A stretch of 64,000 nt of DNA from Gemmatimonadota bacterium (GTDB lineage Bacteria > Gemmatimonadota > Gemmatimonadetes > Longimicrobiales > Gaopeijiaceae), in contig PBPC01000057.1 in NCBI GenBank assembly GCA_002724575.1, forward strand, positions 1-64,000, given 5' to 3'. This document shows, one piece after another, positions 1 to 64,000 of the stretch; position 1 is the first letter of the stretch, and every line of letters begins with the position of its first letter. The position numbers and the translations under genes are program-made. Under the pieces are notes generated by a model, which saw only the letters and a list, made by a program, of their open reading frames with translations, had not been told where the DNA came from and did no database searches.

Positions 1-280
1 CGATGTAGAGGTTGTCCTCATCGAACAGGACTCGGATCTCGGTCTCCTCCGATGGTACCCCGCCTTCGACCGGCTCCTGTTGCGTGAAATCGGTGATCGA
101 GACCGCTGAAGACCAGAAGTCCTCCAAGATACGACCATCAAGCTCAAGATTGCCGTGGAGAGGTAGTGCCTGTAGGGTGGCCTCAGGCAACTCCTGTGCA
201 ACAGATGGATTAGCGATGGGGAATCCAATGAGTTGGCCCATCAATAGCATGAGAACGCACGATTGTGCGATCCTCTTCAT
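1..280 (-). CDS. DUF5916 / carbohydrate-binding family 9-like secreted protein, N-terminal part (runs off left edge)
   Basis: Reverse strand ATG at 280 opens MKRIAQSCVLMLLMGQLIGFPIANPSVAQELPEATLQALPLHGNLELDGRILEDFWSSAVSITDFTQQEPVEGGVPSEETEIRVLFDEDNLYI; signal peptide plus the DG.ldE..W..A..itdF.Q.EP.eG pattern. Not in ORF track because no stop lies in the window. Confidence 0.75.
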   Translation of the reverse strand, partial: MKRIAQSCVLMLLMGQLIGFPIANPSVAQELPEATLQALPLHGNLELDGRILEDFWSSAVSITDFTQQEPVEGGVPSEETEIRVLFDEDNLYI

Positions 281-386
281 CTAATCCTCCCTAGTTGTGT
301 AACACAGCCTGTAAACCCCGAAGAGTTCAAAGGGCCACTAACGAGACACCCAGGCGGAAGTTGTTGTTGTGGGTTTCTAATACCCG

Positions 387-1571
387 GTGTCTAGTATCAC
401 CATACATTATGAACATATGACTGATATATCCCCAACGACGACGTCTCCACTTGGCATGGCGCCAGAAGAACTTGATGGATTAGCTAGCAAACTGGAAGTT
501 CGCTTCTCAGCGGATTTCACGTCCCGTTGGAGTGATCTGGAATTCGAAGAGTTGGCTTTGCATGCGTTTAATGTCCAATTCCAGCACAATCCTGTATACC
601 GTCGCTTCTGTGAAGGCAGGAACGCTGTTCCTACTTCGGTTACGAGCTGGCAGCAGGTACCGATGGTGCCAACCACAGCATTTAGATATCTCGACTTGGT
701 AACAGGCGACCACTCCTCTGTGAGGATGGTCTTCCGAACAAGCGGAACTACCAGCACGACCCTTTCTCCCGGAAGACACTTAGTGTCACGGCCCTCACTT
801 TACCATGCTTCACTTCTATCAAATTTTCGCGAACATCTGCTGCCGGATGCTGAAAAGATCAAATTTATATCTTTGATCCCATCTCCGGCGGAGATGCCTC
901 ACTCATCTCTTTCCTACATGGTTGGTGTAGCGGCCGACACGATGTCTTCAGAAGTCCAATGGTTTGTGGACGGAGAGGGTGTGCTAAACAGCGCGGGACT
1001 CATAAATACATTAAATGACGCAGCGCTGGCGGGTGAGGAAGTGCTTCTGCTTGGAACCGCATTCGCTTTTGTTCACTGGCTTGATGAGTTGGCGGGTAGG
1101 GAGTTGCGACGCCTTCCACCAGGAAGTCGGATTATGGAGACCGGAGGATTCAAAGCTCGAGCCCGCGATATCACAAAAGAGCAGCTATACAAGTCTCTTT
1201 CCATGACGGTTGGCCTCGAGACCAATCGAATTGTGAACGAATACGGTATGACGGAATTACTCTCACAACTTTATGAATCGCACCTGACTCAACCGAATGA
1301 ATTACAAGAAGGTCATGCGCCACCACCATGGCTCAGGGTACGTGCACTGAACCCGACAACTCTTGAGCCAGTCGCGGAAAATGAAACGGGGATATTAGCA
1401 TTTTTTGACCTAGCAAATCTTGGATCAGTTTGCCATGTGCTTACCGAGGATATTGGGCAGGTGATAGACGGGAGAATTCACCTTGAAGGTCGTTTCCCTG
1501 GGGCAGAGCCACGGGGGTGTTCGAGGGCTATGGATGAGTTGATGACCTCTAGCCAGGTCACTCGCCGGTGA
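387..1571 (+). CDS. LuxE-type acyl-protein synthetase/ligase
   Basis: 394 aa; adenylate-forming core FRTSGTTST, NEYGMTELLSQLY, C-terminal RGCSRAMDEL with the LuxE-type Cys. GTG start at 387 or ATG at 417. Confidence 0.8.
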   Translation: MSSITIHYEHMTDISPTTTSPLGMAPEELDGLASKLEVRFSADFTSRWSDLEFEELALHAFNVQFQHNPVYRRFCEGRNAVPTSVTSWQQVPMVPTTAFRYLDLVTGDHSSVRMVFRTSGTTSTTLSPGRHLVSRPSLYHASLLSNFREHLLPDAEKIKFISLIPSPAEMPHSSLSYMVGVAADTMSSEVQWFVDGEGVLNSAGLINTLNDAALAGEEVLLLGTAFAFVHWLDELAGRELRRLPPGSRIMETGGFKARARDITKEQLYKSLSMTVGLETNRIVNEYGMTELLSQLYESHLTQPNELQEGHAPPPWLRVRALNPTTLEPVAENETGILAFFDLANLGSVCHVLTEDIGQVIDGRIHLEGRFPGAEPRGCSRAMDELMTSSQVTRR

Positions 1572-2977
1572 CCCAAGACATCTTCGAAGCTTGGGCGATC
1601 CCAAGTTCCGTCGTGGTTCCGGGTGCGACTTCTGATTCTGCCGTAGCTCCAGAGCTTTCTATTCGCAGTCTCTCTATTGAATCCCGCTGGCTAAATGAAT
1701 TAACCGATATCTTAGTTGAGGGCAGCGGCAGATTGAAAAACCGAAAGGCTAGAGAGCTTGCTCGGATACTCGGAACGGTAGGGAGCCGATTCTTGAAGGA
1801 GGGTGACCCACTTAGAACGAAGGCATTGGAGTTGCTTCCCCAAGCTTCTGGTCTGTCAGTTCAGATGGCTCGTGTTGTTTTGGATGGTATGGCTGCAGAT
1901 TGGGCTGAGGATCGGCTCCTAGGGCTTCTGGAAAACGAATTTGGCACTTCAGAGGGACTGGACGGTTTCGTTAAGCAGAACGGCTGTCGGACAATGGCCA
2001 TAGGTGCTGATCTCTGCGTCCAGATTGTATCGGGCAGCGTACCTGGAGTCGGAGTAACGGCATTGATTCGCAGCTTGTTAACCAAGGCTCCGACGTTACT
2101 AAAGCCAGGTCGAGGAGATGTAGTACTACCCGTGCTCTTTATGCAGGCACTAGCAGTTGTAGATCAAGATCTGGCTGACCATGTAGCTGTCCTGTATTGG
2201 TCGGGCGGCAGTTCAGATCTAGAAAGGCGAGTTCTTGATCGAGCCAGTGTCGTAACCACTTACGGTGGGGACGAGTCTGTGGAAAGTATTCGAGCATTGA
2301 CTCCAGTGACCAAACGCTTTGTAGCATATCATCACCGCATTAGCGTAGGGGTTATCGGCAGTCAGGCGCTTACATCAGGGTTGGTCGAACAGACGGCTCG
2401 GGATGTCGCTTATGCCACGGCAGTTTTCGACCAGCGAGGCTGTGTGTCTCCACGATCTATTTATGTCGAGTCCGGCGGAGATACTACACCGCAGGCCTTT
2501 GCTGAATACCTGGCGTCGGCCCTTGAATCGATAGAAAACGATCTTCCAGGTGGTCATCTGGAGCTAGAGGAAGCGGCAGCGCTGCATCAGGTTCGTGGTG
2601 CTGCGGAATTGCTTGCTGTATCAGGTTCTCCAGGAGGCATCTATCATGGTGAAAAAGCTTCCTGGACAGTGATTTTCGATCCGGATTCGGAGCTGAGATC
2701 CGATCACGTTGGCCGAGTTGTTCGGGTGGAATCAATTGAGAACTTAAGTGACTTGATTAAGAGACTTCGCCCTGAGAAGGAGCACATTCAAAGCGTGGGT
2801 GTAGCGGGTATGGGGACAGATCTAGATGAATTCGCTGAAGAACTGGGACGTATTGGCGTATCACGTATCGCAAAGTTCTCGGGATTACCATTCCCTCCTC
2901 CGCGATGGCACCATGATGGAGGCAGCCCCCTCCGAGATTTGGTCCATTGGGTTGATCTGGAAGAAGTAGGTGGCTGA
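1568..2977 (+). CDS. LuxC-type acyl-CoA/acyl-protein reductase
   Basis: 469 aa; KRFVAYHHRISVGVIG and DVAYATAVFDQRGCVSPRSIYVE (putative catalytic Cys); GTG start overlaps the stop of the LuxE-like gene. Confidence 0.8.
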   Translation: MTQDIFEAWAIPSSVVVPGATSDSAVAPELSIRSLSIESRWLNELTDILVEGSGRLKNRKARELARILGTVGSRFLKEGDPLRTKALELLPQASGLSVQMARVVLDGMAADWAEDRLLGLLENEFGTSEGLDGFVKQNGCRTMAIGADLCVQIVSGSVPGVGVTALIRSLLTKAPTLLKPGRGDVVLPVLFMQALAVVDQDLADHVAVLYWSGGSSDLERRVLDRASVVTTYGGDESVESIRALTPVTKRFVAYHHRISVGVIGSQALTSGLVEQTARDVAYATAVFDQRGCVSPRSIYVESGGDTTPQAFAEYLASALESIENDLPGGHLELEEAAALHQVRGAAELLAVSGSPGGIYHGEKASWTVIFDPDSELRSDHVGRVVRVESIENLSDLIKRLRPEKEHIQSVGVAGMGTDLDEFAEELGRIGVSRIAKFSGLPFPPPRWHHDGGSPLRDLVHWVDLEEVGG

Positions 2978-2997
2978 AGACCTTATGTTTTTAGGGC

Positions 2998-3192
2998 TCA
3001 GTCTTCTTCAATTTCCGGTTCCGCACGCCAAACGACCATCTGGCGGCCACCTCTTGGATTTTCTTCCATTCTCACAGTTAATGACTCGCCCTCTTCGATC
3101 CCCAAGTCTTCCCTCATGTCCTGGGGAATCGTAACCCGCCCTCCGACGCCTACTGTGACATCGGTGTAGTAAAGGGTACGATAGATGGCCAT
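2998..3192 (-). CDS. AbrB/MazE/SpoVT-fold DNA-binding protein
   Basis: MAIYRTLYYTDVTVGVGGRVTIPQDMREDLGIEEGESLTVRMEEN; swapped-hairpin AbrB pattern (GRVTIP..R..LGI.EG..L.V). Start refined from 3276 to 3192, next to a ggagagct RBS. Confidence 0.75.
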   Translation of the reverse strand: MAIYRTLYYTDVTVGVGGRVTIPQDMREDLGIEEGESLTVRMEENPRGGRQMVVWRAEPEIEED

Positions 3193-3395
3193 GCAGCTCT
3201 CCTCCTGTATGCAAACACCCCTATAAGCTAAGTAAAGTGTAAGGTATTTTGTATGTATCTTGAGAGGGTTCTCCACATTGGTTGTCCAGCCGCTAGTGCG
3301 ATTGCCGGCTAGCTAACTAGGACCCTATCGAACTTGAATCCTAGCTCTACATCAGTGCTCAGCTAGCTTAGGTCATCCCTTGATGGCGTGAATTT

Positions 3396-4352
3396 GTGAT
3401 TGATACGAGATACGCAATCCGGCTTGATGGCGTTACAAAATGCTTTGGAGACCATGCTGCGGTTTCCGAACTGAACTTTGATGTACCCCGTGGTGCCATA
3501 TGTGGACTCATTGGTCCGAATGGATCAGGAAAGACCACCTGCATTCGAATGATCATGGGGATTCTGAATCCGGATGAGGGATCAGTCAGTTTGCTCGGGG
3601 CCACCCCTGACGATGTGCGCCGTAAGAGAGTGGGATACTTACCCGAAGAGCGCGGCGTCTACAGGAAGATGACATGCACAGAGTTTTTGACTTTTCTGGC
3701 AGAAATCCGGGGGATATCTCGTACTGAAGGGTGGAGACGCTCGAATGATTGGCTTGAACGATTGGGACTTGGTGCATGGGCTAACACAAGAATCGAGGCT
3801 CTTTCAAAAGGGATGCAGCAAAAAGTACAGTTTATCGGGACGGTTGTTCATGAGCCTGAGCTATTAATTCTAGATGAGCCTTTCAGCGGGCTTGATCCCC
3901 TGAACCAGGACGTACTCGAAGAGATTATTAAAGATTTTCACTCCAAAGGAACCACGATCCTGTTGTCCACACATCTCATGGACCAAGCGGAGCGACTTTG
4001 CGAGCGAGTCTGTCTGATATCTAGTGCACGAAAAGTGCTCGATGCTGATCTAAAAGAATTGAAGGCGAAAGAGCGGACCGGCGTCGTGGCAGTGAGTTTT
4101 GAAGGCTCTGATCAATGGCTTCAGGGCCCTGAGATAGATTACATCCGAGAATCGAATGGTGAGCTGCACCTCATTCTGAAGGAGGGCGCTGATCATCAAA
4201 GCATTCTAAAGCGCGGCCTAGAATACGGCGTAAAGATATTCCGCTTCGATCTTGTAGGGCCGCGGTTACACGAGATTTTTGTTCGTCATGCCGGGACAGA
4301 GTCAGTTGGTGATGCGGGCTTGCCCAAGAACGCTACTATGGAACTTCAATAA
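3396..4352 (+). CDS. ABC transporter ATP-binding protein (NatA-like, ABC-2 type)
   Basis: Walker A GPNGSGKTT, LSKGMQQKVQ signature, LLILDEPFSGLDP Walker B, LLSTHLMDQAERLC. Confidence 0.9.
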   Translation: MIDTRYAIRLDGVTKCFGDHAAVSELNFDVPRGAICGLIGPNGSGKTTCIRMIMGILNPDEGSVSLLGATPDDVRRKRVGYLPEERGVYRKMTCTEFLTFLAEIRGISRTEGWRRSNDWLERLGLGAWANTRIEALSKGMQQKVQFIGTVVHEPELLILDEPFSGLDPLNQDVLEEIIKDFHSKGTTILLSTHLMDQAERLCERVCLISSARKVLDADLKELKAKERTGVVAVSFEGSDQWLQGPEIDYIRESNGELHLILKEGADHQSILKRGLEYGVKIFRFDLVGPRLHEIFVRHAGTESVGDAGLPKNATMELQ

Positions 4353-5599
4353 TGCCGGTCAATGTTTGGGTGGTCATCCGGCGTGAATACCTACAGAGGG
4401 TGCGTTCGAAGTGGTTCGTCATTTCAACACTCGGTGCCCCTTTGCTCATTCTTCTATTTGTGGTTGCTCCAGCGTACTTCTTGGTGCGTGGAGGGCAGGC
4501 TGAACAGAAGCTTGCGATTGTTGATGGTAGTAACGTTTTGTACGAACGGATTGCACCCTACCTGGTAGGCGAAGGATTTGAGGTTGAAGAGGAGCGATGG
4601 TATGCGGATGTGGTGACGAGTCTCCGTAAAGAAGCAACTGAAGGTGAGATTTGGGGGTTCATTGTGTTAGACGAACTCACTCTTGATACCGGTGAAGCGA
4701 TCGTGTACGTGACTACCCGCCCTTCACCGATCCGCCAACTAACCCTGCAAAGTGCTATTACCCGCGCAGTTATGGAGTACCAGCTTGAAAGGCAGGGGGT
4801 TGATGCAGAGGCACTCTTGAGTGGGGGAGAACTCAGCCTGGAGTTACTCTCGGAGGAGCGGACTTCAACGGAGGAGCCGCAATTCTGGGTGGCGTATCTC
4901 GGGGCCTTTTTTCTCTACATGGTAATTCTATTCTACGCGGACTCGGTGATGAGGGCGACGTTAGAAGAGAAGACCAGTCGCATCGTGGAAGTGATTATCT
5001 CCTCGATGGAGCCGTGGCACCTCATGTTAGGGAAAATCCTTGGCGTAGGTGCTGTCGGCCTTACACAGCTTCTTATCTGGATTGTCTCAGGTTTCCTTAT
5101 TATAGCTGGTGGGATGCCTCTTTTGGTCAGTCAGAGTCCTGAACTCATGCAAGTAGAAAGTGTTTTCTCAACGCTTCCTGGGCTCGGAATGATGACCCTA
5201 TTCGTATGCCTATTCATCTTCGGGTTCTTCATGTATTCCGGCTTGCACGCAGCTGTGGGTGCAATGTGCAATACCGATCAGGAGGCTCAGCAGGTGCGGT
5301 TGCCCATGGTTATGCTGCTTGTGATCCCTATCGCGATGGTCTCCGTTGTAATTGTACAACCGATGACAGCGATGTCGACGTGGTTTTCTCTCTTCCCTCT
5401 TTTTTCCCCGTTCCTGATATGGGCGCGTGTGGCGAGTGGTGGGATACCGGCCTGGCAAATTGGTCTCTCATTCCTACTCATGCTTTTCACGGTCCTTGTG
5501 ATTGCTTGGATAGCTGGCAGGATTTACAAGGCGGGCATTCTTATGGCAGGGAAAAGGCCAACTCTTCCAGAATTATGGAGGTGGGTGAAAGAAGCTTGA
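4352..5599 (+). CDS. ABC-2 type transporter permease (NatB-like)
   Basis: 415 aa; VIRREYLQRVRSKWFVISTLGAPL N-terminus, multiple C-terminal TM segments, TAATG overlap with upstream ATPase gene. Confidence 0.85.
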   Translation: MPVNVWVVIRREYLQRVRSKWFVISTLGAPLLILLFVVAPAYFLVRGGQAEQKLAIVDGSNVLYERIAPYLVGEGFEVEEERWYADVVTSLRKEATEGEIWGFIVLDELTLDTGEAIVYVTTRPSPIRQLTLQSAITRAVMEYQLERQGVDAEALLSGGELSLELLSEERTSTEEPQFWVAYLGAFFLYMVILFYADSVMRATLEEKTSRIVEVIISSMEPWHLMLGKILGVGAVGLTQLLIWIVSGFLIIAGGMPLLVSQSPELMQVESVFSTLPGLGMMTLFVCLFIFGFFMYSGLHAAVGAMCNTDQEAQQVRLPMVMLLVIPIAMVSVVIVQPMTAMSTWFSLFPLFSPFLIWARVASGGIPAWQIGLSFLLMLFTVLVIAWIAGRIYKAGILMAGKRPTLPELWRWVKEA

Positions 5600-5639
5600 A
5601 GAGAAGGGCCTAATCTTGGCTTTGAGTATGGTCGGTTAA

Positions 5640-5939
5640 CTAGTCAGGTAGTGCCGACCGTAACAAGGCTTCTAGTTGGCGGTCGTCAAAGTCTCGTGCT
5701 TTGGCGACCGCTTCCTGATAGGACTCTTCGATGATGAGTACCGTGGTGCGCGGAGCTTCTTCGAGGTTGGTAGGATTCGCCACATCAAATCGAAGGCGAG
5801 CGAGATACATATCTGGCCTCGTCGGATCATCCTCAAACTCTAGGTACGTGCCCCAGATGCGACCACCATGTGTGATTGTCGCGATGTGTAGGCCGGTGCC
5901 TGAGCCAGCCTGAGGTCTGTGTGATGATTTCATTGTCAT
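5640..5939 (-). CDS. hypothetical protein
   Basis: Open frame MTMKSSHRPQAGSGTGLHIATITHGGRIWGTYLEFEDDPTRPDMYLARLRFDV...; plausible globular composition, no family recognised. Confidence 0.5.
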   Translation of the reverse strand: MTMKSSHRPQAGSGTGLHIATITHGGRIWGTYLEFEDDPTRPDMYLARLRFDVANPTNLEEAPRTTVLIIEESYQEAVAKARDFDDRQLEALLRSALPD

Positions 5940-6268
5940 CCCAGGATACTGATTGAGTGCGTTGGAGTCACGCCTCTTACCATCCAACAGAAAAATTCTT
6001 GTGAGCGAGATTCCTGCTTCTCAGCTTTTTTGGGGAATATTTAAGCTATATGGGTTTGATCGATTCTTTTGTGTTCTAGGCCTATCAGACAACTTGCATC
6101 CAAATGGTTTAGGGCCTAAGAGGCCGGCTGATCAAAGTGGTTTCTGTGCCTCTGATGGTAGGCAAGTATGGCTGAGAAAGCGTAACACGGGTGGGGGCGA
6201 GAAAGCTTATTGAGGCACTAGCAAGCATGCCTTCACGGCCATCCTTGGGCTGCCACTAGCACTAAGCT

Positions 6269-6967
6269 GTGTTCAGGGGCTTGTACCAATTCGTCACAAG
6301 CGTTTTCTTGACTCGTCGAAATACCCCTTCAGACACCCAAGTTAGGGTTGCGCGGCTTCGTTCAGGAGCAAGACTTCGGATGAGAAAGCACTGGCTGATA
6401 GGCGGACTTGCCAGCCTCCTAGCACTTGCAGCAGGTGTAGCATTCATTCAGGAGGAGCCCCAGGAAACTCCTGTATCTGAAGACATGGCTGAGCCAGAAG
6501 AATACCCGTCAGGCCAGCCGATAGCGTTTGCGCATGATCAGCACGCTGGTAGTCAGCCTGGCCAGAACAACATGGATTGCCAGTATTGTCACTATTCGGC
6601 AGAGCGATCCGTCGATGCTGGTATTCCACCGGTCTCAGCTTGCTGGGGCTGCCACCAGGCTATTCCCGGTAGTAACAATCCGGAAGAAGTGGCAAAGATT
6701 CAGCAGTTCATTCAGGATGAAGAACCCATTCCTTGGGTTCGTATCTATAAGGTCGCCGACCATGTGCACTTCCCTCACATGCGTCATGTGAATGCTGGCC
6801 TTGAGTGTCAACAGTGTCATGGTGAGGTGCAGGAGATGCAGGTTCTCGACAGTCGTGACCCTGTTTGGGGCGGTGACAACATGGGCTGGTGTGTAGAGTG
6901 TCACCGCCAGCCGGATGATGTTGGAAAACCACAGGCCTCCACTGACTGCACAGTGTGTCACTACTGA
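6269..6967 (+). CDS. actA: Alternative complex III pentaheme cytochrome c subunit ActA
   Basis: Five CxxCH motifs (CQYCH, CWGCH, CQQCH, CVECH, CTVCH), N-terminal TM segment, first gene of actABCDEF. Start may be internal at 6380 (MRKHWLIGG). Confidence 0.85.
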   Translation: MFRGLYQFVTSVFLTRRNTPSDTQVRVARLRSGARLRMRKHWLIGGLASLLALAAGVAFIQEEPQETPVSEDMAEPEEYPSGQPIAFAHDQHAGSQPGQNNMDCQYCHYSAERSVDAGIPPVSACWGCHQAIPGSNNPEEVAKIQQFIQDEEPIPWVRIYKVADHVHFPHMRHVNAGLECQQCHGEVQEMQVLDSRDPVWGGDNMGWCVECHRQPDDVGKPQASTDCTVCHY

Positions 6968-9900
6968 TGGATGATAATAAGAATATGCAAGATGGGCTCA
7001 AACGCCGGGACTTCTTAAAGGTACTCGGTGTTTCAGGTGCTGGAGCCACACTTACAGGTTGCTCGACTGAAGAAGTAGAGCGCCTTTTGCCGTACGTAGT
7101 AGCTCCTGACGATATCACACCCGGAGTGTCGACTTGGTATACGACGGTTTGTGATGGTTGTTCAGCCCAATGTGGGATGTGGGTGCGCACCCGAGAAGGG
7201 AGAGCAGTCAAAGTTGAGGGCAACCCGAACCATCCTGTCTCACAGGGTGGGCTATGCGCAAAGGGTCATGCCACGTTGCAGCATCTTTATCACCCAGATC
7301 GTTTTCCTGGGCCGATGATCCGCGAAGGCAGTGAATTGCGGCAAGTGGCATGGGAAGAAGCAGAATCACTGCTTGCTGCTCGTCTCAGTTCCGCTCAGAA
7401 CCCTATGCTTATAAGTGGCCGAATGGGGCCTAGCCTTAACGAACTCGTCAATGAGTTTATTGAAGGCATAGGTGGTATCAGGGTTAGCTATGATGCGATT
7501 TCAGATGCCCCGCTAGCTGAAGCTGCCCGGATTGTTTATGGCACAGCAGGAATTCCGCAATATGACATAGAGAACGCTCGCTTCTTGCTCTCATTTGGCA
7601 ATGACTTTATCGAAACTGGATCGTCACCAGTAGCACACACCAAGGGTCTTGCTCGGATGAGTTCAGTCGATACAGCAGGGTCGAAAGGTCGTTTTGTTTA
7701 TCTGGGATCTCGCTTGTCACTGACTGGACTGAATGCAGACAAGTGGATCCCGATACGACCTGGTACCGAGGCTGCTGTAGCGCTTGCAATAGCGGCAGTC
7801 ATTGCTGGAGATGATCCTGAGGTTGCAGGCCCATACTCTAATGTCCTCCAAGCGTTCAATCCTCAAGTTGCTGCGCAGGCAGCAGGAGTGACTGAGGATG
7901 CGATATTTGAACTGGCAGAGGATTTTGCATCGCAAGCTCCTACCCTAGCCCTAGGACCGGGTGTGGGTGCACATCATCGTGGGGCAACGGCGGCGAACAT
8001 CGCCGTCATGATCTTGAACCATGTTGCAGGTAATGTGGGCCGCACAGTGTTCTATGATGCTCGGATGAATGGAGCGATGAGTGCCTATGCTGATATTGAG
8101 GCCACTGTTAATGCTATGGCTTCGGGTGAGTCAGACGTTGTGATGATTCACGGGGCAAACCCAGTCTACTCAACGCCCCCCCAGGCGGGTTTCGCGGAAG
8201 CCTTCGCTCAAGTGCCATTCAAGGTTTCTTTTGCGTCAGCGTTGGATGAGACATCGGAGATGGCAGACCTGATCCTTCCGGATCAACACTTTCTTGAAGC
8301 TTGGGGAGACTCTAGCCCACTTGCAGGGGTTTTCGCAGTGCAGCAGCCGGTTATGCAGCCTGTGCCTCACTTCGAATCGAAGCAGACCGGGGACGTGCTT
8401 CTCTCTGTGGCTAACAGACTCAGTGGTGAGGGCGATGTAACAACGTTCTACGACTATGTTCGAGAGCACCATCGATCTGCGCACAATGACGCGGATGGCG
8501 ATTTTGAGGATGCTTGGCAGGAGCTTCTGCGAACAGGTATGGCAGATACCAGAAGTGAGGAAGCCAGCGCTCTAGAGCTACAGTCCCCAGAGGTCGCGCT
8601 CAGCTTTGAGGTGCCCACATTTGATCTGCCAGGAGACTTAACCCTCCTCGTTCACCCGTCTCCGCGTTTTGGGGCTGGTGAATTTTCAAATAGTCCCTGG
8701 CTACAAGAGCTACCGGACCCTGTCTCCAAGATTGTTTGGCACTCTTGGCTGGAGATGAACCCGCACACTGCTGAACTGCGCGGAATCCGTGAGGGTGACA
8801 TTGTCACTGTGACTTCTCCTCATGGGTCACTTGAAGTACCGGTCTGGCTTTATCCGGGTATTAGAGAGGACGTAGTGGCCTTGGCTATGGGTGGCGGCCA
8901 CACGGGTATGGGACGCTATGCAGACGATAAGGGAGTCAATGCACTCAACCTGATTCCATCAATTTCTGAGCAGCTGTCAGGTGCCTTAGTGACTACAGTG
9001 ACTTCAGTCACCGTAATACCCACTGGAGAAAAACGACGACTTGCCACAGTAGAAGGATCGGATGACCAGCACGATCGAATGATTGCTCCAGCAGTTGCTT
9101 TGGCTGACCTGGGCCATGCTGGAGACGATGAGCATGAAGAGGGTGGGCATGGGGAGTTGAGAGAGCTTCAGGGGGTCGGTGGCTTTATACCCGTTCCCGC
9201 TGATGAAGGAGCTCCGACTGCATTTCCTTTAGAGGGGTCACGCCACGGACTTTATGCTGAGGCACAAGAGGGGCCACGTTGGGCAATGGCCATTGACCTG
9301 GACAAGTGCACGGGATGTAGCGCATGCGTGACAGCGTGTCAGGCCGAAAACAATGTCCCCTGGGTCGGAGAAGAACAGGTTCTTATGGGTCGGGAGATGA
9401 GTTGGGTTCGTATCGAGCGCTACTACGAACAGGTTGACGCGACTCAGGCTGCCGATCTAGACGTGCGTTTCTTGCCAATGATTTGCCAGCACTGTGGGAA
9501 TGCACCTTGTGAGACAGTGTGTCCGGTTTTTGCAACTTACCATACACCCGAAGGCCTGAATGCTCAGGTCTACAACCGTTGTGTTGGTACACGGTACTGT
9601 GCCAACAATTGCCCTTATAAAGTGAGGGTTTTCAACTGGTATGATTACACTGATGCGGTTCCGGAGCCTCTAAACTGGCAGTGGAATCCTGATGTCACTG
9701 TTCGGGCTAACGGGGTCATGGAGAAATGCAGCTTCTGTGTACAGAGGATTCGTGAGGTACAGAACCGAGCAGCACTCGAAGATGGGAGAGAAGTCAGGGA
9801 TCACGAGGTTGTACCGGCATGTGAACAGAGTTGCCCAGCCGAGGCAATCGTTTTTGGTAATATCCGAGACCCCAATGCCCGTATCACACAGGTTTCGGCG

Positions 9901-10008
9901 AGTGAGCGAACGTATCGCGTTTTAGAGCCTCTAAATACCCAGCCTGCAGTGAACTACCTCAAGAAGGTCACCTTCCATGAGGTGGCTTCTGTGGGGCATG
10001 AGGAATGA
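6967..10008 (+). CDS. actB: Alternative complex III iron-sulfur/molybdopterin-fold subunit ActB
   Basis: Tat leader RRDFLKVLGVSGAGATLTGC, CDGCSAQCGMWV...GGLCAKG, C-terminal ferredoxin clusters (CTGCSACVTACQ, CQHCGNAPCETVCP, CVGTRYCANNCPY, CSFCVQRI). Confidence 0.9.
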   Translation: MDDNKNMQDGLKRRDFLKVLGVSGAGATLTGCSTEEVERLLPYVVAPDDITPGVSTWYTTVCDGCSAQCGMWVRTREGRAVKVEGNPNHPVSQGGLCAKGHATLQHLYHPDRFPGPMIREGSELRQVAWEEAESLLAARLSSAQNPMLISGRMGPSLNELVNEFIEGIGGIRVSYDAISDAPLAEAARIVYGTAGIPQYDIENARFLLSFGNDFIETGSSPVAHTKGLARMSSVDTAGSKGRFVYLGSRLSLTGLNADKWIPIRPGTEAAVALAIAAVIAGDDPEVAGPYSNVLQAFNPQVAAQAAGVTEDAIFELAEDFASQAPTLALGPGVGAHHRGATAANIAVMILNHVAGNVGRTVFYDARMNGAMSAYADIEATVNAMASGESDVVMIHGANPVYSTPPQAGFAEAFAQVPFKVSFASALDETSEMADLILPDQHFLEAWGDSSPLAGVFAVQQPVMQPVPHFESKQTGDVLLSVANRLSGEGDVTTFYDYVREHHRSAHNDADGDFEDAWQELLRTGMADTRSEEASALELQSPEVALSFEVPTFDLPGDLTLLVHPSPRFGAGEFSNSPWLQELPDPVSKIVWHSWLEMNPHTAELRGIREGDIVTVTSPHGSLEVPVWLYPGIREDVVALAMGGGHTGMGRYADDKGVNALNLIPSISEQLSGALVTTVTSVTVIPTGEKRRLATVEGSDDQHDRMIAPAVALADLGHAGDDEHEEGGHGELRELQGVGGFIPVPADEGAPTAFPLEGSRHGLYAEAQEGPRWAMAIDLDKCTGCSACVTACQAENNVPWVGEEQVLMGREMSWVRIERYYEQVDATQAADLDVRFLPMICQHCGNAPCETVCPVFATYHTPEGLNAQVYNRCVGTRYCANNCPYKVRVFNWYDYTDAVPEPLNWQWNPDVTVRANGVMEKCSFCVQRIREVQNRAALEDGREVRDHEVVPACEQSCPAEAIVFGNIRDPNARITQVSASERTYRVLEPLNTQPAVNYLKKVTFHEVASVGHEE

Positions 10009-11381
10009 GTTTAGTGCCTGAAGGACCAACGGCTCGTGGAGCGGTCCCGCACCCCGACGTTCACACATATGATGAAGTCAATCGTGATGTTCTTCGGGCA
10101 CTCGAAACCCCAGGTAAGGGTTGGTGGGCCCTTCTTGCGGTGGCTGCAGCGGGTGTGGTGCTTTTCTTTAGCGCCTGGGGATGGCAACTCTATAAGGGTA
10201 TTGGCGTCAGCGGCCTCAACTCCCCGGTTGGGTGGGGCGTCTATATTACAACGTTTGTATTCTGGGTTGGTATTGCACACTCAGGGACGCTGATTTCGGC
10301 GATTCTTTTTCTGTTCCGGTCGCCATGGCGGCAATCAATTTATCGCGCTGCTGAGGCGATGACGGTATTCGCTGTTATGACTGCTGGCTTGTTTCCACTA
10401 ATTCATGTTGGTCGGCTTTGGCATGCGTATTGGCTGATTCCGTACCCAAACTCCCGCTTTCTATGGCCTAATTTTAAGTCACCACTGGTTTGGGACGTAT
10501 TTGCGATCACTACCTATTTTACGGTATCGGCAACGTTTTTCTACTTGGGTGCAATTCCGGATATTGCCGCCGCTCGAGATCGAGCAACGGGCCTCAGAAA
10601 GAAGCTTTATCAAGTGATCTCACTCGGATGGCGAGGCACTGATTCTCAGTGGCACCACTTTGGGAAGGCCTACATTTTTTTAGCGGCACTAGCCACACCT
10701 CTCGTGCTATCTGTGCACTCGGTTGTGTCTTGGGACTTTGCCATGGCAATTGTGCCAGGTTGGCACGCTACGATTTTCGCTCCCTATTTTGTTGCGGGTG
10801 CGATCTTCTCAGGCGTCGCGATGGTCATTACGCTCGTTGTGCCCATCAGGAAGATTTTTGGTCTTGAGGCGTACCTCACGACGAAGCATTTCGATGCGAT
10901 GGCGAAGTTGTGTTTGCTTACTTCGCTGATCGTACTTTACGCCTATCTATCTGAATTTTTCCTGGCTTGGTATAGCGGAGAAGAGATAGAGAGGACTGCA
11001 TTCTGGAATCGCCTATTTGGCGACTATTGGTGGGCGACCTGGACGATGCTGGTCTGTAATGGCTTTGTCCCGATCATGCTCTGGTTTAGACGTATCAGGC
11101 ACTCAATCCCAGCGCTCTTTGTGATCTCTATTTTCATTAATATTGGAATGTGGTTCGAGCGTTATGTGATCGTCGTCACTTCGCTGCACCATGAGTATGA
11201 GCCGTTTGCATGGGGTATTTATCGCCCATCATTGACGGAAATGGCTCTCATGGTGGGTAGCTTCTGTTGGTTTGGCTTCTGGTTCCTCCTCTTCACTAGA
11301 CTCCTGCCGCCTATCGCTATCGCTGAACTCAAGGAAGTCCTTCCTGCGCCGACACGGAAAAAGACAGGGGAGGCCTATTGA
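10005..11381 (+). CDS. actC: Alternative complex III membrane subunit ActC (NrfD/PsrC family)
   Basis: 458 aa polytopic NrfD-like protein, ATGA overlap with actB. Confidence 0.9.
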   Translation: MSLVPEGPTARGAVPHPDVHTYDEVNRDVLRALETPGKGWWALLAVAAAGVVLFFSAWGWQLYKGIGVSGLNSPVGWGVYITTFVFWVGIAHSGTLISAILFLFRSPWRQSIYRAAEAMTVFAVMTAGLFPLIHVGRLWHAYWLIPYPNSRFLWPNFKSPLVWDVFAITTYFTVSATFFYLGAIPDIAAARDRATGLRKKLYQVISLGWRGTDSQWHHFGKAYIFLAALATPLVLSVHSVVSWDFAMAIVPGWHATIFAPYFVAGAIFSGVAMVITLVVPIRKIFGLEAYLTTKHFDAMAKLCLLTSLIVLYAYLSEFFLAWYSGEEIERTAFWNRLFGDYWWATWTMLVCNGFVPIMLWFRRIRHSIPALFVISIFINIGMWFERYVIVVTSLHHEYEPFAWGIYRPSLTEMALMVGSFCWFGFWFLLFTRLLPPIAIAELKEVLPAPTRKKTGEAY

Positions 11382-11899
11382 TGGATAATGCTGCAGGCCT
11401 ACTCGCATCCTACGAGTATCTTGACTCCACGGTTGATGCAATCAAGGCGCTTAAGAAAGCGGGATTCGAGAAGATCAAGGCGTATGCTCCTTATCCGGAA
11501 CACCATATTGAACACGCACTTGGTTACGGACAGAGTCCAGTGCGTGTTTGGACACTTGTTGGTGGATTGACCGGCACGGCCACGGGGTTTGCACTTACCA
11601 CCTGGACGTCGATCGATTGGCCGTTGGTTGTAGGTGGTAAGCCGATTGTATCTATCCCTGCCTACATAATTATCGCATTCGAAATGACCATCCTATTCGG
11701 TGCACTTGCTACGATCATTGGGCTCTTCGTTCTCAGTCGCCTTCCTTCAATCAAGCCGCCAGTTGTATACGATCCTGAATTCAGTTCGGGGCGCTACGGA
11801 GTTTATGTAGAAGGTAGTCGCCAGCGTCTAGAAGAGGCACGGCAGATCATGAACGAGCAGCAGCCCATTGAACTCAGGGAGGGTGAGCTTTATGACTAG
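11381..11899 (+). CDS. actD: Alternative complex III subunit ActD (DUF3341)
   Basis: LLASYEYLDSTVDAIKALKKAGFEKIKAYAPYPEHHIEHAL and two TM segments; operon position. Confidence 0.9.
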   Translation: MDNAAGLLASYEYLDSTVDAIKALKKAGFEKIKAYAPYPEHHIEHALGYGQSPVRVWTLVGGLTGTATGFALTTWTSIDWPLVVGGKPIVSIPAYIIIAFEMTILFGALATIIGLFVLSRLPSIKPPVVYDPEFSSGRYGVYVEGSRQRLEEARQIMNEQQPIELREGELYD

Positions 11900-12551
11900 C
11901 TCATATCTCCCCCGGGCACTTTTTACTGCACTAGCAATTGCAGCGTTAACCGGCTGTAAGCCACTCGATGATGGTATGGTGCGGATTTTTGGCAGGTCAA
12001 TGCGTGATCAACGTTCTTTTGACCCATATGAGAACACTCGGCCCTCACCCGAAAACTCTATCTCATTTTCCTCAGGAAACTATCCAACAAACTTCGGCGT
12101 TGTGAATATCGGACAGCCTGAGGGGGCTAGCATACCAAAGCTTACCCAGGCAGACCTCGGTCTTCCAGGTATTGGAAGCCTGGTTGTTCAGGGGCTCACG
12201 AATCCACTTGATCCGGCCGACTCCCGATCGAGAGAGAGAGGTGCCGAACTGTATGGGCGGTTCTGTACAGTTTGCCATGGAGAAGATGGAGTTGGCGCAA
12301 ACGCATCCATTGCTGACAAACACCCTACCCTATCTGCCTACAACCTCTCGGGCGTTCAGGTAGCGGCTTATAGTGACCAGTACCTCTATGCTATGATCCG
12401 TGTGGGACGGGGACTGATGCCAGAGTATGGCAGTCGAATCACTCACTTCGATCGTTGGAGCATCGTGAACTATGTGAGGGAGCTCCAATCTCAGGCAGGG
12501 AATGCACCGGAGAATAGCATGTCCGGTGATAATCCTCCGGCAGGAGAATAG
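11892..12551 (+). CDS. actE: Alternative complex III monoheme cytochrome c subunit ActE
   Basis: Lipobox-like LTGCKPLDD, YGRFCTVCHGEDGVGAN, operon position; start refined to 11892. Confidence 0.9.
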   Translation: MTSSYLPRALFTALAIAALTGCKPLDDGMVRIFGRSMRDQRSFDPYENTRPSPENSISFSSGNYPTNFGVVNIGQPEGASIPKLTQADLGLPGIGSLVVQGLTNPLDPADSRSRERGAELYGRFCTVCHGEDGVGANASIADKHPTLSAYNLSGVQVAAYSDQYLYAMIRVGRGLMPEYGSRITHFDRWSIVNYVRELQSQAGNAPENSMSGDNPPAGE

Positions 12552-12553
12552 GA

Positions 12554-13861
12554 ATGGCCCATATTCACGTGCCGGATGAAGTTTCTGTGCGCTACCTTCC
12601 TCGCTCTAGGAAAGCCAATCTTCTGATTGGTGCATTCATAGTGGTGGGGCTTTTGTCGTTCTTGATGAGATGGAGGCAGGACCCTCAAGCCGCATGGATC
12701 AGCTATATCACGAACTGGCTGTACTTCACGAGCGTGTCCGTGGGTGGTCTTTTGCTTGCAATAGCAACCTGGATTACAAAGGCAAAATGGAATTGGTCTA
12801 TACGTCGGGTTAGCCAATCTTTTGTTGCGTTTCTCCCGTTCTCTTTCTTGCTCATGATACCCATGTTGGGTCTTGGTGAGAGCTATTTTCCTTGGATTGA
12901 GATGATGGCGGACGACCCGGTCGTCCAGAACAAGTCAGCATATCTGAACATGCCATTCTTAGTCGCAAGGAACGTTCTTGGACTTGCTCTCCTCTTCGGG
13001 GTGGCACTGTATTTCGTCTATCTCGCTCTTCGCCCTGATATGGGTCTCAGTGCTCAACAGATGCTTGCAAAAGGGGAGAGAAGCGAAGCTTGGAGAGATC
13101 GGCTGACACGGGGCTGGATGGGTCAAGAGAGGGAGGAGGTTCGTAGCTATAAGCGTATGACCGTGATTGCTCCAGCGTTCGTCATTATTTATGCGGTAGT
13201 CATGACAATGTTGAGCTACGATTGGGTCATGTCTCTGGAGCCACACTGGTTTAGTACGATGTTTGGCCCCTGGTTCTTCATGGGAGCATTCTGGATCGGC
13301 ATAGCTGCAACGGCGCTCTGGAGCGTATATCTGAGAACACAGCATGAGGATTTTCACAGGAATATCGGCCTGCAGCAGCGCCATGACATAGGAAAGCTGT
13401 CCTTCGCATTCTGTGTCTTTTGGACCTACCTGTTTTTTAGCCAATACATAGTCATTTGGTATGGTAAGCTTCCGTGGGAACAAGCATGGATCATTAGACG
13501 CTCCGATGAAGTTTGGGGCGGCCTATCAGGGCTGGTTATTCTCTTGTGTTTTGTGATCCCTTTTGCAGGACTGATTGGGAGAAAACCTAAGACGAAGCCA
13601 GTGTTCTTGGCTTTTTTCACCTCGATCATTCTTGTTGGAATGTGGCTTGAAAGATACGTAATGCTTGCTCCGTCGCTTCACCACGGAGGAGATCCGGTCT
13701 TCACCATCTGGCAGCCTCTTATCGGGCTGATGTTCTTAGGTTTGTATCTAGGTTCAGTGCGATGGTTTCTTGCAACATTTCCAGCAATACAGGTATGGCA
13801 ACCGATGGTCGACCCTGAGACTAGGGAGGCGGAACTTCCTGCGGGTCTTACTGCTGAATAG
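12554..13861 (+). CDS. actF: Alternative complex III membrane subunit ActF
   Basis: 435 aa polytopic protein with VMTMLSYDWVMSLEPHWFSTMFGPWFFMGAF, characteristic of the ActF quinone-binding subunit. Confidence 0.88.
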   Translation: MAHIHVPDEVSVRYLPRSRKANLLIGAFIVVGLLSFLMRWRQDPQAAWISYITNWLYFTSVSVGGLLLAIATWITKAKWNWSIRRVSQSFVAFLPFSFLLMIPMLGLGESYFPWIEMMADDPVVQNKSAYLNMPFLVARNVLGLALLFGVALYFVYLALRPDMGLSAQQMLAKGERSEAWRDRLTRGWMGQEREEVRSYKRMTVIAPAFVIIYAVVMTMLSYDWVMSLEPHWFSTMFGPWFFMGAFWIGIAATALWSVYLRTQHEDFHRNIGLQQRHDIGKLSFAFCVFWTYLFFSQYIVIWYGKLPWEQAWIIRRSDEVWGGLSGLVILLCFVIPFAGLIGRKPKTKPVFLAFFTSIILVGMWLERYVMLAPSLHHGGDPVFTIWQPLIGLMFLGLYLGSVRWFLATFPAIQVWQPMVDPETREAELPAGLTAE

Positions 13862-13939
13862 CAGCTAGCGCATTAAGGGCTCCAGGGAGCATCAGGGAAC
13901 GGGTACGGACTGAAAAATGGAAACAGTTGACTCGTTGGC

Positions 13940-14725
13940 TTAGCCCACTAGTTCGCGAAGTATGTCTTCATGAAGGGCCCCATTCGAGCTGACCCCTGAA
14001 CCTCCATGGATCGTTGGCTCTCCTTGGAGTGTCGTGAAGCAACCACCCGCCTCTGTCAGGATGGTAAGAAAAGGTCCAGCATCCCAGGGTGCCATTATTG
14101 GATCCACCTGTGCCTCTATTCTCCCTGTCGCAACAAGTGCATGACCATAACAATCCCCCCAGGTGCGAGAGAAAGCAGCACGCTGCTGTAGCCTTCTCCA
14201 TCCGATCCCTTCAGGGCGGGCTAAGATCCTCTCAATGTCAGTTGTACATACAACGGCTTTTGATAGTGAGTTTATGGATGAGACACGGCACAACTCTCCA
14301 TTCCAGGTGCAACCATGACCAGCGCCTGCCGCGATCGTTTCTTTGAGAGCTGGAAAATGAGCAACTCCAACAACACTCTCACCGTCCACCTCTACGGCGA
14401 TGAGAACCCCGAACAAAGGGACTCCTCTGGTAAAAGAGCGAGTGGCGTCTATTGGATCGAGAATCCATCGGACTCGGGCACCTTTATTGGATTCACCGAA
14501 TTCTTCACCGAGAATTGAATCACTGGGGAATCGCTCTTCTATTTTATGTCGAATCAGTTTCTCAGCATTTCGATCAGCCACGGTGACAGGAGAACCATCT
14601 CCCTTAGCATCTGCATCGACTATGCCGCCGAAGTGTTCGAGAGTGAGTGCCCCCGCATCCTGTGCTAGTTCTATAGCAAAATCCAACAACTTAGGAATCT
14701 CGCTAGTACCAAGTGGGTTGTTCAC
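13940..14725 (-). CDS. Inositol monophosphatase family protein, probable histidinol-phosphatase (HisN type)
   Basis: GDGSPVTVADRNAEKLIR, ILGEEFGE, WILDPIDATRSFTRGVPLFGVLIA, APWDAGPFLTILTEAGG. Confidence 0.85.
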   Translation of the reverse strand: MNNPLGTSEIPKLLDFAIELAQDAGALTLEHFGGIVDADAKGDGSPVTVADRNAEKLIRHKIEERFPSDSILGEEFGESNKGARVRWILDPIDATRSFTRGVPLFGVLIAVEVDGESVVGVAHFPALKETIAAGAGHGCTWNGELCRVSSINSLSKAVVCTTDIERILARPEGIGWRRLQQRAAFSRTWGDCYGHALVATGRIEAQVDPIMAPWDAGPFLTILTEAGGCFTTLQGEPTIHGGSGVSSNGALHEDILRELVG

Positions 14726-14771
14726 CAGAATCGAGAGTTAGGGCATCGAATGTTGTTTTGGAATAGAAAAT

Positions 14772-15542
14772 TCAAGGAGTTGGATCTGGATCATGTTCGG
14801 CTTGCTTGCGGTTGATATAATGATCGATTTCATAACCGATCGCACCGAGAAGCCGAGCTTCTCTTAGGTCAGGCGTGGCACGTGATACGATTGTGCGGAT
14901 CGTCCTCATTACTGCGGAAGGTTCTCGGGCCTTAAAGAACTCGATCCGATGCAACCCTGTTTCTATGGCAGCGTAGGCTTCTTCAAGCTCGGCCTGAGTT
15001 GGAGGCCGGCTTGCTCGGCGGCCTCGGGGCAGGGAATGTTCACCACCATCTACAGCAAGGAACACCTCATAAGCGGCTACAAGACAAGCTTGAGCTAGGT
15101 TAAGACTAGGGTGTCCTGGGTCTGTTGGTATGACCATCACGGCATGGCAAAGATCTAGAGCTTCATTTGTGAGCCCTCGGTCCTCACGACCGAGAATGAT
15201 TGCCACCTTGTCTGTTGCTGCTCGCTCTGCCAAGAGGGCTCCAGCCTTACGCGGTCTGATGTAATTCCGCCCGGCAGTTCTTGCCCGCGCAGTTGTGCCC
15301 AAGATGAAAGAAGCATCACCTACGGCATCTTGCAGTGTGCCATGTAGCGTTGTCGCGTTGATGAGATCGGTACTGCGGTGAGCGATACCTTCGATTCGAT
15401 AAGGATCAAACTCTTCAGGGTTTACCAAGCGGAGTGTCTTGAGTCCAAAGTTCTGCATCACTCGGGTGACACCGGCGATATTCACTACGTTCTTGGGGTG
15501 GTCAAGAACGATAGTGATACGAGAAAGTAAATCGTAACTCAC
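14772..15542 (-). CDS. TrmH/SpoU-family RNA methyltransferase (TrmJ-like)
   Basis: RITIVLDHPKNVVNIAGVTRVMQNFGLKTLRLVNP, VAIILGREDRGLTNEALDLCHAVMVIPTDPGHPSLNLAQA. Start refined to GTG at 15542 because upstream sequence is tatA in another frame. Confidence 0.85.
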   Translation of the reverse strand: MSYDLLSRITIVLDHPKNVVNIAGVTRVMQNFGLKTLRLVNPEEFDPYRIEGIAHRSTDLINATTLHGTLQDAVGDASFILGTTARARTAGRNYIRPRKAGALLAERAATDKVAIILGREDRGLTNEALDLCHAVMVIPTDPGHPSLNLAQACLVAAYEVFLAVDGGEHSLPRGRRASRPPTQAELEEAYAAIETGLHRIEFFKAREPSAVMRTIRTIVSRATPDLREARLLGAIGYEIDHYINRKQAEHDPDPTP

Positions 15543-15570
15543 GGTAGTCGTCAGCTGATGTTCCTGTTCC

Positions 15571-15750
15571 TTACTCCCCCCCGTCCTCCGATTCTTCCGC
15601 GGGTGCCTGTAACTCTCCCTTGAAGTTGCGAATTCCCGAGCCGAGTCCTCTCGCCAATTGGGGCAGCTTCTTAGCACCGAAGAACATCATGAGGACCCCT
15701 AGCAGGAGAGCTACCTCCCAGAAACCGATCACAGCCATCTGATAGCTCAT
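15571..15750 (-). CDS. tatA: Twin-arginine translocase subunit TatA
   Basis: 59 aa read on the reverse strand: MSYQMAVIGFWEVALLLGVLMMFFGAKKLPQLARGLGSGIRNFKGELQAPAEESEDGGE; FGAKKLP hinge and amphipathic helix typical of TatA. Missing from ORF track (below 60 aa). Confidence 0.9.
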   Translation of the reverse strand: MSYQMAVIGFWEVALLLGVLMMFFGAKKLPQLARGLGSGIRNFKGELQAPAEESEDGGE

Positions 15751-15842
15751 TTTATGAGCGCCTTGGCAATAAGTTGTAGCCGAACGTTAGTAGTACCATC
15801 ATAGATCATATTGATCTTCAAATCTTCGCGGTAGTACTTCAG
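15747..15842 (-). pseudogene. Possible C-terminal relic of an acyl-CoA dehydrogenase
   Basis: Reverse-strand frame LKYYREDLKINMIYDGTTNVRLQLIAKALIK* resembles the ACAD C-terminus (yyRDa.i..IYEGT..iq...IA..L); its TGA overlaps the tatA ATG (ATGA) and an in-frame TAG lies just upstream (15843-15845). Confidence 0.45.
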
Positions 15843-16057
15843 CTACTGTGTGGCTGAGCACTGACGCTTCTGAAACTGGGTCTGTACGAAGGGACCGAAC
15901 GAGTGTGTTCGGGTGACGATCAGGCCCTATAGTAGAGCCCAGGTAACTGGGGTTCGGAAGGGGTTTGATGAAGTGAAGGGGGGGAGGGTTGACCTTGCGC
16001 CAAAACCCCGTCATCCTGTGGGCTTCTGAGGTCAACCCCCACTGTCCGAGAGATCGC

Positions 16058-16444
16058 ATGTCCGATATCCCTAGCGACCTGCTATACACCGAAGAGCATG
16101 AATACCTGAGGCCTTCTAGTGAAGACGGAATTTTCTTTGTTGGGATCACAGATTATGCTCAGGGTGAACTCGGAGACGTTGTCTATATTGAGCTGCCAGA
16201 CACGGGAATCTCCTTCTCAAAGATGGAGGTTTTCGGAACGATTGAGGCGGTAAAGGCTGTTAGTGATCTTTACAGTCCTATATCTGGTGAGGTGATAGAG
16301 ATCAACATAGCTCTTGACGATGATCCTTCTCTCGTGAATACGGATCCATACGGTGACGGGTGGATGATCAAGCTTCGGGTTGATGATGAGGGTGACTTGG
16401 ACGCACTTCTGGATTCAGATCGTTACGAGGACCATATCAGCTGA
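16058..16444 (+). CDS. gcvH: Glycine cleavage system H protein
   Basis: [50 protein letters not shown] (lipoyl Lys). Start refined to 16058. Confidence 0.95.
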
Positions 16445-16475
16445 CTGGGATTCAGTCAGAGTGTCAGGGGAGCCC

Positions 16476-19355
16476 ATGACCTCTATTTACCCTCCTCCCG
16501 ACTTCGAAGCCCGACACCTTGGCCCAACTAAGGCCGACATTTCAGGGATGCTCGAAGAAGTTGGCTATGATTCGCTCGCAGATCTGGTAAATAAAACGAT
16601 CCCAGAATCCATCCGCATGGAAGGGGAACTCGATCTACCGCTGGCGCTGAGTGAAGCAGAGTTCATCAGTCACTTTCGTTCTGTTGCTTCCAAGAACCGA
16701 GTGTTCCGATCATTTCTTGGTATGGGATACAGCGACACTTTGGTGCCCGGTGTGATCCTGAGGAATATCATGGAGAACCCGGGCTGGTATACCCAGTATA
16801 CACCTTATCAGGCTGAGATTGCCCAAGGGCGTTTGGAAGCACTCCTGAACTTTCAGACGATGATCATCGACTTAACTGGGCTACCGATTGCGAACGCTTC
16901 ATTACTTGATGAAGCCACCGCAGCTGCAGAAGCTATGCACCTGGCCCGCGGAGAGAGCCCCGCCAGTTCGAATACCTTTTTTGTTTCAGAGCGCTGCCAC
17001 CCTCAGACCATTGAGGTTGTGAAAACCCGGGCGTGGCCTCTTGGCGTCGAAATTGTGGTCGGAGATCACACGAATGTTGAACTACATGAGGGGGTATTTG
17101 GGGCCTTACTCCAGTATCCGGCTACGGACGGAGACGTTCTCGATTATAGGCCTTTTGTTTCTAGGGCAAAGGAAGCCGGATCACTTGTCATTGTAGCAGC
17201 AGATCTCATGGCACTGGCTATTCTGACTCCTCCTGGGGAATGGGGTGCAGATGTGGTGATTGGAAACTCTCAGCGCTTTGGTGTCCCCCTCGGCTGTGGT
17301 GGTCCACACGCGGCATTTATGTCAGCGACAGATTCCTTCAAGCGTAAAATGCCCGGACGCATCATCGGAGTTTCTGTAGACGCAGATGGAAATCCAGCAC
17401 TCCGAATGGCACTCCAGACACGGGAACAACACATTCGGCGAGAGCGTGCTACGTCAAATATTTGTACTGCGCAAGTATTACTCGCGATTATGGCGGGAGC
17501 GTATGCAGTTTACCATGGTCCGGAAGGGATTAGGCGCATCGCTGAACGGATCCGGGCCCTTGCCAGCGTATTGGCTTCTGGTCTCGAATCACTCGGACAC
17601 CAAGTACTTACGCGGGTGTTTTTTGATACGATCAGGGTGCGCCCCCTGGATGGTTCAGGGGACCTATTAGCCCGTGCGGTCTCACACGGGATCAATCTCA
17701 GGGATTTCAAAGACGGGACAGTCGGTATCGCGCTAGATGAAGTCACGACCCCCGCTGATCTAGAAGAGCTTTTCTTGATTTTTACAGCTGGAAACGACCC
17801 CGACTTTGATGCCGGGGAACTAACAAGAGACTCTAAACCATTCGAATTGCCGAGTTGGGCCACCAGGAAAACTCCTTATCTGGAACACGAAGTCTTCAAC
17901 AGCTATCACTCAGAGACTGAGATGCTTCGTTATCTGCATAAGCTAGAATCCCGTGACTTGTCTCTTAACACGAGTATGATCCCACTTGGTTCTTGCACCA
18001 TGAAACTCAATGCTACTAGTCAAATGGAGGGTGTTACTTGGCCCGACATAGGTCGTATTCATCCTTTCGCGCCTTCTGATCAGATTGAAGGGTATCAGAT
18101 GATCTTCTCAGATCTTGAGCGATGGCTGGCTGAGATTACTGGTTTTACGGCAACATCACTTCAACCGAACTCAGGAGCACAGGGAGAATACGCGGGCCTT
18201 CTAGTGATTCGAGCCTACCACGAAGATCGGGGTGAAGGTCACCGGGGAGTGTGCCTGATCCCTGCATCAGCCCATGGCACAAACCCAGCGAGCGCAGTGA
18301 TGGCGGGCATGAAAGTTGTGGTTGTTAAGAGTAGTGAAGACGGTACGATCGACCTTGTTGATCTCGAAGCCAAGGCCGTGGAGCATGCTTCTGAACTTTC
18401 TGCAATTATGGTCACCTATCCTTCCACACACGGTGTGTTTGAAGAGCAGATCAAGGATGTTTGTCGGATCGTTCATGACAATGGTGGCCTTGTTTATCTA
18501 GATGGGGCAAACCTCAATGCACAGGTTGGTCTCGCGCGTCCTGGTGATTACGGTGCGGATGTGTGCCATATCAACCTTCATAAAACTTTCGCGATCCCTC
18601 ATGGGGGCGGTGGCCCGGGTATGGGGCCAATCTGTGTTAATACGAAGCTAGCTCCATACCTCCCAGGCCATCCAATCCACAAGGTTGGCGGTGAGAAGGC
18701 GATCGGTCCGGTTTCGTCGGCCGCCTGGGGAAGTGCAAGCATTCTGACGATATCGTGGGCATATATTTCGATGTTGGGCTCCGGAGGAGCACGACGCGCG
18801 TCGGAGTTAGCAATCCTTGGTGCCAACTACATGGCAAAGCGCATAGAGCCTTATTTCGAGGTGCTATATAGAGGCGAGCATGGTCTGGTGGCGCACGAGT
18901 TCATTATTGATCTGAGGCCACTCAAGCGAGAGACAGGTATAACTGAAGAGGATGTGGCAAAGAGGTTGATTGATTATGGATTCCATGCACCCACTGTGTC
19001 TTTTCCGGTGATTGGCACAATCATGATTGAGCCCACAGAGAGTGAGCCAAAGCAGGAACTCGATCGGCTAGTAGATGCACTGATCTCAATTCGAGAGGAG
19101 ATTCGGGAGGTGGAGATGGGGGCCGAAGATCCGGGCGATAACCCACTTAAGAACGCACCCCATACGGCTCAGATGGTAACTGCGGATGATTGGGATCATC
19201 CCTATTCTCGCTCGAAGGCAGCATACCCGGCTGCTTGGACGCGGGATTTCAAGTTCTGGCCGCATGTAAGGCGAGTGGATAATGCGTATGGAGATCGAAA
19301 TCTTATGTGCGCGTGCCCACCGATTGATCATTATGAGGATGGTGCTGCAGGCTAG
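16476..19355 (+). CDS. gcvP: Glycine dehydrogenase (decarboxylating), single-chain P protein
   Basis: [31 protein letters not shown]-terminal [23 protein letters not shown] (PLP Lys). Start refined to 16476. Confidence 0.95.
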
Positions 19356-19500
19356 GAGTACTGTTAGTCTGCAGTCATAGTAAAATACCCCGATTGCTTG
19401 TTTCTTCGCACACACACCCTGGTCTGATTAGCATATGTCTTATGACGTATTCTTGTATACACACTCACCCGTTTAGGACCTTAATGCCACGAGGAGTTAT

Positions 19501-20187
19501 ATGGCGACCCTAACCTTCATCGGTCACTCAACTTTCACGCTACAGGCGGACGATGGCGCCAAGTTAGTGATTGACCCCTTCCTTACGGATAATCCCGTAA
19601 CTGAAGTCACCCCAGAAGATCTCGAAGCCGACTTCATTTTGGTCACACATGGTCATCATGACCACGTAGGGGACCTAATTCCATTAGCTAGCCAGACAGG
19701 TGCAACCATTATCGCATCCTATGAAATTGCCAGTTATATGGAGCAGAAGCATGGATGCACCGTAAGTCCTCACCATATCGGTGGTGGAGTCAGCTATCCA
19801 TTTGGCTATGTGAAGATGACTTCGGCCTTGCATGGCGGAAAACTTGACCTTCCAGGTGCTGAAGGATTTACAACAGTACCCGGCGCGTTTTTGATCGATT
19901 TGGGTGAAGGCCAGCGCTTTTATTATGCTGGCGACACAGGCTTATCGATTGAAATGCAACTCCTCAAGGGGAAGGTAGATGTAGCGGCTCTACCGATTGG
20001 GGATCGGTTTACCATGGGTCCAGGGGATGCAGTGACCGCAGTCGAATTCATTGAACCCTCTGTTGTGATCCCATTTCACTATGACACTTGGCCTGAGATT
20101 GAACAGGACGTTAGTGCCTTTGTTGATGCAGTTGGTGGCCTAGCCGATGTCCAAGTGATGCAGCCAGGAGCTGTGTTCGAGTTTTAG
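19501..20187 (+). CDS. UPF0173-like metal-dependent hydrolase (MBL fold)
   Basis: LVTHGHHDHVGD metallo-beta-lactamase motif, FYYAGDTGLS, VIPFHYDTWP. Confidence 0.88.
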   Translation: MATLTFIGHSTFTLQADDGAKLVIDPFLTDNPVTEVTPEDLEADFILVTHGHHDHVGDLIPLASQTGATIIASYEIASYMEQKHGCTVSPHHIGGGVSYPFGYVKMTSALHGGKLDLPGAEGFTTVPGAFLIDLGEGQRFYYAGDTGLSIEMQLLKGKVDVAALPIGDRFTMGPGDAVTAVEFIEPSVVIPFHYDTWPEIEQDVSAFVDAVGGLADVQVMQPGAVFEF

Positions 20188-20188
20188 C

Positions 20189-20977
20189 GTGACAGACAAG
20201 CTCATGAGTTCCAGTCTCAAATGGCGTGTCATTCGGGATGGTCCACGCACAGGGCCAGATAACATGGCCCTGGACCATGCGCTTGCCGTTTGCTTCCGGG
20301 AGAGCCGAGGGGTATTGCGTCTGTACTCTTGGATGGAAGCGACCGTTTCTTTGGGTAGAAATGAACCTGCCAGAAGCTTGTATGACCGATCCAGTGCAGT
20401 TGAGCAGGAAATTGAGTTTGTAAGGAGGCCGACCGGTGGTAGAGCTGTCTTGCATTCTAATGAGGTTACATACGCGATAGTTGTTCCGATTCGTGCACTC
20501 GGTGGGCCCAGGGCTTCTTACATCGAGATCAACCGTGGTTTAGCAGAGGGACTTTCATCGATTGGAGCGGCCGTCACCGTTACCGATCATGGTGAGGTGT
20601 TATCTCCAGACGCTGGTGCATGCTTTGGAGTGCCAGCCCCAGGAGAGATCATGGTAGGCGAAAAGAAGTTAGTGGGCAGTGCACAACTGCGGGTGGGAGG
20701 TGCACTCCTCCAACACGGCTCGATCATTATTGACGGAGATCAATCAGTACTTAATCGACTTACTGGGAACCTTCACGACGTCGTACACCCCGCGACGCTT
20801 CGTTCAGTGCTGGGTGTGGTGCACCAGGATGAGGTTGTATTCGGTATCATAGAGGGATTGCAACATGTTCTGGGTGGCTTTTGGGAAGAAGGCCAGTACT
20901 TGTCAGAGGAACGCGAGGAGGCGGATCGGCTAGAGCGACATCGCTATAGTCAAGAGGAGTGGACGTGGAGACGATAA
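20189..20977 (+). CDS. Lipoate-protein ligase A-like / BPL_LplA_LipB family protein
   Basis: NMALDHALAV, ATVSLGRNE, FVRRPTGGRAVLHSNEVTYAIVVP, VGSAQLRVGGALLQHGSI. Confidence 0.85.
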   Translation: MTDKLMSSSLKWRVIRDGPRTGPDNMALDHALAVCFRESRGVLRLYSWMEATVSLGRNEPARSLYDRSSAVEQEIEFVRRPTGGRAVLHSNEVTYAIVVPIRALGGPRASYIEINRGLAEGLSSIGAAVTVTDHGEVLSPDAGACFGVPAPGEIMVGEKKLVGSAQLRVGGALLQHGSIIIDGDQSVLNRLTGNLHDVVHPATLRSVLGVVHQDEVVFGIIEGLQHVLGGFWEEGQYLSEEREEADRLERHRYSQEEWTWRR

Positions 20978-21018
20978 GACGTTGGGAAGGAGCGTGGCTT
21001 TCCACCGGGATTAAGGGG

Positions 21019-21048
21019 TTGACACTTCTGAGGGATTTAGGCCATAAT
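21019..21048 (+). promoter_or_regulatory. Candidate sigma-70-type promoter (TTGACA - 18 bp - CATAAT)
   Basis: Exact -35 TTGACA at 21019-21024, one-mismatch -10 CATAAT at 21043-21048, about 90 bp upstream of the ExbB/TolQ-like gene. Confidence 0.6.
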
Positions 21049-21137
21049 CGGGGCCTCGCAGCCACTCGCCCTTCCCCTATTTATCTAGTGGAGGGGCGCT
21101 GTAACGCGAACTAGCAAGACTTTCCCAGGAGGTCAGT

Positions 21138-21821
21138 TTGTTCATTCAGTTGTACAGTGCGCTTCTTCAGATACCAGGGCTAGAGGGCTCAGACGCTCCT
21201 ATGTCCGAGCAGTTGGGTCAGTTATGGGCAGACACCGGATTCATGCGGTGGCCTCTAGCTGTTTGTCTAGGCCTCGGCATTATAGTCATCATCCTGAAGA
21301 TGATTAGCCTCCAGGTTAAGGCAGCGAAAACGCGATCAATCCTTAAGGATGTAGACGAACTGCTCACACAGCAGCAGATCCGCGAAGCCCTTGAGTTGAC
21401 ACGTGATACGGACGCTCCGGCAGCCAATATCCTGTATGCTGGCCTCGAGCGGAGTGAAGAAGGTACCGATCGCGTGATGAAGGCAATTGAAAATCAGGGC
21501 CTGATTGAGATGAGCAAGCTTGAAAGCGGACTCGTGATACTTGCGACGCTCTCGACTATTGCGCCACTCCTAGGCTTTCTGGGGACGGTGATCGGCATGA
21601 TTATCGCCTTCCAGTCAATCGAGGCTGCAGGTGAAGTTGAGGCAACTCTTGTTGCTGGGGGTATTAAGGTCGCGTTATTGACGACAGCAGCCGGTCTAGC
21701 CATCGCGATTCCGGTATCGATTGGGCACAATTATTTTGTCTCCTTCATCGATAGTCTCGTGATCGACATGGAAGAATCAGCCCAAAAGATGGTTGATACC
21801 TTGCATGCAATGTCTAAGTAA
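21138..21821 (+). CDS. MotA/TolQ/ExbB proton channel family protein
   Basis: GLVILATLSTIAPLLGFLGTVIGMIIAFQ and GGIKVALLTTAAGLAIAIPVSIGHNYF; ggaggt RBS before TTG start. Confidence 0.9.
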   Translation: MFIQLYSALLQIPGLEGSDAPMSEQLGQLWADTGFMRWPLAVCLGLGIIVIILKMISLQVKAAKTRSILKDVDELLTQQQIREALELTRDTDAPAANILYAGLERSEEGTDRVMKAIENQGLIEMSKLESGLVILATLSTIAPLLGFLGTVIGMIIAFQSIEAAGEVEATLVAGGIKVALLTTAAGLAIAIPVSIGHNYFVSFIDSLVIDMEESAQKMVDTLHAMSK

Positions 21822-21856
21822 CATATTTGGCTGACGGTCATAAGGGACTGAGTGAA

Positions 21857-21893
21857 AAGAGGCCACCCCGCTTGGGGGTGGCCTCTTTTTTTA
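21857..21893 (+). terminator. Rho-independent terminator
   Basis: aagaggccacccc / ggggtggcctctt stem followed by T-tract, 36 bp after the ExbB/TolQ-like stop. Confidence 0.9.
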
Positions 21894-21968
21894 TTGTTTT
21901 CTAAGGCGAGAAGGCCTAACGGTCATTAACGATGTAATAGTTGTCGCCCGGAGTTTTTGGATGCATAG

Positions 21969-24284
21969 ATGCTGAAGGCGTTCCCGGTTGTCATGATTGT
22001 GATTGCTGCAGTTGGAGCTGTCACTCCCCAAGGTAGTTCCTATCATTCGCTCCGCTTATCACCCACAGACTCCGCACTGGTTGAGTTCGAAGCTGGTCGG
22101 TTTTGGCATGCTGCTAGAATGCTTCGAGAGGAGGGGGCTGCAGCAGGGACGCCTGAAGATGTACTTCTGCTTGCCCGAGCCGAAGCCGGTTGGAAGAATT
22201 GGTCAGCTGTAGCTGAACTCCTGGATGGAGCTGAATGGTTGTCTGAAGAGTCAGATGCCATTGGGCTCTATATACTTGGTAGAGCCTGGGAGGCCCAGGG
22301 ACAGTGGGCTGAGGCGGCTGAGTCATATGGTCGCTATGTGGACCTGGGTTCGTTAGGGACGACCAGACATCATGCGTCTATCGTTAGGTGGACTCGAAGT
22401 CTGTGGAAGTCTGGCGAACGAGAGGCTTCTTTCATCAGTTTACGACAACTTGAGCCACACTTGGGTGCTCAGAGCTGGACTGCGTTAGAACTAGCCCTGG
22501 GAGAGGCCCGGGACGGTAACGTATCCTGGGTGGAAAACCTTCTAGGCATGATAGAGCAGCCCTTGGCCCAGCTCTCTAGCTGGCGTCTCTTGCCGGATGC
22601 CTTGCTCGAAGCAGGGGACTTGATTGGGGCGACTGAAGCTTTTCGTGAAGCATACCAACAGCTCACTGGTGACCGTCGGGCGACTGCAGCGATCGAGCTC
22701 GCGGGGCTTCTCCTCGCTGGTGGGGATACAGCTACAGCACGCGGGTTGTTATTGGAAGGCCTTGAGGAAGCTCCTGGTGCTTTTCGCAATCGAGCTGCAG
22801 CAGAACTGTTTGACCTGGGAGACACGGATCGCGAGCTGACCCTTGAACTTGCGCGTATCCTCGATCGTGCAGGTGACGGACGCCGCGCTCTTACAGGGTA
22901 CGATAGAGTTGTAGCCCTTTCTGCAAATACGATAGACGGGGTGCCTGTACCCCTGCCGATGCGTGTCGAGCGTGCACGACTTATGGGGACCGTACAAACC
23001 AGGCAGGAAGAAGCGATTCAAGAATTTAGAGCAATTCGAGACGTAACCACGGATGATCGTATCGGTGGGCGCAATCTTGAATTGTGGGCCCAGCTTCGAA
23101 GAAGACAGGGGCTAGATGAACATGTTCGTACACTTCGGCGCTGGCTCCTCGAAGAGCATCCGAATAGTTCGGAAGCCGCAGAAGTAGCCTGGTCACGAGC
23201 AAGCCAGGCTGATAGCCGGGGTGAACTAGACTCGGCATTGCGCCAATATGCTGTCTTGAGTTCTAACGCTCGAACCCATGCTAGAGCTGGACAGGCTAGG
23301 ATGCGTTCAGGCCAGATTTATTTAGGACGTTCGGATAGAGTACAAGCCGCAGGAGTCTTTGAGGGATATCTGGAGGATTTTCCGGAGGGACGACGTTGGC
23401 AAGAAGCATCATACTGGGCTGGACGAATGCGTATGGAGTTGGGTGATACTTCGGCTGCCGAGAAACATATCCGACAGATCAAGACCCGGGACCCTGTTTC
23501 ATACTATGCGGTGATAGGAGCCGAGCTCCTCGGTGAGTTGTACACGATGAATGTTTCAGATGTAGATGATCCTGCTATCCCACCATGGTTGAACAGAGGA
23601 CTCAGCGACATCGACTTGTTTACTGAAGCGGGACTCGAGCAGGCTGCCGCTGCGGAGATTAATAGACTCAGAGAAGTAGCAAGAACGTCTAAGAACGATA
23701 TGCTTGGTTTAGCTGAAGGCCTGATTGCTCGGGGTCGCACGATTGATGGAATCAACTTGGGTTGGGCGTTGCGTGATGAAGGACATGAGTGGGACTCACG
23801 CCTGATCCGAGTTGTATTCCCCCTCCCCTACCTCGACTTGATACGAAGAGAGGCCATGGAATGGGGGGTGGATCCGATTATTCTTGCGGCGATCATTCGG
23901 CAAGAATCCGCTTTCAAGGCTGACATAGTCAGTCGCGCTGGAGCAATCGGACTAATGCAGGTCATGCCACCGACAGGTGCTCAGCTTGCGCGAGTGCACG
24001 GGCCTTCAGACTTCCAGGAGGCGCACTTAGCATCACCTGAAGTCAGCCTTCATCTGGGCGCTGCGTACTTTGTGGAAATGAGCGCACGTTACGACGGTGT
24101 GCTACCGCTTATTCTGTCAGCATACAACGCTGGTCCAACTAGGGCGACTCGATGGAAGCAGTACCCAGAAATCTCTGATTTACTCCGTTTTACCGAGCGC
24201 ATTCCATTTGTTGAGACCAGGGGTTACGTCAAGAATGTTAGGAGAAACCTCGGGATTTATGGGGTTCTTTATGGACAGAATTGA
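21969..24284 (+). CDS. Lytic transglycosylase (Slt-type) with N-terminal TPR-like repeats
   Basis: C-terminal catalytic IRQESAFKADIVSRAGAIGLMQVMPPTGAQLA ... LSAYNAGPTRATRW; helical repeats upstream; signal peptide. Confidence 0.9.
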   Translation: MLKAFPVVMIVIAAVGAVTPQGSSYHSLRLSPTDSALVEFEAGRFWHAARMLREEGAAAGTPEDVLLLARAEAGWKNWSAVAELLDGAEWLSEESDAIGLYILGRAWEAQGQWAEAAESYGRYVDLGSLGTTRHHASIVRWTRSLWKSGEREASFISLRQLEPHLGAQSWTALELALGEARDGNVSWVENLLGMIEQPLAQLSSWRLLPDALLEAGDLIGATEAFREAYQQLTGDRRATAAIELAGLLLAGGDTATARGLLLEGLEEAPGAFRNRAAAELFDLGDTDRELTLELARILDRAGDGRRALTGYDRVVALSANTIDGVPVPLPMRVERARLMGTVQTRQEEAIQEFRAIRDVTTDDRIGGRNLELWAQLRRRQGLDEHVRTLRRWLLEEHPNSSEAAEVAWSRASQADSRGELDSALRQYAVLSSNARTHARAGQARMRSGQIYLGRSDRVQAAGVFEGYLEDFPEGRRWQEASYWAGRMRMELGDTSAAEKHIRQIKTRDPVSYYAVIGAELLGELYTMNVSDVDDPAIPPWLNRGLSDIDLFTEAGLEQAAAAEINRLREVARTSKNDMLGLAEGLIARGRTIDGINLGWALRDEGHEWDSRLIRVVFPLPYLDLIRREAMEWGVDPIILAAIIRQESAFKADIVSRAGAIGLMQVMPPTGAQLARVHGPSDFQEAHLASPEVSLHLGAAYFVEMSARYDGVLPLILSAYNAGPTRATRWKQYPEISDLLRFTERIPFVETRGYVKNVRRNLGIYGVLYGQN

Positions 24285-24405
24285 CCTTGGTGTATCCCGA
24301 AGCAGAAACGCTCACTGTGCCCTTATCTAGCTGGGATCGGATCAGCTTGCGGCTGCCCCCGTTGCGCTCTAAGGTGACACTGTAATTCAATACGGAGGAG
24401 GCTGT

Positions 24406-24603
24406 GTGAAAGGGACCGTCAAATGGTTTAATGACTCAAAAGGGTACGGATTCATCGAGCAAGCCGAGGGCAATGACTTATTTGTTCATTTTTCCGCGAT
24501 CCTTAGTGAAGGGTTTCGGACGCTGCAGGAAGGGGAAGAGGTGGAATTTGAGATCGGAGAATCAGATGTCGGCTACCAGGCCTATAATGTTATTCGAATA
24601 TGA
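24406..24603 (+). CDS. Cold-shock domain protein
   Basis: [35 protein letters not shown] ggaggagg before GTG start. Confidence 0.95.
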
Positions 24604-24678
24604 AGATTCTTGGGCTATAGCACTAAAGCCTCTCCTTTGCTTGCCTAAAGGGGACTTATTTAAAGACGATCTTCATTC

Positions 24679-27462
24679 TTGAGTATCCCCTCCAAGGATG
24701 TCCCGCGGATTTTCTTGATTGACGCTTACGCGCTGATCTACCGTTCTTACTTTGCATTTATCAAGAGGCCGCTTACGAATGCGGCAGGTGAGAATACTTC
24801 TGCACCCTTTGGCTTTACTCGTTTCCTGCTAGACATACGTGAGAATTGTGACCCTGATTACTTAGCAGTGGTTTTTGATGCAGGTGTATCATTCCGCGAC
24901 GTCGAATATCCGGAATACAAGGCCACCCGAGAGAAGATGCCCGATGATCTTAGGGCTAGCCTGGGGCGAATACGAGATATCTTAGATGGCTTTAATGATC
25001 CGGTCGTGGAGCTCGAAGGATATGAGGCCGATGATGTGATCGGGACACTTGCCATTAAAGCTAGAGATCAGGGGCTAGAGGCGGTGATTGTTTCCGGTGA
25101 CAAAGATTTTTATCAACTAATTGGTCCTGGAATTCACCTTTTGAATCCGGGACGTGGCGGTGCGACAGGCGTAGCCTCTGAATGGGTGACAGAAGAGAAC
25201 GCTATTGAAAAGTTCGGGATCCCTCCTTCCCAGGTGGCAGATTACTTGGCTCTAGTTGGAGATTCTTCAGACAATGTTCCAGGTGCTCCGGGTATAGGTA
25301 AGAAGACTGCTTCATCCTTACTGCAAAACTATGAGAACATAGAACAACTCATTGCTCATGCAGAGGAACTAAAACCCCCAAGGGCTTCCAAGTCTCTTCA
25401 AGAGAATGCGGAGCAAGTTCGTTTATCGAAGAGGTTGGTTACGATCATGACTGACCTCGATGTTCCATTAGATCTCGATTCACTCAAGGTCAAGGAACCC
25501 AATAATGCCGTGCTCCGCGATCTTTTTGCTGAACTAGGGTTTCGCCGACTCACCGAGCAATTTTCAGCAGCAGTTAGCTCCGATACGCCAAGCAGCGAGG
25601 AAGAGCCTGGGAAGAACGATGTTTCCTGTCAAATTCTAGATCTGCAATCTGACTTAACGGATCTTGTTGAGGATATTCGTGCATCAGGCCGGGTTGCTAT
25701 TGCTTCAGAGTTTACGACCAAGGATCCACTTGTTGGGGATTTGGTGTCACTTGCTTTCTCGACCAAGAGCGGTGTTGCTAGCTATCTCCCATTGGGGCAT
25801 CAGAAAGCGTTCGAGTTGACCCTTGAAGGTGAAGATCAAGAGACGGTGGAGAACCTGCCCGGGTTGAAAAGTCGGGAGTTGGCTGCAATCAAGGAGATCT
25901 TAGAAGATCCCGAGATAGAGAAGGTTGGCCATGATCTGAAACGGACAGCTCTTTCGCTTGCACGTGCGGGGGTAAGGCTCCGTGGCTTCTTCTTTGATGT
26001 GATGATAGCGAGTTACCTATACGATCCAGGGAGCCGTGATCACGGGGTTGCCTCACTGGCCTTGAAGGAACTATCCCGTACAATCTGTGACCGCAAGGAT
26101 TTGGTCGGCAGTGGGAGTAGTGAGAGATCATTTTCGGATGTGCCCATAGAACAGGCAGGAAATTATCTGTGTGAGGTAGCGGACGTTCTACTTGGGTTAG
26201 CCATGTATTTCCAAGAACGCCTTGATGAGCGCTCCCTAAGTGACCTTATGGTGAACCTAGAGGCGCCGCTCATACCCGTTCTGGTCAACATGGAACTAGC
26301 AGGGATAGAGATCAACCGTGATTTCTTCAAAGAGATGCATTCCAAGCTGGCGCGTGAGCTTGACCTAATAGGAGGAGACATTTTCAAGCAAGCTGGTAGT
26401 GAGTTCAATTTGAACTCAACTCAACAGCTTAGGCAGGTTCTCTTTGAGAATTTGAGTCTCCCGATCATCAAGAAGACCAAAACAGGGCCTTCTACTGATG
26501 CTTCAGTCCTAGAGGAACTAGCAGCTCAGGGTCATGCCGTGCCACGCTTGATGATTGACTACCGAGAGCTGGAGAAACTTCGCTCCACATATGTGGACGC
26601 TCTACCTCAGCTTGTGAACGGAGAAACTGGCCGGATCCACACGAGTTTCAATCAGGCCGTGGCTGCAACAGGCAGGCTGTCTTCGAGTGACCCTAACCTT
26701 CAAAACATTCCAATTCGGACTGAGATAGGTCGGGAAATCCGTAAAGGCTTTATAGCAGCCCCTGGCAACCTATTCTTAGCGGTGGATTACTCTCAAATCG
26801 AATTACGTGTGCTCGCCCACTTTTCGAATGATGCTGCATTTGTAGGTGCTTTTACAGAAGGCGTTGACGTACACAGGCAGACCGCAGCAGTGATTTTTGG
26901 TATCTCCGTTGAAGACGTGACACCCGAGATGAGAGGGCAGGCAAAGACCGTCAGCTTCGCTACACTGTATGGGCAGGGAGCATTCTCCTTAGCTAATCGC
27001 CTCGGCATTTCACGAGATGAAGCTAATGAGTTTATTGAGATGTATTTTGAGCGATTTAGTAGTGTTCGGAAATTCTTTGATTCCCAAATCGATATGGCGA
27101 GAGACATGGGTTATGTAGAAACACTCATGGGTCGCCGCCGCTACGTGCCGGAAATTCAAGCAAGTAATTGGAGTGTCAGGCAATTTGGTGAACGTGTAGC
27201 CCAGAATACCCCGATACAGGGGACGGCAGCCGATATGATGAAAAGGGCCATGCTAGATGTGCATGCAGCCCTGGGGGCAGGGGATAGTGAAGCAAGAATA
27301 CTACTACAAGTTCATGATGAGCTTCTTCTCGAAGTGCCTCAGGATGAAATTGAAGAAGTCCGTGATCTTGTAGTGAATCAAATGGAAGGAGCTCTAGAAT
27401 TGAACGTTCCGCTAGTGGCGGAATCAGGTGTCGGGAGCACCTGGTACGAGTGTAAGAGTTGA
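24679..27462 (+). CDS. polA: DNA polymerase I
   Basis: 5' nuclease domain (YEADDVIGTLA, VSGDKDFYQLI, GDSSDNVPGAPGIGKKTA) and polymerase domain (AVDYSQIELRVLAHFS, RGQAKTVSFATLYG, LQVHDELLLEVP). 3'-5' exo domain degenerate. Confidence 0.95.
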   Translation: MSIPSKDVPRIFLIDAYALIYRSYFAFIKRPLTNAAGENTSAPFGFTRFLLDIRENCDPDYLAVVFDAGVSFRDVEYPEYKATREKMPDDLRASLGRIRDILDGFNDPVVELEGYEADDVIGTLAIKARDQGLEAVIVSGDKDFYQLIGPGIHLLNPGRGGATGVASEWVTEENAIEKFGIPPSQVADYLALVGDSSDNVPGAPGIGKKTASSLLQNYENIEQLIAHAEELKPPRASKSLQENAEQVRLSKRLVTIMTDLDVPLDLDSLKVKEPNNAVLRDLFAELGFRRLTEQFSAAVSSDTPSSEEEPGKNDVSCQILDLQSDLTDLVEDIRASGRVAIASEFTTKDPLVGDLVSLAFSTKSGVASYLPLGHQKAFELTLEGEDQETVENLPGLKSRELAAIKEILEDPEIEKVGHDLKRTALSLARAGVRLRGFFFDVMIASYLYDPGSRDHGVASLALKELSRTICDRKDLVGSGSSERSFSDVPIEQAGNYLCEVADVLLGLAMYFQERLDERSLSDLMVNLEAPLIPVLVNMELAGIEINRDFFKEMHSKLARELDLIGGDIFKQAGSEFNLNSTQQLRQVLFENLSLPIIKKTKTGPSTDASVLEELAAQGHAVPRLMIDYRELEKLRSTYVDALPQLVNGETGRIHTSFNQAVAATGRLSSSDPNLQNIPIRTEIGREIRKGFIAAPGNLFLAVDYSQIELRVLAHFSNDAAFVGAFTEGVDVHRQTAAVIFGISVEDVTPEMRGQAKTVSFATLYGQGAFSLANRLGISRDEANEFIEMYFERFSSVRKFFDSQIDMARDMGYVETLMGRRRYVPEIQASNWSVRQFGERVAQNTPIQGTAADMMKRAMLDVHAALGAGDSEARILLQVHDELLLEVPQDEIEEVRDLVVNQMEGALELNVPLVAESGVGSTWYECKS

Positions 27463-27593
27463 GGCGATAATAGTGGAAAGTCTGTTGGCCCCGATAAGGG
27501 GGTTGTAAGAGCTTAGTCCCTGGCAGTCGCTATCCTATAGGTTTAATACCTGCTTGTTTTGTTTCCATAAGCCACAGTACTCAAGAACAAAGA

Positions 27594-27628
27594 AAAGGGC
27601 CTCGTCCAACAGGACGAGGCCCTTTCTA
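27594..27628. terminator. Rho-independent terminator, probably bidirectional
   Basis: Perfect 14-bp stem aaagggcctcgtcc-aaca-ggacgaggcccttt between convergent polA and sigma-factor genes. Confidence 0.9.
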
Positions 27629-27652
27629 TACAGGTCTCAATTCAACCTTGAG

Positions 27653-28513
27653 TCAGTTCGGAGTCCAGAACCCAGATAGAGAATCACCATGAGCGCTATC
27701 CCGGAGCTTCTCGAACGCTCGGTTACGAATTTGCCGAATCCGCTCACGCGTAACACCTAGGAGTGATCCGATCTCCTCAAGGGTTCTTTCTTCACCATCA
27801 TCTAGTCCGTAATACAGATACAGAATCTTTCGTTCGCGCTCAGTCAAATACTCATCGAACATTGTCTCAAGGTAATCTCGACGGGCGATTGCTTCGACGT
27901 CTTCCTCAATGTCAGACGCCTCGACTCCCGAGAAACGTTCTCCGAAGCTAGCGCTGTCCCGGTCACCTCGGTCGATCGGGGCGTCAAGGCTTAATTCTGA
28001 TGCCGCTACGCGCCGGAGAGCTCGGATAGTCTCAACCGGCTCCTCCATTGTTTTGGCGATTTCAGCATCGGTTGGAGTGCGACCGAGAGATTGTGTTAGT
28101 TGAGTGTTTGTGCGTGCAAGTTTCGCAAGATTGGAGTTCTGGTTCAGTGGAATACGGACAGAACGAGTTTGTTCGGCTAGTGCCTGAAGTACTGTTTGCC
28201 GAATCCACCAGACGGCGTAGGAGATAAACTTCACGCCCTTGTCAGGGTCAAATTTCTTTACTGCTTTCAGCAGGCCTTCATTACCAATGCAGACAAGCTC
28301 CGCGAGCCCAAGGCCACGGCCTTGATATTTCTTCACATAAGAGATGACGAAGCGAAGATTTGCCGTGACAAGCCTTTCAGCGGCCTCTTTATCTCCTACT
28401 CGCGCTCTTCGGGCGAGCTCCCGCTCCTCCATTGGGTCCTGAATTAACGGGTATTTTTCGACATCCTGCAGATACTGATCAAAGGAATCTAGGCCACGAG
28501 AGGAAGTAAACAT
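27653..28513 (-). CDS. RpoD/SigA-family RNA polymerase sigma factor (short, no region 1.1)
   Basis: Region 2 (NLRFVISYVKKYQGRGLGLAELVCIGNEGLLKAVKKFDPDKGVKFISYAVWWIRQ) and region 4.2 (TLEEIGSLLGVTRERIRQIRNRAFEKLR). Confidence 0.93.
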   Translation of the reverse strand: MFTSSRGLDSFDQYLQDVEKYPLIQDPMEERELARRARVGDKEAAERLVTANLRFVISYVKKYQGRGLGLAELVCIGNEGLLKAVKKFDPDKGVKFISYAVWWIRQTVLQALAEQTRSVRIPLNQNSNLAKLARTNTQLTQSLGRTPTDAEIAKTMEEPVETIRALRRVAASELSLDAPIDRGDRDSASFGERFSGVEASDIEEDVEAIARRDYLETMFDEYLTERERKILYLYYGLDDGEERTLEEIGSLLGVTRERIRQIRNRAFEKLRDSAHGDSLSGFWTPN

Positions 28514-28723
28514 TCGTTTGCGATCGTCCCACTCTGGAGGAACGCTGATGGCTGGCCAAGCTAAGTCGACCCTAACAACCCTTGCAGTGCTTGGGCTATC
28601 GGGGTCGTAGCAACCAGCCGTGAAATCCCTTTAGGGGGCTCTGAACCTATAAAAATCTGTTTCCGAGGTCAAAGCCTTCCACCGCGATACGCTATTTAGG
28701 CCTCAGAATGCCCTAATGAGGGT

Positions 28724-30532
28724 CTAGCGCATTGGAGTAAGAAATAAGTCTGGTCCTACGGGATTGCGGAGAGCCTTTTGAAGCTGGTGATCTCTGAAGC
28801 CAGAGCCAATTCCAAGGAGTTCGATTAAGGTGACCCGAAACACCGGTCCCCTACTTATGGGATCATTGATCGGAAAGGCAAGGTCAATGCGTCCAACAGC
28901 GCGAGTGCTTGCTGGAAAACCCATTCTTAACCCGAAGCCGGCTGAGCCTCGCCATCCACTATTTGTGCCATAGGGTACTTCCCCGGCCCACATTCGCCCG
29001 ACATCTGCAAAAAGTGTAAACCCAAAATCAACTACATCTGGGGACGGCCAGTTCAGAAAGATGCGGTCTTCAAGGGTAAAGAGGACACGTCGGGCTCCGG
29101 GAATATCATCTTCATAAAAGCCCCGAACTGCTTCACGGCCGCCCAGTGTGAGCTGGAAGGGGGTTTCGACTGACCATCCAGCCGTGGCGGATGTGCGGAA
29201 GAAGAATGTGTGAGCAGATGAGGATCCGGTACGCAGATAGGTGTAGAAATCAGCTGTACCGAAGAGGTCTCGCCATCCATCATCTCTGAATGAATGTCGG
29301 CCTTGACCCTCGACATTAACGAATATGAATACCTGACTAGAATTATGTCCGGTGAATAAGCGAAGGCGGGTGAAAACATCATCATGGCTCTTGAGGCCTC
29401 CGACCCGAAATGCTGGGATGCTTCGGCCAACGGTTAATCCGAGATCTATCCCTAAGGGTACGTCGATCACTTCCGCATGAGTATCAAGGCGAGCGGGGCG
29501 AATGTATCGGATCTGGCGTAACCCCAGCATGAGATTAATTCGGGTAGTCGCTGAAGCATTGATCTGTGATGCTAATATTGCCTGAAGTTGATCCGTGCCG
29601 GGGAAAGTATTACTGAAGTCACCGTCTAATACCACTTCAACATCCGTTGGAAAGCCGCCAAACTCGACCCTGTCGCGTGATAAGCCGAAACCTAGAAGCC
29701 CAAGCCTGCCTGGTCGTCCGAACCTCGTGGCGAAAGATATCTCGATCCACTCTTCTTGGAGAGGAAGTAGTACCTGGGTAACATCGGTCGGATTACCTGT
29801 TGCGTATGTATAGAGTCTGTCACGGTTGCTGTACGCTTCTCGTACCGCAACCCTGCCGACCTCTCCGACAAAGGGGTATGCCAGTTCTTGCTCAAAAAAG
29901 TTACCCACTCTTGTTCGACCGTACCCGAAACGAGCATCAGTTCTAGTACCGAACAGGCGAGGTTGCTCAATCAAGAAGCCAGCATCACGCTGCTCTCTTC
30001 TTCGTGCAAAGTATCCTTCGGCTAAGATGCCCTGACCGAATAGGTTCTCTTCCGTTAGCTCAATGCGCTCTAATTGAATGCCCTGATCGATCGAGACTCC
30101 TAAGTCAAACTTAGTCGTCCACTCATCTTGGGTGTTGATGAGAACGTGGTATGTTCCGTCTGGTTGCTCGACCGGGGCAACATCAGCATTTGCGATGAAA
30201 GGGTACTGCCTCAGAATTCTACCGGACTCTTCAAGTAAGAATGGATCAAGACAGTCGTTCTCACTGAATAGTACCTCTCTCAGTATGAAGCTTTGACGTG
30301 TGGTTATGTGGAGGGCATTCGCAAGCCTGTATACCCAACGCAAGGGACTGCCTTCTTCCAGTGTCTCCAACTGGAAAATAGGACGGTTATCCACAATGAT
30401 GTTCGTCACACGACCCAATTCACATAGACTGCCAGTTCCGACAGCTTGTGCACCAAGATCTGGTGACAAAACAAGCGTCGTACTGATTATGCCGACTAGC
30501 ACCCTGAGAGTAGTCCGACGAGCAGTTTCCAT
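28724..30532 (-). CDS. BamA/TamA (surface antigen D15) family outer-membrane protein
   Basis: Signal peptide, POTRA-like N-terminus, beta-strand rich C-terminus with LTLGGREAVRGFYEDDIPGARRVLFTLEDRI. Confidence 0.75.
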   Translation of the reverse strand: METARRTTLRVLVGIISTTLVLSPDLGAQAVGTGSLCELGRVTNIIVDNRPIFQLETLEEGSPLRWVYRLANALHITTRQSFILREVLFSENDCLDPFLLEESGRILRQYPFIANADVAPVEQPDGTYHVLINTQDEWTTKFDLGVSIDQGIQLERIELTEENLFGQGILAEGYFARRREQRDAGFLIEQPRLFGTRTDARFGYGRTRVGNFFEQELAYPFVGEVGRVAVREAYSNRDRLYTYATGNPTDVTQVLLPLQEEWIEISFATRFGRPGRLGLLGFGLSRDRVEFGGFPTDVEVVLDGDFSNTFPGTDQLQAILASQINASATTRINLMLGLRQIRYIRPARLDTHAEVIDVPLGIDLGLTVGRSIPAFRVGGLKSHDDVFTRLRLFTGHNSSQVFIFVNVEGQGRHSFRDDGWRDLFGTADFYTYLRTGSSSAHTFFFRTSATAGWSVETPFQLTLGGREAVRGFYEDDIPGARRVLFTLEDRIFLNWPSPDVVDFGFTLFADVGRMWAGEVPYGTNSGWRGSAGFGLRMGFPASTRAVGRIDLAFPINDPISRGPVFRVTLIELLGIGSGFRDHQLQKALRNPVGPDLFLTPMR

Positions 30533-30641
30533 CTAAGGCTAGGCTGTTCCAGTTGTGAAGTGTGTGATTAGAAGCAATCCTTATCGCTTCTGTACGCTTC
30601 ACAGTCCATCAAGGTCCGCACATTCGTCGGGAGACTCTGAT

Positions 30642-32906
30642 ATGCCAAAGAGCAAAAAGGATGCTCTCGAGTATCATGAAAAAGGTCGACCTGGCAAGAT
30701 CGAGGTTGTGCCAACTAAGTCGGTGGCTACACAGCGCGACCTAGCGCTAGCGTATTCACCGGGGGTTGCTGAGCCTTGCCTTGCGATCCACTCCAATCCA
30801 AATGATGCATTCAAGTACACCGCTCGTGGAAACCTTGTAGGTGTAGTTTCGAACGGGACGGCAGTTCTAGGACTTGGCAACATAGGGCCCCTGGCAGCCA
30901 AGCCCGTGATGGAGGGGAAGGGAGTTCTCTTTAAGAGATTTGCGGGGATCGATGTTTTCGACCTAGAGGTTGCGTCTGAAAATCCAGCGGATGTAATCCG
31001 CTTTTGCGAATTGCTGGAGCCAACAGTCGGTGGCATCAACCTAGAAGACATAGCTGCTCCAGCATGCTTCGAGATCGAAGAAGCACTGTCTAAGAATCTT
31101 GATATTCCAGTCTTTCATGACGACCAACATGGCACAGCGATTATTACGGCTGCTGCCCTTATAAATGCTGTTGAGATTGTTGAGAAGAAGATAGAGCAGG
31201 TGAGGGTGGTATTTAATGGGGCTGGCGCATCTGCACTGTCTACGGCAAAGCATTTACTTCGTATCGGCGTGCCCTTGGATAATATCCTCATATGTGACTC
31301 AAAAGGCATAATACATGACGGTCGTGAAGATCTAAGTAGATACAAGGCAGTGTTTGCTGCAAAGACAAGCAAACGCACTCTTGAGGATGTGATGGTAGAT
31401 GCAGACGTATGCATCGGCTTGTCTGTGAAGGGGGCCATCACCAAAGAGATGGTTGTATCCATGGCGCCTAAGCCCATCATATTCAGCTTAGCTAATCCGG
31501 ACCCCGAGATCCTACCTGAGGAAGTCTTGGAGGTTCGAGACGATGCGATTATCGCGACTGGGCGCTCTGATTATCCCAATCAGGTTAACAACGTATTGGG
31601 CTTTCCCTTCATCTTCCGAGGTGCCTTAGATGTGCGAGCTAAAGGGATCAATGAGGAGATGATGCTTGCAGCGACGAGCGCGCTTGCTGAATTGGCACGA
31701 GAACAGGTGCCAGACACGGTTCGTGGAGCATATGAGGGGTCGGAGATGAGTTTTGGTAAAGAATACTTAATCCCGAAACCCTTCGACCATCGGGTATTAT
31801 TCCATGTTGCTCCAGCTGTCGCCAAGGCGGCCATTGAAACTGGGGTGGCGCGCGTTACGCTCGACATAGATCAGTACGTAGACCGGCTTCGGGCTTCACT
31901 GGGACCGGGTCGTGAAGTTATGAGGTGGATGACAACGCGGGCACGCAGAAATCCTGCCAAGATTGTTTTTCCAGAGGGACATAACGACAACATCATTTTG
32001 GCGGCTGTCCAGATGGCAGAAGATGGTATTTGCACGCCGATCTTACTTGGTCGTCCACCGCGGGTTCAGGAGAAGGCGGACTTACTTGGAGTGGATTTAA
32101 AAGGTGTGGAGACTGTCTACGCAGCTGAGTGTACAGAGAAGAGATACGATTTTGCGCAGACGTTGTTTGAGCGTAGAGCTCGGCGCGGTCTCACTTTAAC
32201 TGAGGCCCAATGGAATCTGTACAAGCCGATTTACTTCGCAGCGAGTATGCTCGAGGCTGGAGAAGCCGACGCTATGGTTGCCGGGATCGAGGCTAATTAT
32301 GCAGAAACTCTTCGTCCTGCTCTGGAAGTTGTGGGTCGAGCGTCCGGTGTATCTAAGGTTTCCGGGTTCTACATGTTGGCATTTCCAGGGAAAGAGTTGC
32401 TCTTCTTTGCGGATACCACAGTAAACATTGATCCTGATGCCGAAACGCTGTGCGATATTGCACTTCAGACTGCTGGATTTGTTCAGGATTTAGGGATTCG
32501 ACCACGAGTAGCGATGGTGAGTTTCTCTAATTTTGCTTCCAGTACACATGAAGAGTCCCGGCGGATGGCCCAAGCTGTAGATATGGTCCGGGAAAGTAAT
32601 CCTGAACTGGAGATTGATGGAGAGATGCAGGCGGACACTGCGATTGATGGGATAAAATTAAGCGAAGTTTATCCGTTCACGCATCTAAGCGGACCCGCCA
32701 ACGTACTAGTCTTCTCAAGACTCTCAGCTGCGAATGTCGCCTATAAACTTTTAGATCAGTTAGGGGGGGCGGATGTGATTGGGCCAGTTCTTTTAGGTAT
32801 GGAAAAACCGGTCCATATCCTACAGAGGGGGTGTGCTGTTCAGGACATTCTTAACCTAGCTACGATTGCATCGGTAGACTGGCAGGCAAGAAATAAGCAC
32901 ATTTGA
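30642..32906 (+). CDS. maeB: NADP-dependent malic enzyme with C-terminal phosphotransacetylase domain
   Basis: Malic domain (LALAYSPGVAEPCLAI, VFHDDQHGTAIITAAAL) fused to PTA domain (VFPEGHNDNIILAAVQMAEDG ... DGEMQADTAI). Start refined to 30642. Confidence 0.92.
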   Translation: MPKSKKDALEYHEKGRPGKIEVVPTKSVATQRDLALAYSPGVAEPCLAIHSNPNDAFKYTARGNLVGVVSNGTAVLGLGNIGPLAAKPVMEGKGVLFKRFAGIDVFDLEVASENPADVIRFCELLEPTVGGINLEDIAAPACFEIEEALSKNLDIPVFHDDQHGTAIITAAALINAVEIVEKKIEQVRVVFNGAGASALSTAKHLLRIGVPLDNILICDSKGIIHDGREDLSRYKAVFAAKTSKRTLEDVMVDADVCIGLSVKGAITKEMVVSMAPKPIIFSLANPDPEILPEEVLEVRDDAIIATGRSDYPNQVNNVLGFPFIFRGALDVRAKGINEEMMLAATSALAELAREQVPDTVRGAYEGSEMSFGKEYLIPKPFDHRVLFHVAPAVAKAAIETGVARVTLDIDQYVDRLRASLGPGREVMRWMTTRARRNPAKIVFPEGHNDNIILAAVQMAEDGICTPILLGRPPRVQEKADLLGVDLKGVETVYAAECTEKRYDFAQTLFERRARRGLTLTEAQWNLYKPIYFAASMLEAGEADAMVAGIEANYAETLRPALEVVGRASGVSKVSGFYMLAFPGKELLFFADTTVNIDPDAETLCDIALQTAGFVQDLGIRPRVAMVSFSNFASSTHEESRRMAQAVDMVRESNPELEIDGEMQADTAIDGIKLSEVYPFTHLSGPANVLVFSRLSAANVAYKLLDQLGGADVIGPVLLGMEKPVHILQRGCAVQDILNLATIASVDWQARNKHI

Positions 32907-32912
32907 TCCCTT

Positions 32913-32940
32913 CTCGGACGAGTCTCGTCCGGGTTTTTTG
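32913..32940 (+). terminator. Rho-independent terminator downstream of maeB
   Basis: cggacga-gtc-tcgtccg stem followed by ggtttttt. Confidence 0.8.
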
Positions 32941-33001
32941 TTCTTAAGCCTGCTTCCTAAGGCTCAGAGCCTCGCGGGATAGCAAAACCTTAGTTCATTC
33001 C

Positions 33002-34600
33002 ATGCCAGAAAACTTAGCACAATCAGACTTACGCGATCTTAGTGACCACGGCTTGATTCCAGGGGGAGCGATCTACTGGAATCTCTCTCCCACCCGCTTG
33101 TATGAGGAGTCCTTTGCCCGTGGGGACGGTCAATTGGTTCATATGGGTGGGATCGCGACCGTTACTGCGCCGCATACAGGACGTTCACCGAATGATCGCT
33201 TTGTCGTGCGTGATGAACTCACTGAGGAATCGGTAGACTGGGGGAGTGTGAATGTGCCAATGAGTCCAGATCATTTTGGCGCGCTACGGCAGGACGTGAT
33301 TGCGCACCTAAATGACCAGGACCTCTTTGTTCATGATGCCCGCGCTGGTGCAGATGAAAAACACGGTATGAGTGTGCGGGTAATCAGTGAAAGTCCGTGG
33401 CATGCTCTGTTTGCGCACAACATGTTCCTTCGTCTGGGTCCAGATGAATTAGCTGAATTCAGCCCAGATTTTACTGTGCTGCACGCTCCACACCTTAAGG
33501 CTGATCCTGAACACCACGGCACAGTATCCGGTGCGGCTATCGTAGTGAATTTCTCGGCACGAGAGGTGCTCATAACTGGCACTCGATATGCTGGTGAAAT
33601 CAAAAAGTCGATTTTCTCTGTACTCAACCACATGCTCCCAGAGTCTAGGGTTCTCCCAATGCACTGCTCGGCAAATGTGGGCTCGGCGGGTGATGTAGCA
33701 CTTTTCTTTGGTCTGTCAGGTACTGGAAAGACAACCCTATCAGCTGATGCTGCCCGAGGGCTGATTGGTGACGACGAGCACGGATGGGGTGAAGATGGGA
33801 TTTTTAATTTTGAAGGTGGTTGTTATGCCAAGACAATTCGTCTCTCATCCGAGAGTGAACCCGAAATCTTTCAGGCCACTCAAATGTTTGGCACAATTCT
33901 AGAGAATGTGGTTTTAGATGAGGCAACCTTAGAGATAGATTTTGATAATGGTTCTATAACGGAGAATACGAGGGCTTCGTATCCCATCCACTATATCCCT
34001 AATGCTGTGATTCCAAGCCGGGCAAGCCACCCCATTAACGTAGTGTTTCTTACTGCAGATGCTTTTGGGGTGCTTCCTCCGATCTCCCGACTGACGCCAG
34101 AACAAGCGATGTACCATTTTCTCTCTGGTTATACCGCTAAGGTTGCGGGGACTGAACGGGGCGTGACGGAACCCAAGGCCACTTTCAGCGCCTGTTTTGG
34201 AGCTCCATTCCTTCCCAGGCATCCGAGTGTCTATGCAGAGATGTTGGGAGAAAAGCTAAGGGAGCACAGAGCTACTGTTTGGCTGGTGAATACTGGTTGG
34301 TCTGGAGGTGGCTATGGGGTTGGAAGTCGAATGAAACTCTCGCACACACGGACAATGGTGAATGCCGCCCTCAGTGGTGAACTGGACGGGGGGAATTTTG
34401 ATACGGATCAGGTCTTCGGCATTGCGGTGCCCACAGTAATCTCAGGGGTGCCCACTGAAGTTCTTAGCCCTAGAAAAACTTGGGAGAATCCCGACGACTA
34501 TGACGTTGCAGCATCCAAGCTGGCTGCAATGTTTCGGGAGAACTTCGAGCAATTCTCGAATCAAGTGTCAGCTGAGGTCCTTACGGCCGGACCCCAGTGA
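33002..34600 (+). CDS. pckA: Phosphoenolpyruvate carboxykinase (ATP)
   Basis: ALFFGLSGTGKTTLSAD, LIGDDEHGWGEDGIFNFEGGCYAKTI, VNTGWSGGGYGVGSRM. Confidence 0.95.
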   Translation: MPENLAQSDLRDLSDHGLIPGGAIYWNLSPTRLYEESFARGDGQLVHMGGIATVTAPHTGRSPNDRFVVRDELTEESVDWGSVNVPMSPDHFGALRQDVIAHLNDQDLFVHDARAGADEKHGMSVRVISESPWHALFAHNMFLRLGPDELAEFSPDFTVLHAPHLKADPEHHGTVSGAAIVVNFSAREVLITGTRYAGEIKKSIFSVLNHMLPESRVLPMHCSANVGSAGDVALFFGLSGTGKTTLSADAARGLIGDDEHGWGEDGIFNFEGGCYAKTIRLSSESEPEIFQATQMFGTILENVVLDEATLEIDFDNGSITENTRASYPIHYIPNAVIPSRASHPINVVFLTADAFGVLPPISRLTPEQAMYHFLSGYTAKVAGTERGVTEPKATFSACFGAPFLPRHPSVYAEMLGEKLREHRATVWLVNTGWSGGGYGVGSRMKLSHTRTMVNAALSGELDGGNFDTDQVFGIAVPTVISGVPTEVLSPRKTWENPDDYDVAASKLAAMFRENFEQFSNQVSAEVLTAGPQ

Positions 34601-34766
34601 ATAGTTGGGTGGGCCCAAGAATATTTGGGGCTTCCTGATATCTCGTAGGTACGATGTCCATCTGCCGGGCCATGGATGGGTAGTCAACCCCGTGGCGACG
34701 GTTAGTTCTGGTGGATAGCTTCTTCCGGCTATTAGACCATGCCAGAAGCTGACCGGAGCACGATCA

Positions 34767-36143
34767 ATGAATTTAAAGCTGTTCTCAGCAGTCCTACTTG
34801 TATTGTGTTTAGCACCGAGCATGCTACACGCTCAAGTGCCAGCTAAGGTTCCTGAAGAAGCTCCAGCTCGAATTCACCCTCTCCCATCTTTACGAGAACA
34901 AGCTCTTGAGCAGCAGGCATGGCTGGAGATGCGCATGGAGAGAATCCTTCCTCAACTCATGGCCGAATATGATGTGAGTATGTGGATTCTTTCGATGCGG
35001 GAGTATGCCGAAGATCCTGTGTTTTGGTCTATCACTGCTCCGACCACCTTTGCTGCTCGGCGACGTTCTATCTACGTGATTAATCGAGAAGAAGATGGGT
35101 CACTTGAACGGCTAGCACTTGGTGGTACAAGTCAGGGTGGGATTTTTGAGGCATTTCGCTCAACCAGGCCTGCCCCAACTCAGCCGACTGCGGAGCTTGT
35201 TGGAGCGGAGCAATGGAATCTGCTCCGTGAGTTAGTGGAAGACCGGGACCCCGAGAATATAGTTCTCAATGTTGATCCTGTTTGGGCTTTTTCAGATGGG
35301 CTCCATGCAGGTGAACAAGAAGAATTGCTTGAGGCCTTGGGTGATGAGTATGGCAAACGCGTTAAACACGAACCGCGGTTGGCGATGAACTACATAGCCT
35401 TGCGTCTTCCTGAAATGATGCCTCGATACCAGAAAATCGAGGAAACTGTGCACGCGATCATCTCAGAGGCTTTTTCAAATGCGGTAATCACACCAGGGGT
35501 TACTACTACGGAGGATGTGGTTTGGTGGATGCGCCAGAAGATTCGTGACTTAGGCTACACTACTTGGTTCCACACTTCTGTAGATGTGCAGCGAGCGGGC
35601 GGGGTGAACTCTGCTGGACCTGTGGTCATAGAAAAAGGTGATTTGCTTTGGACTGACTTTGGAGTTGTGGGTCTCAATCTACATACAGACACACAACACT
35701 TGGGTTATGTCTTACGAGAAGGTGAGATGGATGTGCCTTCAGGACTGAAGGCGTGCCTCAACAACTCGAATCGACTGCAGGACATTCTTCTTACTCATAT
35801 GGAGCCTGGATTAACTGGCAATGAGATTCTAGCAAATACCCTGAGGCAGATGAGAGCTGAAGGGATTGACGGTACGGTATATACACATCCGATCGGTGAT
35901 CACGGTCACGGAGCTGGACCCTTGATTGGCCGGTGGGATGGACAGGAAGGTGTCCCGGTCAGGGGGGATGCAGTTTTACTCCCTTCTACGTGGCATTCGA
36001 TTGAACTTCAGGCGACGACCCCTATACCAGAATGGGGAGAACAGCCGGCATCATGTCGACAGGAAGAAGAAGCTTATCTGGATACCACAGGCGAGCGTCA
36101 TTGGGTATTCCGTCGGCAGAGCAAGTTCCATCTGGTTTGGTAA
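34767..36143 (+). CDS. M24-family metallopeptidase (Xaa-Pro peptidase-like), secreted
   Basis: Signal peptide LFSAVLLVLCLAPSMLHAQ; C-terminal creatinase/aminopeptidase fold with LLWTDFGVVGLNLHTDTQH and HPIGDHGHGAGPLIG. Confidence 0.8.
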   Translation: MNLKLFSAVLLVLCLAPSMLHAQVPAKVPEEAPARIHPLPSLREQALEQQAWLEMRMERILPQLMAEYDVSMWILSMREYAEDPVFWSITAPTTFAARRRSIYVINREEDGSLERLALGGTSQGGIFEAFRSTRPAPTQPTAELVGAEQWNLLRELVEDRDPENIVLNVDPVWAFSDGLHAGEQEELLEALGDEYGKRVKHEPRLAMNYIALRLPEMMPRYQKIEETVHAIISEAFSNAVITPGVTTTEDVVWWMRQKIRDLGYTTWFHTSVDVQRAGGVNSAGPVVIEKGDLLWTDFGVVGLNLHTDTQHLGYVLREGEMDVPSGLKACLNNSNRLQDILLTHMEPGLTGNEILANTLRQMRAEGIDGTVYTHPIGDHGHGAGPLIGRWDGQEGVPVRGDAVLLPSTWHSIELQATTPIPEWGEQPASCRQEEEAYLDTTGERHWVFRRQSKFHLVW

Positions 36144-36173
36144 GGCGCTGATTGCCAGCGAGCGGGTGTTTCC

Positions 36174-37586
36174 GTGAGCAATCAGACTAAACATATCGGC
36201 TTCGACAGATCGATTGTTGAAGGGCCAATCCGAGGGGCTGTATGGAAGCTTGCTTGGCCCACGATGCTGCAGAATATCATCGGTGGGGTGCAGGGCATTA
36301 TAGACCACACGATGGTCGGGAACTATGTCGGTTACGTTGGTAACGCAGCGATTGGGGTGTCCTGGCAAATCTTCTTAGTTGTCATTGTTTTCATTAGTTC
36401 GCTATTCACAGGGATGGGTATTCTTGTGGCTCGGTTTGCGGGTGCGAATGAACCTGAAAAAGTGAATCGAACCGTTTACCAGGCGTTTCTTACATCAGTC
36501 ATGATCGTCTTGCTAGTCATGGCACCGATAGGCTATGCCGCATCACCGTTCCTACTTGATCTGGTAAACGCCACAGCTGAGGTGCAGGCTGAAGCGCTAC
36601 CCTATCTCCGCATCATGTTCGTTTGCTCATTTGGCATGCTGATGTTTTTCATGCTAGGTGGGGCACTGAGATCCGCAGGTGATGCGAGAACACCCTTAAG
36701 ACTCGGAATTGCGCTAACGATCCTCAATATCGCACTCAGTGTCATCTTGATTCGCGGAATGGGTCCAATTCCCGCCTTCGGAACTACCGGGGCTGCAATG
36801 GGGACGGTCATCGCAGGAGCTTCTATAAGCGTATATGCGCTATTCAAGTTATTTGGGGGCCGATGGGTGGTGCAGTTTCAACGCGGAATGAGCTGGCGTC
36901 CCGACTACGTGATTATCAAGCAACTCTTCAAGTTTGGACTCCCGACGGGCATTCAAGGTATAGCGATGAATGTGGGTGGCGTGATTCTGTTGGGTTTCAT
37001 CGGTTCACTCACTATGGGTGCTCAGGCACAGGCTGCGTACGTAGTGAGCTACACGCAGCTTTTCTCATTCATTACATGGACATCCGTAGGAATCATGGGT
37101 GCTACCGCAGCAGTAGCCGGTCAGAATCTCGGAGCTGGTAACCCCGACCGTACGAGTCACGCAGTGCATGTGGCAGCTGGTTTTGGACTACTACTCGCAA
37201 CCGCTATTGGATCCACATTCTTGTTGGTCCCAACTCGATTATTGGGAGTATTCGGAATGGATGATCCTATTGTTGTCGACCTGGGTGTGGAGTTGCTACG
37301 CTACCTTGCATTATCGGGGCTCTTCATAACTGTCGCGTTAGCTTTTACGGGAGGATTGCAGGGCACCGGTGATACAAAGAGCCCCCTCTACATATCGATT
37401 GTTTCGCAGATGATTATTCCGATCGGACTCTGTTGGGGTATTCAAGTATTTTCGACTCTTGATCCTGCTGATATATGGTTGGCAATAGTGCTTGGCCATC
37501 TCGCTAGAGCAATCCTCAGTGTGATCGTATTCAAGCGAGGGAAATGGAGGGGGATCAAGGTCGAGATTGGCTCCGCTAGGGCATAA
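36174..37586 (+). CDS. MATE family efflux transporter
   Basis: VWKLAWPTMLQNIIGGVQGIIDHTMVG, two-fold repeated polytopic architecture, FTGGLQGTGDTKSPLYIS. Confidence 0.9.
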   Translation: MSNQTKHIGFDRSIVEGPIRGAVWKLAWPTMLQNIIGGVQGIIDHTMVGNYVGYVGNAAIGVSWQIFLVVIVFISSLFTGMGILVARFAGANEPEKVNRTVYQAFLTSVMIVLLVMAPIGYAASPFLLDLVNATAEVQAEALPYLRIMFVCSFGMLMFFMLGGALRSAGDARTPLRLGIALTILNIALSVILIRGMGPIPAFGTTGAAMGTVIAGASISVYALFKLFGGRWVVQFQRGMSWRPDYVIIKQLFKFGLPTGIQGIAMNVGGVILLGFIGSLTMGAQAQAAYVVSYTQLFSFITWTSVGIMGATAAVAGQNLGAGNPDRTSHAVHVAAGFGLLLATAIGSTFLLVPTRLLGVFGMDDPIVVDLGVELLRYLALSGLFITVALAFTGGLQGTGDTKSPLYISIVSQMIIPIGLCWGIQVFSTLDPADIWLAIVLGHLARAILSVIVFKRGKWRGIKVEIGSARA

Positions 37587-37661
37587 GGTTCAGTCGGGTC
37601 GCCTTTACGGGTTCCTGGCCCCATAATGTGCTCCCCTACTGACTCTAGGAGCTAACAGCTC

Positions 37662-38129
37662 ATGGCGAAGCAGTACTGGTTGATGAAATCTGAACCTTAC
37701 GTCTATTCGATCGAAGACCTCGAGAAAGATGGTTCTACTTGTTGGGAAGGTGTGCGGAACTATAAGGCTCGAAACAATATGCGGAGTATGAAAACCGGTG
37801 ATGAGGTTCTCTACTATCATTCAAATGCTAAACCCCCCGGGGTAGTTGGTGTTGCCCGAGTGTGTAAGGAGGCGTATCCAGATCATTATGCCTTTGATGA
37901 GAGCAGTGACTACTTCGATCCTAAGTCCTCTCCGGATAATCCTCGCTGGTGGATGGTTGATGTCGAATTTGTCTCAAAGATCGAGAACGTGGATGAGCCA
38001 CTCGGGCTATCCGAGATCAAGTCAGATCCGAAGTTGGCCGATATGGAGCTCATCCGGTACGGGCGTCTTTCGGTACAGTCCGTGAAGAAATCAGAGTTTG
38101 TCTACGTGAAAAAGTTGGCAAGGCTTTAG
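37662..38129 (+). CDS. EVE domain-containing protein
   Basis: YWLMKSEPYVYSIEDLEKDGSTCWEGVRNYKARNNMRSMKTGDEVLYYHSN. Confidence 0.92.
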   Translation: MAKQYWLMKSEPYVYSIEDLEKDGSTCWEGVRNYKARNNMRSMKTGDEVLYYHSNAKPPGVVGVARVCKEAYPDHYAFDESSDYFDPKSSPDNPRWWMVDVEFVSKIENVDEPLGLSEIKSDPKLADMELIRYGRLSVQSVKKSEFVYVKKLARL

Positions 38130-38135
38130 CTCTCT

Positions 38136-39440
38136 ATGGACGTTTCTAGACCCCGAAGACTGCATCTTCTGCCTCTGCTAGTAATCTTGGGATTTACCCT
38201 GGGTTCGCTGGAGGTCCCAGCCTGGATGGTTGGAAGCCGCTCATTGGTGGGCGCCCTAAAGGTGAGTGCACAAAAAGTCCCAAATGCTAGAGCACTTGGT
38301 ATTCCATTACAGGGTGAGCCGGGACTGAATAATGCCATCACTGATGTGGTAGGGGTCGAAGTTGGACACACGACAATTATAGAGGGTCAAGGTCCTCTTA
38401 TTGTTGGAGAAGGGCCCATTCGGACGGGAGTTACCGCGATCCTGCCCCGTGGTCGCCAGTCCGGAGATTCGACTTTTGCGGCTTGGTTCAGTCTGAACGG
38501 CAACGGTGAAATGACTGGGACTACCTGGATCGAGCATTCTGGGCTACTTGAGGGCCCTATTTTGATTACGAATACGCATAGCGTCGGAGTTGTGCGTGAT
38601 GCAGTGATCGCTTGGCAGCGGGATCGCGATCCTTCGTTTCTGTGGGCGCTTCCTGTGGTGGCTGAGACTTATGACGGCAGCTTGAATGATATTAATGGCT
38701 TCCATGTCACAGCTGAGCATGCCTTCGCAGCGCTCGATGGAGCTCGTAGTGGCCCGGTCGAGCAAGGTGCGGTCGGAGGGGGCACGGGTATGCGCTGCCA
38801 CGGTTTTAAGGGGGGCATCGGGTCTTCGTCTCGGCGTGTAGGCGACTACACTGTCGGTATACTGGTCCAATGCAATCAGGGTTCTCGTAGTGATTTGCGA
38901 GTCGCAGGGATACCTGTTGGCGAGATGTTGCCTGAACCTTCTGCATGTTATGCAGATCGATTGATTCCGGCCGAGCTACGGCGTTCAGGCGTTAGGTGGT
39001 GTGACGACGGAGAAGATGCAGCGGGTAAGATGAAACCTATCCCAGAAGGTGCTGGTTCAATCATTATTGTTCTCGCAACTGATGCACCACTCTTGCCGAC
39101 GCAGATCAAGCGTTTAGTTACCCGCACGACCATGGGCCTCGCCCGTATTGGTGGCATGGGATACAACGGTTCAGGAGATATCTTCATCGGGTTTACGACT
39201 GCGAACCGATCGGCAGCCGCGGAGCGCTCGAGGGCAGTGGGTTTGGAAATGCTGCCGAATGACAGGTTAAATCCTTTTATTTCCGCTTCTGTCCATGCGA
39301 CTGAGGAAGCAATACTAAATGCAATGCTCGCTGCTGAGACACTAACAGGCATTAATGGATATACAGTTCCGGCACTGCCACACGATCGCCTGGCTGAGAT
39401 TGTGCAGCGAATGTTTGGGGGTTTCAGAGATTTGCGGTGA
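38136..39440 (+). CDS. P1 family peptidase (DmpA-like aminopeptidase)
   Basis: NAITDVVGVEVGHTTI, GAVGGGTGMRCHGFKGGIGSSSR (autoprocessing Ser region), ARIGGMGYNGSGDIFIGF. Confidence 0.88.
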   Translation: MDVSRPRRLHLLPLLVILGFTLGSLEVPAWMVGSRSLVGALKVSAQKVPNARALGIPLQGEPGLNNAITDVVGVEVGHTTIIEGQGPLIVGEGPIRTGVTAILPRGRQSGDSTFAAWFSLNGNGEMTGTTWIEHSGLLEGPILITNTHSVGVVRDAVIAWQRDRDPSFLWALPVVAETYDGSLNDINGFHVTAEHAFAALDGARSGPVEQGAVGGGTGMRCHGFKGGIGSSSRRVGDYTVGILVQCNQGSRSDLRVAGIPVGEMLPEPSACYADRLIPAELRRSGVRWCDDGEDAAGKMKPIPEGAGSIIIVLATDAPLLPTQIKRLVTRTTMGLARIGGMGYNGSGDIFIGFTTANRSAAAERSRAVGLEMLPNDRLNPFISASVHATEEAILNAMLAAETLTGINGYTVPALPHDRLAEIVQRMFGGFRDLR

Positions 39441-41071
39441 GTAACGAAATACCAAGGAGAGGTTTGATGGAGATGGTGATAAAATCACGTGCGGTACACG
39501 CTGGACTCGTTTTGATGATCATGGGTATGGGTTCGACACCAAGAGACCTTGATGCACAACGCTTAGCGACCGAAGACCCAGTACTCCAGGGCATTTGGGA
39601 TCAGGCAATTGATAACTCACACTTCGAGAGCTTAGCGCAGTCACTGCTTGACTCAATAGGACCTCGCTTGACTGCTTCACCAGGGATGGAAATGGCTCAG
39701 GACTGGGCTGTTCAAGTGCTCAGGAGCTGGGGTATCGAAGCACGTATGGAGCGTTACGGGACATGGGAGGGTTGGAATCGAGGGCCAAGTCATGTGGACC
39801 TGATTTCTCCCCGTGTACGTTCACTTGAGGGTCGGATTCTAGCTTGGAGCCCTGGTACGGACGGACGTCCGATCAATGCTAGGGTTACGTATGTGCCTGA
39901 CATTCGCTCTCCTGATGATTGGCAATCTTTTCTGGCTACAGTAAATGACAAGTGGGTGATGCTCTCATTTCCAGAACCGACGTGTCGGGCGAATGAACAG
40001 TGGACAGAGTTTGCTATGCCTGGATCCGCGGAGCGAATGGCCGAAGATAGAGCTAACGGCCAACAAGCTTGGAACAGGAACCTTCAGTCTACTGGATCTG
40101 TGGATGGGCGCCGCCGGGACTTGCATGCCCAACTCGAAGCAGCCGGTGCAGCCGGTATCATCACCTCCCAGTGGCCAGGCTCATATGGTACGACAAGGGT
40201 TTTTAATGCGTATAACAGAGATACTCCAACATTTGAGTTATCCTGCGAGGACTACGGTTTGGTGTATCGCCTCACTAAGAATGGACAGGACCCGGTACTT
40301 CGTTTGACCGCTGAGGCAGAGAATCTTGGGGAAGTGCCGGTATACAATGTGATTGGTGAGATTCCGGGAACTGAGATCCCGGATGAGTATGTCATGCTTT
40401 CAGCCCACTATGACTCGTGGGAAGGTGGCTCTGGGGCGACAGATAATGGAAGCGGCTCTCTCCTTATGCTCGAGACAATGCGGATTCTCAAAGAGGTCTA
40501 TCCGAACCCGAAGAGAACGATCTTGATTGGTTTATGGAGTGGTGAAGAACAGGGCCTCAATGGTTCGAGGGCTTTCACGGAGGATCATCCCGAAATTGTC
40601 GAAGGGCTGCAAGCGCTATTCAATCAAGACAATGGTACCGGGCGAATCGTAAATCTTTCTGCACAGGGCTTCATCGAAGCTGGAGCGTCTTTAGCAAACT
40701 GGTTGTCACATGTTCCTGCCGAAGTTGCAGGTAACGTCAATCTCAATATACCTGGAAACCCAGGAGGCGGCGGGTCAGATTACGCTTCATTTGTCTGCCA
40801 CGGTGCTCCCGCGTTCAACCTAGGGGCACTTTCCTGGGACTACAGTTCCCATACTTGGCATACACACCGTGATACCTTCGATAAGCTTATATTCGACGAT
40901 CTTAAGAACAATGCAGTTCTGGCAGCTTCACTGGTGTACCTGGCTTCTGAAGACAACGAAAAGGTCAGTCGGGAGAGGCGGACGGTGATGGGTGGTCGTG
41001 GCGGAAGGACGGCCCAGTGGCCGACTTGCACTCCGGCAACACGAAGCTCACGCGACAGCTCAAGGATGTGA
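39437..41071 (+). CDS. M28 family metallopeptidase
   Basis: VMLSAHYDSWEGGSGATDNGSGSLLMLETMR, LIGLWSGEEQGLNGS, THRDTFDKL; GTG start overlaps P1 peptidase stop. Confidence 0.88.
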   Translation: MSNEIPRRGLMEMVIKSRAVHAGLVLMIMGMGSTPRDLDAQRLATEDPVLQGIWDQAIDNSHFESLAQSLLDSIGPRLTASPGMEMAQDWAVQVLRSWGIEARMERYGTWEGWNRGPSHVDLISPRVRSLEGRILAWSPGTDGRPINARVTYVPDIRSPDDWQSFLATVNDKWVMLSFPEPTCRANEQWTEFAMPGSAERMAEDRANGQQAWNRNLQSTGSVDGRRRDLHAQLEAAGAAGIITSQWPGSYGTTRVFNAYNRDTPTFELSCEDYGLVYRLTKNGQDPVLRLTAEAENLGEVPVYNVIGEIPGTEIPDEYVMLSAHYDSWEGGSGATDNGSGSLLMLETMRILKEVYPNPKRTILIGLWSGEEQGLNGSRAFTEDHPEIVEGLQALFNQDNGTGRIVNLSAQGFIEAGASLANWLSHVPAEVAGNVNLNIPGNPGGGGSDYASFVCHGAPAFNLGALSWDYSSHTWHTHRDTFDKLIFDDLKNNAVLAASLVYLASEDNEKVSRERRTVMGGRGGRTAQWPTCTPATRSSRDSSRM

Positions 41072-41078
41072 TTCTGAT

Positions 41079-42527
41079 ATGAGTACGATGGTCCAAAATT
41101 ATGTTGGAGGCGAGTGGTGTGGGGTATCGCACTCGGAGACTCTTACCGTAACCAACCCTGCCTCAGGTGGAGAGATTGGGCGTGTGCCGTTGTCCACTGG
41201 CACTGATGTCGATAAAGCCGTTCAGGCGGCAAAAACTGCTTATCCAGGTTGGCGTTCTACTCCATCACCTGAAAGGGCTAGGGTCCTCTTCCGACTCAAG
41301 GCACTACTGGATGAACATAAGGAAGATTTGGCGCAGTTGCTCACAACAGAGCACGGAAAAGTCATTGCGGAAACGCGCGGTGAGATTCAGAGAGGTATCG
41401 AAAATGTCGAGCACGCTTGTGGGATACCATCTCTCATGATGGGGGATACCGTTGAGCAGATCGCCGACGGTATAGATAGTGCATCGTGGCGCCAACCAAT
41501 CGGTGTCTTCGGTGTCATTACCCCTTACAATTTTCCAGTAATGATTCCTCTCTGGTTTTGGCCATACGCTGTGGCAACTGGGAATACCGTGGTCCTCAAG
41601 CCCAGTGAACAAGATCCACTAACACATCAAAAGATCATTGATCTAGTGGAGGAAGCTGGGCTCCCTCCAGGTGTGTTGAATGTCGTGCACGGTGGGCAAG
41701 AGAGTGTTGAGGCAATTTGTGACCATCCTGATATCGCTGGAGTATCGTTTGTTGGCTCTAGCAGAGTGGCAGAGATCGTTTATAAACGAGCTTCTGCTGC
41801 TGGGAAGCGGGTCCAGTCGCTTGGTGGAGCCAAGAATTACATGATCGTATTACCAGACGCTGATATGGACGTCGCACTAGATGCTTGTGCTGGTTCAATT
41901 TTTGGTTCTACGGGTCAGCGTTGCCTAGCAGGCAGCGTGATTGTGGGTGTGGGGGACGCTCATACTGAGATTCGAGATAGAATGCTGGATACCGCGTCTT
42001 CAATTCGGCTTGGTGATGGCCTTCAGGAGACTACGGATATGGGTCCGGTGATTTCTGCAGCACACCGCGATCGTGTTGTTTCCTTTATTGATCAAGGGGT
42101 AGCTGACGGAGCAAAACTTTCGCTCGATGGGCGGAGTGCCACTGTGGAAGGCCTAGAAAATGGGTACTGGGTTGGACCTACAGTTTTTGAAGATGTCTCA
42201 CCGGATCTCTCAATAGCGACAGAGGAGATTTTTGGACCGGTTGCCGGCATCAACAGGGCGAGGGATGTCGATGAGGCTGTTGGCATGATGCATGCCAGCT
42301 TGTTCGGGAACGCATGTTCGATTTTTACAACGAGTGGCAAGGCTGCCAGAGAGTTCCGGTACCAAGCAGGCATTAGCATGATTGGTATCAATATTGGTGT
42401 GGCTGCACCCATGGCTTTCTTTCCGTTCGGTGGCTCAAAGAATTCCTTCTTCGGAGATCTGAAGGCGCAGGGTAAAGATGCTATTTCCTTCTTCACCGAT
42501 CAGCGAGTTGTGATATCACGTTGGTAG
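41079..42527 (+). CDS. mmsA: CoA-acylating methylmalonate-semialdehyde dehydrogenase
   Basis: NYVGGEW, GVITPYNFPVMIPLWFWPYA, FGSTGQRCLAGSVIV (catalytic Cys), FPFGGSKNSFFGDLKAQGKDAISFFT. Start refined to 41079. Confidence 0.9.
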   Translation: MSTMVQNYVGGEWCGVSHSETLTVTNPASGGEIGRVPLSTGTDVDKAVQAAKTAYPGWRSTPSPERARVLFRLKALLDEHKEDLAQLLTTEHGKVIAETRGEIQRGIENVEHACGIPSLMMGDTVEQIADGIDSASWRQPIGVFGVITPYNFPVMIPLWFWPYAVATGNTVVLKPSEQDPLTHQKIIDLVEEAGLPPGVLNVVHGGQESVEAICDHPDIAGVSFVGSSRVAEIVYKRASAAGKRVQSLGGAKNYMIVLPDADMDVALDACAGSIFGSTGQRCLAGSVIVGVGDAHTEIRDRMLDTASSIRLGDGLQETTDMGPVISAAHRDRVVSFIDQGVADGAKLSLDGRSATVEGLENGYWVGPTVFEDVSPDLSIATEEIFGPVAGINRARDVDEAVGMMHASLFGNACSIFTTSGKAAREFRYQAGISMIGINIGVAAPMAFFPFGGSKNSFFGDLKAQGKDAISFFTDQRVVISRW

Positions 42528-42563
42528 ATTGATGCCGCTGATCAAGACCTCAGTAAAAGCACT

Positions 42564-43880
42564 ATGAATCCAACTGCAACCTCAGCCGTTTTGGGCCCAG
42601 ACATTATTGCTGGACAGCAGGAATACCTCCTCCCGTCCATGCTGCATCTCTACTCCGAACCGCTCTGCCTGACAGAAGGACAGGGTGTTCGTGTCCGGGA
42701 TGAGAATGGCAGCGAGTACCTTGACCTTTTCAGTGGAATCTTGACCACCTCAGTAGGTCATTGCCACCCGCGCGTTGTTGATGCAATGACTGATCAAATG
42801 GGTCGCCTGGGTCATGTTTCGACACTCTACGCGAATGCCCCCCAAGTGGAAGCTGCGCAAAAGATAGCGAACATTGCGCCGGGAGATCTCAAGCGAACGT
42901 TCTTCACTAATTCAGGGACGGAGGCAATTGAAACAGCCTTAATGATGGCCTCTCTGGCAACTGGACGAACCGAAATCGTAGGGCTGCGTGTTGCATATCA
43001 TGGTCGTTCGTATATGGCTACGAGCGTAACTGCTCATTCAGGATGGAGACCACTAGCAACCCCCGTGGCTGGCATTAAACACGCCAAATCCCCCAATACC
43101 TACCGTTGTCCTTTCAAACAGCCTTGTGACGACTCGTGTGTGAACAAGTTTGTGGAAGACCTTGAAGAGGTCATCATCACGACAACAAATGGTCGTCCGG
43201 CAGCGTTTATCGCCGAAAGCATTATGGGTGTGGCAGGCTACGTTGTTCCGCCTTCCGGCTATTTTCAGAAAGCTGCCGAGGTGATTCGTCATTATGGTGG
43301 CCTCCTGATTATCGACGAAGTTCAGGCAGGCTTCGGTAGGACCGGAAAGCACTGGTTCGGTATAGAGCATTGGGGTGTCGAACCGGATATCATGGTTATG
43401 GCAAAAGGTATCGCGAATGGGGCTCCTGTAGGTGCTACTATAACGACCGATGAGATCGCGCACGCCTGGAAGGGTAAAACGATTTCAACGTTCGGAGGCA
43501 CTCCTGTATCCATGGCCGCTCTCTGTGCTACACAGGACGTGCTTCGAGAGGAAGCAGCACCGGAAAATGCTTTTGCGCGAGGTGAGGAACTGCGTGCAGC
43601 TCTGATCGATATCCAAGAACGACATCCATGGGTTGGTGATGTTCGAGGTATGGGCTTGATGCAGGCCATGGAGATCGTGAAAGATCCAGAGACGAAAGAA
43701 CCGGATACAGAACGCACGGCAGCCCTGCTGGCTGCAACCAGAGATGAGGGCCTACTAATTGGCCAGGGTGGACTTAACGGTACCGTCATTAGGCTCGGCC
43801 CATCACTGCTGATCACCGCTGATGAAATTGCTGAAGGTATGGAGAAATTAGGGAGGGCTTGCGACAAGGTGGGATCGTGA
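42564..43880 (+). CDS. Class III PLP aminotransferase (AGXT2 / beta-amino acid aminotransferase-like)
   Basis: FFTNSGTEAIETALMMA, LLIIDEVQAGFGRTGKHWFG, DIMVMAKGIANGAPVGA (PLP Lys). Confidence 0.88.
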   Translation: MNPTATSAVLGPDIIAGQQEYLLPSMLHLYSEPLCLTEGQGVRVRDENGSEYLDLFSGILTTSVGHCHPRVVDAMTDQMGRLGHVSTLYANAPQVEAAQKIANIAPGDLKRTFFTNSGTEAIETALMMASLATGRTEIVGLRVAYHGRSYMATSVTAHSGWRPLATPVAGIKHAKSPNTYRCPFKQPCDDSCVNKFVEDLEEVIITTTNGRPAAFIAESIMGVAGYVVPPSGYFQKAAEVIRHYGGLLIIDEVQAGFGRTGKHWFGIEHWGVEPDIMVMAKGIANGAPVGATITTDEIAHAWKGKTISTFGGTPVSMAALCATQDVLREEAAPENAFARGEELRAALIDIQERHPWVGDVRGMGLMQAMEIVKDPETKEPDTERTAALLAATRDEGLLIGQGGLNGTVIRLGPSLLITADEIAEGMEKLGRACDKVGS

Positions 43881-44029
43881 TGTCAAGCCTACCGATTGAT
43901 GCATGGATCCTTCTTTTTTGTGCTGTGGGGCTGGGTCTCGGACTCGAAGTTGCATTCTATAGAGCCCAGAAGCGCCACATCACATCAAGGCATCGAGAGA
44001 CGAATCAAGATGAGATCGGGCCTGGATGA
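43880..44029 (+). CDS. 49-aa single-TM microprotein, possibly transporter-associated
   Basis: MSSLPIDAWILLFCAVGLGLGLEVAFYRAQKRHITSRHRETNQDEIGPG*; ATGA overlaps with both the upstream aminotransferase stop and the downstream symporter start. Not in ORF track. Confidence 0.65.
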   Translation: MSSLPIDAWILLFCAVGLGLGLEVAFYRAQKRHITSRHRETNQDEIGPG

Positions 44030-45504
44030 CCTCTGTCACGGTTATCTCTGTCCTCGTTGGTTACGCTTTTATCCTCCTTGGGATTGCCTTCTGGGGTAGC
44101 AAAGAATCTCGAGATCTCAAAGGATACTACGTTGCGGGCAAGCGTCTGCCCGCTTGGGTGATCGCCTTTAGCTCCAATGCTACAGGGGAAAGTGCTTGGC
44201 TCCTGTTGGGTCTAACAGGTATGGGTTACGCGATTGGTGTCCACGCTTTTTGGGTTATTCTCGGGGAAGTGTTGGGTGTTGCTTCCGCATGGGTCTGGGT
44301 TGCTCGACCGTTCAAGGAATACACGGATCGCTTCGACTCGATCACTGTGCCTGATTATCTCACGGTTCGGTTTCGAGATAAGAGTCATATTTTCCGTTGG
44401 ATCTCGGCAATCATTATTCTGAGCATGGTGATGGCGTATACAGCCGCACAACTAACGGGATCTGGTAAGGCTTTTGATTCTTTTCTCGGTACCGGCTACA
44501 CAGAAGGTGTTTGGATTGGCCTAGTCATCGTCCTATTCTATACGACGGTTGGTGGATTCAAGGCAGTAGCTTATTCGGACTTCTTACAAGGCATCCTGAT
44601 GCTCGGATGCCTGATTGCTCTTCCTATCGTGGGCATTGCTGCTGCTGGTGGTTGGAGTGAGATGATTACAGGGTTGGCAGCTGCAGACCCTGCATTACTC
44701 CGACCAATGGGCCAGTTTGGTTTTGGCGCGGCCGGTATAGCAAGCGCATTCGGATTTGTCGCGATTGGGTTTGCCTTCCTAGGCTCTCCACAGCTCCTGA
44801 CCAGATTCATGGCAGCGCGTGACCAGAAGCAGATTGTTGAAGGAGGCTTCTGGGCAGTGCTCTGTGTCATTGGCTTTGATGTTGGGGCGGTCCTTGGAGG
44901 AATGTCGGGACGCACGCTATTCCCTGGATTAGCAGATCCGGAGACGATTTTGCCGGAGATGAGCGCAACCCTCTTCCCAGCTTTCTTTACAGGAATTTTT
45001 CTTGTAGTCGTGCTTGCTGCGATCATGTCGACAGTCGACTCACTCCTCCTTCTCGCATCGTCCGCAGTCGTTAGGGACATCGTCCAGAAAGCGATGGGGA
45101 TCCGAGCTTCGGAGCGCACATTATCAAATCTAGCGCGAGGGGTAACGGTCTTGATCGGGGTGGTGGGGCTAGTGGTGGCACTGACTGAACCGGCATCTAT
45201 CTTCTACTTCGTACTATTCGCTTGGTCCGGCATCGCATGTGCCTTCACGCCGGTAGTTCTCTGCTCACTTTTCTGGAAGAGAACTACCAAACTTGGAGCT
45301 ATAGCCGGGATGATAGGCGGGTTCGTAGTGACGGTCGTATGGACGATCTGGTTTAAGGAAAGATTCTACGACCTCTACGAGATGATCCCGGGTTTTATAG
45401 CGGGATTTGTATGCACGATTTCAGTGAGCTTGATGACTGAATGTGAGAGGGATATAGCTGACGAAGTTGACTCAGTGCGGAGGGCTGTGGGTCCAGTTTT
45501 TTGA
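44026..45504 (+). CDS. Sodium:solute symporter (SSS family, PutP-like)
   Basis: SSNATGESAWLLLGLTGMGYAIG, GGFKAVAYSDFLQGILM, AAIMSTVDSLLLLASSAVVRDI. Confidence 0.9.
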   Translation: MTSVTVISVLVGYAFILLGIAFWGSKESRDLKGYYVAGKRLPAWVIAFSSNATGESAWLLLGLTGMGYAIGVHAFWVILGEVLGVASAWVWVARPFKEYTDRFDSITVPDYLTVRFRDKSHIFRWISAIIILSMVMAYTAAQLTGSGKAFDSFLGTGYTEGVWIGLVIVLFYTTVGGFKAVAYSDFLQGILMLGCLIALPIVGIAAAGGWSEMITGLAAADPALLRPMGQFGFGAAGIASAFGFVAIGFAFLGSPQLLTRFMAARDQKQIVEGGFWAVLCVIGFDVGAVLGGMSGRTLFPGLADPETILPEMSATLFPAFFTGIFLVVVLAAIMSTVDSLLLLASSAVVRDIVQKAMGIRASERTLSNLARGVTVLIGVVGLVVALTEPASIFYFVLFAWSGIACAFTPVVLCSLFWKRTTKLGAIAGMIGGFVVTVVWTIWFKERFYDLYEMIPGFIAGFVCTISVSLMTECERDIADEVDSVRRAVGPVF

Positions 45505-45648
45505 GTTCCGGATGGAATGTTTTATGTCGAGATCAAGTATCGCAGTCGGTCTGCTTGCTCACTCCTTTTATGGCTTGAGTGAAGACAGTGCGATACGATC
45601 TGATTGGATCAAGAAAAATGGATAAGAATCACTCGCAGGAGGCACGAG

Positions 45649-47319
45649 ATGGCTGACGTCAGTAGAAAGGATTTCCTGGGACTTAGCACTGTTGCTGCTG
45701 CGGGGTTGGCGAGCGGGTGCGCACCGATAGCAGATTTGGGAAATGTGAGAGCTGATCTTGTCGTCATCGGGGGTAGGGTGCTCACTCAGGATCCCGATCA
45801 GCCAGTCGCGGAAGCCTTCGCTCTAAAGGCTGGACGTTTTATGGCAGTTGGTTCAAATGAAGACATCCAAAATCTCCAGTCTGTGAATACTGAAGTGATT
45901 GATGCTTCTGGAATGACGGTGTTGCCGGGATTTATAGACGCACATTCTCATCCGTCTAGCGCGGGCTTAAACGCACTCAAGAATGTAAACACTAACCTCG
46001 GCAGTGTTGCTCGGATCCAGGATGCTCTGAGCCAGCGGGCAGCCAACACTCCGCCCGGTGAGTGGATTGTCGGTTACATGTACGATGATACAAAGCAGGA
46101 AGAGGGGCGTCCGTTAAACCGTGTAGACCTTGATGCGGTAAGCAGCGAACACCCCATCATGGTTGGACATCGTGGCGGCCACACAGGTGTATACAACTCG
46201 AAGGCGTTTGAAGTAGCAGGTATCACGGTCAACACCCCGGACCCGTTTGGAGGTCACTTCTATCGTGAGGGTGGTGAACTCACAGGGAAGGTTGCTGAGC
46301 GCGCGCGCGGTGCGTTCAATGTGCCGTCAGGGTCAACGCGTGAAGAACGTGCAGATGGGGTCTCTGTGATTTGCAAAGAAATGAATGCGACGGGGCTTAC
46401 ATCGGTTCATCAGGCAGGTACGGGATCAACAGCGTTCGTTGCCTATCAGGATGCCAGAGACGAGGGCAATCTGTCATTACGCATGAATTTGATGGCTAGA
46501 GGTGGGACCTTCCCGGCCCTTCAATCAGCGGGGATTCGCACCGGGGTTGGGGACGAGTGGATTCGTATTGGCCCAGTAAAATTCTCCGCTGACGGTTCGG
46601 CCTCTGAACGCACTATGGCAATGAGCACTCCATATGCGGGTCGCCCAGATGATTTTGGTATCCTGACGATGACTCAAGAAGAGATCCACGAGGTTGTCGA
46701 AGAAGCTCACCGGTCTGGATGGCAGATTGCCATCCATGCCAATGGTGATGTCACAATCGATATGGTCCTGAATGCGTATGAACGGATACAACGCGAGTAT
46801 CCTCGTCAGGATACACGTCACCGGCTTGAGCACTGCTCCTTAGTGAATCCGACACTGCTGCAGCGCATAGCCAACGGTGGTTATATCCCCGCGCCATTCT
46901 ACACCTATGCTCACTATCATGGTGAGAAATGGATCGAATACGGTGAAGAAAAAATGGAGTGGATGTTTGCTCACAAGTCTTTTATCGAGTCTGGAATTCC
47001 GGTCGCTCCGGCTTCTGACCATTCCCCCGGACCCTATGAGCCACTGATGGCGATACAAAGTATGGTGACCCGCAAAGATTTTTCTGGCCGAGTCTGGGGC
47101 CCAAGCCAGAGGATCACCGTCGACGAAGCCCTGAAAATCTGTACGGTGAATGGGGCGTACGCATCGTTTGAAGAGAACGAGAAGGGTACGATTACCGCTG
47201 GCAAGTTGGCTGACTTCGTGATCATTGCGGAAGACCCTCATGAAGTAGATCCGGATCTGATCAAGGAAATTCAGGTTATCAGGACTGTGCTTGGTGGCAG
47301 GACAGTGCACGAGGCTTGA
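45649..47319 (+). CDS. Amidohydrolase family protein (YtcJ-like), exported
   Basis: VLPGFIDAHSHPSSAG, WQIAIHANGDVTIDMVLNAYER, PVAPASDHSPGPYEP; Tat/lipoprotein-like leader RKDFLGLSTVAAAGLASGC. Start refined to 45649. Confidence 0.88.
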   Translation: MADVSRKDFLGLSTVAAAGLASGCAPIADLGNVRADLVVIGGRVLTQDPDQPVAEAFALKAGRFMAVGSNEDIQNLQSVNTEVIDASGMTVLPGFIDAHSHPSSAGLNALKNVNTNLGSVARIQDALSQRAANTPPGEWIVGYMYDDTKQEEGRPLNRVDLDAVSSEHPIMVGHRGGHTGVYNSKAFEVAGITVNTPDPFGGHFYREGGELTGKVAERARGAFNVPSGSTREERADGVSVICKEMNATGLTSVHQAGTGSTAFVAYQDARDEGNLSLRMNLMARGGTFPALQSAGIRTGVGDEWIRIGPVKFSADGSASERTMAMSTPYAGRPDDFGILTMTQEEIHEVVEEAHRSGWQIAIHANGDVTIDMVLNAYERIQREYPRQDTRHRLEHCSLVNPTLLQRIANGGYIPAPFYTYAHYHGEKWIEYGEEKMEWMFAHKSFIESGIPVAPASDHSPGPYEPLMAIQSMVTRKDFSGRVWGPSQRITVDEALKICTVNGAYASFEENEKGTITAGKLADFVIIAEDPHEVDPDLIKEIQVIRTVLGGRTVHEA

Positions 47320-47353
47320 AGGCAGGTTTCTGCTTACCAGACATCTTAACCAA

Positions 47354-48652
47354 ATGAGTGATAAGCTTTCCGGAAAAGTAATTAGGGATCCTCTGTGGAA
47401 TACGATCAGACTTGACCCTATAGCAGCCCAGATCGTTGATACTGTGGAGTTCCAGCGCCTACGCTACATACGGCAATTGGGCTTTACTCATCTGGTCTAT
47501 CCTGGTGCGACACATACGCGGTTTGACCATGCACTGGGTGTTTACCACCTCACGACTGTCGCCTTAGATCGGATTCGAGAGAATCCAAGAACCCCATCGG
47601 AAGTATTGCAGGATGGTCATCTCATTCCTTATGCGGCGCTACTTCATGACATTGGCCACTATCCGTTTTCGCATGCACTAGAGGAACTAGAAGCGGAGTA
47701 TGTCCCGACCCACCACGAGGAGGTTAGTGAACAGTTCTTGGCATCCCCCTCTCTACGGGATGCCCTAGTCCCTCTTGGGTCCAGTGCTCCTGACCTGCTT
47801 TTAGAGTTGATCTCTGGTAAGAGTGAAATTCCTTTGCGGGGCCTAGTAAGCGGAGCTCTTGATTTGGATAAGATGGAATACCTCCGCAGAGATGCTCATT
47901 TTTCCGGTGTGCCTTACGGTGAAGTCGACGTTTCTCGGATATTACAGGGGCTTGCCTTGTTACGTGATCCGGAGTCTGGTCAGTATGAGGTGGGAGTTCA
48001 TGAGAAAGCAGTGGCCGCCTTAGAATCTCTTCTGTTTGCGAAGTACCAGATGTTTCGCAATGTCTACTGGCATCATGCTGTAAGGGCCGCAACTGTTCTC
48101 TACAAGAGAATTGTTGAAGAAGCGGTAGACAGCGGCCTCCTTGTTGCTAATGAACTTGTTGGGCCAACTGACGAAGAACTCTTGCATGAGATTAGTCGCC
48201 GAGCACATGAAGCTGATGGTGAAGCCGCAGAGCGTATCGGTACTCGGTGGTTGCCAGCGCTTCGCCAACGCCGGCTCCCCAAAAGGGCATTAGAATTGAA
48301 TGCAGCCGACCTTACAGGTAGACAAGTAGAAGACTGGGTGGCTAGTAGCTCACCACATAAACGTGCGATTGAAGACGATCTAGCTCTAGATCTTGATTTG
48401 GAACCCGGAGAGGTAGTTATCGATTTTCCGTCTAAGAAAGCCATGTTCCAGTTCAATGTGCTTGTTGAGCGGCGTGATGGACAAATCCAGCGGTTAGGCC
48501 TAGGAGGACTACCAGGACTACTGGATTTGCCGCGATTGGCGGATAATCTTTACACGACAGCACGCGTCCTTAGGGTTTTTACTTTCCAACAACGTGCCGT
48601 TATGGCAGACGATATTCTCGCAAGAATTACTCGACCAAATGGAACAGCCTGA
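47354..48652 (+). CDS. HD domain phosphohydrolase (dNTPase/SAMHD1-like)
   Basis: RDPLWNTIRLDPIAAQIVDTVEFQRLRYIRQLGFTHLVYPGATHTRFDHALGVYHL, LLHDIGHYPFSHALE. Start refined to 47354. Confidence 0.9.
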   Translation: MSDKLSGKVIRDPLWNTIRLDPIAAQIVDTVEFQRLRYIRQLGFTHLVYPGATHTRFDHALGVYHLTTVALDRIRENPRTPSEVLQDGHLIPYAALLHDIGHYPFSHALEELEAEYVPTHHEEVSEQFLASPSLRDALVPLGSSAPDLLLELISGKSEIPLRGLVSGALDLDKMEYLRRDAHFSGVPYGEVDVSRILQGLALLRDPESGQYEVGVHEKAVAALESLLFAKYQMFRNVYWHHAVRAATVLYKRIVEEAVDSGLLVANELVGPTDEELLHEISRRAHEADGEAAERIGTRWLPALRQRRLPKRALELNAADLTGRQVEDWVASSSPHKRAIEDDLALDLDLEPGEVVIDFPSKKAMFQFNVLVERRDGQIQRLGLGGLPGLLDLPRLADNLYTTARVLRVFTFQQRAVMADDILARITRPNGTA

Positions 48653-48820
48653 GCTGTTATGGGGTTCACTGATGGTGCCCCCTAGGAAACAGCAAACCAC
48701 TTGACATCACATAGTAATTATAGCAGCATAAATTGCTTTGCATTTCACGTTTTGCCAGGCCTCAACGATAGCCGAGACGGCTTAGTCACCTGGCTGGACT
48801 TTATCAAGAGATAGAACACG

Positions 48821-49726
48821 ATGGCCACTGCGACTCCGAGGAAGCGGAGTAAGCGACGCGGGAAAGGCAATCTCCTCTCTGGATTCGATGCCAGTGTAGA
48901 AGAACAGAGTGCCCTTGACCAATATCTTCGAGACGTCAGTCGTCATGAGCTAATCACTCCTGAGAAGGAAAAGGAGTTGGGTGCGCTCGCCCAGAAAGGC
49001 GACCAGGATGCGATCCAGGAATTGGCGCGCGCAAACCTTCGCTTCGTGATTAGTGTTGCTAAGAAGTACCAGAATCGTGGTGTGTCACTTACGGATCTCA
49101 TTCAGGAAGGAAACGTCGGATTAGTTACTGCCGCACGTAAGTTTGATCCGGAGCAGGGTGTGAAATTCATCAGCTACGCAGTCTGGTGGATTCGCCAGGC
49201 AATCTTAGCGTCACTTGCGAATCATGGGCGTGCTGTTCGTGTTCCCTTGAACCGAGCAAGTGATCTAGCACGGATTTTCAGAGAGAAAGAGCGGCTGAAG
49301 CAAGAGAAAGGTCGGGAGCCTTCGACGGAAGAGCTCGCCGAAGCTACCTATCTTACACCAGAATTGGTGGAATCTTTACAGACGCTGAACTCTGCTGAAA
49401 TTCGACTTGATGCCCCGATCGGTGACTCAGAAGACTCACAGCTTGTCGAGCGCTTCATAACTGAGGAAGCCGCAGAGCCAGAAATCGAAGTCGAGGGGCG
49501 TCTTTTAACGGAAACGATCGCGGGTGCGCTTTCCCTTCTTGAAGAGCGTGATGCAAAAGTTCTGCGGCTCTATTTCGGCCTAGAAGGTGAGCGGGAGCAT
49601 ACACTAGAGGAAATTGGCAACATGCTCGGCGTTACACGTGAACGGATTCGTCAACTCAGAGACCGAGCACTGCGTCGCTTGCGTGAAGGTGGCAAGGGTG
49701 ACGCACTGGAGTCTTTCGCGGCTTGA
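48821..49726 (+). CDS. RpoD/SigA-family RNA polymerase sigma factor (short)
   Basis: LDQYLRDVSRHELIT, DLIQEGNVGLVTAARKFDPEQGVKFISYAVWWIRQAI, HTLEEIGNMLGVTRERIRQLRDRALRRLR. Confidence 0.94.
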   Translation: MATATPRKRSKRRGKGNLLSGFDASVEEQSALDQYLRDVSRHELITPEKEKELGALAQKGDQDAIQELARANLRFVISVAKKYQNRGVSLTDLIQEGNVGLVTAARKFDPEQGVKFISYAVWWIRQAILASLANHGRAVRVPLNRASDLARIFREKERLKQEKGREPSTEELAEATYLTPELVESLQTLNSAEIRLDAPIGDSEDSQLVERFITEEAAEPEIEVEGRLLTETIAGALSLLEERDAKVLRLYFGLEGEREHTLEEIGNMLGVTRERIRQLRDRALRRLREGGKGDALESFAA

Positions 49727-49820
49727 TCTATTGGCCGGCGACACCCCGGTCAGACATGTTTTCTGTTGCCACCCTAGAAAGATTCTCCTCTCCGGCGTCT
49801 TGCATTCTAGAACTTCATAA

Positions 49821-50729
49821 ATGATCGGGGTGGTAGATCAAACTGGTGGGGGTTCTTACCGGGTCCGACTAGAGGACGGTCTTGTCGTAGAAGCATCACT
49901 ACGAGGAAGGCTGAAGGTGGGGGGAGCGAAGAAAGAGAGAGTTGTCATAGGTGACAGGGTCTCTCTGGAACAGTCGGGTGAGGGCTGGGCCATAGAAGGT
50001 GTCGAGCAGCGTACCACTGAACTTGTTAGGCGAAGCCGAAGCAAGCGGGTGCGTAAGGTTCTAGCTGCGAACCTCGACCGATCGTTTATGGTGGTTGCAG
50101 CCAAGGATCCCCAGGCTAATCCAGAACTTGTAGATCGCCTTCTGCTGCTAGGTGAGTCCAGCAGGATCAAGCCAACTCTAGTGATTAATAAAGTGGATTT
50201 GCCGGGTGCGGGAGAGGTTGCTGAGCCGCTCAAGAATTTGTACGAAAGTATCGGGTATCTTGTTTTACTTGTGAGTGCCGCAGCGGGGGTAGGAGTGGGC
50301 CGGCTAGAGGAAGAACTATGTTCAGGTACTTCAACGTTGATCGGTCCCTCGGGTGTGGGAAAATCTTCCCTGCTAAATGCTATCGATCCCGAACTGGAGT
50401 TACGTACTGGAGAACTATCACGCAAAGGTGGAACCGGTCGGCACACGACCGTCAATGCGCGTATCATATCGCTTAATTGTGGAGGTTTTGTCGCTGATAC
50501 TCCTGGTTTTGGTGATATAGCATTTGTAGGAATACCGCCGTCCGAGCTCGATCATTGCTTCCCTGAATTCAGCCAACATCTTTCACAATGCAGGTTTAGG
50601 GGGTGCTCACATGTTTCTGAGCCTGACTGTGGAGTACAAGCAGCTGTTGAAAAAGGAGTGATCCCTGCAACCCGATTCAGGAGCTATCTGAAGGCGCACT
50701 CAGAGGCGGTAGACTTCAGCTCTTATTGA
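49821..50729 (+). CDS. rsgA: Ribosome small subunit-dependent GTPase A
   Basis: Circularly permuted GTPase: VINKVDL, GPSGVGKSSLLNAI, KGGTGRHTTVNARI, DTPGFGDIAF, C-terminal Zn site CRFRGCSHVSEPDCGV. Confidence 0.95.
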   Translation: MIGVVDQTGGGSYRVRLEDGLVVEASLRGRLKVGGAKKERVVIGDRVSLEQSGEGWAIEGVEQRTTELVRRSRSKRVRKVLAANLDRSFMVVAAKDPQANPELVDRLLLLGESSRIKPTLVINKVDLPGAGEVAEPLKNLYESIGYLVLLVSAAAGVGVGRLEEELCSGTSTLIGPSGVGKSSLLNAIDPELELRTGELSRKGGTGRHTTVNARIISLNCGGFVADTPGFGDIAFVGIPPSELDHCFPEFSQHLSQCRFRGCSHVSEPDCGVQAAVEKGVIPATRFRSYLKAHSEAVDFSSY

Positions 50730-50778
50730 TGACTAACGAGGATACGTAACCTCTGCCTTCTGCTACCGAAATCTTTGA

Positions 50779-51558
50779 TCAAGAACGGAGAGGTGTCACC
50801 CTTGGAGAGCCAGTGGTTGCTTCCCATTCAACCTTGACTGGCCAGCCGTATACTTCAGCGAGCACTTCCTCGTTCACAACTTCATCCGGTGTCCCCTCTA
50901 CTGCTACCTGACCCTCGGACAAGAGCAGCATACAATCCGAAAAGCGGGCTGCTAAATCCAGCCCATGTGTTGTAAGGATCACGGTAAGCCCAGAGGCCAC
51001 AGATTGTTTCAGTAGCTCCAAAATTTCCATCTCATGCTTGATATCGAGACTGCTTGTGGGCTCGTCGAGTATAAGGGCCATAGGTTCTTGAGCTAGAGCG
51101 CGAGCGATCCGTACACGCTGTAACTCTCCGCCCGAAAGGGTTGATAGATCTCGATTAATGAGATGCGTCACGTCACAAACCTCGAGTGCCTCATGGACGG
51201 CGACTTGGTCCTTGCTGCTTTCTGCCTCAAGAGGCCCAAGGTGGGGATACCGACCCATACCGACCATCTCTCGCACAGTGATCGGGAATGAAACTGTCTC
51301 CGATTGTGATACTACACCGATAGAGCGAGCGAGCGCTTTGCGATCCCACTTGCTGATGTTGCGTTCGGAGATCAAGGCTCTTCCTTGATCTGCCCTTACA
51401 ACTCCTAGGAGTCCTTTCATCAGCGTGGATTTCCCAGAGCCATTAGGTCCTAGGACTGCGTAAAAGCTTCCTGAGGGAACAGACATGTTTACGCCATTCA
51501 GGGCAGGGCGACTTTGCTCCGGATACTTGATGACAAGATCCGTGGTTTCAAACCTCAT
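50779..51558 (-). CDS. ABC transporter ATP-binding protein (BtuD/FecE-like)
   Basis: GPNGSGKSTLMKGLLG, LSGGELQRVRIARALAQEPMALILDEPTSSLDI. Confidence 0.92.
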   Translation of the reverse strand: MRFETTDLVIKYPEQSRPALNGVNMSVPSGSFYAVLGPNGSGKSTLMKGLLGVVRADQGRALISERNISKWDRKALARSIGVVSQSETVSFPITVREMVGMGRYPHLGPLEAESSKDQVAVHEALEVCDVTHLINRDLSTLSGGELQRVRIARALAQEPMALILDEPTSSLDIKHEMEILELLKQSVASGLTVILTTHGLDLAARFSDCMLLLSEGQVAVEGTPDEVVNEEVLAEVYGWPVKVEWEATTGSPRVTPLRS

Positions 51559-52547
51559 TTTGTTGCCGTACTCCGCCTCAAGAGGACAAGGAAAAATGGA
51601 ACCCCTATAAACGCTGTGATGACACCGATTGGGATTTCGATCGGTGGAATAATCAGCCGAGCAACAAAATCCGCTCCTATTAGAAAGGTTGCGCCTCCGA
51701 GGAATGAAAGTGGCAGGAGTCCACGGTGGTCCGATCCCACCAGGATTCTCAAAGTGTGAGGCACAACCAGCCCAACAAATCCAATTACTCCCGCCACAGA
51801 AACGCTCGCTGCTGTGATCAATGCTGCGACGACTAGAGAAATTCTTTTCACACCCTCCACGTTGGCACCCAGGTAGTATGCTGTTTCTTCTCCGATTGCC
51901 ATCAGGTTCAGTGGCCGAGCCAGAGATATGAGTATAACTGTTGCAGGCATTGTATAAGCTCCTGCGATGACGACCCGATCCCAGTTAGCTCCCGCTAGGC
52001 TGCCCATAGTCCATAGAATGGCACTCTGTACTGTTTGAGCAGGAGAAATCGAGAGAATGAAAGAGATACAGGCCGAGAAAAAAGCAGCTATGACTACACC
52101 TGAAAGCAGAAGGACCCGGACATCCATCGCTCCACCAATTGAGATAGCTACACGAAATACGAGAAAGATCGCCATGAGTGCGCCTGCAAATGCTGCCAGG
52201 GGAAGCGTCCACGAACTGGTTGCAGCAAGTCCCATACTGAGCACCAGCACTGCACCAAATGATGCACCTCCAGAAACCCCGAGTATATAAGGCTCCGCCA
52301 GAGGATTTCGTAACAAAGCCTGGAAAGTTGCGCCTGCTATACCCAGTCCTCCTCCGACAAATGCGGCCAATAAGATCCGGGGTAGTCGAAGGTTAACCAC
52401 AATGTCTCGGTGCGCTTCTTGCCCATTTCCAGTGAGAGCAGCCCAGACTTCAGAAATTAGAAGTGGAACCGAACCAAAGAGTACACCTAGTATTCCGATC
52501 CCAATAAGCGCCATAAATAACAGAGTCGCGAGTTTTGTTTTGCTCAT
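51555..52547 (-). CDS. FecCD/BtuC-family ABC transporter permease
   Basis: LRLPRILLAAFVGGGLGIAGATFQALLRNPLAEPYILGVSGGASFGA; LVVPHTLRILVGSDHR. Confidence 0.92.
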   Translation of the reverse strand: MSKTKLATLLFMALIGIGILGVLFGSVPLLISEVWAALTGNGQEAHRDIVVNLRLPRILLAAFVGGGLGIAGATFQALLRNPLAEPYILGVSGGASFGAVLVLSMGLAATSSWTLPLAAFAGALMAIFLVFRVAISIGGAMDVRVLLLSGVVIAAFFSACISFILSISPAQTVQSAILWTMGSLAGANWDRVVIAGAYTMPATVILISLARPLNLMAIGEETAYYLGANVEGVKRISLVVAALITAASVSVAGVIGFVGLVVPHTLRILVGSDHRGLLPLSFLGGATFLIGADFVARLIIPPIEIPIGVITAFIGVPFFLVLLRRSTATK

Positions 52548-53458
52548 CGTACTCGATCGTCGTGTAAGATTGTGGCTATATGTCTGGCGGTTTCTGCGAT
52601 ATCCGGCCCGGGTAACTCTAGAGCATTGCCGATCTCTTCTATACGAGATCCAGGAGTCAGCCTGGGATCGAACTGGGACCTATCCGAAATGAGAACTACA
52701 TCGATCTTTCGGACGCGAAGCTGCTCAGGGCTTACTGAGCCATACAAGAATCCCAAGTCGGAGAAGACATTTCTGCCGCCCGCTAACGTTAGTATCTCGT
52801 CTATATACGAATCGGGACCAGCGACCCACGGTGGAGAGCCTCCCAGAATGTACGCCGCATGGACCTTTGGCTTCTCGGAAGTCCGTCTCTGAAGGTCAGC
52901 CAGATCATTCTTGATGCTCGCTACTATAGAATCGGCTGCAGCCTCGGTACCTGTTGCTTTTCCGAGAAGTCGTACACTTGCATATAGGTCAGTTAGGCGA
53001 TCAGGACGCACGGCTATGTGGGGGATCTCTAGCTCGTCCAAACGAGATTTAGTTTGAGGATCTTGATCGCCAGAAAAACGCACAACTAAGTCTGGTTCGA
53101 GAGCAATAATATCTTCGAGGTTTGGCTCCAATCCCCCACCCACCGACGGGATCTCAAGCACCCAGTTCTCAATGTCAAAATCAGTACGCCCAACAACCCT
53201 ATGAATGGCCCCGAGTGCCCGTAGCGTCTGGGTCGCTGATGGTACGAGTGAAATAATTCTCTGCGCTGGTTCCTCAAGAGCAACTTCCAGGCCAGTTGCG
53301 TCGACCAGAATAATGTTACTGACAGTGCTCCTATTTCTTTCCACTGTGGCAGGGGAAATAGGAGGTTGAAGGCGCAGTTCTAGCCCTTCCCAGACAACGT
53401 TGTCGCAGCCTGTTGCCAGGGTTAAGATCACCGCGATCGCCAGGTGTTGCCTTTGCAT
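52544..53458 (-). CDS. ABC transporter substrate-binding lipoprotein (BtuF-like)
   Basis: Lipobox LATGCDN; RIISLVPSATQTLRALGAIHRVVGRTDF, LEDIIALEPDLVV. Start refined to 53458. Confidence 0.88.
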   Translation of the reverse strand: MQRQHLAIAVILTLATGCDNVVWEGLELRLQPPISPATVERNRSTVSNIILVDATGLEVALEEPAQRIISLVPSATQTLRALGAIHRVVGRTDFDIENWVLEIPSVGGGLEPNLEDIIALEPDLVVRFSGDQDPQTKSRLDELEIPHIAVRPDRLTDLYASVRLLGKATGTEAAADSIVASIKNDLADLQRRTSEKPKVHAAYILGGSPPWVAGPDSYIDEILTLAGGRNVFSDLGFLYGSVSPEQLRVRKIDVVLISDRSQFDPRLTPGSRIEEIGNALELPGPDIAETARHIATILHDDRVR

Positions 53459-53774
53459 GCGGTCGATGGAGTCAGGTATGATTTGGGGCTCCAAAGCTAT
53501 CAATGCCTCCTTTCGAGGCAACCTGATGCGTGGTGCCCTGTTCACTTGGGGTGTTTTTGGCGACCTCGTGCGTAGGTGCCTGAAGTAACATCCCTAAGGA
53601 TGCCATGGACCTAAAGTATGCAAGGTCCTGCAGTAAGCTGCTATTTCAGTTTCCATTTGGAGCCACCTTCGATGTTTACTTAATGGACTTCGAACTAAGC
53701 GAGCTAGTAGTCAACTTGCATGCCTTATTCTACCTAGTCCCTTCTCGGATCCATAAAAGAGGCTTGGCCTCCCA

Positions 53775-56270
53775 GTGATTCTTGCACATCTCTCAGATCT
53801 GCACCTGGGCTTTCGGGCCTACGGGCGTATTGATCGCGGTGTGGATATACGCGAGCGAGATGTCTCCGTGGCATTTGAGCGTGCACTTCAGGCTATAATT
53901 CGAATAAATCCTGACATCGTGGTGGTTTCGGGTGATGTCTTTGATCGTCCAGATCCTCCTGCAAGTGCAGTGGTTGTGCTTGCGCGAGGTCTCGAACTAC
54001 TGCGTTCCTCACTTCCTGAGACACCAGTATTCATGATCGCTGGTCCTAGGGACACACCTAGGCAGCTTGGCAATCCCGGGGCTCTTGCCGTACTGGATAG
54101 TTTTCCGAATGTCGAGGCAGCCACGGATTTAACGCGCTCGATTATCATGGAGCGTCTCAAGCTTCATGCCTGCCTGGTGCCATTCCGGGCTACTGTTCGC
54201 CACCCCGGAGCCTTCCCGGAGCCCGACCCACGAATGAGATGGAATCTTTTGGTACTGCATGGAACTCTTGAAAGGTCCGGAGAGGCAGCAGTACCAGTGG
54301 TTCCCGAGGATTGGAGCTATATAGCCTTGGGAGGACGACACCGCACAGAACAGATAAGCTCAAATGTTCTTTGGGCAGGATCCCTGGAGCGTGTTGCACT
54401 TGATCCTTGGGAGGACGCTGGCGGAGAAAAGGGGTTCTTAACCGTGAACCTGGAGAGCGGAGAGCACCAATTCCACGCTATTCCATCGCGTCCGGTGGCT
54501 GCGTTGGCTCCCGTTAAGGTTATTGCTGGGGATCATAGTAAACTGCGTAGCCGAGTACGTGAGGTTGTCCAAGAGATCCCCGGAGGTATCAAGGGTAAGA
54601 TTGTGCGCCTGAGGCTTGAGGGCGCTTTCCCACAGGATCTCCTAGCCTTACAAGGTGAAGAGCTATCGGATCTGCGGACTTCCGCACTGCATTTGGCCAT
54701 TGAAGCTGGAAAAGAGCCGCGCCATTTCCCATTGGGCTGGTTATGGGAAGATGCGCCTACACTCCTTCGCGTTGCACTAGAAAAAGAACTTGAACGGGAC
54801 GGTCTTCTAGACGATGCAACCAAGGCAGTCATAGAGGAGTCACTGGATCTTGATGTCGTCGATGTACCAAAGGTCCAAGCGGTCGGAGGTATGGATGCAC
54901 TTGATGGTGATATTCCTGGAGTTGGCCGAGTGAGCGCTTCGATACCGGTTGGTTTGACAGCAGTGATCGGTGGTGATGGAAGGTCACGTAAGGCAGTTAA
55001 AGAGCTTTTGATTCAGGCCGGAGGAGGCTCTAGTAACAAGCCTCTGTCGCATTTTTGGGCTTGCACTGATGCAGGAACATTAGATGAGATGTTGTCGACT
55101 GCTTCGTTAGCGATAGCGTTTACCCGTGGGTTGTCCTTTCTAGATGCTGCTCTAAAGAGGCTAGGGTCAGGTGATAAATCTGGGACAGGTTTCAGATTGG
55201 GTGCGCCTGTATTAGAGAGTAATCTTCCAGGATCGACTTCCAGGGACCTTGAGGCCATTACCACAGAATTCCAATTAGCAGAAGAAGATTTCCGGTCACT
55301 TAGGTCAGAGGTGGTTGAGGCCGATGGAGATCTAGAGGCCTCGATGATGGATTGGCTCAGAGAGAGGCAGGACGCAGAGACAACCCTTAATGCCTACCGT
55401 GATCGAGCCCGGCAGCTTCGATCACGCTTACGGCAAATGGAGACGACTGGCCCTAACGCACCTTGTCCACTCTGCGGTCGTGTATTGCAAGGTCATTATG
55501 ATGAGGTCTTGAGGGAGCTAAATGATGAGTGGGAATCAGTGGTCCAAGACGGGATGTGGTGGCGAAGTAGGTGGGAACAATTAGAGCTCAAACCGCAGAA
55601 TCTCCAAGAGCGTGAAGAAAAGGCGCTGAAGCTACATGTCACCCTTGAGGCTCAATCAGAACGTATCGAACTCCTACGAGCTAGGGTTAGCAGCATGCGG
55701 GCAGGCGGTGCCCCAATAGAGAAGGAGGTTGCACGAGATGACCATCAGGGTCAGGTCATGGCAGCTCTCGTGCGGGTACGCATGGCTCGTGAAATTCGCG
55801 CTAGAGACATACTTCTGGATAGAGCTTCTCGTTTTGTCTGCAGGCTCACAGGTGGCCGAATTCTGGCAATCACTGTTCGCAGCGGAGGGGTGCATCTCGA
55901 AGGAGATTATGAGACTTTGCGTTCGGTATCAGAGGAAGATCTTTCTGCAGCAAAATTAGCCATACGCCTAGCTGCTGCATCTTTCATAGCTGCGGGTGAG
56001 GGTCTAGGCTCGCTCTTATTAGAGGAGCCATTTGATCGACTAGACCCCGAGGTCGGAATCCGCAGCCTATTGCTCATGAAAGAACTCGTAAGTGAGGTTC
56101 CTAGGATTATATTGGTGAGTCGAGGTACAACGGTTGGTGCACGCCCTGAACTGTTTGATTGCATCATGGAAATTCGAGAAGAAGGCTCGACTGCTGGTCC
56201 TGCGCTCCGTCCAACTACAGCGGGTCCAGGCAAGTTTATGTTGCAATCTTCAGTTACTCTGAAACACTGA
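53775..56270 (+). CDS. Fused SbcD/SbcC (Mre11-Rad50; YhaO-YhaN)-like protein with degenerate catalytic motifs
   Basis: N-terminal metallophosphoesterase (SDLHLG, VSGDVFDRP) but GPRD for GNHD and GGRH for GHxH; later GLTAVIGGDGRSRKA (degenerate P-loop), coiled coil with CPLC zinc-hook-like motif, VSEEDLSAAKLAIRLA, SLLLEEPFDRLDPE, IILVSRG. Confidence 0.75.
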   Translation: MILAHLSDLHLGFRAYGRIDRGVDIRERDVSVAFERALQAIIRINPDIVVVSGDVFDRPDPPASAVVVLARGLELLRSSLPETPVFMIAGPRDTPRQLGNPGALAVLDSFPNVEAATDLTRSIIMERLKLHACLVPFRATVRHPGAFPEPDPRMRWNLLVLHGTLERSGEAAVPVVPEDWSYIALGGRHRTEQISSNVLWAGSLERVALDPWEDAGGEKGFLTVNLESGEHQFHAIPSRPVAALAPVKVIAGDHSKLRSRVREVVQEIPGGIKGKIVRLRLEGAFPQDLLALQGEELSDLRTSALHLAIEAGKEPRHFPLGWLWEDAPTLLRVALEKELERDGLLDDATKAVIEESLDLDVVDVPKVQAVGGMDALDGDIPGVGRVSASIPVGLTAVIGGDGRSRKAVKELLIQAGGGSSNKPLSHFWACTDAGTLDEMLSTASLAIAFTRGLSFLDAALKRLGSGDKSGTGFRLGAPVLESNLPGSTSRDLEAITTEFQLAEEDFRSLRSEVVEADGDLEASMMDWLRERQDAETTLNAYRDRARQLRSRLRQMETTGPNAPCPLCGRVLQGHYDEVLRELNDEWESVVQDGMWWRSRWEQLELKPQNLQEREEKALKLHVTLEAQSERIELLRARVSSMRAGGAPIEKEVARDDHQGQVMAALVRVRMAREIRARDILLDRASRFVCRLTGGRILAITVRSGGVHLEGDYETLRSVSEEDLSAAKLAIRLAAASFIAAGEGLGSLLLEEPFDRLDPEVGIRSLLLMKELVSEVPRIILVSRGTTVGARPELFDCIMEIREEGSTAGPALRPTTAGPGKFMLQSSVTLKH

Positions 56271-56402
56271 TCAATCGCTAGCACCATAGGATGGGTAGGC
56301 TTGATAAACTAATCCCTATGTGAGCTTGGGTTATCTCACCTTCGCTGAGTCTGCCTGTACAGGAATCAGTCAATAGTGGTAATCAATGCTTGCATATGGG
56401 TT

Positions 56403-56801
56403 TTACATCTCGTTATCCTCAGGAACTTCCTGCGCGGCGATCGCCTGAACCTCTAGAATACAACCGGGCTTTAGGTCTCCTACAGGCACTACAGCACGCG
56501 CTGGTCGGTGTGTCCCCATGACTTCAGCATATGCTGCGTTTACTGCTGGCCAGTGATCTATATCGGTGACGTAGATTGTCATTTGAAGAGTCTTACTCAA
56601 ACTACTGTTGGCCGCTTCGAGTATCGCACGAACGTTCTCGAGTGCGTTGTGTGTTTGCTCCCTAGGGTTGTCAGGCAGTACCTCAGGATTCTTTGGATCG
56701 AAGGGCAACTGACCGGCAACGTATACGATGCCTTGATGAACTATCGCCTGAGAGTAGTGTCCTGCGGGAGCCGGAGCGTTGGGAGTAGAAATTGTTTGCA
56801 T
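56403..56801 (-). CDS. RidA/YjgF family enamine/imine deaminase
   Basis: APAPAGHYSQAIVHQGIVYVAGQLPFDP, EQTHNALENVRAILEAANSSL, RPARAVVPVGDLKPGCILEVQAIA. Confidence 0.92.
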   Translation of the reverse strand: MQTISTPNAPAPAGHYSQAIVHQGIVYVAGQLPFDPKNPEVLPDNPREQTHNALENVRAILEAANSSLSKTLQMTIYVTDIDHWPAVNAAYAEVMGTHRPARAVVPVGDLKPGCILEVQAIAAQEVPEDNEM

Positions 56802-56856
56802 GTTGTAGGATGGGCTCAAGAGAGTATGGTCAGCAAGTTAGAGATTAGTGGAGTTC

Positions 56857-58089
56857 TCATTGTCCGGTGTAGCGAGCCTCCTCGGTTGTGAGTGCCCCTG
56901 CTTCCCGCCATGAGAACCTAGCACTCCATTTATTGGGATGATGTTCAACGGCATCGGCGATTATTTCACCAAGTAATGGTGCGAATTTGAAACCATGCCC
57001 ACTACCTCCAGAGGCTACGACTAGCCCCTCTCGATTAGGGTCATGTCCGATCAAAAAGTTTCCATCGAAGGCATCGCAATACATGCATATCCTCCTATAT
57101 ACGATGGGGGCCTGCGATAATGCTGGGATGGATTTTCCTAGGAATTCTCGGGCTCGGATTTCATGATTCACATCAACTGTGCCTCGGGAATCTGGGTGGA
57201 CAGATACCCCTCGTCCGTGATGCGCCACCTTTACACGTCCGTCAGATAGGGCCGGGAATCCATACCATCCACTACTCGCAATATCCGAATTCCAGGGAGG
57301 AAATTTGTCAGCACGGAATAAGTCCGGATTCTCCGGCAAGAAATGGAGCACAGGTTGGCCTGTTGGCGATAGGAGGTCTGTAAGCCAAGGGAGCAAAGTG
57401 GGAGTCCAGGCTCCGGCTGCAACAACCACAATATCACCTGGGATTACATTTCCATCAGTAGTGAGGACACCTGACACGTGGCTGCCTTCGGAATACAGTT
57501 GATCCATATGCCCTGAATAAAATTGGACGCCACTGTCTTTACAGAGCTTAGCGATTTGCTCTACAACCGCTCCACTTTCAACCCAACCTGCGGTTGGGTT
57601 GAAGTATCCATCTGAATATCCAGAAAAATCCCATGCTGGATAATCACTTGATGCCAGATTCATATTCAGACGAGGTATGTCATAGCCTCGCTGTCCTAGG
57701 ATATGGTGGTTTTCGTACTCATACTCCCCGGGTTGCATCTGTCCATGTGAGAGGATCAGGAATCCATCTTCGTGGTAAAGAGGTCTTGGCCAGTCTCTGT
57801 TCCAACGCCTCCAGCCCTCGATTGCCATTTCTCCAAGTTCGTGATAGAAAACGTCCGAACCATAGTCCATTCGTACAACCTTACTAACATCAGTCGAAGA
57901 CGCGTCTTCGTGTGGAGGGCCACCAGGATTAACTATGCTTACTGACCAGCCACGTGAGAGCAGTTCTAGTGCTGCCGTGCAGCCAAAGATGCCACCACCG
58001 ACAATGACTACGCGATTACCTGTTTGAGTATTGGTCACAAGCGATCCGGTAGAGGGTTGGCTAGAATTAAGAGTAATGGGGTAGTTCAA
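56857..58089 (-). CDS. FAD-dependent oxidoreductase, DAO family (sarcosine oxidase/D-amino acid oxidase-like)
   Basis: VVIVGGGIFGCTAALELLSRGWSVSIV, GDIVVVAAGAWTP, VVASGGSGHGFKFAPLLGEIIAD. Confidence 0.88.
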   Translation of the reverse strand: MNYPITLNSSQPSTGSLVTNTQTGNRVVIVGGGIFGCTAALELLSRGWSVSIVNPGGPPHEDASSTDVSKVVRMDYGSDVFYHELGEMAIEGWRRWNRDWPRPLYHEDGFLILSHGQMQPGEYEYENHHILGQRGYDIPRLNMNLASSDYPAWDFSGYSDGYFNPTAGWVESGAVVEQIAKLCKDSGVQFYSGHMDQLYSEGSHVSGVLTTDGNVIPGDIVVVAAGAWTPTLLPWLTDLLSPTGQPVLHFLPENPDLFRADKFPPWNSDIASSGWYGFPALSDGRVKVAHHGRGVSVHPDSRGTVDVNHEIRAREFLGKSIPALSQAPIVYRRICMYCDAFDGNFLIGHDPNREGLVVASGGSGHGFKFAPLLGEIIADAVEHHPNKWSARFSWREAGALTTEEARYTGQ

Positions 58090-58128
58090 ACCCTACACTT
58101 TTGTATTCCCTGTTTCCCTAGGTAAGCC

Positions 58129-59097
58129 ATGAGGGTTCGAATCTTATCATCCGATGCCGTGAGATCCACTATCGATATGCCAATGGCTATCGAGGCCATG
58201 AGGGACGCATTTAGTGCTCTTGCAGCGGGTGAGGCAACCGTCCCGGTCCGTGTAGCGTTAGAGACATCTCATGGAGTCAGTCTATTCATGCCTGCGCACT
58301 TGAAAGAGGGGGACTCTGCTGGTGTGAAGATTGTTTCAGTGAATGAGGGTAACACACAGGCGGGCCTCCCATCGATCCATGCCGTAGTGATAGTTCTAGA
58401 TACTCTGACTGGTTGTCCAATTGCCCTTATGGATGGGACGTGGCTGACCGCCCTGCGCACAGGCGCAGTTGGTGGCTTAGCCACAGACCTCTTAGCTAGG
58501 AGTGATTCCACCACTGTAGCGCTTTTTGGAGCCGGCACGCAGGCAAGAACCCAACTGGAAGCCGTTCGGTGTGTGCGAGAGATCAAGAGGGTTCGTGTTG
58601 TCTCTCATAGTGGTACGTCTGCACAGGCTCTAGTAGGTGAACTGAGCGGAATTGAGGCTGTTAGTTTATCAGATCCAGATGAGGCTATAGCTGGAGCAGA
58701 TATCATCATCGCTGCAACCAGCAGTTCAATTCCAGTGTTCGATGGTGCACTCGTAGAGCCTGGCACACATGTGACCGGTATCGGTTCGTTCACTACAGAT
58801 ATGAGAGAAGTTGATGCGATCCTGGTGGAGCGGGCACGAGTTATAGTTGACCAAAAAGAGGCTGCACTTGAGGAGGCTGGAGATATCGTGGGCCCTATTA
58901 GAGATGGCTTATTTGGAGAAGATGTGATTGCTGGAGAAATTGGAGACGTAGTTCTTGGTCGAATTACTGGACGGACAGAACCAGGGGAAATCACCTACTT
59001 CAAATCTGTAGGAAATGCGGTCCAGGATATCGCGGTGGCGGCAAAAGTACTATCGGTTGCTGAGGCAGAAGAACTAGGGGAAATCTTTGATCTATGA
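58129..59097 (+). CDS. Ornithine cyclodeaminase/mu-crystallin family protein
   Basis: LPSIHAVVIVLDTLTGCPIALMDGTWLTALRTGAVGGLATDLLA, ALFGAGTQARTQLEAV, GIGSFTTDMREVD. Confidence 0.92.
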   Translation: MRVRILSSDAVRSTIDMPMAIEAMRDAFSALAAGEATVPVRVALETSHGVSLFMPAHLKEGDSAGVKIVSVNEGNTQAGLPSIHAVVIVLDTLTGCPIALMDGTWLTALRTGAVGGLATDLLARSDSTTVALFGAGTQARTQLEAVRCVREIKRVRVVSHSGTSAQALVGELSGIEAVSLSDPDEAIAGADIIIAATSSSIPVFDGALVEPGTHVTGIGSFTTDMREVDAILVERARVIVDQKEAALEEAGDIVGPIRDGLFGEDVIAGEIGDVVLGRITGRTEPGEITYFKSVGNAVQDIAVAAKVLSVAEAEELGEIFDL

Positions 59098-59120
59098 ATG
59101 AAGAAAGTTGAGCTGGCTCT

Positions 59121-61451
59121 TTATCCCGTGCCTAGTCTCGACCAAGCTTCAGCACGCTCACGGTATTGCTCCATCAATTCTTCATCAGATGTCTGTAATG
59201 CAGCTTGACTTAGAGCTAAGTACCCCCAGGCGTAATAGTTAGGGATCCCGATCGTCGCGAGATCAGGCCAGTGTGTCCATTCATCTGGAATCCCTGATCG
59301 GTGCATGAAGACTTCGGTCAATAAAGTGTGTGTTCTTGGCATGTCTACCCATTGACCTATTACTGATTCATACGGTGAGGGTAACATACGGATAACACCC
59401 CCAGGGCTCTCGACCTCCTCTAGTGGACCGTTATTCAATCGGTAAGCAAGGCCCTGACGGACGAGGTAGTTCGTTAACCCCAGTGATACCGCAGCGTTAC
59501 CACTGGATGAGAAATAGATCGGCCGTTCATCGATTACCTCCCCGATCAACGCGAGCGCATACTGTTCCCACGGTACTAGACTATCACCGTCTCTCAAAAT
59601 AGTACTGATGTCTCCTAGTCTAACGGATCTATTTCCTTCGATGCGCACATAATTCTGTGAAACCTGGTCAATCTGTTCATCAGTAAGTGGGATGATCGAC
59701 TTAGTGGGTTCCCTAATACTAGTAGGCATGACCAGAGAGACCTTGTCGGGCATAGACGTGGGATCAGTCACATATGCTGCGGACGTGTTTTCTGCAGTAT
59801 ATGGACGCTGACAAATAATTCTGGACCAGTCCTCAGATGCACGCATGTCAGGATCACATGGCGCCGTTATCCTCTTGAGCTGTTTAGTGTACCACTCAGT
59901 GTTTAGGTAGGAAGTCACAATGACTGTGACGTCTCGCCTGATGCCTTCTACTTCCTGTAAGTACCAGAGTGGGAAGGTGTCGTTATCACCATTCGTAAAA
60001 AGCACACCATATGGTTCCACGCTCATTAGAAGGTTGTGGGCCCAATCCCTGGCAGAGTAGTCGTCAGCACGACTCGCCCAAGTGAAATTCAGAAGCAACG
60101 GAATGAGTGCCAACCCTAGGATTGGGCTGGCCTTTACGAGCCCCGAGCGAGCGTCACGGCTTGCTTCCCTCCAAAGAGTTGCAATACCAATGCCTGCCCA
60201 AAGCCCCCATACAGAGAAGCTGACAATGAAGAAGTAGTCACGCTCACGAACTTCATGGAGTCCTCGGTCGGCCATTGGGTCTGGAAGCGAATACCCGTAT
60301 CTGAAGTTCAAGTAGTAGACTAGACCAGCGGATAAAGTCACGAAGAGTGTGGCTAAGAAAATGAAGCTCGTCCGATCTCTCCTTGCGTGCTCGATCGCGC
60401 CCCATACGCCTAACCCTGTGAATAGCATCGTGAATGGGAGGCGCCAATTAGAGAAGAGAACGTTGTTGCCATCGAGGGATCTGGCCCACTGCCAGTCGAA
60501 ATACTGAAGGTAGTTCGCAAACTGTGAGACTAGTGGAGCGGATCTAGGGAGCAGGGGTGGCTTCTCGTATTGAGTACGATTGAGGGCTTCTGCCAAAGCT
60601 GCACAGCCAGCTTTTCCGTAGGTAACTACAGCTGAGAGTGCAGAGCCGATATCTGGACAAGCCGGTGCCGCTTCGTTGATTACCGGCTGAAGTCCAGCAC
60701 GCAGGGGTAAAAATAAATGAATAGATAGTCCGATCACCGCTACGGCTGCACCGGCAAAATACAAGCGCCAGTTCAAAAGAGTTTGGGGTTGGACCACGAG
60801 TATGAAGATTCCGATGGCAGGGGCAACGAGGAATGCCATCAGGTGATTTCCCACACTCAAGGCGAGAATGAAGACCATCAGAATGAGTAGATTGTCGTCC
60901 TTGCCTTTCCCCAGGTTCTCTTGCCATCGGACCGCTAGCCACGAAAGAAGAGCGATCGTGAAGAGTGAGACTGTGTAAACCTTCTCGTTGACGTTTGACT
61001 GGCTCCAGACTGTAAAGGAAGTCGAACTCACAAGAACAGCTGCTGCAGCTCCAACGAGCCGGAAAAGCCTGTCACTCGAGAAGTAGCGCAGGATGTGGTG
61101 TGCCACTAGGAACCACATAGCATGAGCGGCGGCGGACATGAAAGCACTGAATAGATTGATACTGGTTGCTACGGATAGGCCGACGGATGTGAAAATCACA
61201 GACCATGCTCTGGCGAGGACTACGAAGAGCGGATTCCCGGGAGGGTGTGGAATACCGAGTATGTGGCCAGTCGCGATATACTCGCTGGTATCCCAGAACG
61301 CTGTTGTAGGAGAGAGCGTGAGCCAGTATAGAGCAAACACGAGTGCTCCTGCGATCCAAGCCTCCGTATAAGGAGGACGAAGGTCCTCGGCACCACCCTT
61401 TGAGCTCTCGTGCAGTGCTTGTTCGCTTGCTCTACTCATTTTGTACTTCAT
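59121..61451 (-). CDS. DUF2723 membrane protein (glycosyltransferase/O-mannosyltransferase-like)
   Basis: LTLSPTTAFWDTSEYIATGHILGIPHPPGNPLFVVLARAW, polytopic N-terminus, NGDNDTFPLWYLQEVEGIRRDVTVI. Confidence 0.9.
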   Translation of the reverse strand: MKYKMSRASEQALHESSKGGAEDLRPPYTEAWIAGALVFALYWLTLSPTTAFWDTSEYIATGHILGIPHPPGNPLFVVLARAWSVIFTSVGLSVATSINLFSAFMSAAAHAMWFLVAHHILRYFSSDRLFRLVGAAAAVLVSSTSFTVWSQSNVNEKVYTVSLFTIALLSWLAVRWQENLGKGKDDNLLILMVFILALSVGNHLMAFLVAPAIGIFILVVQPQTLLNWRLYFAGAAVAVIGLSIHLFLPLRAGLQPVINEAAPACPDIGSALSAVVTYGKAGCAALAEALNRTQYEKPPLLPRSAPLVSQFANYLQYFDWQWARSLDGNNVLFSNWRLPFTMLFTGLGVWGAIEHARRDRTSFIFLATLFVTLSAGLVYYLNFRYGYSLPDPMADRGLHEVRERDYFFIVSFSVWGLWAGIGIATLWREASRDARSGLVKASPILGLALIPLLLNFTWASRADDYSARDWAHNLLMSVEPYGVLFTNGDNDTFPLWYLQEVEGIRRDVTVIVTSYLNTEWYTKQLKRITAPCDPDMRASEDWSRIICQRPYTAENTSAAYVTDPTSMPDKVSLVMPTSIREPTKSIIPLTDEQIDQVSQNYVRIEGNRSVRLGDISTILRDGDSLVPWEQYALALIGEVIDERPIYFSSSGNAAVSLGLTNYLVRQGLAYRLNNGPLEEVESPGGVIRMLPSPYESVIGQWVDMPRTHTLLTEVFMHRSGIPDEWTHWPDLATIGIPNYYAWGYLALSQAALQTSDEELMEQYRERAEAWSRLGTG

Positions 61452-61551
61452 CTAATCCCACTGAAGCAGTTTCTTGAACAGAGGTCATGTTTGATTAGCC
61501 ATCACTAAATGAGACCTCAAAGTTAATTGCCCTGCATAGTCCGCTTGTATC

Positions 61552-63597
61552 CTAGTCAACTGATGGGGCCTTAGGTCTCCTTGTAAGATGCAGGCATCCC
61601 CAGGGATCTGGCTTTACGATCCAGCCTGGGGGCACCCAGGTCGTTCCACTGTATTCTTGAACGATTACCGGACCGTCTAACGCGTGTTCCAAACGTAAGT
61701 CGCTTCGAGATACCAATGTTGACTCTATCTCTTTGTCTCCATAGACGACGCTAGTTGAACGAGTTGGTGGTGGGGCATCGGCAGTGGAGAGTCTATGGAC
61801 CGTAAGGGTTGGAGCTGGTGCAGTTACTACTGCTCGCAAAGTGACTGCCTCCACTGCTGTTCCATCTCTACGATACCCGTAGCGTTCTTCGTGCAAGTTA
61901 TGGAAGCGTTCGGCCCAATCTTCGGCGCGAACCCGTAGCTCGAAGCTCTGCCCTCGATATCGCGCATCAATCCAGAGTGTAGTGGATAATTCATCTGGGT
62001 CTGCGCCTTCCTCAACCATCTCCGTCCGTGCTTGAAGAGCAAGTTCTGCTAGTGCATCCTCAATGTAGTCCGCAGCGCTTGAATCATCAGTGGCTTGAAA
62101 CACAGTGCGAGCAGTTTCGCGGGTCACGGGCGAAGCCAACATTCCGTAGGCTGATAAGAGGCCAGGATCTGGAGGGATCAGGGCTTCGTGAGCTCCTAGG
62201 CGCTCAGTGAGTTCGGCGACGTGTAGGCCGCCGGCACCGCCGAAAGCGACGATAGTAAAATCCTCTGGATCGTAGCCACGCTCTACAGAGATCACGCGTA
62301 AAGCTCGCTCCATAGCTGTGTCTGCCACGGCTAGGATTCCTTCGGCAGTTTCTTCAAGAGACGCTCCGAGTGCTGTTGCCATTGTCCCCAGCGGATCACT
62401 GATTGCGTCCCGATCAAGAGTTTCACTGCCACCCAGGAAGGCAGAAGCCGGAAGGCGTCCAAGCCAAACATGGGCATCCGTTACTGTGACCTTCGATCCT
62501 CCTCTCCCATAGCAGATCGGCCCGGGTTCTGCTCCGGCGCTCTGAGGGCCTACCCTGAGTGCACCCCCCGCGTCGACTCTGGCCAGTGATCCACCACCAG
62601 CACCGACGGTATGGATATCCAGAACCGGAATTGCTGTCGGTTGCCCTGCAATCTCGAACTCTCGAGTCCTGAGTGGGTGCCCAGGACACAGGGATACGTC
62701 AGTGGAGGTCCCTCCCATGTCAAAGGAAATGATTCGCTCCCTGCCAGAGCGTTCAGCCCAGGTTAGTGCCCCAATAACCCCTCCAGCAGGGCCGGAAAGG
62801 ACTGTGTGCACTGGTTCCTTTATTGCCCGTTCAACTGGGAGCACACCCCCATTCGATCCCATGATCCTCACTCGTATCGCGCCTGCTTCTTTCGAGATGC
62901 GTCCGAGATAATTGCTCATAATTGGAGCTACATAGGCGTTTACCACAGTAGTGGATGTGCGCTCATACTCTCGGAATTCTGGCACTAAGTCAGCGGAAAC
63001 TGATAGCGGTAACCCAGTCGCGCCCAGCGTTTCTGCAACAAGTTTCTCATGAGTATCATCGGCGTAACTGTGCAGAAGTGAGATTGCGACAGCTTCAGCA
63101 TCGTGTTCCTTAATCCCAGGGACGAGGGTCGCGAGTTCCTCAAGGTCAAGCGGTTCGATTTCTTCACCTTGCGGCCCAATTCGTCCACTGATGCCTAAGC
63201 GGTCATCGCGAGTAACCAGCGGAGGAAGCCTATGTCCAACCAACGCGTATAGTTGAGGTCGGTTCTGCCTGCCGATCTCGATCACATCCTCAAACCCTCT
63301 GTTGGTCACCAGTAATACCTTGGCACCGCGTCGTTCAAGCAAAGTATTTGTCGCGACTGTTGAGCCATGAAGAAGAGCAAGCGGGTGGTCCTTGCGGTCG
63401 GAGCCTTTAGTAATCCCGAAAATCTCTAGAATCCCGTCTAATACTGCTTGTGAGGGGTCTTCAGGTGTTGAGGACACCTTAAGCGTTCGGATTTCTCCTT
63501 CTCTGAGAAGTACTAGATCTGTGAAGGTTCCACCTGTGTCCACAGCGAGGAGTGCCGTTGACGCTCCTTGATGCTCGGAGGACATTGTTTCGCTCAT
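61552..63597 (-). CDS. Hydantoinase/oxoprolinase family protein, HyuA-type subunit
   Basis: AVDTGGTFTDLVLL, LLHGSTVATNTLLERRGAKVLLVTNRGFEDVIEIGRQ, VLSGPAGGVIGA, SFDMGGTSTDVSL. Confidence 0.92.
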   Translation of the reverse strand: MSETMSSEHQGASTALLAVDTGGTFTDLVLLREGEIRTLKVSSTPEDPSQAVLDGILEIFGITKGSDRKDHPLALLHGSTVATNTLLERRGAKVLLVTNRGFEDVIEIGRQNRPQLYALVGHRLPPLVTRDDRLGISGRIGPQGEEIEPLDLEELATLVPGIKEHDAEAVAISLLHSYADDTHEKLVAETLGATGLPLSVSADLVPEFREYERTSTTVVNAYVAPIMSNYLGRISKEAGAIRVRIMGSNGGVLPVERAIKEPVHTVLSGPAGGVIGALTWAERSGRERIISFDMGGTSTDVSLCPGHPLRTREFEIAGQPTAIPVLDIHTVGAGGGSLARVDAGGALRVGPQSAGAEPGPICYGRGGSKVTVTDAHVWLGRLPASAFLGGSETLDRDAISDPLGTMATALGASLEETAEGILAVADTAMERALRVISVERGYDPEDFTIVAFGGAGGLHVAELTERLGAHEALIPPDPGLLSAYGMLASPVTRETARTVFQATDDSSAADYIEDALAELALQARTEMVEEGADPDELSTTLWIDARYRGQSFELRVRAEDWAERFHNLHEERYGYRRDGTAVEAVTLRAVVTAPAPTLTVHRLSTADAPPPTRSTSVVYGDKEIESTLVSRSDLRLEHALDGPVIVQEYSGTTWVPPGWIVKPDPWGCLHLTRRPKAPSVD

Positions 63598-64000
63598 GCA
63601 GATTCAACCCTCTTTCAATGATTTCAAGGCCCTCGCCGACAAGTGCGGCTTGGTACCAGTATGGCAAGAGTTCCTTTTCGATCTAGATACAGCTGTAACC
63701 GCTTATTCTAAACTAGCTGAACCTCCCTTTGGGTTTCTTCTCGAATCGGTACTTGGCGGCGAACAATGGGCCCGATACTCGTTTGTGGGAACCCGTCCGT
63801 CAGGCGCTTGGAAACTTCAAGGTGGTGAAGTTTCGTGGTGGACGCCTGAAGAAGGCTGGCAGAAGGTTGATACCAGTGACCCACTTGAAGACCTAGATAT
63901 AAGGTTGAGAGAACGTGTGCCAGCTGAAATTGATGGTCTTCCCCGGTTTTGGGGAGGAGCAGTCGGCTATTTCGGTTACGACGTGGCGAGAGAGATTGAG
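63596..64000 (+). CDS. trpE: Anthranilate synthase component I, N-terminal part (runs off right edge)
   Basis: Read directly: MQIQPSFNDFKALADKCGLVPVWQEFLFDLDTAVTAYSKLAEPPFGFLLESVLGGEQWARYSFVGTRPSG...GLPRFWGGAVGYFGYDVAREIE. Not in ORF track because it has no stop in the window. Confidence 0.9.
   Translation, partial: MQIQPSFNDFKALADKCGLVPVWQEFLFDLDTAVTAYSKLAEPPFGFLLESVLGGEQWARYSFVGTRPSGAWKLQGGEVSWWTPEEGWQKVDTSDPLEDLDIRLRERVPAEIDGLPRFWGGAVGYFGYDVAREIE

Follow-up and report, generated by a model that had tools for sequence, protein, structure and literature searches.

A probable SbcCD-derived pseudoenzyme with a conserved zinc hook, a putative scaffold, in Gemmatimonadota

The gene studied here reads as a nuclease and an ATPase joined in one chain, with replacements in the motifs of both, and the question is what such a protein is kept for. 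It lies in a stretch of 64,000 nucleotides from a Gemmatimonadota bacterium, which we call the window (Table 1). An earlier note had described the 831-aa reading frame as a fusion of an Mre11-like and a short Rad50-like half with both centres eroded, and had proposed a catalytically reduced or repurposed protein under selection. We compared the gene across the window's family, f1, and took the canonical counterparts from the sister families f2, f3, f6, f7 and f9; the genomes compared are mostly drafts.

Table 1. The gene, its parts and its motifs in window coordinates, with examples of the membrane gene at related loci.
Feature	Position	Strand	Remark
Single-chain Mre11 (SbcD)-Rad50 (SbcC) pseudoenzyme	53775..56270	+	ORF of 831 aa, GTG start
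Metallophosphoesterase (Mre11/SbcD nuclease) domain, residues 1-240	53775..54494	+	Foldseek to Mre11, TMt 0.6-0.73
GPRD replacing GNHD (Arg for the catalytic His, Pro for the metal-2 Asn)	54042..54053	+	
GGRH replacing GHxH (metal-2 His gone, metal-1 His retained)	54330..54341	+	
Mre11 capping domain, two helices (324-341, 347-357) and low-confidence linker (361-365)	54495..54890	+	Predicted model
Rad50-like N-lobe, P-loop substituted by GLTAVIGGDGRSRKA from 54951; start of shortened coil	54891..55274	+	
Coiled coil with zinc hook	55275..55694	+	Better conserved in the family than the rest of the C half
Zinc-hook CPLC (CxxC)	55464..55475	+	CxxC in 71/71 family members
Rad50-like C-lobe; signature SVSEED, Walker B LLLEEP, switch His gone	55815..56204	+	
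Membrane spermidine-synthase-like gene, examples among others	L055:9083-10513, L056:5247-6674, L062:8437-9825		

Both halves can be assigned. The N half matches Pfam Metallophos and NCBIfam Mre11 and finds Mre11 in the PDB with an E-value of 1e-13 in a sequence search, and the C half, a short Rad50/SbcC, finds PDB Rad50 with 5e-4. A profile of 20 relatives brings the Mre11 match to 2e-20 and the Rad50 match to 6e-9, E-values that come from a search with the family's own profile and are not independent evidence. An AlphaFold2 model of the whole chain on family sequences (pLDDT 84.8, pTM 0.81) leads Foldseek to Mre11, and the protein has the metallophosphoesterase plus capping fold of that enzyme. 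The C half modelled alone, on family sequences only, reaches a pLDDT of 85 and is predicted to form a Rad50 ABC head with a coiled coil; its Foldseek hits are Rad50 and SMC heads (Rad50 1f2u_D with a TMt of 0.70), and Rad50 3qkt matches with an E-value of 3.8e-8, in line with the Rad50 likeness on which the earlier note had built. The hook cysteines, C564 and C567, are found at the tip of the coil, between model helices 489-561 and 572-604, and the two helices that follow the capping domain may be the helix-loop-helix site to which Rad50 binds.

The motifs of the N half are SDLHLG (residues 7-12), GDVFD (53-57), AGPRD (89-93), VLHG (160-163) and GGRH (186-189), and those of the C half GLTAVIGGDGRSRKA from 393, CPLCGRVL (564-571), SVSEEDL from 717, LLLEEPFDRLD from 747 and VSRG (781-784). 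They read as first noted, with some coordinates to be corrected: the P-loop equivalent starts at 54951 and not at 54960, and CPLC at 55464. When the family profile is aligned to Mre11 of P. furiosus (1ii7), GNHD falls on GxRD and GHIH on GGxH. With the ligands divided between metal 1 and metal 2 as in the P. furiosus structure, the window protein retains the metal-1 ligands D8, H10, D54 and H189, but the Asn and His of metal 2 and the catalytic His are replaced (N91P, H187G and H92R), which leaves the set of seven metal ligands and one catalytic His of catalytic SbcD/Mre11 incomplete. Walker A, the ABC signature, the Walker B Asp and the switch His of catalytic SbcC/Rad50 are likewise absent at the aligned positions, and the C-lobe has SVSEED and LLLEEP where canonical SbcC has ISGGEED and LLILDE. 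What is shared with SbcCD/Mre11-Rad50 is both folds, the metal-1 ligands, the zinc hook, the order of sbcD and sbcC, the phylogeny and the upstream neighbour, whereas the single chain and the coil arms of about half the canonical length (165/150 against 375/296 residues) are further differences.

Present in 104 of the 125 f1 genomes (E <= 1e-65), the gene is missing from some genera (about 21 of the 125 genomes) and is thus not indispensable; eight extra weak matches in f1 genomes resemble other metallophosphoesterases. The metal-1 ligands are retained in most of the 73 f1 sequences that were tabulated (D8 in 72, H10 in 71, D54 in 70 and H189 in 68). The catalytic His is an Arg in 70, the metal-2 Asn is retained in none, with position 91 varying among P/A/E/V/S, and the first His of GHxH (H187) is found in six, while 23 of 24 SbcD from the sister families keep all these residues. 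Two motifs that the earlier note had counted as intact are present in the window, but they say less than was thought: the His of VLHG (H162) is kept in only 36 of the 73 relatives, and GDVFD is not diagnostic, the vertical sister SbcD having GDxFH and the catalytic TIGR00619-type SbcD GDxFD. Walker A occurs in none of the 71 f1 C halves, against 22 of 22 canonical sister-family SbcC, and the hook CxxC in every one of the 71. Canonical motifs shifted to another place in the chain would have offered a different explanation, but none was found, and a search for the Walker A pattern gave nothing anywhere in the 71 C halves; a loose ABC-signature pattern gave 14 f1 matches off the aligned position, which we do not count as signatures. 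In some genera the C-lobe is nearly unrecognisable. The erosion of both catalytic centres, from which catalytic inactivity is read, is a state common to the whole family and not a local oddity.

A tree of the N half, built with the eight catalytic columns removed, unites the f1 sequences in one clade with a support of 100/100. The loss of the catalytic His requires one change on this tree and the fused state five. When paralogs are added, the f1 clade joins the SbcD of the sister families, and the TIGR00619-type SbcD and the YhaO-like genes of the same genomes fall outside that group. The coil flanking the hook (QDAxTxL..YRDR..CPTCGR..QDGxWW..QLxxKP) is common to f1 and the SbcC of f3, and from the tree, these common flanks and a common upstream gene, described below, we conclude that the line is vertical SbcCD and orthologous to the SbcCD of related families. 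The earlier choice between an SbcD-SbcC and a YhaO-YhaN type is thereby settled for the former. The B. subtilis type of YhaO-YhaN also pairs a metallophosphoesterase with an SMC-like partner, and the YhaO-like genes of the same genomes match the family profile weakly, but this identity was rejected on the tree, where they form a separate group.

Where both halves are visible, 46 loci are fused and 23 have separate neighbours, one of the latter (G003) separated merely by a stretch of N. A complete dead fusion was also seen in family f4 (L103 of G232), closest to those of G010 and G137, on a contig of 3.8 kb which is probably mis-binned; otherwise it would be a transfer. The one exception among the sister-family SbcD, at L042 of the f3 genome G056, has AGDRD, with Arg for the catalytic His, and GHHP, with Pro for the last His, and sits beside an SbcC with an intact Walker A. 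It is possibly a halfway state or an independent loss, and the genome carries a second SbcD/SbcC-like pair at L080.

Fusions that place Mre11 ahead of Rad50 in a single chain have been described in Mimivirus R555 and its relatives (Yoshida et al. 2011, PMC3175470). R555 retains the ATP-binding motifs and most of the nuclease residues; H173, H206 and H208 are named in that paper as nuclease residues, and fusions of this type occur sporadically and have been assigned to viruses and plasmids (PMC3175470). The family of the window has the same order of halves, but unlike them it is vertical and catalytically eroded. In view of the vertical, family-wide distribution we do not favour a viral or plasmid origin, and the absence of the ATPase motifs also distinguishes the family from these fusions; R555 itself is set apart here by motifs and distribution. 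The fusion as such is thus already known, but a family-wide double catalytic loss with the hook retained was not found in the open-licence papers searched, and among these we found none that joins SbcC, SbcD and Gemmatimonadota, or Mre11, Rad50 and "pseudoenzyme". The Lamassu LmuB and SMC-like defence proteins gave a weak coiled-coil match (E 0.0045) together with structural hits to Lamassu, and no Lamassu partner genes were seen adjacent to the window gene. A Lamassu-like defence role was rejected, as the coiled-coil match is weak and the sequence family is that of SbcC.

Within the genus of the window dN/dS is 0.15-0.18, by simple pairwise counts from four genomes. It is lowest at 0.08-0.10 for the nuclease domain and 0.07-0.14 for the C-lobe, and the neighbouring genes have 0.07-0.19. 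Between genera, in f1 and canonical sets that differ somewhat in divergence depth and for which the equally conserved nuclease domain (mean identity 0.51 in f1 against 0.53) is an internal yardstick, the mean identity is 0.26 against 0.71 for the N-lobe and 0.30 against 0.71 for the C-lobe, but 0.53 against 0.39 for the coil with its hook. The constraint is inverted relative to canonical SbcCD, down in the ATPase lobes and up in the hook coil. Some positions, H92R included, have moved from one fixed residue to another, which is unlike drift.

We hypothesize, with a probability of roughly 0.65, that the protein is an SbcCD-derived pseudoenzyme which functions as an ATP-independent zinc-hook scaffold or tether. 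The gene was inherited vertically from the sbcD-sbcC operon of the bacterial class, and early in f1 it lost the second metal site of the nuclease, the catalytic His and the entire site for binding and hydrolysis of ATP; sbcD and sbcC were later joined into one chain in many lineages. Selection retains the metallophosphoesterase fold, metal site 1 included, and the shortened zinc-hook coiled coil. A zinc ion held between two hooks would pair two chains, whose Mre11 halves would be binding platforms, possibly for DNA. The hooks of Rad50 are reported to form a stable module for dimerisation (PMC6969161). A comparison of net charge gave no signal of DNA binding, f1 and canonical proteins being equally acidic. 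The protein would presumably hold its ligand without ATPase or nuclease activity, although some phosphoesterase activity, residual or altered, may persist in view of the metal-1 site and the conserved metallophosphoesterase domain. The single loss on the tree, its spread through the family and the purifying selection support the earlier proposal of a reduced or repurposed protein, with DNA binding, zinc dimerisation and the lack of all activity as its putative parts.

The neighbouring genes suggest what the protein might be coupled to. Canonical sbcD of f3 is preceded by a fused MFS/spermidine synthase (NF037959, 106-110 bits, cut-off 40). Homologues of this membrane spermidine-synthase-like gene were detected in f2 and f3, at 166-1091 nt upstream of sbcD. 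The f1 homologue has diverged alongside the dead gene (at most 21 bits to NF037959), and only its membrane half is left in G008, G011 and G033. Of 37 f1 loci, 29 show an overlap of the two genes by exactly 4 nt, and in none of the 37 is the gap wider than 8 nt. As overlapping antisense ORFs had fused some of the neighbour clusters in these high-GC genomes, only neighbours confirmed by direct BLAST and HMM were used. The overlap suggests a functional coupling in f1, and together with the homologous gene in the sister families it makes it conceivable that the dead SbcCD forms a complex with the co-translated membrane protein, for instance anchoring DNA or a partner to the membrane. We regard this as possible but doubtful, since so tight an overlap may mean shared transcription only, and since the window's genus has lost the membrane gene, none of its five genomes having it, although the dead gene remains under selection there and thus can outlive its partner. 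In the window, one flank of the gene is taken up by a divergent periplasmic-binding/FecCD/ABC importer and rsgA, the other by RidA-type, DAO, ornithine-cyclodeaminase-type and TMEM260-like genes. A membrane-coupled complex could also extend the scaffold instead of competing with it. It is possible, though not probable, that the family represents a zinc-hook complex of a new class, a derivative of Mre11-Rad50 that needs no ATP and in which hook dimerisation alone would tether DNA or another ligand; in most of the family it would act with a membrane protein to which it is coupled in translation.

The state of the N half raises another thought, that enzymatic activity persists and the protein is a one-metal phosphoesterase for DNA or some other phosphodiester, with Arg 92 in the place of the catalytic His. 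The metal-1 ligands are retained in 68-72 of the 73 sequences, R92 is fixed in 70 and not drifting, and the domain is as conserved as that of canonical SbcD. We nevertheless find this unlikely, because characterised Mre11 nucleases use two metals and the catalytic His, and in f1 the metal-2 ligands are gone, position 91 is free and H162 remains in only half of the sequences.

A role beside other end-processing machinery has also to be weighed. No other SbcCD was found in the window's genome, which is about 89% complete, and two long AddAB-like ORFs lie on one of its contigs. The nuclease domain of the AddAB/RecB type (PDDEXK_1) is present in all 36 sampled f1 genomes and in the window's own; no match was found in six of 12 f3 genomes, and most f3 genomes keep a live SbcCD. 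A trade-off between the two systems, f3 against f1, is possible. Three f1 genomes (G028, G030 and G031) have an independent canonical SbcCD in addition to the dead gene, and two (G014 and G017) canonical SbcCD only. The protein could then be a regulator or decoy subunit of AddAB-like enzymes or of canonical SbcCD, an idea that is hard to maintain when most carriers, including the window's genome, are without a canonical SbcCD partner and no link between the gene and addAB was seen. That the gene is decaying and on its way to be lost, as the missing catalytic motifs and the barely recognisable C-lobe of some genera could indicate, is already refuted by a dN/dS that is not that of a pseudogene, by intact frames over some 35 genera, by a hook coil better conserved than in working SbcC and by the fixed switch H92R.

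Mre11-Rad50 is among the most conserved machines of DNA repair, and nuclease, ATPase and tethering by the hook normally go together in it. A lineage that has dropped the nuclease and the ATPase and keeps the hook under selection would have separated tethering from catalysis, and the dead SbcCD of this family may thus be a natural test of what the hook does alone.
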